DNA from: a virus
Length of the DNA: 41,601 bases
IMG/VR virus record: IMGVR_UViG_3300010354_000193
Location: 1-41,601 of that record
Strand: one strand, 5' to 3'
Position numbers and translations under genes: made by a program. This document shows positions 1 through 41,601 of this stretch, piece by piece. Every line of letters begins with the position of its first letter. Within the stretch, counting starts at the first letter, position 1. The notes under the pieces are model-generated. The model was not told where the DNA came from. It was given only the letters and a program-made list of their open reading frames with translations, and searched no databases.

Positions 1-1
1 A

Positions 2-151
2 GCTCACCACCTTTACGTGGCTAACTATAGGAATCCTATGCAAGCCCGTTATCGCTTCGAGCGGGAAGGCGCCGAGTTTATCCAAGCTCTACCCGGACCC
101 GCAGACGTGGCAGTCGGCACCCGCTTCTACTTCGAGTACAACTTCCGATAA
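2..151 (+). CDS. 3' end of an unidentified late gene (partial)
   Basis: An open frame enters from the left edge and stops with TAA at 149-151. The visible 49 residues are rich in Arg, Tyr and Phe (ending TRFYFEYNFR). The next gene starts four bases later, as is usual for genes in this operon, which supports this being a real gene end. The upstream part is outside the window. Nothing in the fragment identifies a family; its position beside wall hydrolases and virion genes suggests a structural or lysis-related protein, by inference only. Confidence 0.6.
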   Translation, partial: AHHLYVANYRNPMQARYRFEREGAEFIQALPGPADVAVGTRFYFEYNFR

Positions 152-155
152 AGCA

Positions 156-908
156 ATGTCTGCTGCACGTCAACGTTACGAAGAACTGCTTCAACGTCCT
201 CAGATTCGTTCTCTGCTTAATACAATTCGCTATGCAGAGGGGACTCCAGGAGACTCTGGTTACCGTACCATGTTTGGCGGTAGCAAATTCGATGTATCTA
301 AAGGATGGCAACATCCAGACAAAGTTATTAGAAGTGGGGGTTATGCTAGTGCAGCTGCTGGCGGCTATCAGTATTTACCTGGTACTTGGCAGAGCGCAGC
401 AAAAGCACTTGCTTTACCTGACTTCAGTCCTAAATCACAAGACCTCGGGGCTCTTTATCTAATTGATAGACGAGGCGCATTAGATCCATTCTTAAAAGGA
501 GAAAAATTTGGAACTATTATTAACAAGCTTGCTCCAGAGTGGGCTTCACTGCCAACATCTGGTGGAGGGAGCTACTACGGGCAGCCTTCTAAACCACTCG
601 GTGACCTGTACAAGTACTACGAACAACAGAAACAACAGCTGGCAGGACAAGGTGTACCTGGCCAACAGCAAGCACAAGCACAACAACCAGAACAAACCAT
701 TGCTCAACAGCAAGGACAACCTGGTGTTCCAACGATTAACATTACCATTAATCGCAGAGGTCAAGGACAGCAACAAACAGATCCTGTTGTAGCTTTCTTA
801 GATCAGTTTAGGAAGTCTCGTGAGGAACGAGGTGCAATTCCTACTCCTTTGGAGATGGCACAAAACCTGGTCAATATTCCAAAGGTTGACTACTTCAACT
901 TAGGTTGA
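156..908 (+). CDS. GH104-type (lambda R-like) peptidoglycan lytic transglycosylase with C-terminal module
   Basis: Residues about 15-155 resemble the lambda endolysin family: the catalytic Glu lies in YAEGTPG (E28), followed by YASAAAGGYQYLPGTWQ, then DFSPKSQD and RRGAL and EWASLP, all hallmarks of this fold. These enzymes cut the MurNAc-GlcNAc glycan strand. A Gln-rich linker (about 155-195) follows, then a C-terminal module of about 55 residues ending MAQNLVNIPKVDYFNLG. The next gene, a different enzyme, ends in a similar module, so the tail may be a virion-docking domain. No signal peptide or membrane segment is visible, which fits either a holin-dependent endolysin or a virion-associated lysin. 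At 250 residues it is longer than lambda R because of the added tail. Confidence 0.85.
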   Translation: MSAARQRYEELLQRPQIRSLLNTIRYAEGTPGDSGYRTMFGGSKFDVSKGWQHPDKVIRSGGYASAAAGGYQYLPGTWQSAAKALALPDFSPKSQDLGALYLIDRRGALDPFLKGEKFGTIINKLAPEWASLPTSGGGSYYGQPSKPLGDLYKYYEQQKQQLAGQGVPGQQQAQAQQPEQTIAQQQGQPGVPTINITINRRGQGQQQTDPVVAFLDQFRKSREERGAIPTPLEMAQNLVNIPKVDYFNLG

Positions 909-925
909 TCTTTTAATTTATAACA

Positions 926-1603
926 ATGGCTGGTATTTTTTCTGCAGGTTATGTTGCAAGGCCAGGGGAAGATATTTTTCCTACTACTGGTCCGCATCTT
1001 GATGTCCGTGTTAAAAAAGCCGGCCAGTATATTGACCCCACAACTTGGCGTAGTGGTCTACAAAACTTAGTGATTGGTGAAAGCAAAGTTCCTCTTTTTC
1101 AACAAACAAAAGATGGATTTAAACCTTCTTTCCCAATCACTTCTCCATTTGGAAATCGTGTTGCGCCAACAGCTGGTGCTTCTACTTTTCATCGTGGCGT
1201 AGACTTTGGAATTCCTGGCGGCACACCACTGTATTGGAGAGGTGCAGGTGCTTTTAAACCGGGCAAAGGTTTAGGCACCATTCAAACACCAGAAGGTTAT
1301 GAGATTGAATTGCTTCATACTAAAGGTGGTAAAGAAGTTGCACTTGGAACTGAATCAGGCATGATGCAGCCAGCTGTTCCTACAGTTCAAGCTGCAAATA
1401 CACAAGGTCAAATCCCTACTCAACAACCGATCAATCTAGTTATTGATCTTGTAGAGGATGAACCACAGCAAAAAATTACACCTGATCAGATGTTAAAGAA
1501 CTATATTGTTGAACGGTTTGGTGCACCTAAACGGACTACATTCTCGCCAATTCAAATGGCGCAACAGCTTTTGAATACTGCTCCTGTTGATTACTTCGCA
1601 TGA
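926..1603 (+). CDS. M23-like peptidase (LytM type), possibly weakened, with C-terminal module
   Basis: Residues about 68-145 read like an M23 zinc metallopeptidase: ITSPFGNRVAP, then FHRGVDFGIPGGTPL containing the HxxxD zinc motif (H89, D93). The second zinc element normally has an HxH; here I see only ELLHT (H131), so a ligand may be missing and activity is uncertain. M23 enzymes cut peptide cross-links in the wall. The last 55 residues (QPINLVIDL to MAQQLLNTAPVDYFA) parallel the C-terminus of the preceding GH104 protein. The stop overlaps the next start (ATGA), so the genes are translationally linked. Together they form a glycan-plus-peptide wall-degrading pair. Confidence 0.75.
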   Translation: MAGIFSAGYVARPGEDIFPTTGPHLDVRVKKAGQYIDPTTWRSGLQNLVIGESKVPLFQQTKDGFKPSFPITSPFGNRVAPTAGASTFHRGVDFGIPGGTPLYWRGAGAFKPGKGLGTIQTPEGYEIELLHTKGGKEVALGTESGMMQPAVPTVQAANTQGQIPTQQPINLVIDLVEDEPQQKITPDQMLKNYIVERFGAPKRTTFSPIQMAQQLLNTAPVDYFA

Positions 1604-1875
1604 GATTTGCTCAGGTCCCTGGTTACGATCCTTCTTACCCTGTGACATATAACAATATGTACCAGGATTACAGCATGACAACAGCAGGTCTTGCTGATCC
1701 TTTCCAACCACAGAAACAAGAAGTCAGTACACCTTGTTCTTATGTTGTTGGCTATAACGGATCAAATGATCCACGTTATCAGCTAAACAATCCTGCTTAC
1801 ATGCGTGAGGTAGATCGTTCTGCAGCTGATATGGTTCCCCCTGTTATTCTTAATAAAAGGCCTATCCAACGTTAG
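1600..1875 (+). CDS. small Tyr/Pro/Asn-rich late protein, unknown
   Basis: 91 residues starting at an ATG that overlaps the M23 stop by four bases and ending just before a DUF5872-type gene. The protein is rich in Tyr, Pro, Asn and Gln (VPGYDPSYPVTYNNMYQDY) with no predicted membrane segment or recognised domain. A single Cys is present. The context (late operon, tight overlap) makes it a real gene; a minor virion component is the most natural guess but nothing in the sequence proves it. Confidence 0.7.
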   Translation: MRFAQVPGYDPSYPVTYNNMYQDYSMTTAGLADPFQPQKQEVSTPCSYVVGYNGSNDPRYQLNNPAYMREVDRSAADMVPPVILNKRPIQR

Positions 1876-1880
1876 ATCGA

Positions 1881-2114
1881 ATGGCATATACCAAACCATC
1901 AATGCGGGAGCGCATTAAAGATCGGATCATGGCTGGCTCTAAAGGCGGTAAGCCTGGCCAGTGGAGCGCACGCAAAGCTCAGCTACTAGCGCAAGAATAT
2001 AAGAGCAAAGGTGGTGGCTACAAAGGAGGGCGGACAGAAAAACAGAAATCTCTTAAACGCTGGGGTGATCAAAAGTGGATGACAAAAGAACAATATGAAA
2101 AAGGTGGTGGTTAA
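1881..2114 (+). CDS. DUF5872-type N-terminal half (basic, GSKGGKPGQWSARKAQL motif)
   Basis: 77 residues, very basic. The block AGSKGGKPGQWSARKAQLLA followed by EYKSKGGGYKGGRTEKQKSLKRWGDQKW is the signature of the N-terminal half of the DUF5872 family, found in phages, cyanobacteria and large DNA viruses; function unknown. In the full-length form I recall, a second block (RYLPKKAW...GKQFVANT..AKKAR) follows in the same polypeptide. Here that block is a separate gene at 2532, with a Cys-rich gene between. The protein could bind nucleic acid, judged from charge only. Stop and next start overlap (TAATG). Confidence 0.8.
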   Translation: MAYTKPSMRERIKDRIMAGSKGGKPGQWSARKAQLLAQEYKSKGGGYKGGRTEKQKSLKRWGDQKWMTKEQYEKGGG

Positions 2115-2539
2115 TGGAAAAGGCAAAAGCAAAAGTACTGCTTGGTAAAACTGTTACAGCACTAGGTCAATCATGTCCTCGTGCAACAACTGATATTAAA
2201 GAAAATATCAAAAACAGGAATTGGACTATTGATAACTTTAATTACGGTCCGTTGAATCCAGATCGACCAGATCCAGGGTTTTGGGAAAAGAAAGCTGATA
2301 TGTGGAATAGTGATATTGATACTGTTAAATCTTCTCTCTGTGGTAACTGTGCAGCGTTTGATCAATCTGGTTTAGTACTAGACTGTATTATTGAAGGTAT
2401 CAATGAAAATAAAGGTGCAGATCCCTATGACGTTTTAGATCGTTCTAATTTGGGTTATTGCCAACTCTTTAAATTTAAATGTGCCGCAGCACGCACATGT
2501 GATGCTTGGCTGTATGGAGGACCAATCCTAGATGACTGA
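2114..2539 (+). CDS. Cys-rich protein with CGNCAAF and RTCDAW motifs, unknown
   Basis: 141 residues. Residues about 75-135 carry ordered Cys pairs: LCGNCAAF, LDC, GYCQLFKFKCAAARTCDAW. The spacing suggests a small metal-binding or Fe-S-binding fold. A similar C-terminal block (YC..F.FKC...RTCD.W..GGP) is, as I recall, seen at the ends of some phage head or capsid-processing proteins, but I cannot verify this here. The gene sits between the two halves of a split DUF5872 protein and overlaps both by one to eight bases. Metal binding is an inference from Cys spacing. Confidence 0.75.
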   Translation: MEKAKAKVLLGKTVTALGQSCPRATTDIKENIKNRNWTIDNFNYGPLNPDRPDPGFWEKKADMWNSDIDTVKSSLCGNCAAFDQSGLVLDCIIEGINENKGADPYDVLDRSNLGYCQLFKFKCAAARTCDAWLYGGPILDD

Positions 2540-2744
2540 CAAAGCAATTGAACCTGGTAAGAAAAGCACTGAACGTTACTTACCAAAAGCAGCCTGGGCA
2601 AAGCTCTCTCCAGAGCAGCGCAAGCAAACCGATCAAAAGAAACAACGTGAATCCCGTAGCGGCAAACAATTTGTAGCTAATACACCTGCTGCAAAAAAGG
2701 CACGCCGCTCTATTGAACTTGCTACACGGTACAAAACAAAATGA
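2532..2744 (+). CDS. DUF5872-type C-terminal half (RYLPKAAW...GKQFVANT)
   Basis: 70 residues, strongly basic. TERYLPKAAWAKLSPEQRKQ, then KKQRESRSGKQFVANTPAAKKARR matches the C-terminal block of the DUF5872 family, whose N-terminal block is the gene at 1881. The two together would make one ordinary full-length family member. The start overlaps the end of the Cys-rich gene (GATGACTGA), and the stop overlaps the next start (ATGA). Whether the halves reassociate is not known. Confidence 0.8.
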   Translation: MTDKAIEPGKKSTERYLPKAAWAKLSPEQRKQTDQKKQRESRSGKQFVANTPAAKKARRSIELATRYKTK

Positions 2745-2956
2745 TCAATCCATTTGGAGATGAAGAATTTGCAAACCCTCCCCGTGGCCGTGGTCTACGT
2801 GGTTTAAAAGGAGATTTTGAACCAGGATTGCGTCCATTGCCTGGTGATGAAGAACCTGGGATTTCGTCTGGACCTGGCGACTTCCGCTTTGCTGGCGATA
2901 AAATCAAAGGATTAAATCAACTTGATCCAACAATTTTTGCAAAGTTGTTTGCTTAA
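2741..2956 (+). CDS. small Gly/Pro-rich protein, unknown
   Basis: 71 residues, Gly, Pro, Arg and acidic rich (GLRGLKGDFEPGLRPLPGDEEPG), ending in a short helix-like tail (LDPTIFAKLFA). Probably disordered. It is the last of a set of five overlapping small genes before a non-coding leader and the first major beta-rich virion gene. No family recognised. Confidence 0.65.
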   Translation: MINPFGDEEFANPPRGRGLRGLKGDFEPGLRPLPGDEEPGISSGPGDFRFAGDKIKGLNQLDPTIFAKLFA

Positions 2957-2959
2957 CTG

Positions 2960-2986
2960 TTAAAATAAAAACATACGTTTTAAATA
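2960..2986 (+). promoter_or_regulatory. shared late leader element, copy 1 (TTAAAATAAAAA ... GTTTTAAATA)
   Basis: The 42-base gap before the gene at 2999 contains TTAAAATAAAAA (2960-2971) and GTTTTAAATA (2977-2986). Both strings recur exactly before the tail-fibre gene at 6639. The second string ends 12 bases before the start codon, just ahead of a GAGGAAG ribosome site. A phage-specific late promoter or a translation-enhancing leader would fit. TTTTAAATA resembles, but does not equal, the T4 late TATAAATA box. Confidence 0.45.
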
Positions 2987-2998
2987 CGAGGAAGATCT

Positions 2999-3769
2999 GT
3001 GGCATCGTCCAGCACCAATAAACTGCCGGCAATGATTGATCGGCCATTACTTAACAGTACGTTGGTAACTGTTGCTGCTGGCCAACACTTTGCTACGAGC
3101 CTGGTGCCAACAGCTGTAGGTAATGCAACAAATGTTATTGATATTGATAGCTCTTTAACAGACTCATCAATTAGTGGTGCCTATATTGATGAAATTTGGA
3201 TTCGTTATGCAAAAGAAGCTCCCCTCTTTGTAAACCCTACATCAGCAACATCGGGCACTTATTCTCAGACTGGCGTAGATGTTGTCATTACTGTAGCCAA
3301 TTCAAACGTTAAAGTTGGTCAACAAATCTACGTTAACTTTACAAGTGGTGCAGGTACTGACGAACTGCTTACTGTTACTGATGTAACTGCTAGCAATTTT
3401 ACTGCAACTGCAACAATTAGTGCAACAACTAGCGGCAACTGTGATGTTTACCTGCCAATTGATATTTGTTTTTATCTTGTAAGTGCTTCTACAATCACAA
3501 ACACCAATCAGTTTCTGCCATTATTTACAGCTAATATTGACAGTAATCCCTTAAATCAGTTTTATAGTTTAACTTTAAATGAGAAACTTCCGCTGATTAA
3601 CCATCCTGTTCCTCATGCTGGCTCTAACTTTACATCAGCCAATAATGAGGTGTCCCCTAAGAATCGTGGTTTAGTTCTTCAACGTGGACAAGCACTGTAT
3701 GCTGCAGCAGGTGGAACAACTTCTCTAACAACCGGTTTTTATATCAACGTTCAAGGTGGTTACTATTGA
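2999..3769 (+). CDS. beta-rich virion protein with one FCCH-like module
   Basis: 256 residues from a GTG start; GAGGAAG lies six bases upstream and an exact leader element is shared with the tail-fibre gene at 6639, arguing for this start. Residues about 86-155 (SGTYSQTGVDVVITV ... SGNCDVYL) are one copy of a beta module that occurs three times in the next protein; such phage modules often match the FCCH domain of ubiquitin-activating enzymes in profile searches. The rest is Ser/Thr/Asn-rich beta sequence typical of capsid, decoration or tail proteins. It is directly followed, three bases later, by the 790-residue gene, so the two are likely co-assembled. Exact role is unknown; major capsid or tube protein cannot be excluded. 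Confidence 0.75.
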   Translation: MASSSTNKLPAMIDRPLLNSTLVTVAAGQHFATSLVPTAVGNATNVIDIDSSLTDSSISGAYIDEIWIRYAKEAPLFVNPTSATSGTYSQTGVDVVITVANSNVKVGQQIYVNFTSGAGTDELLTVTDVTASNFTATATISATTSGNCDVYLPIDICFYLVSASTITNTNQFLPLFTANIDSNPLNQFYSLTLNEKLPLINHPVPHAGSNFTSANNEVSPKNRGLVLQRGQALYAAAGGTTSLTTGFYINVQGGYY

Positions 3770-3772
3770 TAA

Positions 3773-6145
3773 ATGCCAAGAAAAAACGGTAGTTTTGGAA
3801 ACCGCTTTGATAGCGGTTTTAATTCTTTTTCTGATCAAATAAAAAAAGAATCTAATAAGTACGATATAAATCCAAAGAAAAATCCGTTTGAGTTTGAACC
3901 TAAAGATCGACAACAAATTAGCCGTATTCGGTTTTATAACCATGACTCCATGTGGAACCGTTGGAGACGTGGTTATGAACTTTATACTTTAACTCAAACC
4001 TATCTTGGTAATAGCGCTAAGACACGCCATACCAGGGGTGATTTCAGAATGTACTGCGAGTTTCAGCAGTTTCCTGGCGTTGCTATTGGTGCCAGGATGT
4101 TTACTTTCCCAAGTACACACACTGAGATTGGTGAACAGATGGTGGGTGTTCGTGATGCAAATAGTATTAATCTTTATAACCACGGTTTACCGATTCTTTC
4201 TGTGCGTTATATGCAAGCAGAAAAGAATGGAACTTATTTGCAAAGTGGAACAACTATTACGATTACTTCTGTTGAACATGGCTATAACGTTGGAGATTCT
4301 ATTTATTTAAATGTAACAAGTGGTGCAGGTCTTGATGAAACATTAGTTGTTACATCAGTAACAACAAATACTTTTACTTGTACAACATCAACTTCACTTA
4401 GTACTAGTGGTAATATCATTCTTTCAAAAGTTACAACTTTTGCAGATCCACTCTGGGTGCAGCAACGAGTTCAGCTCAGTTCAATTCCAACTTCCCTTGG
4501 TTTAAACAGTGGTGAACGGCTTGTGGATCGTGTCGTTGAGCGCGATCCTGGCTTGGCCTCTACTTATACCAGAACAGGATCTGTGGTAACTGTAAGTTGT
4601 CCTAGTGATCATGGTCTTGCAACAAGCAATGAGGTATTTCTTTCTGTTGTATCTGGACCTGTTACTTCTGGTCTTTACCAGGTTACAGTTCTAAATAGTA
4701 CACAATTTACAATTACAACACTTACAAGTGGTGTTGCTTCTGGCAACTTAACTGTAACCAGAAGAATCCGAGGATTTGATTATAACGATTATGTAGGTTA
4801 TACCAATACAGGTGTTGATCTATCAACCAATGAAATTTTATTTCAGAGAACTGATAGTTACGGAACCCGTTTGTTTGATCCTATAACTAATTTACCTTCT
4901 AATACAAATCAAGGTATAGCAAAAACAATTGTACCTGCACATCGTGGGTTTCAGGTAGGTCGCTATTTGACAACTGAAATCCGTTATCAATGCACTTGTC
5001 AAGATTATCTAAAGCGAGAAACATTTAATTTTTACAAAGAGGAGCAGCGGCGTAGGTTTCCTAATACGTTAGCCGGATCTGTTCGACCTGGCTATCGAAT
5101 GGATCGTCAAGGTAATTTAATTCCAACCAGAGACGATGTGGGTGTGTACTCTGATTTTGGTTATATTGTTCTCAATAATTTTTATCAACTTCCAACCTAT
5201 GAAGATCTAGCAGAAGACTCTCGTCCTTTGCTTGCTTACTATCAGTTACGCTGGTGCAAACATATTTATGCGGCAATGTGGTCAATTGTCCATGATGAAG
5301 GTAATGAAGTATTTGATATCAATGCAACTTATGTTCAGTCAGGTCCTAATGTTACGATTACGACAGAAGAACCTCATAACTTTGGCTTAAATACCCGCGT
5401 TAACATTGAGTTTATTGGCGGTACAGCAGACTCTGGAGACTATATTGTTAGTCAGGTTATTGACGCTAATACGTTTGTTATTATCTATCCTATTAATCAA
5501 ACAAGTTCAGGTTATTGCAAAATTCATAATTTAAAACCGCATGAATATATTAATACTTGGTTGCTTGAACCTAATGATCCTCCGATTGGAGATACTGCAA
5601 AACTGTTTTTAAATAAACTAGAAAAAGAGAATGAACGTCTGCGTATTGCTGCAGAACGTTTACAAATGATGGGATATGGAATGCCTTGGACAGGTGCCAA
5701 GAGCATGAGTGGACCGCGAAATCAACCAAATCAAGGAGCTAATTATGATCCTAATTTAGTTACTGAAATGGTAACAGATAACATTAGGCGTAATCCTAAT
5801 TACAATCCAAACGATCCTAATAGTAATCGATTCAGTCTTACTGGAACACCGCTTAATGTGACTAACACAATGTTGACGGTTATGCAAAAGATGTTGAATA
5901 TTGATATGACCTTAATGCAAACTGCTAAGTTTGGTATGCTTGATCAACCCCTGGGCGACTACAGCTCTACATTTCGCTCAGGTGTCATTGATTGTGGTCC
6001 ATATATTAATGGCAATCCATCTGACTACAATCCAACTACAGGTGTTAGAACAACGGATGTTCTAGACTGCGGTACATACATTAACGGTGTACCAACAACA
6101 CGTCCTACTACTCGTGTTGATTGTGGCACTTACCTCAGTAATTAA
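3773..6145 (+). CDS. large virion protein with three FCCH-like modules and a split SWIM-like Cys/His motif
   Basis: 790 residues. Three beta modules of about 65-70 residues begin NGTYLQSGTTITIT (about 150), ASTYTRTGSVVTVS (about 260) and NATYVQSGPNVTIT (about 515), each containing a VTSVT/NTFT-type strand pair. Between modules two and three lies RYQCTCQDYLKRETF and, about 85 residues later, WCKHIYA: a CxC...CxH arrangement like a SWIM zinc finger with a long insertion. The C-terminal 100 residues carry a repeated peptide, VIDCGPYINGNP, VLDCGTYINGVP, RVDCGTYLSN. Placed between virion and fibre genes, it is probably a tail, baseplate or head-tail protein. The repeated Cys peptides could be assembly contacts. 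Family not recognised. Confidence 0.75.
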   Translation: MPRKNGSFGNRFDSGFNSFSDQIKKESNKYDINPKKNPFEFEPKDRQQISRIRFYNHDSMWNRWRRGYELYTLTQTYLGNSAKTRHTRGDFRMYCEFQQFPGVAIGARMFTFPSTHTEIGEQMVGVRDANSINLYNHGLPILSVRYMQAEKNGTYLQSGTTITITSVEHGYNVGDSIYLNVTSGAGLDETLVVTSVTTNTFTCTTSTSLSTSGNIILSKVTTFADPLWVQQRVQLSSIPTSLGLNSGERLVDRVVERDPGLASTYTRTGSVVTVSCPSDHGLATSNEVFLSVVSGPVTSGLYQVTVLNSTQFTITTLTSGVASGNLTVTRRIRGFDYNDYVGYTNTGVDLSTNEILFQRTDSYGTRLFDPITNLPSNTNQGIAKTIVPAHRGFQVGRYLTTEIRYQCTCQDYLKRETFNFYKEEQRRRFPNTLAGSVRPGYRMDRQGNLIPTRDDVGVYSDFGYIVLNNFYQLPTYEDLAEDSRPLLAYYQLRWCKHIYAAMWSIVHDEGNEVFDINATYVQSGPNVTITTEEPHNFGLNTRVNIEFIGGTADSGDYIVSQVIDANTFVIIYPINQTSSGYCKIHNLKPHEYINTWLLEPNDPPIGDTAKLFLNKLEKENERLRIAAERLQMMGYGMPWTGAKSMSGPRNQPNQGANYDPNLVTEMVTDNIRRNPNYNPNDPNSNRFSLTGTPLNVTNTMLTVMQKMLNIDMTLMQTAKFGMLDQPLGDYSSTFRSGVIDCGPYINGNPSDYNPTTGVRTTDVLDCGTYINGVPTTRPTTRVDCGTYLSN

Positions 6146-6147
6146 AA

Positions 6148-6570
6148 ATGTCAGTTCAGATTTTACGTTTAAATTCAAGTTTGCTTTATGACCGGATTTT
6201 TCCCAGTCGTTTAGCAGATGGAGAACTTGCAATCAACTTTAATGCTACAGAACCTGGACTCTATTTCAGGGATAATACAGGCACACCAAACCTAGTAAAA
6301 GTTGGTCCTATTCATGTTGGCAGTAGCGCTCCTAATGCTGTACCTACTGGTAATACTCTTCTTTCAAAAGGGGAAAGCTGGTTAGATACGACAAGTACTC
6401 AAGTATTTAAAATCTATGATGGTTCAAGTTGGCAAATTCCAAAAGCTGTTGCATCTACATCAACCAGCGGTTTTCCTGCAAGTGCAATTGATGGTCAGCT
6501 TCATTACGATAAATCTGTTCCGGCTCTTTACATTTATAATGGCACATCAGCTAGCTGGGTAGCAGTCTAA
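6148..6570 (+). CDS. short tail-fibre/adhesin-type protein
   Basis: 140 residues. The opening RIFPSRLADGELAINFNATEPGLYFRDNTG is the N-terminal motif often found at the base of phage fibres and tropism determinants, where it trimerises or docks to the baseplate. A second beta segment near the C-terminus (AIDGQLHYDKSVPALYIYNGTSWVAV-like) repeats the display pattern. It lies two bases after the large virion gene and before the long fibre, so it is probably part of the same adsorption structure. Confidence 0.75.
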   Translation: MSVQILRLNSSLLYDRIFPSRLADGELAINFNATEPGLYFRDNTGTPNLVKVGPIHVGSSAPNAVPTGNTLLSKGESWLDTTSTQVFKIYDGSSWQIPKAVASTSTSGFPASAIDGQLHYDKSVPALYIYNGTSASWVAV

Positions 6571-6586
6571 CTAAAACCTACCTGCC

Positions 6587-6625
6587 TTAAAATAAAAAGA
6601 AGAACAGCGACAAAAGTTTTAAATA
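6587..6625 (+). promoter_or_regulatory. shared late leader element, copy 2 (TTAAAATAAAAA ... GTTTTAAATA)
   Basis: TTAAAATAAAAA at 6587-6598 and GTTTTAAATA at 6616-6625 repeat exactly the strings before the gene at 2999, with a 17-base instead of a 5-base spacer. The second string ends 13 bases before the ATG, ahead of AAGGAAA. Preservation of the distance to the start, but not of the spacer, points to the downstream string as the important part. Confidence 0.45.
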
Positions 6626-6638
6626 GCAAGGAAAATCC

Positions 6639-8885
6639 ATGGCTACACAAGTACAGTTTCGTCGCGGAACCACAGCTGAAACTGCTGGTTTTACTGGAGC
6701 GGTTGCTGAAGTTACGGTTGATACGAACAAACATACTTGTGTTATCCATAACGGAAGCACTCCAGGTGGTTTTCCGCTTATGCGGGAAGATGGAACCAAC
6801 ATGGCGCTGTCTTCCGGAAGCGTTACAAGTTGCGCTGTAAAGTTTGCTTCTGACCCTAATACAGGCATTATTAGCCCTGGACCAGATCAACTTTCTTTTG
6901 TAACTGGTGGCGTTGGTAGATTAACTGTTGATGCAAATGGTGCCGTTGTTTTTACCAATAATGTTCTTATTGGCGGAACTTTAACTCTTACTGGTAGTTC
7001 AACTTCTTTCTTTGCGGGTAGTGCTGGTGCACCAAGTATTACTTTTACGGGTGACACAAATACAGGGATTTACTCACCAGGTGCAGATCAACTTGGATTC
7101 TCAACCGGCGGAGTTAATCGTTTAACTTTAGATGGTAGTGGCAATATAAGTCTTACTGGAAATATTAATATTGCTTCTACAAAAGAATATCAAATTAACG
7201 GAGTAAAAATCCTTGATGCTACAAGTTTAGGAAGTAGTGTCATAAGTTCAAGCCTTACAAGTGTTGGCACAATTTCAACCGGTACTTGGCAAGGAACTAC
7301 TATTTCTCATTTGTACGGAGGTACTGGTCAAACTTCTTATACTTCCGGTCAACTTTTAATTGGTAAAGCAGATGGCAGTCTTGCTAAAGCAACGCTGACT
7401 GCTTCTACCGGCGTGACCATTACTAATGGTGACGGAACAATTACAATTAGCGCAACAGGTTTAGGTGGTACTGTTACTGCTGTTACAGCAAGTACACCTT
7501 TATCCAGTAGCGGTGGAACAGCACCAAACATCACCATTCAAGATGGCACTACCAGTCAAAAAGGTGCTGTTCAATTAACAGACTCAACTAGCAGCACAAG
7601 CACAACAACAGCAGCAACGCCTAACTCAGTTAAAACTGCTTACGACCTGGCTAACGCTGCGTTACCCAAGAGCGGAGGCACCATGACTGGTGCAATCTTG
7701 GGGGATGATTCTTCTAGCCCTTCAACACCTGGGTATGCTTTTGATGGCGATCCAAATACAGGTTTAATCCGACTTGGTGCTGATGAGCTTGGTTTAGTCA
7801 CTGGTGGCTCTACAAGATTAAGTATTGATGCCAGCGGCAATATTACAATCCCTGGAAATTTAACTATTCAGGGAACTACAACAACAATTGACACCACAAC
7901 ACTTCTTATTGAAGACAAAAATATTGAAATTGGTGTTGTTGCTGTTCCAACAAATACTACTGCTGATGGTGGTGGAATCACATTAAAAGGTACTACTGAT
8001 AAGACATTTCAGTGGTTAAATGCAACTGGAGCATGGACCTCTAGTGAACATATCAATATCGTAAGTACTAAAGAATATCGTATTGCTGGTACAAAAGTTC
8101 TTGATGCTACAAGTTTAGGTAGCGGTGTTGTTAGTTCTAGCCTGACAAGTGTTGGAACAATTGGAACAGGTTCCTGGCAAGGTTCAACAATTGCTACAGG
8201 ATATGGCGGAACAGGACAAACAACTTATAGTTCTGGACAGTTACTAATTGGTAAAGCAGATGGAACGCTTGCTAAAGCAACATTAACTGCTTCTACAGGT
8301 GTAACTATTACTAATGGTGATGGCACAATCACAATCAGCGCAACAGGTTCTGGTGGGACTGTTACTGCTGTTACTGCTTCCTCTCCACTTGCAAGTAGCG
8401 GAGGCACAGCACCTAACATAACAATTCAAGATGGTACTACATCTCAGAAAGGTGCTGTTCAATTAGAGAACTCCGTTAGCAGCACCAGTACAACAACAGC
8501 TGCAACGCCAAGCTCTGTTAAAACAGCTTACGATTTAGCAGCTGCAGCACAGCCTAAAGTACGTGCAGTTGCAGCTGGTGCTACAAGCGGAACAATTACA
8601 CCTAATGCTGATACAACGGATTTATTTGTTGCTGAAGGTTTAACTGGCAGCGTAACATTAGGTGTACCAACTGGATCATTACTTAATGGTCAAAAACTTT
8701 TAATTCGACTTAAAGATAATGGCACAGCAAGGGGCATTTCGTGGACAGCTACTACTGGCGGCTACCGTGCTCTTGGTGTTACGCTTCCCACAACCACCGT
8801 TCTAAGCAAGATTACTTATGTGGGCTGTGTCTATAATAGTGCTGACTCGTTCTGGGATGTCGTTGCTACCGTAACTCAAGCATGA
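6639..8885 (+). CDS. long tail fibre, Mtd-like N-terminus, internal duplication
   Basis: 748 residues. MATQVQFRRGTTAETAGFTG..AEVTVDTNKHTCVIHNG..GGFPL is the N-terminal domain seen on major-tropism-determinant-type fibres. Three copies of a shaft motif follow: DPNTGIISPGPDQLSFVTGG, DTNTGIYSPGADQLGFSTGG and DPNTGLIRLGADELGLVTGG. A block of about 160 residues (STKEYQINGV to AYDLANAALPK) near 180-344 is duplicated near 473-640, including YGGTGQTxYxSGQLLIGKADG and the TTTAATPxSVKTAYDLA tail-fibre repeat. The protein should be a trimeric, Thr/Ser/Gly-rich beta shaft for host recognition. The C-terminal 100 residues are probably the tip. The stop overlaps the next start, where a putative chaperone-sized gene lies. 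Confidence 0.85.
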   Translation: MATQVQFRRGTTAETAGFTGAVAEVTVDTNKHTCVIHNGSTPGGFPLMREDGTNMALSSGSVTSCAVKFASDPNTGIISPGPDQLSFVTGGVGRLTVDANGAVVFTNNVLIGGTLTLTGSSTSFFAGSAGAPSITFTGDTNTGIYSPGADQLGFSTGGVNRLTLDGSGNISLTGNINIASTKEYQINGVKILDATSLGSSVISSSLTSVGTISTGTWQGTTISHLYGGTGQTSYTSGQLLIGKADGSLAKATLTASTGVTITNGDGTITISATGLGGTVTAVTASTPLSSSGGTAPNITIQDGTTSQKGAVQLTDSTSSTSTTTAATPNSVKTAYDLANAALPKSGGTMTGAILGDDSSSPSTPGYAFDGDPNTGLIRLGADELGLVTGGSTRLSIDASGNITIPGNLTIQGTTTTIDTTTLLIEDKNIEIGVVAVPTNTTADGGGITLKGTTDKTFQWLNATGAWTSSEHINIVSTKEYRIAGTKVLDATSLGSGVVSSSLTSVGTIGTGSWQGSTIATGYGGTGQTTYSSGQLLIGKADGTLAKATLTASTGVTITNGDGTITISATGSGGTVTAVTASSPLASSGGTAPNITIQDGTTSQKGAVQLENSVSSTSTTTAATPSSVKTAYDLAAAAQPKVRAVAAGATSGTITPNADTTDLFVAEGLTGSVTLGVPTGSLLNGQKLLIRLKDNGTARGISWTATTGGYRALGVTLPTTTVLSKITYVGCVYNSADSFWDVVATVTQA

Positions 8886-9130
8886 TGAACAAAATTGATT
8901 TTGAATTCATAACAAAATATGGCGTATTTCGTGATGCGCTTTATTTAGATGAAAACCATCAACTTACAGAAAACGAAATCAATGCTTTAAAAGAAGAGCG
9001 TCTTAATAACTGGTTACAAGTAGTTGAAAATCCACCTGTTTCTGAACCTGAAACTATTGAAATTGACGGCGTACTCTACGAGAAAGTAGAGGTTGATGGT
9101 CAGATTGTGCTAAAACCTGTGCAGGTATAA
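8882..9130 (+). CDS. small acidic protein after the fibre gene; possible fibre-assembly partner
   Basis: 82 residues, beginning MMNKIDFEFITKYGVFRDALYLDENHQ and ending IDGVLYEKVEVDGQIVLKPVQV. The motif YGxFRDALYL...L...EI..LK.ER..NW is one I recall in short proteins beside cyanophage fibre genes. The start overlaps the fibre stop (ATGATGA; a second ATG at 8885 is equally possible). Position and size fit a fibre chaperone or connector, but this is inference. Confidence 0.7.
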   Translation: MMNKIDFEFITKYGVFRDALYLDENHQLTENEINALKEERLNNWLQVVENPPVSEPETIEIDGVLYEKVEVDGQIVLKPVQV

Positions 9131-9133
9131 GTC

Positions 9134-11182
9134 ATGGCAAACCGCTACTGGGTAGGAGGCACAGCCGCTTGGGATGGCACAGCAGGTACTAAGTGGTCTG
9201 CCACCTCTGGTGGCGCTGGCGGTGCGTCTGTACCAACAACCTCAGACGATGTGTTTTTTGACGCCAGCTCAACAGGAACAGTAACAATTTCCACTGGTAA
9301 CACCGGTGCACAGTCAGTTAATTGCACTGGTTTTACTGGAACACTTGCCGGTAGTGCAGCACTGACTGTGGTTAATAGCTACACACTCTCGGCGGGTATG
9401 ACATATACCTATTCCGGCACTTTGACGTTTACTAGAAGCGGAACATTAACAACAGCAGGGAAATCTTTAAGTAGCATTATTGTTGGCTCAGACAGTGCTG
9501 CAATTACCGTAACACTTGGAGACGCTTTAACATCATCAGGAACTATAACTATTACCAGAGGAGAACTTGCCACAGCTAATTACAATCTTACAGCACAAAG
9601 GATTATCACAGGAACCCTAACCGGAACAAAAACATTAACTTTAGGATCTTCTACTATTTCTATTAGTAGCGATATTGATGTTCAAAGCCCTTCAGTATAT
9701 GTAGTAAATGCGGGAACTTCACAAATAAACTTTACCGCATCATCTGGAACTGCAAACCTAGGAGGAAAAACTTATTACAATGTTTCTTGGACGGCTACTC
9801 TTGGCACAGGTACAACAAGAACCTTAAAGGGTGCAAATACTTTTAACAATCTTACGCTCACTGCACCGTCAGGCAATGGAATAGCACCTTTATCCATTGA
9901 TAGCGATCAAACCATTAATGGTACTTTCTCCTGCACAGGAGCCACCATTCTTAAGCGAGGTGCTATTAGTAGTGATATTCCAGGCACTGCTCGCACTTTG
10001 ACTGTTGCAGCAGTATCTCTTGATAACTGTGATTTTAGAGATATAACCATAGCGGGAGCTGCGTCTCCAATTTCACCAGCAAACGCTGGTAATTGTGGAA
10101 ATAATACTAATATCACATTTCCTGCAGCTAAAACAGTTTATAGAGTTGGAACAAACACGACGTGGGAAGGAAGTTCTAGCTGGGCAACAAGCAGCGGTGG
10201 CACTGGAGCCGATAGTAATTTTCCTTTAGCGCAAGACACTGCTGTTATAGATAATTCGACTGCTTTAACTGGTACACTTGCAGTTGGCCTTTATAACATT
10301 GGAGCATTAAACTGCTCTACTCGTACAACAGGAATAACATTAAACTATAACACTACCCCGAATTGGCATGGATCACACACTCTAAGTTCCGCTATTACCG
10401 TTACTGGTACTTCAAATCAAAGCTTCCAAGGTCGTGGAACTACGGATTTTACCAGTGCCGGAAGAACTATTACATTTCCAATAACTTTAAATGTACCCGG
10501 TGGAACATTTAGCCTTCAAGATGCTTTTAATTCAAGTAACAGTCTTACGCACAACAGAGGAACAGTTGATGCAAATAATTACAATTTAACTTGTACCACA
10601 TTTAGTTCAAGTAACAGCAATACCCGCACTATCACTATGGGGAGCGGCTTATGGACGATTAGCGGAACAGGAGTTGCCTGGGATCTTTCAACATCAACTA
10701 ATTTAACTTTTAACAAAAACACCGCAAACATTCTTCTTTCTGATACAACAACAACAGCTCGTACATTTCGTGCAGGAGGTTTAACCTACAATAAATTAAC
10801 TATTGGTGGAACAACAGGTACGTCTACACTTAGTCTTATTGGCCTTACTAATACATCTTTTGCCGAGTTAGCGTCTACAAAAACAGTTGCTCACACTATC
10901 TCGCTAGTTAATACTATAAGCACCATTAATACTTGGAGCGTAACAGGTACGCCAGGAAATGTTGTAACCTTCCGCCCCCCAATAGCCGGATCACGTCAAA
11001 ACTTTACGCTTACAAATGTCACCAGCGGAATCGATTATCTTAGTGTCCAAGACATCCGCGAGGTGAGTGGCAATAAGTTCTACGTTGGGGCCAACTCAAC
11101 GGACGGCGGCAACAACGTAAACGTGTACTTTACCGCTGCTCCTGCTCCTGTTGTAAGCGGCGGTATGTTTGTATTCTTCTAG
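9134..11182 (+). CDS. large beta-helical adhesin-like fibre protein
   Basis: 682 residues starting MANRYWVGGTAAWDGTAGTKWS, a very common opening in large phage and bacterial Thr/Ser/Gly-rich repeat proteins. The opening block (YWVGGTAAWDGTAGTKWSATSGG ... DDVFFDASSTGTVTI) is imperfectly repeated near residue 335 (YRVGTNTTWEGSSSWATSSGG ... DTAVIDNSTALTGTL). The rest alternates short beta strands and NYNLT/GNGI turns, as expected for a right-handed beta helix. Cys residues are few. Likely a second host-binding fibre or tailspike. No catalytic motif recognised. Confidence 0.75.
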   Translation: MANRYWVGGTAAWDGTAGTKWSATSGGAGGASVPTTSDDVFFDASSTGTVTISTGNTGAQSVNCTGFTGTLAGSAALTVVNSYTLSAGMTYTYSGTLTFTRSGTLTTAGKSLSSIIVGSDSAAITVTLGDALTSSGTITITRGELATANYNLTAQRIITGTLTGTKTLTLGSSTISISSDIDVQSPSVYVVNAGTSQINFTASSGTANLGGKTYYNVSWTATLGTGTTRTLKGANTFNNLTLTAPSGNGIAPLSIDSDQTINGTFSCTGATILKRGAISSDIPGTARTLTVAAVSLDNCDFRDITIAGAASPISPANAGNCGNNTNITFPAAKTVYRVGTNTTWEGSSSWATSSGGTGADSNFPLAQDTAVIDNSTALTGTLAVGLYNIGALNCSTRTTGITLNYNTTPNWHGSHTLSSAITVTGTSNQSFQGRGTTDFTSAGRTITFPITLNVPGGTFSLQDAFNSSNSLTHNRGTVDANNYNLTCTTFSSSNSNTRTITMGSGLWTISGTGVAWDLSTSTNLTFNKNTANILLSDTTTTARTFRAGGLTYNKLTIGGTTGTSTLSLIGLTNTSFAELASTKTVAHTISLVNTISTINTWSVTGTPGNVVTFRPPIAGSRQNFTLTNVTSGIDYLSVQDIREVSGNKFYVGANSTDGGNNVNVYFTAAPAPVVSGGMFVFF

Positions 11183-11185
11183 GAT

Positions 11186-11213
11186 TTGATTCAAAAATAT
11201 AGCTACCTATAAT
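11186..11213 (+). promoter_or_regulatory. sigma70-type promoter before the lysin gene
   Basis: TTGATT (11186-11191), 16 bases, then a perfect TATAAT (11208-11213), ending 23 bases before the ATG of the GH24-C39 lysin. It sits in the only sizeable gap between the fibre genes and the lysin, so the lysin could be switched on separately from the structural operon by the host polymerase. Confidence 0.55.
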
Positions 11214-11236
11214 GATGACAGTTTTTGGTGTTCATC

Positions 11237-12481
11237 ATGCGGGTTTCTGATGCTGGTTTAGCGCTAATTAAAGAGTTTGAAGGACTGTCTTTAAAAAGCT
11301 ACATCTGTCCAGCTGGCGTCTGGACCATTGGCTGGGGACATACTGGTTCAGATGTCAAAGCCAACATGACCATCAGCGAAGCAAAAGCTGATGAGCTTTT
11401 ACGTCAAGATGTCGCCAGGTTTGAACGTGCTGTCCAAGATCTGATTGTTGCCAGGATTAATCAAGCTCAATTTGATGCCTTAGTCTCTTTCACATACAAC
11501 TGCGGGGCTGGTGCACTAGAAGAATCCACCTTACGCAAGCGGCTTAATAACAATGAAGATCCTAATAAAGTAGCTATAGAAGAGTTACCTAAGTGGGTTA
11601 AGGGTGATCAAGGTATCCCGTTACCTGGTTTAGTTGAACGTCGTAAAAAAGAAATCCTATTATTTACATCTGGTCGTGCAGAAAAACAAAAACAAAATCA
11701 AATCGATATTACTTGCACTGTTGATACATTCTTAAAGAAAGAACCAATCCCGAGTGGTGATCTTCGGCCTGATCAAAAGGTACGTATTAAGGAAGATCGC
11801 AGCTACAAAGGAGCAGAAGTTATTGCTAAAAAAGATAAACACACCCAACTGGTATTTCCTTATAACCTAGGAACATGGTGGGTTTTTGATGAACACTGGT
11901 ATGGCTTAACCGGTGTTTTGAATCACCCAAAAGATAAAGCAGAGATTCAATATGACGGGGTTAAGTTAGCTGTTCCTTATCAATCGCAGCGTGATAACTA
12001 CCGTGATGCAAGCCGTACTTGTTTTTCCTCCAGCTGTGCCATGGCTGCCATGTACCTCCGCCCTGGTTGCATCAAGAGTGATAATGATTATCTCAAGAAA
12101 GTCTTTGCTATTGGTGACACCATTGAAGTTGATACCCAACTCAAAGTGCTCCGCCAGCTGGGGCTAAACCCAAAGTTCAAGCAAAACGGGACTATTGAGG
12201 ACATCAAACAGCGCCTCGATGAAGATATTCCCTGCCCTGTTGGCATCCTTCACAAAGGCCCTGCTAATGCTCCTAGCGGTAGTGGCCATTGGATCTGCGT
12301 GATTGGTTACCAGGATGAAGCCAAGAAGTTCGTTGTTCACGACCCCTGGGGACAACTGGATAACTACACAGGCGAGTACAAAAATACGAATGGAGAAGGG
12401 ATCTTGTACACCTATAACCTGTTTATGCGACGTTGGATGGTGGAAGGTGATGGTACGGGCTGGTGGATTGACCTAAAGTAA
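11237..12481 (+). CDS. bifunctional endolysin: GH24 lysozyme fused to C39-like peptidase
   Basis: 414 residues from ATG 11237 (a TTG four codons upstream is less likely). Residues 1-145 are a T4-type lysozyme: EFEG (E15), then Cys24 and Thr30, giving the E-8-D/C-5-T triad with the Cys variant, and GWGHT. Residues about 155-235 look like an SH3-like beta domain. Residues about 240-414 resemble a C39/papain-like peptidase: KLAVPYQSQ, RTCFSSSCAMAAMYL (likely Cys262), SGHWICVIGYQ (His351) and VVHDPWG (Asp369). One domain would cut glycan, the other a peptide bond. No signal peptide, so release should need a holin. It has its own promoter-like sequence upstream. Confidence 0.85.
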   Translation: MRVSDAGLALIKEFEGLSLKSYICPAGVWTIGWGHTGSDVKANMTISEAKADELLRQDVARFERAVQDLIVARINQAQFDALVSFTYNCGAGALEESTLRKRLNNNEDPNKVAIEELPKWVKGDQGIPLPGLVERRKKEILLFTSGRAEKQKQNQIDITCTVDTFLKKEPIPSGDLRPDQKVRIKEDRSYKGAEVIAKKDKHTQLVFPYNLGTWWVFDEHWYGLTGVLNHPKDKAEIQYDGVKLAVPYQSQRDNYRDASRTCFSSSCAMAAMYLRPGCIKSDNDYLKKVFAIGDTIEVDTQLKVLRQLGLNPKFKQNGTIEDIKQRLDEDIPCPVGILHKGPANAPSGSGHWICVIGYQDEAKKFVVHDPWGQLDNYTGEYKNTNGEGILYTYNLFMRRWMVEGDGTGWWIDLK

Positions 12482-12506
12482 ATTACTACTGCAAAAATCC
12501 TTTGCC

Positions 12507-12725
12507 ATGGACACTATTATCTCTGATCTAGAAAAAGGTTTGAATGAGCAACTCTCTTCTTTGGTAGAAAATATTCGAGAGCAAGAAGAGCAAATGCGCC
12601 GTAACAAAGAAGGTTACCTTAAAGTACAAGGTGCCCTTGAGATTATTGGTGTACTAAAGCAAAAGCAAATAGAGCAAGCAAATCAAGAAGCCAAAGAAGA
12701 ACTTACTGTTGAAGGTGTAGATTGA
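12507..12725 (+). CDS. small coiled-coil protein
   Basis: 72 residues, Glu/Gln/Lys-rich with heptad-like spacing of Leu/Ile (LNEQLSSLVENIREQEEQM...GALEIIGVLKQKQIEQ), so a dimeric or trimeric coiled coil is likely. No membrane segment, so it is not an obvious holin. Stop overlaps the next start (TGATG). A spanin-like or structural role is conceivable but unsupported. Confidence 0.7.
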   Translation: MDTIISDLEKGLNEQLSSLVENIREQEEQMRRNKEGYLKVQGALEIIGVLKQKQIEQANQEAKEELTVEGVD

Positions 12726-12964
12726 TGTTAGGGGAGTTCACGAAAGGCCGTTACCGTGCTTTAGAACTAATTACAGAGTATGTACGGGAACCTTCTCGTG
12801 ACCTCCGTCTAAATGCAATTGTTTGTGATGTTACAGATGAAGACTTACGGTGGGTTACCGAACGTGTCCATCACTTTCTTTTAAAGCTATTAGAAGATGC
12901 AGACTACGATCCTGCAGAAACGGATAGTAACCTGTTATTAGAAGAGATTGGTTTAACTGATTGA
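12725..12964 (+). CDS. small acidic helical protein, unknown
   Basis: 79 residues from ATG 12725, which overlaps the preceding stop; a TTG one codon earlier is an alternative. Mostly helical, acidic (KLLEDADYDPAETDSNLLLEEIGLTD). No family recognised. It closes the lysin segment before a tRNA on the opposite strand. Confidence 0.65.
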   Translation: MLGEFTKGRYRALELITEYVREPSRDLRLNAIVCDVTDEDLRWVTERVHHFLLKLLEDADYDPAETDSNLLLEEIGLTD

Positions 12965-12965
12965 T

Positions 12966-13035
12966 CGGGATGGAAGGTACTGCCCCTTCTCCTCTGCTTC
13001 CCAAAAGCAGTGTGATACTTTTCTACTACATCCCG
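12966..13035 (-). ncRNA. structured segment downstream of the tRNA (stem-loop within a closing stem)
   Basis: On the minus strand, directly after the tRNA, CGGGATG (13035-13029) can pair with CATCCCG (12972-12966), enclosing a hairpin CTGCTT-TTGGG-AAGCAG (13010-12994). A further pair, AGTACC/GGTACT, crosses the outer stem and could form an alternative fold or pseudoknot. No U-tract follows, so it is not a simple terminator. It could be a tRNA-processing trailer, a small RNA, or on the plus strand a 3' UTR structure. Confidence 0.35.
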
Positions 13036-13039
13036 GTAG

Positions 13040-13112
13040 TACCCGAGGGCGGATTCGAACCGCCGCTGGAGGACTTTTAAGGTCCCTGTCTCTTCCGCTG
13101 GACTACTCGGGC
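13040..13112 (-). tRNA. tRNA-Leu(UAA)-like, short variable arm
   Basis: A 73-base cloverleaf fits on the minus strand: acceptor GCCCGAG/CTCGGGT (first pair G-U), a three-pair D stem (GTC/GAC) around a loop with GG, anticodon stem GGGAC/GTCCT with loop CTTAAAA (anticodon UAA), variable region CCAGC, and T arm GGCGG-TTCGAAT-CCGCC, discriminator A73. CCA is not encoded. The acceptor ends (GCCCG..CGGGT, G1-U72, A73) and anticodon arm resemble bacterial tRNA-Leu(UAA), yet the long class II variable arm is missing. It reads UUA, a codon used often in these AT-leaning genes. Confidence 0.85.
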
Positions 13113-13180
13113 TTCTCCATAGTTTAGCGATAAGTACAGGTTTGTGTGTCCTAATTTAATGTTAGGAATTATGAACAAAC

Positions 13181-13558
13181 ATGTTCCACAGTGAGAATGA
13201 TTTACTAGCTAACTTAATTGTTCTTAGTCCTAAGTGTGCTCGTAAAAAATTCCGTGAATCTATATTTGAAGCCTGGCATTACAAATGTGCTTACTGTGAA
13301 AAGCAACTCTGTGATCGTACCGCTACAATCGATCATGTTGTTCCTAAACATAAAGGTGGACATAGCACCCGTAATAATCTAGTTTGTTGCTGCACATCCT
13401 GTAATAAATCAAAAGCATCTGAGCTTCCCTTTATCTGGTTTACTGATAAGCACTCCTTTTATTCTGAGGAAAGAGCAAGTAAAATTAAAGAGTGGCTTGA
13501 GCAAAAACCACAGACTGTATCTCTATTTAACTTCTTAGATTCTGTTGTAACGGCATGA
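13181..13558 (+). CDS. HNH endonuclease
   Basis: 125 residues. CAYC (36-39) and CTSC (71-74) bind a structural zinc, DH (51-52) gives the first catalytic His, and HSTRNNL with CNKSK complete the HNH fold. Free-standing HNH nucleases in phages act as homing enzymes, packaging helpers or nicking enzymes. Upstream, TCCTAA/TTAGGA (13149-13167) can form a hairpin and a seven-codon reading frame starts at 13171, which might be a leader. The stop overlaps the next start (ATGATG). It lies beside the tRNA. Confidence 0.9.
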   Translation: MFHSENDLLANLIVLSPKCARKKFRESIFEAWHYKCAYCEKQLCDRTATIDHVVPKHKGGHSTRNNLVCCCTSCNKSKASELPFIWFTDKHSFYSEERASKIKEWLEQKPQTVSLFNFLDSVVTA

Positions 13559-13761
13559 TGGATATGGAACCCGCAACAGATCCACAAGATTTCCTGATGG
13601 GTTTTGCCAGACGCAAAGGCCTTATGGGTCAGCCTGATCCTGATGCACAAGTAGCTGAACTAAAGGCTGAGCGGATTCCTCCGTATCTCAAGATCATTGG
13701 TACTGGTATCCCCAGCATGGAGATCACTAGTAAGGAACGCTCTGCTAACTACTACGGTTGA
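13555..13761 (+). CDS. small protein, unknown
   Basis: 68 residues; start overlaps the HNH stop, with several in-frame ATGs (13555, 13558, 13564). The sequence (DPQDFLMGFARRKGLMGQPDPDAQVAELKAERIPPYLKI) is not recognised. The C-terminus is followed five bases later by a conserved basic phage protein, supporting translation. Confidence 0.65.
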   Translation: MMDMEPATDPQDFLMGFARRKGLMGQPDPDAQVAELKAERIPPYLKIIGTGIPSMEITSKERSANYYG

Positions 13762-13765
13762 TGCC

Positions 13766-14053
13766 ATGGCAGATCGAGCTAAAGCGCGCCAGCTAGCTAA
13801 AGATCGGATGGCCTGCAACAAACCACAACGTACACCTGGTCACCCGACTAAATCACATGTTGTCAAAGCATGTGAAGGCGGTAAAGAAAAGATTATCCGT
13901 TTTGGCCAACAAGGTGTTCAAGGTGCAGGTAAAAATCCTAAGAGTGCAAAAGAAAAAGCAAGGAAGAAATCATATTATGCTAGACATAACGCACAAGATC
14001 CAAACCCTGATAAAATGTCGGCTCGCTACTGGAGCCACAAAGTTAAGTGGTAA
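13766..14053 (+). CDS. conserved small basic phage protein (KSHVVKACEGGKEKIIRFGQQGV family)
   Basis: 95 residues from ATG 13766. The block KSHVVKACEGGKEKIIRFGQ, then GAGKNPKSAKEKARKKSYYARH and KMSARYWSHKVKW, belongs to a short, highly basic family that I recall in many marine and freshwater phages; its function is unknown to me. A longer in-frame opening from 13697 overlaps the previous gene and lacks the family pattern, so the later start is preferred. Nucleic-acid or virion association is plausible from charge. Confidence 0.75.
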   Translation: MADRAKARQLAKDRMACNKPQRTPGHPTKSHVVKACEGGKEKIIRFGQQGVQGAGKNPKSAKEKARKKSYYARHNAQDPNPDKMSARYWSHKVKW

Positions 14054-14058
14054 AACCA

Positions 14059-14517
14059 ATGGCTAAAGTAAAAATGGAACCTAAGGCAGTTTGTTACTGC
14101 CACCTTGTTCAGTTATTGCGTGATACATCGCATTTACTGAATCAAACTTATATTGTCCATTGGAATCTGATGGGCAGTAAGTTTTACTCCATTCATAAAC
14201 TCACAGAAGAGATTTATGAAGAGATGCAAGATGGCCTTGATACCATTGCAGAACATCTGCGCTCTCTTGATATCAGTACACCACTGAGCGTAGAGGATCT
14301 CAACAGTTCTCCGATGCCTCCAATCCCAGAGAGCTGCTTTGATCAAGATGGCATGATTCGTGCTTTAGCTATTAACCACAATGCCCTGGCGGAATCGTTT
14401 AGCCAGTTAGCAGAAGAAGCTGAGATCCTTAAGGATCAGTTGACCTTAGACTTAGCTGTAGAGCGTGGCCGTGCTCATAAAAAATTCCAGTGGCTTTTAA
14501 AATCTAACTTAGGTTAA
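14059..14517 (+). CDS. Dps-like ferritin
   Basis: 152 residues, the usual Dps length. HLLNQTYIVHWNLMGSKFYS, then IHKLTEEIYEEMQDGLDTIAEHLRSLD aligns with the Dps core. The ferroxidase ligand pattern of E. coli Dps (H51, H63, D67, D78, E82) is matched in spacing by H34, H46, E50, D61 and E65. Dps proteins form 12-mer cages that oxidise and store iron with peroxide and often bind DNA; the basic start here (MAKVKMEPK) could contact DNA. In a phage it might protect DNA from oxidative damage in an illuminated host or be packaged; both are inference. Sits between small basic genes. Confidence 0.8.
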   Translation: MAKVKMEPKAVCYCHLVQLLRDTSHLLNQTYIVHWNLMGSKFYSIHKLTEEIYEEMQDGLDTIAEHLRSLDISTPLSVEDLNSSPMPPIPESCFDQDGMIRALAINHNALAESFSQLAEEAEILKDQLTLDLAVERGRAHKKFQWLLKSNLG

Positions 14518-14525
14518 GGAGCTAA

Positions 14526-14693
14526 ATGAATCAGCGCACTCCAGAAGATCTCTTAAACGAGTACAAATTTCTTGTCAACACAGCTTTAAACTCCATGGGC
14601 GAAGGCAGTGACGAGACCAGACCTGGGGCAGAAACGCCCTACTTCACCGTTGACCAGCGGTATATTCCGTTACGAAATACAACTACAACCTAA
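14526..14693 (+). CDS. small acidic protein, unknown (55 aa)
   Basis: MNQRTPEDLLNEYKFLVNTA at the start, GAETPYFTVDQRYIPLRNTTTT at the end. A good ribosome site (AAGGAG, overlapping the Dps-like stop) stands four bases before ATG 14526, which makes translation likely despite the short length. No family recognised. Confidence 0.65.
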   Translation: MNQRTPEDLLNEYKFLVNTALNSMGEGSDETRPGAETPYFTVDQRYIPLRNTTTT

Positions 14694-14749
14694 TGGTAGC
14701 AAAAAATTGCACAACTGTTAGGATGTAGAAACGGATTGGTAAATTTTCA

Positions 14750-14971
14750 ATGGATGCCAATGCCCTAGATCTGCCAATTGATAGCGAGTTCGCCATTCAT
14801 GCAGCAGCCCTGGCAATCAAGGACCTTGATCGAGATGAGTTGGAAGAAGCGTTTGTTGACATGCTTCACATGAAGATGATGGACAGACAAATGTTTCTCA
14901 GCATCTTGAAAGAACACGGTATTGATGCCGACATCAGCTTTCAATTCCAAACCCACAACCAAGTCAACTGA
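14750..14971 (+). CDS. nblA: NblA-like phycobilisome degradation protein
   Basis: 73 residues. FAIHAAALAIKDLDRDELEE followed by AFVDMLHMKMMDRQMFLSILKEHG follows the NblA pattern: a helix with ..(S/D)RE...FL..L...MM.R..M...LLK. NblA is the small proteolysis adaptor that starts dismantling of phycobilisomes in cyanobacteria, and phage copies are known from freshwater cyanophages. The C-terminal tail (DADISFQFQTHNQVN) is longer than in host NblA. If correct, this fixes the host as a phycobilisome-bearing cyanobacterium. The match is by motif only, so a generic two-helix protein is the alternative. Confidence 0.55.
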   Translation: MDANALDLPIDSEFAIHAAALAIKDLDRDELEEAFVDMLHMKMMDRQMFLSILKEHGIDADISFQFQTHNQVN

Positions 14972-14973
14972 TA

Positions 14974-15363
14974 ATGCCTACCGTTACTTTCCAAGGTACT
15001 GAGGACACCTTTACAGCCTCTGGCTCTGAACTCACCTATAAAGGCGATGGCCTTGATGGCAGTGCAAGTGGCGACCTGAGCCAGCGTGCATTCCAGGTCA
15101 ATCCAGCTAGCACTGGCGATATCATTGTCAAAATTGACAGTAGCGTTGGTGTGGACACAGTTCAGATTTTCCAAGAGGATGACTACACCGCAGGTAATGC
15201 TCCTACTGGTTATTTGAAATTCTTTAACATTGCCAAAGCCGGTAAGAGCAAGGGCGTTGTTGGTGTCACCGTAACTGACGCTAGCAAGAATTACTTGGTT
15301 GTCCTTACAACACCTGACGCTTACAGCGAAATCAGCTATAACGGTTCTGTCGTTGTTCCCTAA
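14974..15363 (+). CDS. beta-rich protein, PPC-like
   Basis: 129 residues, acidic, almost all beta strand. The pattern QVNPASTGDIIVKIDSSVGVDTVQIFQEDDYTAG ... ITTPDAYSEISYNGSVVV resembles the pre-peptidase C-terminal (PPC) jelly-roll, used for carbohydrate or surface binding. No Cys. Probably a small virion decoration or adhesin. A related-looking domain may occur in the minus-strand protein at 19302. Confidence 0.6.
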   Translation: MPTVTFQGTEDTFTASGSELTYKGDGLDGSASGDLSQRAFQVNPASTGDIIVKIDSSVGVDTVQIFQEDDYTAGNAPTGYLKFFNIAKAGKSKGVVGVTVTDASKNYLVVLTTPDAYSEISYNGSVVVP

Positions 15364-15398
15364 GACTTCTGTCTTACATCAATGAATACAGCCTCCAG

Positions 15399-16148
15399 TT
15401 GATCCGGCGGTACACACCCTGTCGGATCCACACTGGTATGGAGCAGTATGCGCCCTATCGTGCCAAGGAAGATGGGCCTTGGATGATCGGGTACGGTAGC
15501 AAACGATTTGGGCGCAGTGCTGTTACGCCTTTTCTACGCTGCACACGTAAACAGATAGAAGCCCAGCTGGAAAAAGACCTGGAGGAGTTTGTTTTTACAC
15601 TCCAGGATCTAATATTTTTACCTTTAAATGAAAAGAAAAAAGGTGCAATATTAAGTTATGCCTATAGCATTGGCATTACGCAATTTAAAGATTGCAGGTT
15701 ACTCCAACTGATTAATTCTGGTGCAGATCGTACAGAAATTATTCAAGAATGGTCACCTTTTATTCGTAAAGATATTCTTTGGAATCAACGCTTAGTTGAA
15801 CGCAGAAGAAGTGAACTTGATTTATATCTCCAACCTGACACTGATGTACCTCTACTAGTGGAGCACAAATGTAAGTTACCAAAGTGTTTGCTGAACATAG
15901 CTGAGAACTTTAACGGTTCTCCTCAGCAAGTAAAAGCAATTGAATTCTTAGAAGAACAACTACTCCGTTGGGATCCAAAGAATGAAGTAGTTGATGAATT
16001 CTTTAGGCTTTGGAATCAGCGTCCAAAGTCAACTGGTTCTGCTTCCCTTTATTCTGAAGATGATCTAGAAAATCTTGAAGCTCTAAGGTACGCAAGTAGT
16101 TTAATTCCTCAGGAGTTAGATCAATCCTTGGACAATCAGGTTCCATAA
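15399..16148 (+). CDS. lysozyme-fold (GH24-like) protein, probably inactive, with C-terminal extension
   Basis: 249 residues from a TTG. The opening LIRRYTPCRIH...APYRAKEDGPWMIGYGS ... LPLNEKKKGAILSYAYSIGITQFKDCRLLQLINSG ... LVERRRSELDLYL follows the GH24 fold. Where active members have FEG and TIGYGH, this one has YTP and MIGYGS, so catalytic Glu and Thr are apparently replaced. The first helix lies at the very start; the frame is open upstream to 15342 (SYINEYSLQ precedes), so a CTG at 15369 could be the true start. The last 100 residues have no recognised domain. It may bind rather than cut peptidoglycan. It overlaps a minus-strand gene by 13 bases at its end. Confidence 0.7.
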   Translation: MIRRYTPCRIHTGMEQYAPYRAKEDGPWMIGYGSKRFGRSAVTPFLRCTRKQIEAQLEKDLEEFVFTLQDLIFLPLNEKKKGAILSYAYSIGITQFKDCRLLQLINSGADRTEIIQEWSPFIRKDILWNQRLVERRRSELDLYLQPDTDVPLLVEHKCKLPKCLLNIAENFNGSPQQVKAIEFLEEQLLRWDPKNEVVDEFFRLWNQRPKSTGSASLYSEDDLENLEALRYASSLIPQELDQSLDNQVP

Positions 16149-16357
16149 GTGTTAATTAACCGGGTTAAATACCATTGCGCTTTACGTAAATCTTGGATTG
16201 GGTTCTCTTTATTTTCATAACGCCAAATGTATTTCATTACGTTACCTTTTAAATAACCACGATACGCTTCTGATGACATGCAGGCATCAATAGCATCAAT
16301 GCACTCCACATGGCCAAATGTGTAATGAGAAGGGTGATTTACGTTGTCTTCTTGCAT
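16136..16357 (-). CDS. DUF3310 protein
   Basis: 73 residues. NHPSHYTFGHVECIDAIDAC...YRGYLKGNVMKYIWRYENKENPIQDLRKAQWYLTRLI matches the DUF3310 family signature almost throughout. These small proteins are common in phages with autonomous replication; role unknown, often beside nucleotide-metabolism genes. It converges on, and overlaps by 13 bases, the lysozyme-like gene, and diverges from 16387 over only 29 bases. Confidence 0.9.
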   Translation of the reverse strand: MQEDNVNHPSHYTFGHVECIDAIDACMSSEAYRGYLKGNVMKYIWRYENKENPIQDLRKAQWYLTRLINTYGT

Positions 16358-16377
16358 GGAGTGTTTAGTTCTGCAAG
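16351..16377. promoter_or_regulatory. inverted repeat in a divergent start region
   Basis: CTTGCA (16351-16356) and TGCAAG (16372-16377) form a perfect 6-base inverted repeat around a 15-base centre. It straddles the start of the DUF3310 gene and lies ten bases before the plus-strand gene at 16387. A regulator site serving both directions is possible; the short arms could also be chance. Confidence 0.3.
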
Positions 16378-16386
16378 AATACTAGT

Positions 16387-16677
16387 ATGGGATTTGCAAA
16401 GAGTCAATCTTACCTGGTTGACAACCGTTTTAGCCAGGCACAAGGTGTTGATGATAGCAACACCGGTCTAAATTTCTTGGGTAATTATATTCAAGCACGT
16501 AGTAGAGACGCTAAACTTCCGGTTACTTTTGAGCGTCAACAAGATGACCGCTTTATATTCCCAGCTCTTAGCGGCACTATCCCCTTCGGTGCATTACCTT
16601 TTGAGCCACGCGGTCCTTCCGGTATCGGCAATACTGACGGGTCTGCTTCTTTCCGCAATACTTTTAGGGCTCGATAA
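16387..16677 (+). CDS. single plus-strand island gene, unknown
   Basis: 96 residues, Phe/Arg/Gly/Asn-rich, probably disordered (RDAKLPVTFERQQDDRFIFPALSGTIPFGALPFEPRGPSG). It is the only plus gene between two minus-strand units, ending seven bases before the methyltransferase stop. It resembles neighbouring late-type proteins in composition. No domain recognised. Confidence 0.6.
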   Translation: MGFAKSQSYLVDNRFSQAQGVDDSNTGLNFLGNYIQARSRDAKLPVTFERQQDDRFIFPALSGTIPFGALPFEPRGPSGIGNTDGSASFRNTFRAR

Positions 16678-16684
16678 ACTTACG

Positions 16685-17311
16685 TCACATAATGACGCGG
16701 CCAATCGTTGAAAAGGCTTCTTCAAACTTGGCTAAACGGTTAATCCCTAGATCTTTAGGCGGAAGAAACACAAAAAATCCCCACTTCAAAGGGTTTTCTA
16801 GCTGATAAAAATTACGTCCGTGCATCACTTTAGGACGTTCTTTAGGAATACAAACTGGATAATCCCAAATGCTTTGCTGTTTACGTAGTGTCTCGTGGGA
16901 AATACTGAAGAACAAAGCAGAGTTTACAAACCCCAGCTTCCAGTCCTTCTCCAGTCGCCTAAACCAAGCCACTGATGGTGACATACCGCCAAAGCCACCA
17001 CGTGTGGACCAGCGCCAGGTACCCCGTTGTTTGTTAAATGAGCAGCGGCCATAGGTCGGTGGGAAACAATAAACATTTCCGCTCCATGGTTCTTGTTTAT
17101 TAAGCGCATCATCTGTTTTGCAGAAGAATTTCTCTGCCTGGATGAACTCTTTGTTGGCGTGAGCGGTGGAGCAAGGATCTAGATCAATATAATCTAGCGT
17201 GTGATAAATAAGAGGCAGATAAGAAACGGGAGTGCACCAATCATCTTCTAACTTATAAATTCGATAGAGAGTGTGATAATTGCGTGCACGTGCACCGCCT
17301 TGTTTATGCAT
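16685..17311 (-). CDS. Dam-like DNA N6-adenine methyltransferase
   Basis: 208 residues. WCTP (26-29), YIDLDPCS (41-48), ...IQAEKFF...DDAL, WSGNVYCFPPTYG (about 76-88) and later VNSALFFSISHETLR and VCIPKERPKVMHG follow the phage Dam-type methyltransferase family; the DLDPC block and the FPPTYG block (in place of the usual NPPY) form the SAM and target-base pockets. It would methylate adenine, perhaps protecting phage DNA from restriction. FPPT is an unusual variant of the catalytic tetrapeptide. It starts inside the stop of the preceding gene (TAATG). Confidence 0.75.
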   Translation of the reverse strand: MHKQGGARARNYHTLYRIYKLEDDWCTPVSYLPLIYHTLDYIDLDPCSTAHANKEFIQAEKFFCKTDDALNKQEPWSGNVYCFPPTYGRCSFNKQRGTWRWSTRGGFGGMSPSVAWFRRLEKDWKLGFVNSALFFSISHETLRKQQSIWDYPVCIPKERPKVMHGRNFYQLENPLKWGFFVFLPPKDLGINRLAKFEEAFSTIGRVIM

Positions 17312-17655
17312 TATTCAGGTTCAGCAAATGCCAATGGTTGATCACGTTTATAGCAAATCAAGGACATTTCTTTATCATCTTGAATGATAAATAGCCCTGC
17401 TGTTTTAGGATTAATCGACTCTGCCCTGGCAATGGCCTTCTGCATTACGTCTGCAGGTCCATTCATGTCACGGCTACGGAAGTCAGACTGCGCCTCGATC
17501 AATGCTGAAACAGGTAGATAGAACATTGAGTTTTTAGGATCTTCTACCCGTGGCAAATAAACAATGGCACCAGGACCTTCGTTGGCGTAAAACTTCTCAT
17601 AGAAGTCACACATGTCAGCGCAGATTCTCTCGATCACAAGTTGGGTCATCTTCAT
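17311..17655 (-). CDS. unknown protein upstream of the methyltransferase
   Basis: 114 residues from ATG 17655; a longer form to 17718 would overlap the upstream gene by over 100 bases. GGGGAG stands just before this ATG, and six bases before a second ATG at 17649, which may be the true start. MTQLVIERICADMCDFYEKF and the region GAIVYLPRVEDPKNSMFYLPVSALIEAQ are not recognised. Its single-base overlap with the methyltransferase suggests coupled translation. Confidence 0.65.
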   Translation of the reverse strand: MKMTQLVIERICADMCDFYEKFYANEGPGAIVYLPRVEDPKNSMFYLPVSALIEAQSDFRSRDMNGPADVMQKAIARAESINPKTAGLFIIQDDKEMSLICYKRDQPLAFAEPE

Positions 17656-18187
17656 CTCCCCACCAGTCTTGGCGTTGGACAGAAGACCGTTGATTAACCG
17701 TTGCCGCCTGTTGCTCATCTTTAATAAATTGTCCGAGACCTGTTTGGTGTAGTGTTTTACAGAGCTTGGGTAACGGTTGATAAATTACAACCATCTTTCC
17801 CATGTTGCCAAGCTTTTTTAGAAGCTTGTTCTTCTCATCTTTTAGCTTGGTTAACTCGCCCTGCCTAATTAAATATTCAGCTACACAACGATACCGTCGT
17901 TTTGTTGCCAAGTCAATATCGGGAAACTTCTCACAGATTGTGGCTGGCTTCATATCACTAAAGGTGATCCGGATCTGATCTGCCAGGGATAAACCGTGGA
18001 TCAGATCAGTGCTGGTCACCTCATAGCTCTTAACCAGCTCTAGGTACCGCCGGAGATCCACCGTTTCAAATGATCCCTCTGGAGGTATGAATGGTTGAAT
18101 CTGGGCAGCAAGAGAGGGCTTTACAATCTCTTGATAATTGTCAACGGTAACTGAGTTGATATCCAGATCCGTAAAGCGATAGCTCAT
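17615..18187 (-). CDS. unknown protein with central coiled coil
   Basis: 190 residues. The middle (YLIRQGELTKLKDEKNKLLKKL) is likely coiled coil, and TFSDMKPATICEKFPDIDLATKRRYRCVAEYL before it resembles a small helical DNA-binding unit, without a clear match. Acidic, Trp-rich end (DWWGDEDDPTCD). First or second gene of the minus cluster leading to the methyltransferase. Confidence 0.65.
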   Translation of the reverse strand: MSYRFTDLDINSVTVDNYQEIVKPSLAAQIQPFIPPEGSFETVDLRRYLELVKSYEVTSTDLIHGLSLADQIRITFSDMKPATICEKFPDIDLATKRRYRCVAEYLIRQGELTKLKDEKNKLLKKLGNMGKMVVIYQPLPKLCKTLHQTGLGQFIKDEQQAATVNQRSSVQRQDWWGDEDDPTCDRENLR

Positions 18188-18210
18188 TAACCAGATTATT
18201 TTCCATTAGC

Positions 18211-18426
18211 CTAACAATTTTTTGCTTGTCTGCAATAGCGCATCTTTTCTTCCCACTGGCGTTGATGATCCATCATGAGAACCAGTTCGTAGTAATCACG
18301 TTTAGGTTCCAAATCTTTGTAGTCTCCTGGCTTGGGACGACCACCAAAGTTAGAAGCTTCCCATAAAGAATTTGCAAAGTTCTTCTGTTGGGTTGACATT
18401 AGTGATAACATCGTTTTAGTTGACAT
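18211..18426 (-). CDS. small helical protein, unknown; internal start chosen
   Basis: 71 residues from ATG 18426 (MSTKTMLSLMSTQQKNFANS). A longer frame to 18549 is open, but its first 41 codons are antisense to a plausible plus-strand membrane peptide (18472-18600) and look unlike protein, so I prefer the shorter form. The C-terminus is charged (DHQRQWEEKMRYCRQAKNC). No family recognised. Confidence 0.5.
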   Translation of the reverse strand: MSTKTMLSLMSTQQKNFANSLWEASNFGGRPKPGDYKDLEPKRDYYELVLMMDHQRQWEEKMRYCRQAKNC

Positions 18427-18471
18427 TGCTTTAAGCAGGTCTTTAAAATCCTCTGTAAAAGGACTACACTG

Positions 18472-18600
18472 ATGCGTCGCCCCATTACCTATGCTGAGCT
18501 GATTCTTGCCGTCCTCTTGATCATTGGGGGTTTTCAGCTGGCTCCTCACCTCTACAGGTTTGTTTCAGATAGAGTAAGTATAGAGGTCAAGCTTAAATAA
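18472..18600 (+). CDS. 42-residue single-span membrane protein
   Basis: ATG 18472 to TAA 18598-18600. After MRRPITYAE comes a clear hydrophobic segment (LILAVLLIIGGFQLA) and a charged tail ending DRVSIEVKLK. AAAGGA lies eight bases before the start, a good ribosome site. It stops five bases before the next plus gene, so they form a unit. Size and topology suit a small holin-like or host-membrane protein; the call is from hydrophobicity only. Confidence 0.6.
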   Translation: MRRPITYAELILAVLLIIGGFQLAPHLYRFVSDRVSIEVKLK

Positions 18601-18605
18601 AATCA

Positions 18606-19046
18606 ATGGGCCAACCGAAGCCACCTAGTGTTGAAGTTAAACCAGAAAGGAGCAATCTTGTTTCAAGTCTTGTTCCTGTTTCTAGTCAAGAAGCATTAAG
18701 GCAGTTTGCTCTAAATACAGGGAACCGTGCTGCAGATGCAGAAATGCGTCGTGATATTGCACTTGGCGGTTTAGTAGGTAGGGATCCACTACCCAGAACA
18801 GGAACTGATCCAGCTACTGGTGGAACAGCTAGTGGTGCGTTTGATGCCCGTGTTTTTTATGATCCTGAAGTAAATCCATATTTAAAAGATGAGATTATGG
18901 CTGCTATGCAGAAACAAGAAAGCCGAAAGAACCGACGAGAAGAACGTCTGAGGCAAGATAAAGAAATGGATCAGATCTTTGGTATGAGCAGACAGGGTTA
19001 TCTTGCTGCTATGAATCGCGTTGCTAATCAAGGTCGTAGTACCTGA
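18606..19046 (+). CDS. plus-island protein, basic and disordered, unknown
   Basis: 146 residues. A Pro/Val opening, a Gly/Thr-rich middle (RDPLPRTGTDPATGGTASGAF) and a long charged helix (MQKQESRKNRREERLRQDKEMDQIFGMSRQGYLAAMNRV). It follows the small membrane protein by five bases and abuts the antitoxin-like gene on the other strand. Composition is late-type; function unknown. Confidence 0.65.
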   Translation: MGQPKPPSVEVKPERSNLVSSLVPVSSQEALRQFALNTGNRAADAEMRRDIALGGLVGRDPLPRTGTDPATGGTASGAFDARVFYDPEVNPYLKDEIMAAMQKQESRKNRREERLRQDKEMDQIFGMSRQGYLAAMNRVANQGRST

Positions 19047-19256
19047 TTAGAAAAGATTATCTTCCGGTAAGATTTCTTCTTTCTGTTCCACCCAGTGGTC
19101 ATAGGTGTCCATTAGTACCTTGTATTCTTCATAAGGTACTAACATGACTGCTTTTCCTGTTTCTATAAGAACTTTGTAGTGGACGTGATTCTCAAACACG
19201 TCCTCTAGGATCTCATCAAATCTGTCTTCTAGTTCTTTATAGGTGACAGTTTTCAT
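19047..19256 (-). CDS. Phd/YefM-like antitoxin, no toxin beside it
   Basis: 69 residues. MKTVTYKELEDRFDEILEDV...VLIETGKAVMLVPYEEYKVLMDTYDHW follows the Phd/YefM antitoxin pattern: an N-terminal beta-helix DNA-binding fold with the VLVP.EEY strand. In chromosomes these bind a RelE- or Doc-type toxin. No toxin-like gene adjoins it, so it may neutralise a host toxin or be a transcription repressor. Ends exactly where the plus gene stops. Confidence 0.7.
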   Translation of the reverse strand: MKTVTYKELEDRFDEILEDVFENHVHYKVLIETGKAVMLVPYEEYKVLMDTYDHWVEQKEEILPEDNLF

Positions 19257-19301
19257 GAGTTGAAAGCAAGTAACAATACCTTAGCAGGTTTTTGTTTTTG
19301 G

Positions 19302-19985
19302 TCAACCAGTAATGGTTCCAAAATCAAGAGTACTTTCTACGTTTTCAGTTACTAACCCAAAATCTAATGCCTGGTCTACATCCTCATAAACATAACGCCA
19401 GTCATTAACAAAACCTTCGATGCTAAGAGAATAAGTTGTCTCTAGGTAGCGAATATCATTTGTAATTAAAAAAATATATTGACCTGGCTCCAACATTAAT
19501 GTGGGGTAATCAAGACTAAAGACGGAAGATTCATCTCCATCTCCCCCGTCTTCTACTGATGCTTCAGCAACAACATAACCATCATCGTTAATGATTAGTT
19601 CTCTACGATTGTTGCCGTCTTCAACTTTATAAAATGCAATTAATGTATTGCGATTTGTTTTTGACGTAGTAGCAAACTGGCTTAAGTTCTGTGTAACTTT
19701 AATAGATCGTGGTGTAAGTATATTTAAAGAATAAAAGGTGGTCTGACTACGTGACAAACCACCATGTGTATTTGAAATTGTTAACGTTTTATAGATAGGC
19801 GTGAAGTTGCCCAAATTAACAGGGTTATTAACAGAATCTCCCAGATATGGAGGCAACGGATCACTACCGTAGTAGGAAGTCGGACCATATGCAGTTGGTC
19901 CAGTGCCCCCAGTTGGATAAGCTTCAACAGTACCAAGATTTACAAAACCTAAGTTAACGGGTAACGTTGTTAAAAATCTAGCCAT
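19302..19985 (-). CDS. virion-type beta protein with PPC-like domain
   Basis: 227 residues from ATG 19985, which overlaps the preceding stop; a longer frame to 20096 is less natural. The opening MARFLTTLPVNLGFVNLGTVEAYPTGG is Gly/Pro/Tyr-rich. Residues about 95-205 (ITPRSIKVTQNLSQFATTSK ... ASVEDGGDGDESSVFSLDYPTLMLEPGQYIFLITND ... TTYSLSIEGF-like) resemble a PPC jelly-roll. The end repeats ALDFGLVTENVESTLDFGTITG. Likely a structural or adhesion protein, unusual inside a minus cluster of DNA enzymes. Confidence 0.65.
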   Translation of the reverse strand: MARFLTTLPVNLGFVNLGTVEAYPTGGTGPTAYGPTSYYGSDPLPPYLGDSVNNPVNLGNFTPIYKTLTISNTHGGLSRSQTTFYSLNILTPRSIKVTQNLSQFATTSKTNRNTLIAFYKVEDGNNRRELIINDDGYVVAEASVEDGGDGDESSVFSLDYPTLMLEPGQYIFLITNDIRYLETTYSLSIEGFVNDWRYVYEDVDQALDFGLVTENVESTLDFGTITG

Positions 19986-20295
19986 CTGTAGTGCATAAGC
20001 CAGTATATAAACCGTTTGTACGGCCGCTGGCTTGATAACGATCTTCAATAATTTTAGCGCGTTCTGGATAGAATCCTTCCATCTCAACTGTTTCAATTAA
20101 CTCGTAATTGAGACGTTTTTCTAGACTACGAAGCTCTAATGCAGCTTCATCTTCTGTGTCAAACCAATCAGTAAAATGATTGACGCCATCAATAAATACA
20201 AACCCTGCATACTGTTTTGTAGGTAAATGATGGTTACTCAAAGTAATTCGACTTATTTTCGATGTTGGCTTTTGCGTGCTCGAAGATGTTGCCAT
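19978..20295 (-). CDS. unknown 105-residue protein
   Basis: Ser/Thr-rich start (MATSSSTQKPTSKISRITLS) then a compact part with VFIDGVNHFTDWFDTEDEAALELRSLEKRL, possibly a beta-alpha fold. It overlaps the HNH-like gene upstream by 62 bases and the next gene by eight. No family recognised. Confidence 0.6.
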   Translation of the reverse strand: MATSSSTQKPTSKISRITLSNHHLPTKQYAGFVFIDGVNHFTDWFDTEDEAALELRSLEKRLNYELIETVEMEGFYPERAKIIEDRYQASGRTNGLYTGLCTTDG

Positions 20296-20890
20296 AGCTG
20301 AGATTGACCGCTTTTATTTCAGTGGGTTGAGAGGTTAATGTTAGCTCCTTTATACGCAAATGGAGCGGATTACAGCAGGTAATATCGCAACCTTCTTGGT
20401 GAAAGATACGATACCGTCCGGTATAACCACGGCTAAGCCAGAAGGCAACACGAGAAGCTGACTGTGTTTTAGCAGAGTGGAAGGGACTTGGCATGTAAGC
20501 AACAGTTTCTTGTCCGTTTTTCTTGGTACCACCAAGCCACTTCCAACATTCATTGGGTCCTTTGATGTCAACCTTCAACCAGAAGTTACGGACTGTCCAG
20601 TAAATGTCCATATCAAAGTTACAAACGTCAACAGAACAGCGCCCTTTCTCAATTTCTGCTAAGCAATCTTTACATTCGCCCATCAAACCAAAGTTGTTGT
20701 GGTGCCCTGGGAATCCTTTCTTGTGCCACAAGCAATAGCGATTGGTGTTCTCTTGCTTCAGTTCTTGTAACTTATCGTCATAGCTTTCTGTATTGCAACT
20801 AAAGATGTGATTCAGGTTGTTATTGAGAGCTTCTGTTTCCTTTTTAATCATTGGAGTAGGCTCCTTCGTTGCAGATTCTTCTAATGACAT
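20234..20890 (-). CDS. HNH-type (HNH_3-like) endonuclease with Cys-rich region
   Basis: 218 residues. Residues about 103-180 (FWLKVDIKGPNECWKWLGGTKKNG ... SASRVAFWLSRGYTGRYRIFHQEGCDITCCNPLHLRI) follow the HNH_3 homing-nuclease pattern FW.KVD....CW.W.G......RVA...........H.....C.NP.HL. The preceding region has CLWHKKGF and CKDCLAEI, probably zinc-binding. A later start at 20851 (MIKKETEAL) would avoid overlap with the upstream gene. Likely a self-propagating or intron-type nuclease without an intron. Confidence 0.75.
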   Translation of the reverse strand: MSLEESATKEPTPMIKKETEALNNNLNHIFSCNTESYDDKLQELKQENTNRYCLWHKKGFPGHHNNFGLMGECKDCLAEIEKGRCSVDVCNFDMDIYWTVRNFWLKVDIKGPNECWKWLGGTKKNGQETVAYMPSPFHSAKTQSASRVAFWLSRGYTGRYRIFHQEGCDITCCNPLHLRIKELTLTSQPTEIKAVNLSYGNIFEHAKANIENKSNYFE

Positions 20891-21353
20891 GATATGGAAG
20901 TTTGTATTGTTTACTCAGCTTCTCATAGGTCCACTCACTTTTGCTGGCGCTCCTTTGCTGCTTGATTGCCTCCACAATGGAGGGATTGATTTCACGTCCC
21001 TTGCGCTTGGCGTTCTGCATCCACACGTCCTGGGTGCTGCCAAAGAAGTAGTGAGTTGGGTTGATGCAATGCTGTGAGGTGCAAAAGGAATAGCGCACCA
21101 CCAGATCCGGCCCATCCACTGGCGCGTACTTATCTGCTAGGGCCATCGCCAGGAGTCTGGCATCTTTCCCTTTGAACAGGGGGCGTGAGGGGTGGGAGCT
21201 GGTGAAGTATTTGAGGGAGGGGTGGTTGATCCGTTTAATGCACCAGCAGGAAGTCATACCGAGTTCGGTTTGACACAACCTAAGACTTGTTGCAAAAGAG
21301 AGCAAATCTTCTCCAGTTAGGTATTCATCTCTGAAAAAGGTGAAGTAATCCAA
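20844..21353 (-). CDS. HNH_3-like endonuclease with C-terminal helix-turn-helix
   Basis: 169 residues from a TTG (no in-frame ATG before residue 33). CWCIKR ... LADKYAPVDGPDLVVRYSFCTSQHCINPTHYFFGSTQ carries the degenerate HNH_3 motif, with CINPTHYF replacing C.NP.HL. The end (INPSIVEAIKQQRSASKSEW..EKLSKQYKLPYHVIRRI) is a helix-turn-helix, as on homing nucleases. It lies head-to-tail with a second nuclease, overlapping by 47 bases. The lead His of the H-N-H triad looks absent, so it may be inactive. Confidence 0.65.
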   Translation of the reverse strand: MDYFTFFRDEYLTGEDLLSFATSLRLCQTELGMTSCWCIKRINHPSLKYFTSSHPSRPLFKGKDARLLAMALADKYAPVDGPDLVVRYSFCTSQHCINPTHYFFGSTQDVWMQNAKRKGREINPSIVEAIKQQRSASKSEWTYEKLSKQYKLPYHVIRRICNEGAYSND

Positions 21354-21686
21354 GTTAGGGGATGACCTGACGCCTTTAGACTAGGCCGAGATCCCTTGCA
21401 GGTCAAGGGTTTTCAGGGGATGCAAACGAACGAACGAATAGGGCAAAAAATCCCTATTTATCTTTAGAAGGAGTAGCAAGTGGTTCTTAGGTGTTCGTTT
21501 TATGTACGAGTAGATGTGACTGTCACCTAATAACCACTTACCATTCCGCCTTAAGTGAAAGCCGGAAAAAAACGGCATACTCGTTCGTGCGCAGCACACC
21601 AGCCAAAACCCCTGGGGCACAAGGGATTTGGTGGGGTACCAAGCAGAACAGTTGTACTCCCTAACGTGAGTTAACCAAACAAAGCG
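21354..21686. other. 333-base hairpin-rich region without a convincing gene
   Basis: Between the HNH gene and the small gene at 21687 four hairpins can form: CCCTTG-CAGGT-CAAGGG (21393-21409); AATAGGG with loop CAAAAAAT and CCCTATT (21437-21458); a 16-base stem, one mismatch, 21478-21493 with 21524-21539 around 30 bases; and GCCG-GAAAAAAA-CGGC (21561-21576). Two loops are A-rich. Tandem AACG repeats (21425-21438) stand between the first two. A 79-codon minus-strand frame (21381-21620) exists but looks unlike protein. Origin of replication, small RNA or packaging signal are all open. Confidence 0.5.
21478..21539. repeat. long inverted repeat (16 bp arms)
   Basis: AAGTGGTTCTTAGGTG (21478-21493) and CACCTAATAACCACTT (21524-21539) are reverse complements at 15 of 16 positions, separated by 30 bases. 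This is the strongest perfect-type hairpin in the intergenic block and would fold in DNA or RNA on either strand. Confidence 0.7.
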
Positions 21687-21872
21687 CTAATCCTCTGGCG
21701 CAATCGGATACATCTCCTCATATTGTTGCGCATAGGTCCATGCGCAGTGATAAGGTTCAACAAAACGACACATCGAACCACCAGCAGTGCAGACGCGATG
21801 CACTTGGTTACCATGCAAATCTTCACCTAATTCAATAGTTGTTCCGTGCGGAAAGGTTTGAATAACTTGCAT
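21687..21872 (-). CDS. small protein, unknown
   Basis: 61 residues (MQVIQTFPHGTTIELGEDLHGNQVHRVCTAGGSMCRFVEPYHCAW). The beta-rich centre with three Cys and two or three His could bind metal. It stands alone on the minus strand between the hairpin block and the plus island. Moderate coding character; no family recognised. Confidence 0.55.
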   Translation of the reverse strand: MQVIQTFPHGTTIELGEDLHGNQVHRVCTAGGSMCRFVEPYHCAWTYAQQYEEMYPIAPED

Positions 21873-21902
21873 TTGATAAATGCTATATGCCGGTGTTACT
21901 AT
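21873..21902 (+). promoter_or_regulatory. possible sigma70-type promoter for the plus island at 21929
   Basis: TTGATA (21873-21878), an 18-base spacer, TACTAT (21897-21902), 26 bases before the ATG at 21929. Both hexamers deviate by one or two bases from consensus, so it is only a candidate, but an isolated plus-strand unit needs a local start. Confidence 0.35.
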
Positions 21903-21928
21903 TGTAAAAGAGAATTGTTACATTTAAA

Positions 21929-22774
21929 ATGGCTAGTCGCGGTCGGTGGGTTAACGTTCCTGGCAAAGGACGCCGGTGGCAACAACCTAGTGGCGAGTTA
22001 ATGATGACTCAACCGGGCTTCGGTCCTGGTCAATTTTTCCAAACTCGTGTTGGAGAAATTATTAATCCAATTAAAAATATTGCTTCTCCTGGCGGACCTT
22101 TACAAGGTTTTACTGATTTCCTAAATCGCAATCAAATTGGTACACGTGGTGCTAATGCTGCTGGTCGTGCACCAACTGATGCAGAATTGCTTGCAGAAGG
22201 ATATAGTCCACTTTCTGAAGAATTTAGTGCTGCTCGTAATAACCGACAGATTGTTCCTCCAGCTCCAGTGCTACCACCACCTGTAGTAATTCCAGCGGGA
22301 ACTGTTCAACCTGGAAATATTACAAAGGGCGTAACTTCTACTGGTGAGCTTGATCGTTCTCAAGGTGATGAGTACAAGTCGCAGATGGCGCAGTACCGCA
22401 ACCTGATCAACCAGAAAAAAACGCAGGAAGCTGAGGATCTGGGTATGCAGATCTGGATGCGGAAGTATGACAAGTCACCGATGGCCCAAGCCGGTGGTGC
22501 AATTGGTGCTTACAATCCATTGCTTGCTAGCATGTTCCCTGAAACCAAGGGTTTTGCTCCAGCTTTTGCTCCAGAACAAGAAGAAATCCAGATGGGTGAT
22601 TTAGGTACCCGTGCTCAAGGTGAGATGGGACCAACGATGGAGACCTTGAACCCGGTGGCAGCACAAGCACAGCAGCAAGCTGCTACTGCAGCACAGGCAG
22701 ATAAAGCAACCACCGCTGGTGTGAAGATCCCTGTACGTAACCGTGTTCAAGCCTTCCTGTACGGTGGCATGTGA
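21929..22774 (+). CDS. plus-island protein, low-complexity, possibly virion
   Basis: 281 residues. Basic, Gly/Pro/Trp start (GRWVNVPGKGRRWQQPSGE), a Pro-rich linker (IVPPAPVLPPPVVIPAG), a helical segment (YKSQMAQYRNLINQKKTQEAEDLGMQIW) and an Ala/Gln-rich end. The mix of short ordered helices and linkers is typical of minor virion or scaffold-like proteins. No domain recognised. Its stop overlaps the next start region (GTGATC). Confidence 0.65.
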   Translation: MASRGRWVNVPGKGRRWQQPSGELMMTQPGFGPGQFFQTRVGEIINPIKNIASPGGPLQGFTDFLNRNQIGTRGANAAGRAPTDAELLAEGYSPLSEEFSAARNNRQIVPPAPVLPPPVVIPAGTVQPGNITKGVTSTGELDRSQGDEYKSQMAQYRNLINQKKTQEAEDLGMQIWMRKYDKSPMAQAGGAIGAYNPLLASMFPETKGFAPAFAPEQEEIQMGDLGTRAQGEMGPTMETLNPVAAQAQQQAATAAQADKATTAGVKIPVRNRVQAFLYGGM

Positions 22775-22776
22775 TC

Positions 22777-23079
22777 ATGATGATGGATAATGATTTTCCA
22801 AATGCCTTAGGTTTTTTGCAGTCCTATAGCAAAGGATTATCACAATATCAACAAGAGGGTGAAAACATTCCTGATTTTGCTGTGCAAAACCAATATGCAC
22901 AGGAGCTTGGGGGTCCTTTAATTTCTAGGACTATTCGTTATTCTCCTCCAAACGCAATCATTAAAGCTCCTCATATTGATTCTCCTTACATGGAACAACT
23001 ATATGAACGTGGCTTTAAACCGTTAATGCCTCCTAAACCCTCTGGCCCAAGAGGTCCACAGTTACCTAGCTTTGTTTAA
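22777..23079 (+). CDS. plus-island protein, Pro-rich end, unknown
   Basis: 100 residues from the first of three ATGs; a GTG at 22771 inside the previous stop is also possible. Residues 1-60 are mixed (NALGFLQSYSKGLSQYQQEGENIPDFA), the end is Pro/Gly-rich (FKPLMPPKPSGPRGPQLPSFV). No family recognised. Lies between two plus-island genes with almost no gaps. Confidence 0.6.
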   Translation: MMMDNDFPNALGFLQSYSKGLSQYQQEGENIPDFAVQNQYAQELGGPLISRTIRYSPPNAIIKAPHIDSPYMEQLYERGFKPLMPPKPSGPRGPQLPSFV

Positions 23080-23081
23080 GT

Positions 23082-23222
23082 ATGCCTACAGAACTCATCA
23101 AAAGATACCTTGAAGAGTTTGCACGTTGGCTACGAAATCAAAAGGATTATGATGACTTCGAGTATGGAACTGAAGTCATCCCTGGCGATAAAACCTGGGC
23201 CAAGAAATCTAAGAAGAAGTAG
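23082..23222 (+). CDS. 46-residue charged protein, unknown
   Basis: ATG 23082 to TAG 23220-23222: MPTELIKRYLEEFARWLRNQ followed by an acidic turn and KKSKKK tail. It ends at the base next to the primase-helicase stop on the other strand. The helix-acid-basic layout is protein-like, and start spacing (two bases after the previous stop) fits this operon style. Confidence 0.6.
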   Translation: MPTELIKRYLEEFARWLRNQKDYDDFEYGTEVIPGDKTWAKKSKKK

Positions 23223-25841
23223 TTACTCGTCCTTACCTTCAGGCAGGATCGTTGGCAGATCCTTGAACTTCTGATCAGAATTACGGATAGCAAGTCCTTT
23301 CACAAAGGGCTTACCACCTTTGCTGAAGCTACGCACTTCATCAAGACCGAGTTGGTTTTTGCAGCAGTCCAGCAGTAAGTTGATAAAACGTTTCTGGCCT
23401 ACAGCTTTGGATCCTGTGGCATCACAGTATTCGCAGTAGCTGGGATAGAGGTGGTAGTTGCTGTTGACATAGCGCTCATTATTTTCTTTGTTTCCATTTG
23501 GAATCTTCTTACCAACAGCAGTAACGTGATCTGCCTTAACAACTTCTGATTGCAGCCATTCAATCAGGTTATTGCTGTTGAGGAGGATGTTATTGCGGAC
23601 GCGGCGTAGTGCAGGAACCATTTCATTGGTATCGAGCAGGTACTGACGCATGGTTTGCTCATCCATCTCTAGCACCCAGTTCACCAGACCTGGGAGGTAA
23701 TCTTTCCAGATACCAGACACACGGCCATGTTCAATCTTGATCATGTCCTTAGCTTCACTATTGCGTTCATATAGAGGCCTATTGAACTCAATTGTTAAGC
23801 GTCGGCGGCTGAGGCCACTGGTGTTATCGGTGGTTTGGATGGGCTCGTTGGCCACAACCATGACCATACCGGTGTAGACAAATGGTTCACCAATGGGCTT
23901 GAGCTTCTCTTCATAGCGAAGAGAGTCACCACCAGTAAGGGCTTTGAAAGTTTGAGCAGAACCGCCGTAGCGTTCTGAATCGTTGATCAGAGTTAAGCGC
24001 TTGCCCTTGATGGATGACAGCTCAAAACGGCTCTGCTCCAGCTGGTTAAGCGTGGTGCTGGCGTAGTTACCACTGCCGACAAGAGCACAGCAGAGGTTGG
24101 CAAAGGTGGATTTACCACGGCCACCTGGTCCAATCACTTCAAAGAAGCGCTGGATTTCATTACCACGGCCAACTAAGCAAGCACGCAGCCAAGCACGGAG
24201 CACGTTGACCCGATCTTCATCACCGTATTGAGTTCGATAAAGCCATTCAGTAATAGGACCTGGATCAGCTTCTGGGATGTAATCAATGTCTAGACCCCAG
24301 ATGATGAAGTGATCAGGGTCGTGTCCTAGGAATTCTTTGCTGTCGAGGTCAAAGACGCCGTTACGGAATGCAAGACGGGCGGGATCGTCGTTCCATTGGT
24401 ACTCGGTGAGGTGCCCCTCCAGCAGAGCACACACATCAGCAACGAGATGAGAAGTGTACCCATTAGGGAGAGAAGTGTTTCCAAGGACAAATTGAACCTC
24501 GTGCCTAAAATCTTTCGTATGATCTTGCTCATTCCATACGCCTCTATTCTTGTCATACTTCATGAACCTATCAAATCTAGGGTCATATCGCCAGCCGTTC
24601 TTATTGAACATTGGCGAAATGAAGTTAGCAATTTCAGAAGCGGGAGGATTACGAACAGGTGACTTCTGCTTTTTGCTGCCAGGTAGTAGCGGTTGACCTG
24701 CAAAACCAGGCAGATCTAACTCTGGTGGGAAATCAATAAAGTCTTTTTCGTTGAATTGACCACCAAATAGCTCTTGAAAGAGGGTGTTCTCATCGGTTTG
24801 AACAATGACACCTTCATTGTCCATCCCAACTTGCTTACGGATGGTATCGATGGAAGGTACAACAAAGCCTCCCATATCGATGTAACCATCTTCTTTTGCT
24901 TTAGCGCGCAGGGTTTTAAGACCACGGGCACCCTCTGGATTAGGACCACCGGGCAGGCGCTCAAAGCTTGACCACTTTCTTTCGCAAGCCCCATCCTGGA
25001 AGTGATCCGATTGAGATGACCACTCAACCCAGTGCTCTAGGAGACTCTCATCAATTTGATGGAGTGACATGCCGATAGCAAGCCACTCTTCATAGTCATC
25101 AGCCCGTTCGGGGTTAAGGACCTGGAGGTAAAGAAGAGCTTCTTCTATAGCAGACTCCAAGAAAAATTTGGAGTCATTGTCATAATTAATGGTGATGCTT
25201 TGCGTTACAACAGCACCAGCCGGTGAGGTTCGCTTACGATAGCGGCTGCTGGGGTATGCACGAGCAATGGCTTCATAAAGCCACTCTGGCATTTCAGGCA
25301 GCTGCTTGGCGTATTCAAAGCCGCCGTGATTTGTTGTATAGTATCCGTCAGTATCAGGGTGAGCACCCATCAATGCACCTTGACGGGACCTCCAGAGGAT
25401 TTCCCATGGCGCCTTATCAACTTTGATGGTTGCTTTATCAGGCAGTTGCTGAATGCGATCCGGCGGCACCCGGAATAACATTCGGAACTTCCCAACTTTG
25501 CCACTGGTAATGGTCAGTGTTGGTGGGAAGATCTCACTAATTGGACCACCGCCCAGCTTTTCAATGACGGGGATAGCATCTTGCCCGTCAATATCAACAA
25601 AGATGAGAGCTAGGTCATTACTCCATTGTCCGCAGAGAAGACCGACACCCGTTGCTCGACCCTCTTCTAGTTCCTTACGGATCTCAGAAACAGTTTTGGG
25701 ATCTTGCGTCCAACCGGGAAGATAAGCTTTCTTACCTTGTAGGGGAGTTAGGGGGAAATCAACCGGGATGAAATCGAGATTGATTTGCCCTGGTAAAAGA
25801 TGTTTATGAGGTGGCCGGGGCTCTGGGGTAGCGGTCGTCAC
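23223..25841 (-). CDS. D5/P4-type primase-helicase
   Basis: 872 residues. N-terminal primase-polymerase domain: GVGLLCGQWSNDLALIFVDI (D83 and D85 of the DxD) with TLTITSGKVGKFRMLF. A PriCT-like part follows near 240-300 (DYEEWLAIGMSLHQI...ERKWSSF). D5-N domain around 420-520. The C-terminal SF3 helicase has Walker A GPGGRGKST (571-579), Walker B-like RLTLINDSE (about 614-622), and sensor region VMVVANEPI. It primes and unwinds at the replication fork. With the T7-type polymerase at the right end, the phage has mixed-type replication genes. No accessory helicase is seen in the window. Confidence 0.92.
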   Translation of the reverse strand: MTTATPEPRPPHKHLLPGQINLDFIPVDFPLTPLQGKKAYLPGWTQDPKTVSEIRKELEEGRATGVGLLCGQWSNDLALIFVDIDGQDAIPVIEKLGGGPISEIFPPTLTITSGKVGKFRMLFRVPPDRIQQLPDKATIKVDKAPWEILWRSRQGALMGAHPDTDGYYTTNHGGFEYAKQLPEMPEWLYEAIARAYPSSRYRKRTSPAGAVVTQSITINYDNDSKFFLESAIEEALLYLQVLNPERADDYEEWLAIGMSLHQIDESLLEHWVEWSSQSDHFQDGACERKWSSFERLPGGPNPEGARGLKTLRAKAKEDGYIDMGGFVVPSIDTIRKQVGMDNEGVIVQTDENTLFQELFGGQFNEKDFIDFPPELDLPGFAGQPLLPGSKKQKSPVRNPPASEIANFISPMFNKNGWRYDPRFDRFMKYDKNRGVWNEQDHTKDFRHEVQFVLGNTSLPNGYTSHLVADVCALLEGHLTEYQWNDDPARLAFRNGVFDLDSKEFLGHDPDHFIIWGLDIDYIPEADPGPITEWLYRTQYGDEDRVNVLRAWLRACLVGRGNEIQRFFEVIGPGGRGKSTFANLCCALVGSGNYASTTLNQLEQSRFELSSIKGKRLTLINDSERYGGSAQTFKALTGGDSLRYEEKLKPIGEPFVYTGMVMVVANEPIQTTDNTSGLSRRRLTIEFNRPLYERNSEAKDMIKIEHGRVSGIWKDYLPGLVNWVLEMDEQTMRQYLLDTNEMVPALRRVRNNILLNSNNLIEWLQSEVVKADHVTAVGKKIPNGNKENNERYVNSNYHLYPSYCEYCDATGSKAVGQKRFINLLLDCCKNQLGLDEVRSFSKGGKPFVKGLAIRNSDQKFKDLPTILPEGKDE

Positions 25842-25850
25842 GTTGTTTTA

Positions 25851-25940
25851 TTACGGATCAAAGGAGAAGACGACGGAGCCAGCGTAGCGGTACTTGACAA
25901 GACCGCCAGAGGAACCACCGTATTTCTTCGTATCTTTAAT
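25851..25940 (-). CDS. possible micro-ORF in the nuclease-primase gap (non-canonical start)
   Basis: Between the nuclease and primase genes, in the same frame as the nuclease but after two stops, lies an open stretch reading KDTKKYGGSSGGLVKYRYAG and SVVFSFDP, then TAATAA. It has no ATG, GTG or TTG; the first codon after the stop is ATT. The peptide is protein-like with strong strand pattern. It could be an ATT-started peptide, readthrough extension or a decayed C-terminus. Confidence 0.25.
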   Translation of the reverse strand: MKDTKKYGGSSGGLVKYRYAGSVVFSFDP

Positions 25941-25961
25941 TTACGAGGCAGACACCTGCAC

Positions 25962-26882
25962 TTAGGCGTCGCCGTCCACCACATCAAGATCAATCTCGGT
26001 CTTATTTTGCGCCGGTAGGATCTCAGAATAGTACTTGTTAACAGCTTCTAGCCACTTGTTTTTGTACTTTTCAATAGTTCCACCTTGAATAGCAAATACT
26101 TGAGAACGTTCTCGGGTAGCAACAAATGTCATACAGATCTCAGGAACAATCCCAACTGTGTGTTCTAAAGCCATAGCATAAGCAGCCATCTGCATTTGGC
26201 ATTTGGCATATTTCATGAAACCAGCACGCTTCATTCCATATTCGCTTCTAAGGGTTTCAGGTCCTGGCCACTTGCTGTAATACAGGCCATTACTGGTCTT
26301 AAGGTCACCAAGTACCACTTTTCCTTTGTACTCTGCCACGATGTCAGGAGCACCAGCCCAACCCCACGTTTCGTTCTCTTGAACACCTGGATGCCAGACT
26401 CGGGAGATACCATCACCACCCATGGTCCAAGCAAAATCATCAGGGTTGGCAGGGTTTTCAGCCCAGACCACACGGTCCAGTTTGTCCAGTTTTTCAGGAA
26501 GGCCTTGCCAGAACTCAGCAATTTCTTCATCGTCGATGACTGGGTTCTTATTGATGCCAAGGAGATACTCCTCCATAAGAGAGTGAACACGGGTACCACG
26601 TGCAGCTGCAGCTTCTCGTCCACCAGGATTTTTCTTAGCCCACCGTTCTAATGCAACCTTGTTACCACCTGTTGCGGAGAGGATAGTAGTAACAGAGGGC
26701 AGCGCACCGTATGGCGTTTTGTAATGCCGACTGCCGTTAATTTCTAAGCGGGTATTCCCGTCCGAGCGATAGTCCAAAAACTGCTCATACGATGCAGTTT
26801 TAGAGTACGGCGTATAAATCTTGCGCTCTAACTCTTCTATTAGCTGAACATCTGCACAAATTTCATCCAGTACAGCGGGCAC
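25962..26882 (-). CDS. PD-(D/E)XK nuclease, RecB/Cas4-like
   Basis: 306 residues from a GTG. Motif order: RGTRVHSLMEEY (H100), GAPDIVAEYKGKVVLGDLKT (D180; D193 and K195 of the DxK), and CQMQMAAYAMAL (Gln motif). This is the pattern of the PDDEXK_1 exonuclease family including RecB C-terminal and Cas4 proteins, though the Cys cluster of Cas4 is absent. It probably degrades host DNA or processes ends for recombination. It lies upstream of the primase-helicase. Confidence 0.85.
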   Translation of the reverse strand: MPAVLDEICADVQLIEELERKIYTPYSKTASYEQFLDYRSDGNTRLEINGSRHYKTPYGALPSVTTILSATGGNKVALERWAKKNPGGREAAAARGTRVHSLMEEYLLGINKNPVIDDEEIAEFWQGLPEKLDKLDRVVWAENPANPDDFAWTMGGDGISRVWHPGVQENETWGWAGAPDIVAEYKGKVVLGDLKTSNGLYYSKWPGPETLRSEYGMKRAGFMKYAKCQMQMAAYAMALEHTVGIVPEICMTFVATRERSQVFAIQGGTIEKYKNKWLEAVNKYYSEILPAQNKTEIDLDVVDGDA

Positions 26883-26936
26883 AAGCAGCGTTCAAGTCCC
26901 TGTAACGTAGCAAAAACCTGAGTATTTGCAAGCAAT

Positions 26937-27185
26937 TTAGAAATGCTCGACCCCTTTCATGACCCGACGGATGTCAGGATCAATGATGCGATGGTTGAAA
27001 CCAAAGCGTTGGTTGGCTTCATTGAAATAGAAAAGGAAAGAATGCTTAAGATCCCAGGTGATATCAAGGCTACCCCAGCTGTCGTAGTCCGTACTGGAGT
27101 TAAACCAATGAATAAGGAGCGGACCAAAGCGCAGGTGTCCCCACTCAATGTCTACATCAAAGTAGTACAGGGGCGGACGTTTCAT
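26937..27185 (-). CDS. aromatic-rich small protein, unknown
   Basis: 82 residues, rich in Tyr, Trp and Phe (YYFDVDIEWGHLRFGPLLIHWF; KHSFLFYFNEANQRFGFNHRI), suggesting a beta-rich fold. The start overlaps the previous stop (ATGA), so it is in an operon with the regulator upstream. No family recognised. Confidence 0.65.
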   Translation of the reverse strand: MKRPPLYYFDVDIEWGHLRFGPLLIHWFNSSTDYDSWGSLDITWDLKHSFLFYFNEANQRFGFNHRIIDPDIRRVMKGVEHF

Positions 27186-27475
27186 TCTTCTGTCAACTCA
27201 GGGCGGCGGAAGCAGTCTTCCACGTTGTTAACGAACTTAAGGGACTGATAGTTCTGAACTTCCTTCTGGATCTTTTCATGGATCACAAACGCTGTTTTGA
27301 TGGCGTCTTCTGGATCCATTGCCCATCTGGAATTGGAAAGGAGGCCAGCAACCAGGATGGTGATGGCAAGTTCTTGAGGGTGGCTCACGAAGGAACGTAA
27401 GGAACGACCGTTATCAGTAAAGCTACCCAGTAGAAACGCAAGATCAGATACTGGATTATGTCCTTTTTCATTCAT
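27182..27475 (-). CDS. small helical protein, unknown
   Basis: 97 residues from ATG 27475, which overlaps the stop of the winged-helix gene; a start seven codons earlier is less likely. Contains HPQELAITILVAGLLSNSRWAMDPEDAIKTAFVIHEKIQ, mainly helical. No family recognised. Third member of an overlapping four-gene string with the regulator. Confidence 0.65.
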   Translation of the reverse strand: MNEKGHNPVSDLAFLLGSFTDNGRSLRSFVSHPQELAITILVAGLLSNSRWAMDPEDAIKTAFVIHEKIQKEVQNYQSLKFVNNVEDCFRRPELTEE

Positions 27476-27728
27476 CGTTCTCGTCCCAATCAACAATACT
27501 GTAGAGGGTAACGTAATCTTTTTTGATAATAGGTTGAATCAACCCTTCTGCCTTGAGTGCACTGAGGCGGCGGGTGATAGTGCGGTGATTACGTTCAAAC
27601 TGCTTAGCAATTTTTGTAATGGGCATTAGGACCAGCAGAGAACCTTGATAGGAGGTGGCCTCCTTATGAAGATACTCATAGATGGACAATGCAAGATCAT
27701 CCATCAGCTCATTCTTTGCTGGTCCCAT
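27468..27728 (-). CDS. winged-helix regulator
   Basis: 86 residues. PITKIAKQFERNHRTITRRLSALKAEGLI is a helix-turn-helix with recognition helix, followed by a wing (KKDYVTLYSIVDW). An N-terminal helical part may dimerise. Such small regulators in phages control early genes or replication. First of the linked genes with 27475 and 27185, so it may be autoregulated. Confidence 0.75.
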   Translation of the reverse strand: MGPAKNELMDDLALSIYEYLHKEATSYQGSLLVLMPITKIAKQFERNHRTITRRLSALKAEGLIQPIIKKDYVTLYSIVDWDENDE

Positions 27729-27733
27729 ATGCT

Positions 27734-27973
27734 TTATGACTCTGTTTCTGATTGTAATTGCAGTGTTTCTTGGTACCGCGTGATTGACTTCTTAGCGGTT
27801 TCAAGATCCATGCCCCAGCATGGTTCCCAATCATATTCCTTAGAGGGGTAACGGTAGAGGACGTGGCCGGTTACACCGTGGCGCAGACATTCGATGGAGT
27901 AACCGTTGAACTCAATAGGTTCAAGAGGTTCAGATGGTTTACCACGGAAACGGATTTTAGTAGTGCGAGCCAT
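27734..27973 (-). CDS. small protein, unknown
   Basis: 79 residues. MARTTKIRFRGKPSEPLEPI, then GYSIECLRHGVTGHVLYRYP-type strands and a helical end (LETAKKSITRYQETLQ). Compact mixed fold. Lies five bases before the winged-helix gene, so probably its operon partner and first gene of the unit downstream of a terminator. Confidence 0.65.
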   Translation of the reverse strand: MARTTKIRFRGKPSEPLEPIEFNGYSIECLRHGVTGHVLYRYPSKEYDWEPCWGMDLETAKKSITRYQETLQLQSETES

Positions 27974-28006
27974 AGAAAGTTCTCAACGCTACTAAGTTAG
28001 CGCATA

Positions 28007-28043
28007 TAAAAAGCAGATCAACCAGGTAAGTGATCGATCTGCT
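28007..28043 (-). terminator. rho-independent terminator for the repeat-protein gene
   Basis: On the minus strand, AGCAGATC (28043-28036) pairs with GATCTGCT (28019-28012) around 16 bases, followed by a TTTTT tract (28012-28008) and ATA. It lies 28 bases after the stop of the 929-residue gene and separates it from the next minus unit. Confidence 0.75.
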
Positions 28044-28070
28044 AATTTAACTAACTTTTAAAGATAAACC

Positions 28071-30860
28071 TTAGCGTCTTCTAAGAGTTGACCTTGTGGC
28101 AGGTTTTTTCTTAGGAGGTTGTTCTTTGGGTGGTTGGTTCTTGGGAGGTTGTTCTTTAGGTGGTTGGTTCTTAGGAGGTTGTTCTTTAGGAGGAATCACC
28201 GTTTCCTTAGGACCTTGGTTTTTAGCTCCTTGATTTTTAGCTGTAGGTGTTTTAGGTGCAGGTGGTTTAGGAGTTGCAGCTGCTTTGGGTGCAGTTGTTT
28301 TAGAAGGTGAAGTTGCCCTGGTTACAGGCGCTCTAGAAGGGACAGCTGTTTTAGAAGGTGCAGTTTTAGAACTTTGATTTTTACTTGCTTGGAAACGAGG
28401 TGCACTTACGCTACCGCGTTGAGTAGTAGCTGATTTATTTGGGCTTTGTTTAGGAGCTTGGCTCTTAACGGATTGTCCAACATTGGTTTGTTTTTTAGGA
28501 GCCTGGTTGTTAGCACCTTGCCTTTTTTGTGCCTGGGCTTTATTACCCTGACGCTTATTACCTTGTCCTTTTTTATCAGGACCACCAAGAATTGGCGGTA
28601 ATTGAGGTTGATTTTTTGAACCCTGGCCTTTCTGACCTTGGCCTTTCTGACCTTGGCCTTTCTGACCTTGGCCTTTACGACCTTGACCTTTGCGACCTTG
28701 CTCTTGACGGTTTTTGTTCTGGTTGCGTTGATTTCGACCTTGAGTACCTTCTTGAGGTGTATCAGTAAGAGGTTGACGTTCTTGTTGAGCTTGTTCTCGT
28801 CGAGCACGAGCATTTGCAAGTGCTTCTCTAGGATCAGTAGTAGAAGTTGCACCTGAAGTACTCCCAGCACCACTAGAAGACGAACTACCACCAGCACTAG
28901 CTGAACCAGCAGTGCTGCTAGAAGGAGCTTCATCAGCAGGGATTTCTTCGCTAGGAATTTCTTCACTAGGAATTTCTCCACCAGCAATTTCTTCAGTAAA
29001 ACTTTCTGAAGGAGCGCTTTCTTCAGTAGATCCTTGAGAAGATTTAGGAGGAGCTTTTGGAGCAGGTGTTTTAGGTGCCGGCCCTTGGTTTACGGGTTCA
29101 GGTGAACTGGTATCACCGCGGCTTACACGACGACGTGCTTGAGCAGCAGCTAAAGCAGCAGCAGCATTGCTACCACCTGCCTCACGCTGTTCTTCTGCTG
29201 AGAGAAGACCTTGGATACCAAAACCACCACCACGTGTTGTTTGTTCTCTAGCCGCTGTTGTTGCTGCTGTTGTTGCTCTTGCTTCTGCTGTTGCTGCTGC
29301 TGGAGCAGGAGTAGCGCGAGCAGTTTCTTGCTTAACTACTTCAGATTTAGTTGAAGTTGTAGCAGCTGGTTTAGATTCTTCAACAAAACTACTTAGGAAC
29401 TTTTCAGCAGCTGGAGCGGGCTTTTCAGGAGCCGCAACAGACTGTTGAAGAGTTAAAGGAGCTTGCTCAGCAACTGGAGCAGGTTTTTCAGAAACAGTTT
29501 CTTGACGAGCTGGAGTTGATTCTTTAGGAGTTTCTTGAGCTGCCGAAATAATCGGAGTAGCTTGTTCAACAAACTTATCTAAGAATTTTTCAGCAGTTGG
29601 GAGAGTTGGTTCTTGAATTTGCTCTTGACGAGCAGCTTCTTTAGGTGCAGGTTGCTGAACAACTGTGGTCAACTCTCTAGGAGCAGTTTCCTGAAGAGTT
29701 GTTGTTGCTGGTTCTTTAACAGGTTCTTGAGTTGCTGGAACAGTTTGAACAGTAGGAGTTGTTTGTTCAACAAATGTGTTTAAGAACTCTTCTGGACTTG
29801 GAACTTGTTGTTTAGGAGCTGGAGGTTCTTCTTTAGGAGTTGTTTCCTTAGGAGCTATTTGCTGAACAGGAGGTTGCTGAACAGGAGGTTGCTGAACAGG
29901 AGGTTGCTGAACAGGAGGTTGTTGAACAGGAGGTTGCTGAAGAGGTGCTTGTTGAACAGGAGGTTGTTGAACAGGAGGTTGTTGAACAGGAGGTTGCTGA
30001 AGAGGTGCTTGTTGAACAGGGGGTTGTTGAGAGGGTACTTGTTGTGTAACCGTGTTTGCAACATTGTTAATTTGCTGGTTACGACCTTGACCTTTACGAC
30101 CTTGACCTTTGCGACCTTGACCTTTTTCTCCTTGAGCCTTAGGACCAGGAGTACCAAGTATTCCAGGTAGACCAGCTTCAGTTTTAGTACCTTGACCTTT
30201 ACGACCCTGACCTTTACGACCCTGGCCTTTTTCTCCTTGAATTTTTGGACCTGGCGCAAGCGGAGCTGCAACTTGAACCTGTGAAATAGGTTGTACTACA
30301 GGCGGTTGTGCAACCTGAACTTGTGGAACAGGTTGTGCTGCAGGTGCTTCTACAGATTGGAATTTTGGAGGAGGTGTTATAAAAGTTTCTATATCTGGCC
30401 TTGAGATAACAGGAGTCTTAAATCCTTGGTCAATTGTTTTAGGTGGTAAAACAAACTGATCTCTAGCTTGAATAGGAACAACAGTAACGCCGGTACTAGG
30501 ACCTTTAGGTGAAGGACCTTTTGGAGCAACAGCAGTTTTAGGAGCCCTAGGAGCCCTGGGACTTTTTGGACCAGCGCTTGTTTTAGGAGATCCTGCAGCT
30601 CTAGGAGCCCTAGGAGTTGCTTGACTCTTAGGACCTGCAGAAGTTTTAGGACTCCTAGAAGCTTTTGGACCAGAACTAGTTTTAGGAGATGCTACGGGTT
30701 GCTGTTTAGGAGCTTGTAAGGGAAGCGGATCTAAAGGTCTTGCTTTTGGAGCCGGTGCAGGAGCAGCTGCTTTTGGGGGAGGCCCTTGCTGAGAAGACTT
30801 AGACGGCGGCGGATTATTACCGCCTCCGCCCCTTCCACCACCGGATGATCTTGGAGGCAT
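28071..30860 (-). CDS. 929-residue disordered repeat protein (SPKT, GQGRK, PPVQQ, FLxxFVE blocks)
   Basis: Almost wholly low-complexity. In order: Gly/Pro/Lys N-terminus with repeated [13 protein letters not shown] units like histone H1 tails (about 60-125); [13 protein letters not shown] blocks twice (about 210-270); eleven [10 protein letters not shown] pentapeptides from a 15-bp DNA repeat; three spaced helices [26 protein letters not shown] and [13 protein letters not shown]; an acidic stretch ([14 protein letters not shown]); a second [11 protein letters not shown] block; and a basic Pro/Lys tail with [10 protein letters not shown]. No Cys or Trp stands out. Charge blocks of opposite sign plus helices suggest a scaffold, condensate former or DNA-condensing virion protein. 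No enzyme domain is visible. Confidence 0.85.
28619..28705 (-). repeat. GQG(R/Q)K-coding tandem repeat, downstream block
   Basis: Five to six units of about 15 bases (plus-strand pattern GACCTTGGCCTTTCT) code for (K)GQGQ/GQGR repeats inside the 929-residue protein. The same pattern recurs at about 30070-30140 and 30188-30240 and, in diverged form, in the plus gene at 32795. Slippage or recombination between copies should change length. Confidence 0.75.
29859..30023 (-). repeat. 15-bp minisatellite, 11 units ([10 protein letters not shown])
   Basis: Eleven tandem 15-base units (plus-strand consensus TTGCTGAACAGGAGG), coding PPVQQ or APLQQ. APLQQ units at the second and sixth positions, reading with the protein, show a higher-order 60-base unit. 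Near-identity indicates recent expansion and probable length variation. Confidence 0.85.
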
Positions 30861-30940
30861 AACAACTATAAATGATTGCCATACCTACTCTATCAAATAT
30901 TTTGTTAGTCCTCTTAATAACCCTAGTAAATAACAGGTAT

Positions 30941-31465
30941 TTAAGACTTATTTTTTTCTTTACGAGTTGCTGCACGGGAGTTTAAAATGCTTGCTGCTTC
31001 TGCACGTTTTAAACCTTTCCTGCGTGACATTTGAATAACACGATTTGCTCGTTTATAGTTTGGTTCATTACCTCCTTCACCCTGATTGGTAGCATTTTTG
31101 CGATTACCGTAGCGAAGAACACCACGTGCTTTACGACGATCTAAACCAAGTTCTTCTTGTAGATTTGCAAGACGTTCTGCGCGTGCAGCACGACGATCTA
31201 AGATAGCTTGTTGAGCCTCTTCTTCGCTCATTCCTGTGTTTGCAATCTGGCGTTCAACCCGTTGTGAGAAGATGCTACGATCTGGATCCATATCCCGACG
31301 TAATAACCGCTCAACAGGAGCAGATTGACTTACAACTGGCGTAGTAGTTGCAAGAACTTCATCTGCAAATTCAGGAGTAACACGAGACGTTGTGTTAGTA
31401 AAAAGATCTAATAACTCATCAACTTTATTTTGTAAGAAATTACGAGCACTGGGATTAAGTTCCAC
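30941..31465 (-). CDS. basic helical protein, unknown
   Basis: 174 residues from a GTG. Opening PSARNFLQNKVDELLDLFTN echoes the FLxxFVE helices of the neighbouring repeat protein. The middle has EEEAQQAILDRRAARAERLANLQEELGLDRRKARGVLRYGNRK, and the end RVIQMSRRKGLKRAEAASILNSRAATRKEKNKS, all Arg/Lys/Ala helices. Highly basic, no Cys. Possible DNA-binding or virion-internal protein encoded next to the repeat protein; function not established. Confidence 0.65.
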   Translation of the reverse strand: MELNPSARNFLQNKVDELLDLFTNTTSRVTPEFADEVLATTTPVVSQSAPVERLLRRDMDPDRSIFSQRVERQIANTGMSEEEAQQAILDRRAARAERLANLQEELGLDRRKARGVLRYGNRKNATNQGEGGNEPNYKRANRVIQMSRRKGLKRAEAASILNSRAATRKEKNKS

Positions 31466-31485
31466 AGGTAATAAAAATATTTTTA

Positions 31486-31713
31486 TTATTCTATCAAGTC
31501 TTCGTGCCAGCCTTCTTTTAGATAACCGTAGTCACGAGCTTGTGTTACGGATTTTTTTTCAGCACAGACGCCACACTTTCCATTGTGGAAGGTAGCACAG
31601 TGTTTAATTGGTCCAGAATATTTTCCTTCATCCCACCAAAGACCCCATTGTCTACCACATTCTGTGCATACCCAATCAGGTTGCAAGAAGTCAAGTGGCT
31701 TATGAGTTTTCAT
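31486..31713 (-). CDS. zinc-ribbon-like protein
   Basis: 75 residues. WVCTECGRQWGLWWDEGKY and HCATFHNGKCGVCAEKKSVT carry CxxC ... CxxC plus His, a likely zinc ribbon. I recall the GKCGVC..E/KKSVT.(P/A)RD(F/Y)GYL pattern from small phage proteins. The protein may bind nucleic acid or a polymerase. Downstream of an overlapping pair of small genes. Confidence 0.75.
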   Translation of the reverse strand: MKTHKPLDFLQPDWVCTECGRQWGLWWDEGKYSGPIKHCATFHNGKCGVCAEKKSVTQARDYGYLKEGWHEDLIE

Positions 31714-31909
31714 TTAATTTTGAGTTCTTCCATTCATTATATTTCTCATTTGTTTCCATAATCATCTTCATCTTCTCCTGATATTGTTTGCTGATCCACT
31801 GACTTTCCTGGGGCTGAATCTGAGCAGCTGCTTGGATTAGTTGAGCCAGTTTGTTTGTTTGCATGTTGGGAGAAGTAGTTGTTTTTCCAGTAGTCTTCTG
31901 GCTTGTCAA
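31700..31909 (-). CDS. possible overlapping gene from a TTG
   Basis: 69 residues in a different frame inside the C-terminus of the next gene: MTSQKTTGKTTTSPN, then LAQLIQAAAQIQPQESQWIS and a helical end (KYNEWKNSKLNENS). GAAGGAG six bases before the TTG (31909) is a strong ribosome site, and the amphipathic helix looks protein-like. But the same bases code an EGDVIDK stretch in the other frame, so the site may be coincidence. An alternative start is ATG 31864. Confidence 0.4.
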   Translation of the reverse strand: MTSQKTTGKTTTSPNMQTNKLAQLIQAAAQIQPQESQWISKQYQEKMKMIMETNEKYNEWKNSKLNENS

Positions 31910-32159
31910 TTACATCTCCTTCATAGAAGATGTTTAGATAAGGACCACGCTCAGAGAATAAACTTTCAGAAGGAATGTTAAGGAATGTGTGAATTTCAAA
32001 ACAGGTAATATCATTGAGCGAACGACAAAAGAATTCAGGATCTTCTTTCTTTGTGTCGTAAGTTCTATAGGCTACTTCAGTAAGAGTAACCTCTGGATCA
32101 ATCAGTGGATACAAATCATGAAAACGCTGGAGCTTGTTAATGAGTTCTGAGAGTTTCAT
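31746..32159 (-). CDS. small protein, unknown
   Basis: 137 residues. MKLSELINKLQRFHDLYPLI, then LTEVAYRTYDTKKEDPEFFCRSL and ITCFEIHTFLNIPSESLF form a compact mixed part; the last 35 residues (TGSTNPSSCSDSAPGKSVDQQ) are disordered and overlap a possible second frame. Start overlaps the preceding stop (ATGA). No family recognised. Confidence 0.65.
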   Translation of the reverse strand: MKLSELINKLQRFHDLYPLIDPEVTLTEVAYRTYDTKKEDPEFFCRSLNDITCFEIHTFLNIPSESLFSERGPYLNIFYEGDVIDKPEDYWKNNYFSQHANKQTGSTNPSSCSDSAPGKSVDQQTISGEDEDDYGNK

Positions 32160-32326
32160 TCAGAGTAAGGTTCATACAACTCAAGTTGATCAAGAAACTT
32201 TTCAGCTTCATTGATTGCTTGCTGATAACCATTAACCCAATCGGTTGAAGTCTCTGGCCCACCAATATGTGATAGGAGAGAGACATTCAAACGACGGATT
32301 AATTTATCCTTGACAATCTTGATCAT
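32156..32326 (-). CDS. 56-residue helical protein, unknown
   Basis: ATG 32326 to TGA 32156-32158, overlapping the next start (ATGA). MIKIVKDKLIRRLNVSLLSH, then DWVNGYQQAINEAEKFLDQLELYEPYSE. It overlaps the end of the AbrB-like gene by 23 bases. Too short for certainty but codon use and linked starts support it. Confidence 0.6.
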   Translation of the reverse strand: MIKIVKDKLIRRLNVSLLSHIGGPETSTDWVNGYQQAINEAEKFLDQLELYEPYSE

Positions 32327-32501
32327 TGTTCTCGGGATCTACTTTCCTGAGAATAAATGATCCATCACCTTGATCAATGAACTCCAGAGTGTCGCCTTCT
32401 TTCCAGTCCAAAAATTCCCAGAGTTCATCCGTGAATGTGAGAACACCGTTCTCATCAACATCACAGATCCAGCACTTGGAGTCTTCATTTGTCGGTTCCA
32501 T
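32304..32501 (-). CDS. AbrB-like small regulator
   Basis: 65 residues from ATG 32501, overlapping the upstream stop (a longer start at 32567 is possible). SKCWICDVDENGVLTFTDEL followed by WEFLDWKEGDTLEFIDQGDGSFILRKVD reads as an AbrB/MazE-type swapped-hairpin domain, where (E/D)G.L..P..L...LGWKEGD.LEW.....GSF.L.K is a pattern I recall from cyanophages. It could bind DNA as a regulator, but the usual antitoxin helix is missing. Confidence 0.65.
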   Translation of the reverse strand: MEPTNEDSKCWICDVDENGVLTFTDELWEFLDWKEGDTLEFIDQGDGSFILRKVDPENNDQDCQG

Positions 32502-32649
32502 TTGCAAATCCCATGTACCGATCAAGCTCATCCTTGAGGAGTGAACAGATTGAATTAAGCATTTCATCAGATGTTTTAAATGCTAAAAGACTGTGTTTGT
32601 CAGAAACATTTTCTTGTGTTTCAGGTACTTCATCAATCCGATAAAACAT
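32485..32649 (-). CDS. 54-residue protein, unknown
   Basis: From ATG 32649 (an earlier start at 32682 is less natural): FYRIDEVPETQENVSDKHSL, then SDEMLNSICSLLKDELDRYMGF. Acidic helical. It ends 17 bases past the next start, so the two genes are translationally coupled. No family recognised. Confidence 0.5.
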   Translation of the reverse strand: MFYRIDEVPETQENVSDKHSLLAFKTSDEMLNSICSLLKDELDRYMGFANGTDK

Positions 32650-32763
32650 GAAAAGTGAGCAGGCCAGATGGCGCACCAACACTAGCGAGTTGTTCTTGGA
32701 CCGGCTAGGGGAGGTGTGGGTCTTAGCACAACTCTTAAAAGTTATTTATGGTAAATGCGATTG

Positions 32764-32769
32764 TATAAT
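32764..32769 (+). promoter_or_regulatory. TATAAT box before the histone-like gene
   Basis: A perfect TATAAT (32764-32769) lies 25 bases before ATG 32795, in a 112-base gap between divergent genes. A -35 element is weak (TTATTT 16 bases upstream), so it is only suggestive. The plus-strand island gene needs a local promoter. Confidence 0.4.
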
Positions 32770-32794
32770 ATAAATTAAATCTACCTTAAGATTA

Positions 32795-33559
32795 ATGCGC
32801 AACAGGGAAGGAAATAGAGGTCCCCAAAAGGCTTCTACTTATGAGAACATGAAAGAACAAATTAGTAAAGCACGTGGAGAAGCACGTAGAAGTGCTAATC
32901 CTGAAAAAACTGTTGCACTTGGACGTAAAACTAAAAGTGATTCACCTGGGACAAAACGCTCTGGCAATGGTCCCAAGCGTGGCTCTTACATCTTGACTGA
33001 AAAAGCTGACAACTTAATTGGAGGAGCTTTTACAAAACGAAATCGCGGTGAAAATAAAAAAGCAGAGAACACAGGCGAAGGACCACGTGGCGGACGCCAA
33101 CGTCGTCGTCAACAAGAGATGACAGAAGGAGAAGGCCGCCTTCGGAAAGGACCGGGTCCTAAAGCTCGTCGTCGTAATGCTGAACTTAATGGTAAGCAAG
33201 CAGAAAGCGTTGCCCCTAAAGGGGGTATGAACAGAAAGAAAAAGGCAACAGCTGAAGGAATTGCGCCTAAGAAAAAAACTGGTATAAGCATCATTGAGCG
33301 GATGCGCAACAAAGCATTTGGTGGAGGAGCGAGTGCTTCCGGGCCAGGTCGCACTGCTTCAGGCAATCAAGGTCAAGCTGGTAAAAGTCGTTCTGCCTTT
33401 GGCTCTTACCGTCAAGGCCGCAAAGCAGGAGGAAATCTTGCAGAGGGTCAAGGTCGTAAGGGTGCCAATCGTCAAGGTCCTGGACGTAAAGCTCAAGCTG
33501 GCCAAGGCCGCAAACGCCGTAATGCCCCTCAAAATGCAACTCAATATGAAGTTTCTTAA
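32795..33559 (+). CDS. histone-like basic disordered protein
   Basis: 254 residues, roughly a quarter Lys or Arg and rich in Gly, Ala and Asn, with few hydrophobics. RGGRQRRRQQ, KGPGPKARRR and the repeated GQGRKGANRQGPGRKAQAGQ echo the GQGRK repeats of the 929-residue protein. One short helix (GISIIERMRNKAFGG) interrupts it. Very like H1-type or protamine-like DNA binders. It is isolated on the plus strand with a TATAAT box. A virion DNA-packing role or host-nucleoid effect is inference. Confidence 0.75.
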   Translation: MRNREGNRGPQKASTYENMKEQISKARGEARRSANPEKTVALGRKTKSDSPGTKRSGNGPKRGSYILTEKADNLIGGAFTKRNRGENKKAENTGEGPRGGRQRRRQQEMTEGEGRLRKGPGPKARRRNAELNGKQAESVAPKGGMNRKKKATAEGIAPKKKTGISIIERMRNKAFGGGASASGPGRTASGNQGQAGKSRSAFGSYRQGRKAGGNLAEGQGRKGANRQGPGRKAQAGQGRKRRNAPQNATQYEVS

Positions 33560-33574
33560 TAATTAGTAGGTGAC

Positions 33575-33745
33575 TTAATTGTTCCAGTGGCGAATAACAC
33601 CCGCCACAATAAAACAATTAGTCAGAAAGTAACTCAAGAAGATAACAGAGCGGATGAGGGCAACCTGATCCGCTTCTGATTTTGTGCGTCCTGTTTTTTC
33701 ACCTAGAGCTTTAGCCCATAGGTGCCAGCACTGCCTAAGCTTCAT
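33575..33745 (-). CDS. 56-residue single-span membrane protein (KALGEK...GVIRHW)
   Basis: ATG 33745 to TAA 33575-33577; its start overlaps the Gp157-like stop (ATGA). MKLRQCWHLWAKALGEKTGR then a hydrophobic segment (VIFLSYFLTNCFIVAGVIRHW). I recall this pattern in small cyanophage proteins. Probably an inner-membrane protein expressed with the replication cluster; role unknown. Confidence 0.7.
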   Translation of the reverse strand: MKLRQCWHLWAKALGEKTGRTKSEADQVALIRSVIFLSYFLTNCFIVAGVIRHWNN

Positions 33746-34338
33746 TGGGTCAAACGCTTGCGGCGTTCATAAACAAAGGAGAATCCAGGTACGAGTTGCG
33801 CTGCTGCTGGTGCTGAACCATCATCCGTAGCAAGTGCATCACGGACGCGATCTTTATCAGGTATATCCTCTTGCTTCACATCGACAACAGTGTTATCTTT
33901 AATGCGCGTAACTGTTGTGGTCTTACGTAAACCAAACTCAGTCTTATCTTCCTCTTCCCAATGTTCAAAGTTATCCACTAAACGCGGTTTTACTTTACGA
34001 ATAGTAGCTTGATACTTGATACCAGTTGGCTTATTCTCAATTAGATTTTGTTGATAAGCAAACTTAATAATAGAGACCATTTTCTCCCGATTCTTTTTCC
34101 ATGCATCGAGATTAGTTTTGATCTCTTCCATCTCAGTTTGCAATGCCTCTATATAAGCATCACACTTCTTGATCATGCCAATGATTGCGTCAAACTTGGA
34201 CTCCTGGCGAGAAGCAAGATCATGAAGGTGCTGCTCTAGCATAGCCCGCTCATCCTCTGGGATGTCAGGCATGTCCTTCAAGAAGCTGATGTGCTGGATG
34301 GACTCAGCAATTTGGATCAGGGAAAGTTTGTCAGCCAT
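33742..34338 (-). CDS. Gp157-like coiled-coil protein
   Basis: 198 residues from ATG 34338 (longer start at 34362 less likely). Heptad-rich middle (SKFDAIIGMIKKCDAYIEAL, then QTEMEEIKTNLDAWKKNREKM) and an end beta part (ATIRKVKPRLV, FGLRKTTTVTRI). This matches the siphovirus Gp157 layout: helical N-terminal rod plus small C-terminal domain, usually near SSB and replication genes, as here. Implicated in phage DNA metabolism; the mechanism is not firmly known. Confidence 0.7.
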   Translation of the reverse strand: MADKLSLIQIAESIQHISFLKDMPDIPEDERAMLEQHLHDLASRQESKFDAIIGMIKKCDAYIEALQTEMEEIKTNLDAWKKNREKMVSIIKFAYQQNLIENKPTGIKYQATIRKVKPRLVDNFEHWEEEDKTEFGLRKTTTVTRIKDNTVVDVKQEDIPDKDRVRDALATDDGSAPAAAQLVPGFSFVYERRKRLTQ

Positions 34339-34362
34339 GGTGAGTAATGCGGTGGTGTGCAA

Positions 34363-35235
34363 TCAGGATTGTTTGGAGCGGGTGCTATTCATCAAAGCAC
34401 CAAGGCTCTGCGAATAAGGCGAGAGCTTGAAGGGAGGATCTTGAGTTAAAGCATCGGTGAACATCTGCCAACATGCACCGGTTGGCATGTGGTTGTGATC
34501 ATAGATCTCTTTCTCTTTCCAGCGACCAACAGGCAGCCACTGGCCACCACTCTTTACACCGTCGTAGGTAATGCGATAGAGAAGCAGACCACGGCGGTGA
34601 TCAAAGTAGTAAACACAGATGCGAGGGTTATATTCTTTCTCATTTTGACGTGCTTCAAAACGGATGGTGTGCAGCAACATATTGGCTGAACACCACTGGA
34701 GATGTTTACAGATTGGTTTGAATTTAATATCTGTATAAGTAGAGAACTCATTTGATAGTTCTTGCCGGTGAGTATGGAGTTGATTCCAGGATTCACAGCT
34801 GCACATCTCTTCTTTCTCCATGACAAAGTACAGTTTTTGTACTCCGTCACGGTCGGTTTGAATCCGAGGTGGGCGGCCTAGAAGCGGCTGCAGTGCATCA
34901 GTTGTTGTAGAAGGACCATAGTCAAGAGCTGCAATGGGAGTTCCTTGCCATGGCCTGGTGCTCAGTGCCTGGCTCCAGACCTTGTAATCAAAGTAGGAAG
35001 GTGTACGTGTCCGGTGCTCCCAAAAATTTTGCAGGATTTTTGAGCGCTCTATATAGAGTTGAGTGTCAGCAAGGTCTAGACAAACAAGATCATCCTGGAG
35101 CGAGATCGATTGAATATCTGTGGCTTGAATAGCTTTGAACTTATCTGAATCTTCTTTATAAAGAGTGTCAATAATTCTTCTGCGCCCATAGACTAAACGC
35201 TGAGCATCAGAAAGAAGAGCTTCAGTTACGTTCAT
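34363..35235 (-). CDS. SWIM-like zinc protein, unknown
   Basis: 290 residues from ATG 35235. KEEMCSCESWNQL followed 30 residues later by PICKHLQW gives a CxC...CxH SWIM-type zinc-binding motif. Flanking regions are beta-rich (FEARQNEKEYNPRICVYYFD; LLLYRITYDGV). SWIM domains bind DNA or proteins in recombination complexes. It lies between Gp157-like and a tiny basic gene. Note that the large virion protein at 3773 carries a similar but split motif. No other match is recognised. Confidence 0.6.
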   Translation of the reverse strand: MNVTEALLSDAQRLVYGRRRIIDTLYKEDSDKFKAIQATDIQSISLQDDLVCLDLADTQLYIERSKILQNFWEHRTRTPSYFDYKVWSQALSTRPWQGTPIAALDYGPSTTTDALQPLLGRPPRIQTDRDGVQKLYFVMEKEEMCSCESWNQLHTHRQELSNEFSTYTDIKFKPICKHLQWCSANMLLHTIRFEARQNEKEYNPRICVYYFDHRRGLLLYRITYDGVKSGGQWLPVGRWKEKEIYDHNHMPTGACWQMFTDALTQDPPFKLSPYSQSLGALMNSTRSKQS

Positions 35236-35291
35236 TACGGTGTGGTGGTGTGTGCGTGAGGCTTTTAGCGACATCCTCCAGGTCGAGAAGG

Positions 35292-35423
35292 TCATCCCTT
35301 CCCTTGCCCGCGATAAGCCTTAGATTTCTTGAATGAACCCCGCTTACGTCGGCCGTGACCGATGGAGGTTCGCTTGGGGACGGCTTCCTTGTGAATGGTG
35401 CCGCTTAATGATTTTTTAGCCAT
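35292..35423 (-). CDS. 43-residue basic protein (SLSGTIHKEAVPKRTSIG)
   Basis: ATG 35423 to TGA 35292-35294. MAKKSLSGTIHKEAVPKRTS, then Arg/Lys-rich tail (RRKRGSFKKSKAYRGQGKG). I recall this family in many phages as a very small basic protein of unknown role. It is the first gene of the minus unit under a good promoter, so it is probably made early and abundantly. Separated from the SWIM gene by about 55 bases. Confidence 0.75.
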   Translation of the reverse strand: MAKKSLSGTIHKEAVPKRTSIGHGRRKRGSFKKSKAYRGQGKG

Positions 35424-35451
35424 TGTACATCAGAGCTGAGAAGCCAGATGC

Positions 35452-35479
35452 AGTCTAGGTTTTTGGCCAGTGGTGTCAA
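35452..35479 (-). promoter_or_regulatory. sigma70-type promoter for the minus replication unit
   Basis: On the minus strand: TTGACA (35479-35474), 16-base spacer, TAGACT (35457-35452), 29 bases before ATG 35423. The -35 is perfect. It is the mirror of the plus promoter at 35499-35526, sharing the identical -10 and spacer length. Confidence 0.75.
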
Positions 35480-35498
35480 GCCTGGTAACAATAATTAC

Positions 35499-35526
35499 TT
35501 GACGCTAAATATTCAATGTTTAGACT
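35499..35526 (+). promoter_or_regulatory. sigma70-type promoter for the gene at 35547
   Basis: TTGACG (35499-35504), 16-base spacer, TAGACT (35521-35526), 20 bases before ATG 35547. It fires away from the minus promoter 20 bases off, making a compact divergent pair that host polymerase could use soon after entry. Confidence 0.75.
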
Positions 35527-35546
35527 GAACATTATGCCATAAGAAT

Positions 35547-35792
35547 ATGTCTGGCTTTGAACTAATAGAATTTAAATTTGACCCTGATCACTTTGATCTT
35601 TCTCTAGAGGATGAGTTCCTCATGGCAAAGATTACAAAGGAGTTAGAAGCAGTAAAAGATCCAGATGTATTAAGAGCAGGTGCATTAAAGCTTTTGCAAC
35701 TTGCTGTACAACGTCAAGCAGTAATCAGGAGTTTGATTATGAGGCTTGCAAACTTAGAAGCGGATGTGATTAAGACCTACTACGAAGAATAA
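35547..35792 (+). CDS. small acidic helical protein, unknown
   Basis: 81 residues. FELIEFKFDPDHFDLSLEDE, then FLMAKITKELEAVKDPDVLRAGALKLLQLAVQRQAVIRSLI, likely two long helices. I recall similar sequences in cyanophages. It stands alone on the plus strand in front of a minus-strand terminator, with its own strong promoter, so early expression is likely. A role in host takeover is inferred from this position only. Confidence 0.75.
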   Translation: MSGFELIEFKFDPDHFDLSLEDEFLMAKITKELEAVKDPDVLRAGALKLLQLAVQRQAVIRSLIMRLANLEADVIKTYYEE

Positions 35793-35814
35793 AAAACCGC
35801 CCCCGAAGGAGCGG
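35791..35814 (-). terminator. rho-independent terminator with UUCG loop
   Basis: On the minus strand CCGCTCC (35814-35808), loop TTCG, GGGGCGG (35803-35797), then TTTTTT (35796-35791). The C(UUCG)G loop is a very stable tetraloop. It ends the minus unit that includes the gene at 35840, just before the plus gene stop. Confidence 0.85.
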
Positions 35815-35839
35815 CTAAACATTCCGTAGGTATTTTAAC

Positions 35840-36763
35840 CTACAATTCAATTTCCCCTGTCTCCGGATCACGTGCACCAGTCAGAACGCGAGCACTTGCA
35901 CCACTGGACTCCACTGGAGGCAGAGTGAAATCAAGGCCGGGCTTGATGGCGTGGTACCCGATCTCCTTCTCACACTGCTTAAAGAAGCTATCTGCATAGA
36001 CGGTAGGAGGGCAGGTCTCCCACACGTCTTCAATGAAGTCAATGTCAGAAGCATCCTTGGGGAAGAAGTCTTCAACCTTTTCAGCAGTGGGGGTGATCCA
36101 CTTCTCAGGGTAAGCAATCCAGCTCTTGGCTTTCTCACCGCCATATAGCTGTGAGCCAAAGGTAGGAGTAAAGATTGCAGCAGCACTCTGCTTGGCATCA
36201 AAACCAGCAGCAGACTTCAGACCCATGCGGTTTGCGAAGGCAGACTCCAACTGCTCAATGAACGTGGAGTAAGCATCGCAGAACAGATTGGATGCACCAC
36301 CGTGGATCGAGAGGATCAGCGGTTTCTTGTGGACAGCCACGCCGTTTTCATCCACCAGGAACATGAGGATGAGACGACGACGGCGATAGGGGTGAGGCTT
36401 GCCAGGGTTGGTAGCTTCCCAATCGTCATAAACCTGAGCATCACGGGGATACATGCCTTCGATCTGACCCTTGTCAGAGTTTTCAATGAAGGTCACATCC
36501 TTGCGGAAACCACAGTGGAGGATAACCATACGAGGCGTCTTAAAGAAGATGCCATCGTTCTTATCCCCATTGTTATAAGTATGGGTGTACTCTTCTGCTT
36601 TAGGGAACTGGCTTACCTTGCCAGTCCAACCAATGCGAGAGAGTGCAGTATCTTTGAGGAACAAACCACATTGTGATTTGTCATTGAGGATCTGGGCATT
36701 TACCAGATCACGCATTTCACCTTGATACTTTTCAGTATTGAGGTAACGGTCAAGAACGGACAT
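35840..36763 (-). CDS. replication-cluster protein, unknown (DUF5895-like?)
   Basis: 307 residues from ATG 36763. QCGLFLKDTALSRIGWTGKV, KTPRMVILHCGFRKDVTFIE, PYRRRRLILMFLVDENG and FTPTFGSQLYGGEKAKSWIA suggest a mixed alpha/beta protein. I have a vague memory of cyanobacterial and cyanophage proteins of this size called DUF5895, but cannot confirm it. Adjacent to SSB, with a terminator just downstream. ssDNA binding or recombination is possible. Confidence 0.65.
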   Translation of the reverse strand: MSVLDRYLNTEKYQGEMRDLVNAQILNDKSQCGLFLKDTALSRIGWTGKVSQFPKAEEYTHTYNNGDKNDGIFFKTPRMVILHCGFRKDVTFIENSDKGQIEGMYPRDAQVYDDWEATNPGKPHPYRRRRLILMFLVDENGVAVHKKPLILSIHGGASNLFCDAYSTFIEQLESAFANRMGLKSAAGFDAKQSAAAIFTPTFGSQLYGGEKAKSWIAYPEKWITPTAEKVEDFFPKDASDIDFIEDVWETCPPTVYADSFFKQCEKEIGYHAIKPGLDFTLPPVESSGASARVLTGARDPETGEIEL

Positions 36764-36937
36764 TACAGTCAAGTAGTTGGACGGTCCTCAGAACAGGAGT
36801 TGCACCTGAACAGCAATGATGCTGGTGCTGACCCGAGGATGAAAGGCTGCAGCCGGAGTAACTACAGCCAGTGTCCACCAACCAACAGTAGTCTGTCTAG
36901 GGCTGAGTGAACGGCAACTATTGATCAGATCATTTTA

Positions 36938-37693
36938 TCAAAATGGAATGTCATCTGTGCTACGGGTCGGTACTGCTGTACTGTCCTGCTGCAGTGGTGG
37001 CAGCTGAACTGCTGACTGATACGGCTCAGCCACAACACCAGATGGTGACTCAAAACGATTACCCGTGTTAATGGCTCTCATTTCGTTTTGCTCCTCTTTC
37101 TTTTTATTTTTTCCAAAGAAAGCATAGGTGCCACTCTTGACGCGCACCTGATACATGCCGCGCTGCTGGCCGTCTGCAGTTGTCCAAGTGTTGTAGCGGA
37201 GTGCACCAGTCACAGCCATCTGGCGTCCGACATGGAGGTTGTTGATCATGCGCTTGGCATCATCACCCCATGCTTCCATCCGGAAGGAAAGGCTGTCATC
37301 CCAGGTGTGGCCAAGGATTTGCTGCGCTGGCGCTGAGCACATCAATGAGAATGTGAACAGGTCCTCACGGTTCTGCTCGGGAATAAAGCCTACGCCACCA
37401 GCTAGGTTGACCTGATTGACAACCAGGTTAGGCGGAGCTACTTGAAAGAGCTGGTTAGGTACCAGATACATCCTGTAGTCCTGGCGATTGGGATACAACC
37501 GACCACTGATCAGGAGTGTGGCACCTGGCTGAAACACATCAAAGGTTTCACCTGCTGCCTTGTTAGGTACAACAAGTAAAGGAACTTGTGCGCCAGCGTT
37601 ACCAACTTTAGGAAGATTGATTTGCACAAAACGCAAACCATTATCCATAAATTTTTCACCAGCATAAATGCCAGTGGCAAGAAGCGTGTTCAT
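36938..37693 (-). CDS. ssb: single-stranded DNA-binding protein with two OB-like parts
   Basis: 251 residues. Residues about 110-190 resemble the SSB OB fold (LSFRMEAWGDDAKRMINNLHVGRQMAVTGALRYNTWTTADG), and the C-terminus ends TDDIPF, the canonical acidic tip that recruits partner proteins. Residues about 20-100 (GLRFVQINLPKVG ... GATLLISGRLYPNRQDYRMYLV) look like a second, shorter OB fold. A flexible Gln/Pro linker joins the tip. It coats replication ssDNA. A 165-base gap without a clear gene follows downstream. Confidence 0.85.
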   Translation of the reverse strand: MNTLLATGIYAGEKFMDNGLRFVQINLPKVGNAGAQVPLLVVPNKAAGETFDVFQPGATLLISGRLYPNRQDYRMYLVPNQLFQVAPPNLVVNQVNLAGGVGFIPEQNREDLFTFSLMCSAPAQQILGHTWDDSLSFRMEAWGDDAKRMINNLHVGRQMAVTGALRYNTWTTADGQQRGMYQVRVKSGTYAFFGKNKKKEEQNEMRAINTGNRFESPSGVVAEPYQSAVQLPPLQQDSTAVPTRSTDDIPF

Positions 37694-37695
37694 GA

Positions 37696-38151
37696 TTAGG
37701 AAGTTGGATCAATAGTGTGATACTCTACCCCGGCTTCAGCAAGAAGTTTGCTGGCCAAGATGAAGTTTTCTAACCAACGCTCAGGGATTTGGGCACCGCC
37801 ATCCACATAGATGGCATTAATACCTGCGTTGATAAGTACAGCAGCACAGCGAGAGCATGGATTGAAAGTAATGTAAGCATTAGCGCCTTCAGTACTAACA
37901 CCATGGAGTGCAGCAGTTGTAACGGCATTAACTTCAGCATGAACTGTGATTTCATACTTCTGTTCCCGATCAATAAGACGGTTTAAATCATCACTAATGT
38001 TCTTAGGGAAGCCATTATATCCAACACTTAAAACCTTTTTCTTATTTGTTAGAACGCAACCAACTTGAGTGGATGGATCTTTACTCCAGCTAGCAACTTG
38101 CCTTGCTAATAGTGTAAAACGTTGATGCCATTTATGTTCTTCCGGATTCAT
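37696..38151 (-). CDS. dCMP deaminase
   Basis: 151 residues. HAE (71-73) holds the zinc His and catalytic Glu and PCSRC (98-102) the zinc Cys pair. GYNGFPKNI is the substrate-loop motif. It converts dCMP to dUMP for thymidylate synthesis, and is common in phages with their own replication. The start overlaps the stop of the preceding small gene (ATGA), and SSB follows three bases after its stop. Confidence 0.92.
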   Translation of the reverse strand: MNPEEHKWHQRFTLLARQVASWSKDPSTQVGCVLTNKKKVLSVGYNGFPKNISDDLNRLIDREQKYEITVHAEVNAVTTAALHGVSTEGANAYITFNPCSRCAAVLINAGINAIYVDGGAQIPERWLENFILASKLLAEAGVEYHTIDPTS

Positions 38152-38324
38152 ATATTTTTTGCAAATGCTGCTTCAAGACGATCCAGGATGGCATCTTCAA
38201 CAGCCACCTGGCGCGTAATGAGAACAGAGATGAGATCACTGAGATCATCACTCATAAATTGCAGCTCCTCCATACTCATGTCGTGGAGAGAGGCTTTGAT
38301 GTCGCGGATGCGTTGGGGTTCCAT
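38148..38324 (-). CDS. 58-residue helical protein, unknown
   Basis: ATG 38324 to TGA 38148-38150. MEPQRIRDIKASLHDMSMEE followed by LQFMSDDLSDLISVLITRQVAVEDAILDRLEAAFAKNI: amphipathic helices. First gene of the deaminase-SSB unit, overlapping it by four bases. GGAGGA-type sequences inside suggest no internal restart need be assumed. Confidence 0.65.
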   Translation of the reverse strand: MEPQRIRDIKASLHDMSMEELQFMSDDLSDLISVLITRQVAVEDAILDRLEAAFAKNI

Positions 38325-38392
38325 GAAGTGGTGAGCACCGGGTGCACTGTACTGAGGTTTAGTAGAATGGCAATAGAAGAAATGTTTAAGTC

Positions 38393-38731
38393 ATGGTCAC
38401 TTATTTTCAGGACACCCTCTTTTTCAATGCAGGTGAGTTAACAGCACCTGGCACAACGACTCCCGTTGAGGTGTTCTTAAATAATTTATTCTCTACTAGT
38501 GACTATGCTTTAGTAGTAACTGTTACAAACATTAATACTAATGTTGTTGTGCGGTTAGATGGCAGCATTGATGGCACTAACTATGGCCCACTAATTTCTA
38601 ATACAATTACTGCAAACGGTACTTACGTCTATAACATTACTGGTTGCCCGATGAAGTATATCCGTGGCAACTTCTTATCTGAATCTGGTGGTACTAACGC
38701 TGTTGTGAACATCAGCTTCTCGGCTCGCTGA
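38393..38731 (+). CDS. beta-rich virion-type protein
   Basis: 112 residues. YFQDTLFFNAGELTAPGTTTPVEVFLNNLF, then VVTVTNINTNVVVRLDGSID and MKYIRGNFLSESGGTNAVVNISF: a jelly-roll-like beta protein, as in phage decoration or baseplate proteins. Two bases separate it from the next gene. No family recognised. It reopens the plus-strand virion arm. Confidence 0.7.
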   Translation: MVTYFQDTLFFNAGELTAPGTTTPVEVFLNNLFSTSDYALVVTVTNINTNVVVRLDGSIDGTNYGPLISNTITANGTYVYNITGCPMKYIRGNFLSESGGTNAVVNISFSAR

Positions 38732-38733
38732 TC

Positions 38734-40038
38734 ATGGCAACTGTAATTGAAAGTGATCTAAATCGTTACGAAGTTGTTAAGGTACTCAATCCTGATGATC
38801 AGGTATTGAATGTTTCAGTAACAACTCCATTACTGGGTAATCCACCTTTATCTGTTGATGCATTTGGTCGTCAACGTGTTTCAAATCCTTTAACGCTATT
38901 TGATTCTAGTCACCGTTATAGTGATAACGGATTGTGGGCAACATCAACAGCATCTGGTGGTTCTGCAACGTTCAATGCTAACCAAGGCTTGGTTGATCTT
39001 GCAGTTAACACAACTTCTGGATCAAAGGTTTATCGTGAAACATATAAAGTATTTGCTTATCAACCTGGCAAATCTTTACTTGTCTTTAATACTTTTGTTT
39101 TTAATGCTGCCAAGACAGGATTACGTCAACGTGTAGGTTACTTCGGTACAAACAATGGAATCTACCTGGAGCAAGACGGATCTTCAATTTATTTTGTTAA
39201 ACGTTCTTTAGTTACTGGTTCAGTTGTTAATACACGTGTAGCTAAAGCTGATTGGAATGTAGATCCATTGGATGGAACCGGCCCTTCTAAGTTAACTTTA
39301 GATCTAACAAAAGCACAGATTCTTTTTAGTGATATTGAATGGTTAGGTGTTGGTACAGTTCGTGTTGGTTTTGTAATTGATGGTAAGTTTATTCACTGTC
39401 ATTCTTTCCATCATGCCAACCTACTTGATAGTACTTACATAACAACAGCATGTTTACCACTCCGTTATGAGATTGAAAACACAGCAGGAACTGCAAGTAG
39501 TAGCACGTTAAAACAAATTTGTTCTACTGTCATTTCAGAAGGTGGATATGAGCTACGCGGTGCACAACAAGCTGTTCATACTCCTACTGCTACTCCATAT
39601 GATTTAACAAATGCTTCTACAGATTATCCTGTTATTTCTATCCGTCTCAAATCCTCACCTGATCGTTTAGATTCAATTGTTATTTTGAGCGCTTTATCGG
39701 TAATGGGCGTTACTAACAATGCCAATTATCGTTGGGAAGTTTCTATAGGTGGAACAACAACAGGAGGAACATGGGTTAGCGGAGGAGCTTCTTCTGCTGT
39801 TGAATATAACTTAACTGGCACTAGCTTTGCAGGTGGAAACATTTTAGCTTCTGGTTTTACAAACGGAAGTAACCAAGGTTCTTTCCCAGTTGAAATTTTA
39901 AAAGAAGCTTTGTTTAGATTCCAATTACAAAGAAATTCTTTTACTTCTACTCCATTAGAAATAACTTTATCAGTAGAAACAAACCTTGCTGGAGCAGATG
40001 TATTAGCTTCTCTTGACTGGGAAGAGATTAGCAGGTAA
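38734..40038 (+). CDS. virion structural protein (434 aa), unknown
   Basis: Opening MATVIESDLNRYEVVKVLNP then VDAFGRQRVSNPLTLFDSSHRYSDN; later YEIENTAGTASSSTLKQICS, RWEVSIGGTTTGGTWVSGG and ETNLAGADVLASLDWEEI. Beta-rich, Ser/Thr-heavy, with Cys only sparsely. I recall a family with this FGR.RVS.P.T.FDS...Y start in phage genomes, described as structural. The C-terminal ISR stop leads into a very basic micro-gene. Confidence 0.7.
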   Translation: MATVIESDLNRYEVVKVLNPDDQVLNVSVTTPLLGNPPLSVDAFGRQRVSNPLTLFDSSHRYSDNGLWATSTASGGSATFNANQGLVDLAVNTTSGSKVYRETYKVFAYQPGKSLLVFNTFVFNAAKTGLRQRVGYFGTNNGIYLEQDGSSIYFVKRSLVTGSVVNTRVAKADWNVDPLDGTGPSKLTLDLTKAQILFSDIEWLGVGTVRVGFVIDGKFIHCHSFHHANLLDSTYITTACLPLRYEIENTAGTASSSTLKQICSTVISEGGYELRGAQQAVHTPTATPYDLTNASTDYPVISIRLKSSPDRLDSIVILSALSVMGVTNNANYRWEVSIGGTTTGGTWVSGGASSAVEYNLTGTSFAGGNILASGFTNGSNQGSFPVEILKEALFRFQLQRNSFTSTPLEITLSVETNLAGADVLASLDWEEISR

Positions 40039-40069
40039 TAGATTAAAGTAAACATAAGAGGTAACCATT

Positions 40070-40174
40070 ATGGCTAAAGCTAAGAAAAAGAAAGCAACTG
40101 CGAAGCAAAACGCTAAGCAGAACAATGGCAATGCTGTTGCACGCAAAGCCAAAAATGGTGGCAAGAAAAAGTAG
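40070..40174 (+). CDS. 34-residue Lys/Ala/Asn-rich protein
   Basis: MAKAKKKKATAKQNAKQNNG then AVARKAKNGGKKK. GAGGT lies upstream of the ATG. Half the residues are Lys or Ala/Asn; it resembles a histone tail. The stop overlaps the next gene by 20 bases. Translation is likely but function unknown. Confidence 0.6.
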   Translation: MAKAKKKKATAKQNAKQNNGNAVARKAKNGGKKK

Positions 40175-40415
40175 AACTGTTTCAACCACAGTTATTGTTA
40201 GGATCTTTATTCTTTTCTGGTCAGCTGCCTTGTTAACACTGGGTTATGCAGGCAAGTTAAGCAAGATGGATCCTACATTTGTTGCTGCAGTCTTTACTTC
40301 TACCCTGGCGTCATTCGGTATTGATGCACAGGCTAAACAGAATGCTTTAGCCAAACCCACGGCCCGCACGTACAAACCGATAAATCGTAAGAGCAATACT
40401 ACCAAAGCCAGCTAG
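40155..40415 (+). CDS. single-span membrane protein, possible holin-like
   Basis: 86 residues from ATG 40155 (or GTG 40158; an upstream ATG at 40125 lies inside the basic micro-gene). TVIVRIFILFWSAALLTLGYAG is a clear hydrophobic span after a basic start. The rest (MDPTFVAAVFTSTLASFGID) is moderately hydrophobic, perhaps a second span, and ends basic. A single- or two-span small phage membrane protein could be a holin. It overlaps the minus gene by 69 bases. Confidence 0.6.
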   Translation: MVARKSRTVSTTVIVRIFILFWSAALLTLGYAGKLSKMDPTFVAAVFTSTLASFGIDAQAKQNALAKPTARTYKPINRKSNTTKAS

Positions 40416-41132
40416 CAAAGGACCAATCCTTTTAACATAGTTGTTTAACTTTTCTTCTAAAGGTAAGCGATCAAAAGTATAAGTATTCTTCAGGGACCGG
40501 ACATACTCCCAGAGAGGAAGTTGTACATCAGGAGGTACAACAGGGTCAAGCCAGGCACTAACTTTCTCTTCTTTATCTTCTACAAGGAAAGTATCATTGT
40601 AGATTCTTATACGTTGTATATTATATTCTCCAGTGTAATCAACTTCTTTATCGCCAATCTGATCTGCAACCCAGAAGGTTACATCAACTTGTACCCGTTG
40701 CTTTGGCGCCTGGAGGAAAGTCATATCTAATTCAACATCACCGTTGTGAATTGAATAGGGTTTAGTGACACCATTAATACAGATCTCAATCTTACCTGGA
40801 TATAAGCTGCTCTTTGTAGGGAACTCTTTACAAGTTAAAGGCTTTGCCATTAACCATGTAGTCCTAGTCAATACAAAGTAAGGACCAAAGATTAAGCTGG
40901 TTACAAGTGCACCAACAATTAAGATTTTATTCTTATTTCTACGGATGAGATTTTCTATCTCATCTTTAATGTCTTGTGCCTTACCAGAATGGAAGACAAC
41001 AAGATTCCTAAGGGCATAAAGCCTGCGGCGAAAGCCTAGTTCATATTGGTTTTCTTCTGCAGCAAGAATGATTTTATCAATCTTCTGCAGTATTACAACG
41101 TGATCCGTGTCAATACTTTGCTGGTTTGGCAC
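40347..41132 (-). CDS. two-span membrane protein with soluble middle, unknown
   Basis: 261 residues from a GTG. A helical start (VVILQKIDKIILAAEENQYELG), a span at about 72-90 (ILIVGALVTSLIFGPYFVL), a central beta-rich soluble part (KIEICINGVTKPYSIHNGDV; VQVDVTFWVADQI) and a C-terminal span (IGPLLAGFGSIALTIYRFV) before a basic tail. A host-facing membrane effector is possible. No family recognised. It follows the polymerase by 29 bases and overlaps the plus membrane gene by 69. Confidence 0.65.
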   Translation of the reverse strand: MPNQQSIDTDHVVILQKIDKIILAAEENQYELGFRRRLYALRNLVVFHSGKAQDIKDEIENLIRRNKNKILIVGALVTSLIFGPYFVLTRTTWLMAKPLTCKEFPTKSSLYPGKIEICINGVTKPYSIHNGDVELDMTFLQAPKQRVQVDVTFWVADQIGDKEVDYTGEYNIQRIRIYNDTFLVEDKEEKVSAWLDPVVPPDVQLPLWEYVRSLKNTYTFDRLPLEEKLNNYVKRIGPLLAGFGSIALTIYRFVRAGRGFG

Positions 41133-41161
41133 GGCTAAATTATTGAAGCTGTTATTCTATT

Positions 41162-41601
41162 TTAATGAGTTTCTTGCCAATTCTTACCAGTTCGGGCTTC
41201 ACCTGTTAATGGACATTTAAGTTGGAAGTATTCACCTGATTTACGGAAAGAATCTATTGCTAGTTTGATATAGAGATCAACATATTCAGGTTTAACTAAG
41301 GACTGATATTCGTCGTGAACATGCGCTACAAATCCCCAGTCCTTAGCAAAAACTAATCCTTCATTAGTAAGATCATCATACAGAATTGTTGTTGCTTTCT
41401 TTACTGCGATAGCTCCTGTGGATTGCAGAAGCTGGTTGAGGGCAGAATGTTTAGAGCGAATCTGTAACCGGCGCCCATCAATACCAGTGAGATAGCCACG
41501 TTGCGTAATGCGATCTTCGATGAGATCTTTAAGCTTCTTGATAGCAGGTAGATTGCTATAGAACGTATCAATAGTTTTCTTACCCTGCTTGTACTGGGTA
41601 T
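41162..41601 (-). CDS. T7-type family A DNA polymerase, C-terminal part (partial)
   Basis: The gene enters from the right edge; 145 residues of the C-terminal palm are visible. GIDGRRLQIRSKHSALNQLLQSTGAIAVKK is polymerase motif region B/C of T7 DNA polymerase and HVHDE is the metal-binding palm motif C. It ends GEARTGKNWQETH. Most of the protein, including any exonuclease domain, lies outside. T7-type polymerases use host thioredoxin as a clamp. Its minus strand links it to the replication clusters. Confidence 0.92.
   Translation of the reverse strand, partial: TQYKQGKKTIDTFYSNLPAIKKLKDLIEDRITQRGYLTGIDGRRLQIRSKHSALNQLLQSTGAIAVKKATTILYDDLTNEGLVFAKDWGFVAHVHDEYQSLVKPEYVDLYIKLAIDSFRKSGEYFQLKCPLTGEARTGKNWQETH

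Follow-up and report, generated by a model that had tools for sequence, protein, structure and literature searches.

A giant basic disordered protein of an S-EIV1-like cyanophage bears three copies of a short motif that recurs across its phage group

Results

A giant open reading frame within the early block

The window (the whole stretch of DNA that was analysed, 41,601 nt) encodes on its minus strand a basic, disordered protein of 929 residues, here called P0001, together with the features collected in Table 1; open reading frames are mechanical calls. Judged by its genes, the window holds part of the genome of an S-EIV1-like Synechococcus phage (cyanophage). The PrimPol-D5 primase encoded here shares 36% identity, over 98% of its length, with the enzyme of Synechococcus phage S-EIV1 and 89-94% identity with those of several IMG/VR contigs, which reach 83 kb, and homologous primase, tail/hydrolase and replication genes, along with many families, are common to the window and S-EIV1-like phages. 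For early and replication genes the minus strand predominates, and for late genes the plus strand; P0001 belongs to the early block. A capsid protein, a portal-like protein and a large terminase were identified by PHROG matches in the relative G008; no gene for any of the three was found in the 41,601-nt window. The window also holds a tRNA-Leu (taa) gene (13039-13112, minus) and a gene (14047-14517, plus) whose S-EIV1 homolog carries the annotation DNA-binding ferritin-like protein and stands, in S-EIV1, on the opposite strand relative to the capsid gene.

Table 1. Coordinates of P0001, its parts and the other features discussed, in window positions.
Feature	Position	Strand	Remarks
Basic disordered protein ORF (P0001), 929 aa	28071..30860	minus	counterpart: ortholog L004:5402-7756 (784 aa)
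Leader directly 5' of P0001 start codon	30867..30894	minus	26/28 bases identical to ortholog
K/P/A-rich arm with SPK/SPKT	30486..30692	minus	
GQGRK blocks (n=2)	30079..30230	minus	
PPVQQ minisatellite	29859..30030	minus	15-nt unit, 11.5 copies; non-exact units are variants, e.g. APLQQ
FL motif copy 1, FLNTFVE, residues 359-365	29766..29786	minus	AF2: helix
FL motif copy 2, FLDKFVE, residues 426-432	29565..29585	minus	AF2: helix
FL motif copy 3, FLSSFVE, residues 488-494	29379..29399	minus	AF2: helix not predicted
Conserved 35-residue core, residues 544-578	29127..29231	minus	AF2: helices flanking/around
Acidic segment, repetitive	28938..28995	minus	
Block with 15-nt unit	28620..28700	minus	
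C-terminal repeat array	28108..28193	minus	
Intrinsic terminator-like hairpin 3' of P0001	28012..28043	minus	ortholog also trailed by similar stem
Basic protein, 174 aa, same slot as P0001	30941..31465	minus	relatives: near-identical contig only
Basic GQGRK-rich protein, 254 aa	32795..33559	plus	252 aa in L004
Lysozyme-like hydrolase	156..908	plus	C-terminal module with FLDQF
M23-type hydrolase	926..1603	plus	same C-terminal module; MLKNYI, YLKNYI in relatives
68-aa carrier family, DPQDFLMGFARR	13555..13761	plus	FLDRYI, FLKSFV, FLDDFI in relatives
96-aa carrier, TGLNFLGNYIQARS	16387..16677	plus	F and L invariant, 10 aligned members
102-aa carrier, NALGFLQSYSKG	22771..23079	plus	F and L invariant, 9 aligned members; N-terminus MDNDFP

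P0001 contains no tryptophan, cysteine, tyrosine or histidine and a single methionine, and has a net charge of +57. An earlier note on this DNA had described the ORF with its correct limits and length, leaving the strand unstated, and had depicted a disordered protein with GQGRK blocks and an acidic segment. That picture holds: GQGRK occurs five times exactly (GQGxK 11 times), residues 601-700 have a net charge of -10, and the protein falls below the charge-hydropathy boundary. Both AlphaFold models are of low confidence and are usable for disorder and local helices only; in the AlphaFold2 (AF2) single-sequence model of residues 340-600, the mean pLDDT was 52 and helices were confined to FL motifs 1 and 2 and the surroundings of the 35-residue core. 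The note's eleven PPVQQ units are found if the variant units of the minisatellite are included, the exact pentapeptide being present nine times. Its SPKT/SPK motifs are likewise present (four SPK, three SPKT), while their likeness to histone H1 is compositional only; an H1 identity was dropped, histone and winged-helix models in Pfam and NCBIfam giving no match. A second, independent contig (99.92% identity across 14.3 kb) encodes the same 929 residues, and the ORF with its repeat array is therefore not a single assembly error.

A conserved core amid diverged repeats

A single diverged ortholog was found, in IMG/VR contig 3300007542_000127, where it is syntenic and sits, as P0001 does, between the zinc-ribbon gene and a gene for a 79-aa protein. 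The two proteins have a K/G/Q-rich composition in common, whereas most of the remaining sequence is unalignable, and P0001 has three copies of FLxxF[VI]E where the ortholog has one (FLDNFIEE). Within the 35-residue core, 33 of 35 residues are identical, and the codons differ by at least 12 silent changes versus two amino-acid changes. Over the 46 codons that were compared there are 14 silent and 11 residue-changing differences, only two of the 11 falling inside the core. This comparison indicates that the core is under purifying selection, and a core that is kept while repeats diverge is, on the same codon evidence, what a functional disordered protein with fast repeat turnover would display. 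Rapid length change through the minisatellites, as the earlier note had suggested, is plausible given orthologs of 784 and 929 aa with unalignable repeats; the one other P0001 allele, however, has the same length of 929 aa.

The same comparison bears on whether P0001 might be a near-neutral repeat protein that arose by replication slippage and has no specific function, as could be supposed from the minisatellites all along it, its absence from most relatives and the bulk of sequence that cannot be aligned with the ortholog. The ORF, however, is uninterrupted in two distinct genomes, and the leader, the terminator stem and the FL motif are all kept in the ortholog. Because the core is also conserved, with its excess of silent over amino-acid changes, this reading is disfavoured and we consider it very unlikely.

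The slot after the zinc-ribbon gene (window 27973-31486; L005-L020) encodes a basic protein, of 52-929 aa, in every close relative examined, and several of these proteins are not clearly related to one another in sequence. Since most close relatives are without the giant protein, P0001 is dispensable for the phage group; these other close relatives have in its place a small basic ORF of 52, 58 or 121 aa beside the zinc-ribbon protein. Homology between P0001 and the small basic ORFs was dropped, no alignment being clearly above shuffles. Traces of duplication or insertion next to the 174-aa gene were limited to a 12-nt repeat, and that idea was dropped as well. GQGRK clusters are confined to the two distinct genomes with the giant protein and the near-identical copy of the present contig. 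The 254-aa GQGRK-rich protein has a conserved ILTExAxNxxGG stretch, is encoded by a late-strand gene inside the early block, and co-occurs only with the giant protein.

Homology searches were in keeping with the earlier note's description of a modular scaffold unlike known phage proteins. An HMM search of PHROGs returned no family for P0001 at E 0.01, and there was no match in NCBIfam, among PDB chains or in 50,697 phage records. The sole Pfam match was Extensin_1 (PF02095), whose proline-rich low complexity aligned weakly at 39 bits; an extensin identity was dropped, this score being far under the curated cut-off of 105 bits and reflecting a match of proline-rich composition, not homology. 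In viral contigs the 35-residue core was found as the two known alleles and nothing further, and it was found in none of 84,980 genomes, a search in which low-complexity filtering could mask weak relatives. P0001 is a genuine ORF that is conserved within a small subclade and has no known relatives outside it, and it bears a motif that recurs in the group.

The FLxxYΦ motif in unrelated proteins

The three FLxxFVE segments of P0001 lie 67 and then 62 residues apart, close to the interval of about 60 given in the earlier note, and at the DNA level they form a diverged 43-nt repeat with 70-79% identity. A scan of eight genomes of the group revealed that the wider motif F-L-x-x-[YF]-Φ recurs in unrelated proteins. 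The motif is a short one, tuned on the same data that served to test it; counted with polar residues required between, it was present in 16 of 407 families. With one representative per family, 15 carried the motif versus 2.5 expected by shuffling (maximum of nine across 300 shuffles), and the independent families number about 14 once a match in an antisense ORF is removed and P0001 and its ortholog are taken as a single family. At other spacings matches were near zero, and six control phages gave two matches in about 90,000 residues. A leave-one-family-out profile recovered 20 families at >=11 bits against a shuffle mean of 5.6. Six more distant contigs that lay outside the motif definition gave 11 matches at the right spacing versus 0-4 at others, a set that is only partly independent since the matches are largely in homologous families. 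Carrier instances were on the late strand in 25 of 30 cases, compared with 47% of ORFs overall. In the literature searched, nothing matching a phage short-motif loading code of the FLxxYΦ type was described.

The spacing of hydrophobic positions in the motif (i, i+1, i+4, i+5) is natural in an amphipathic helix, and its recurrence could in principle be a by-product of such helices in small proteins, uninformative about the function of P0001. Speaking against this are the near absence of the motif from control phages and at other spacings and the invariance of F and L, which very few other columns share, in two small carrier families (96 and 102 aa), both of which span distant relatives; we regard a by-product as improbable. 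The earlier note was right to single out the FLxxFVE helices, but its suggestion of a binding partner among the neighbouring basic proteins needs revision: because the peptide recurs across the phage group, it looks like a common docking tag and not a private link to those neighbours.

Individual carriers of the motif

The N-terminus of the 102-aa carrier resembles that of the major capsid protein, MFIDNDFPKLLG (capsid gene G008:C1:17723-18865). The pattern D[NS]DFP is found at equal offset in carrier and capsid protein in all three genomes that have both (G002, G005 and G008), and apart from one chance internal match it is restricted to these two families. It is possible, judging from this shared stretch, that the 102-aa carrier mimics the capsid N-arm.

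A common module of about 55 residues, INIxI - FLxx[YF] - MAQ - [ND]YF, is found at the C-terminus of both the lysozyme-like and the M23-type hydrolase (hhalign probability 96%), and G006 encodes two further hydrolase-like proteins with a similar tail, one of them at G006:C1:31896-33344.

Several other carriers are of note. An S-EIV1 protein annotated as sulfate adenylyltransferase (L028:17153-18622; also G007:C1:8572-10137) has no Pfam match and bears FLTNYL near its N-terminus; the annotation of L028:17153-18622 is doubtful. In G008, a 223-aa protein (L035:19000-19671) encoded between the portal-like and capsid genes ends in FLRSFVQQIGQN, with a C-terminal FLRSFVQ. A scaffold whose coat-binding helix is the motif was considered and dropped, the protein having a zincin-like HELGHQ and hydrophobic segments. 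G008 also encodes two low-complexity early-strand proteins (L037:18475-19944), with N-terminal FLNRYI and FLDKYL, that are unique to it.

Discussion

EPYC1-type and PYCO1-type pyrenoid linkers and the carboxysome protein CsoS2 are long disordered chains with regularly spaced short binding helices or stickers, which dock multivalently and are poorly conserved between species. P0001 is like them in being disordered and in carrying regularly placed FLxxFVE segments as putative docking helices, whereas PDB and family searches gave no sequence relation to EPYC1-like or Rubisco linkers. Arms rich in lysine, proline and alanine and containing a few SPK motifs make P0001 reminiscent of the tails of linker histone H1, but it is without a winged-helix domain or family match, and SPK occurs just four times in 929 residues. 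In phage T4 the capsid-targeting sequence (CTS) occurs once, at the N-terminus, and is cut off by the prohead protease. T4 internal proteins are a diverse set whose shared part is the CTS only, and they are DNA-associated, with lysine contacts to DNA (PMC3012670). The likeness to the present group lies in a short peptide common to about 14 otherwise unrelated families. The differences are that FLxxYΦ may be internal, N-terminal or C-terminal, is unlike the CTS in sequence, and is present in three copies (residues 359-494) in P0001; moreover, T4 CTS proteins are in the virion and protease-cleaved, whereas for P0001 a place in the virion is a prediction. By analogy, P0001 would combine short-peptide cargo loading with a multivalent disordered linker, both of kinds already known.

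We favour, at a probability of roughly 0.42, a reading in which P0001 is a multivalent disordered linker whose FL helices dock to a common virion or prohead component while its basic arms bind DNA. According to this model, the three FLxxFVE helices would be copies of a short docking peptide that is used on many unrelated, mainly late, virion-type proteins and that binds one such common component. The K/R-rich SPK, GQGRK and KNQ arms would bind phage DNA, as the net charge of +57 suggests. Several weak contacts made by each chain would bring P0001 into the prohead, where it would compact DNA or tether it to the shell. It is the late-strand carriers, the shared hydrolase module and the capsid-like MDNDFP, taken together, that lead us to read FLxxYΦ as a putative virion-docking signal, and we infer that P0001 is present in the virion. 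P0001 probably binds DNA while attached, by repeated docking, to a common component of the virus. With less assurance, it may tentatively be proposed that S-EIV1-like phages have a new virion-loading code, in which FLxxYΦ at the N-terminus, at the C-terminus or in the middle of a protein serves for capsid docking and on which P0001, a multivalent linker that binds DNA, is based.

Against a virion role, the gene for P0001 is on the early/replication strand, away from the structural genes. Because of this early strand, an early role inside the cell has to be taken seriously as a competing explanation, if on balance a somewhat unlikely one: P0001 might organise phage DNA or replication proteins as a scaffold resembling a nucleoid or a condensate, to which the FL helices would recruit a phage protein. 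Its gene is flanked by genes of the replication module and lies on their strand, the protein is strongly basic and disordered, the slot encodes a small basic ORF by the zinc-ribbon protein in all close genomes examined, and the two additional FL-motif proteins of G008 are early-strand products of the same module. Other FL-motif proteins, however, are mostly encoded on the late strand, a related element is found in peptidoglycan hydrolases, whose site of action is the cell envelope, and the slot proteins have no significant sequence similarity to P0001.

The T4 comparison also brings up a protein directed at the host after injection or within the cell, acting as a nuclease shield, in anti-restriction or in interference with the host nucleoid, for which the FL motif would serve only for loading into the particle or for contact with a host factor. 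The T4 internal proteins, a diverse set with defence functions, have only the capsid-targeting sequence in common (PMC3012670), and the patchy distribution of P0001 resembles theirs. Yet P0001 is of low complexity throughout, with neither a globular domain nor similarity to a known inhibitor, and we think such a role improbable.

If the reading of P0001 as a multivalent linker on a virion-loading peptide is true, a widespread and poorly annotated cyanophage lineage would possess a cargo-loading peptide of its own, in principle a counterpart of the T4 CTS. The motif would then provide a handle on more than 12 small proteins of no assigned role and predict which of them enter the virion, and P0001 would be an instance of a phage protein with the build of a pyrenoid linker, being disordered, basic and multivalent.
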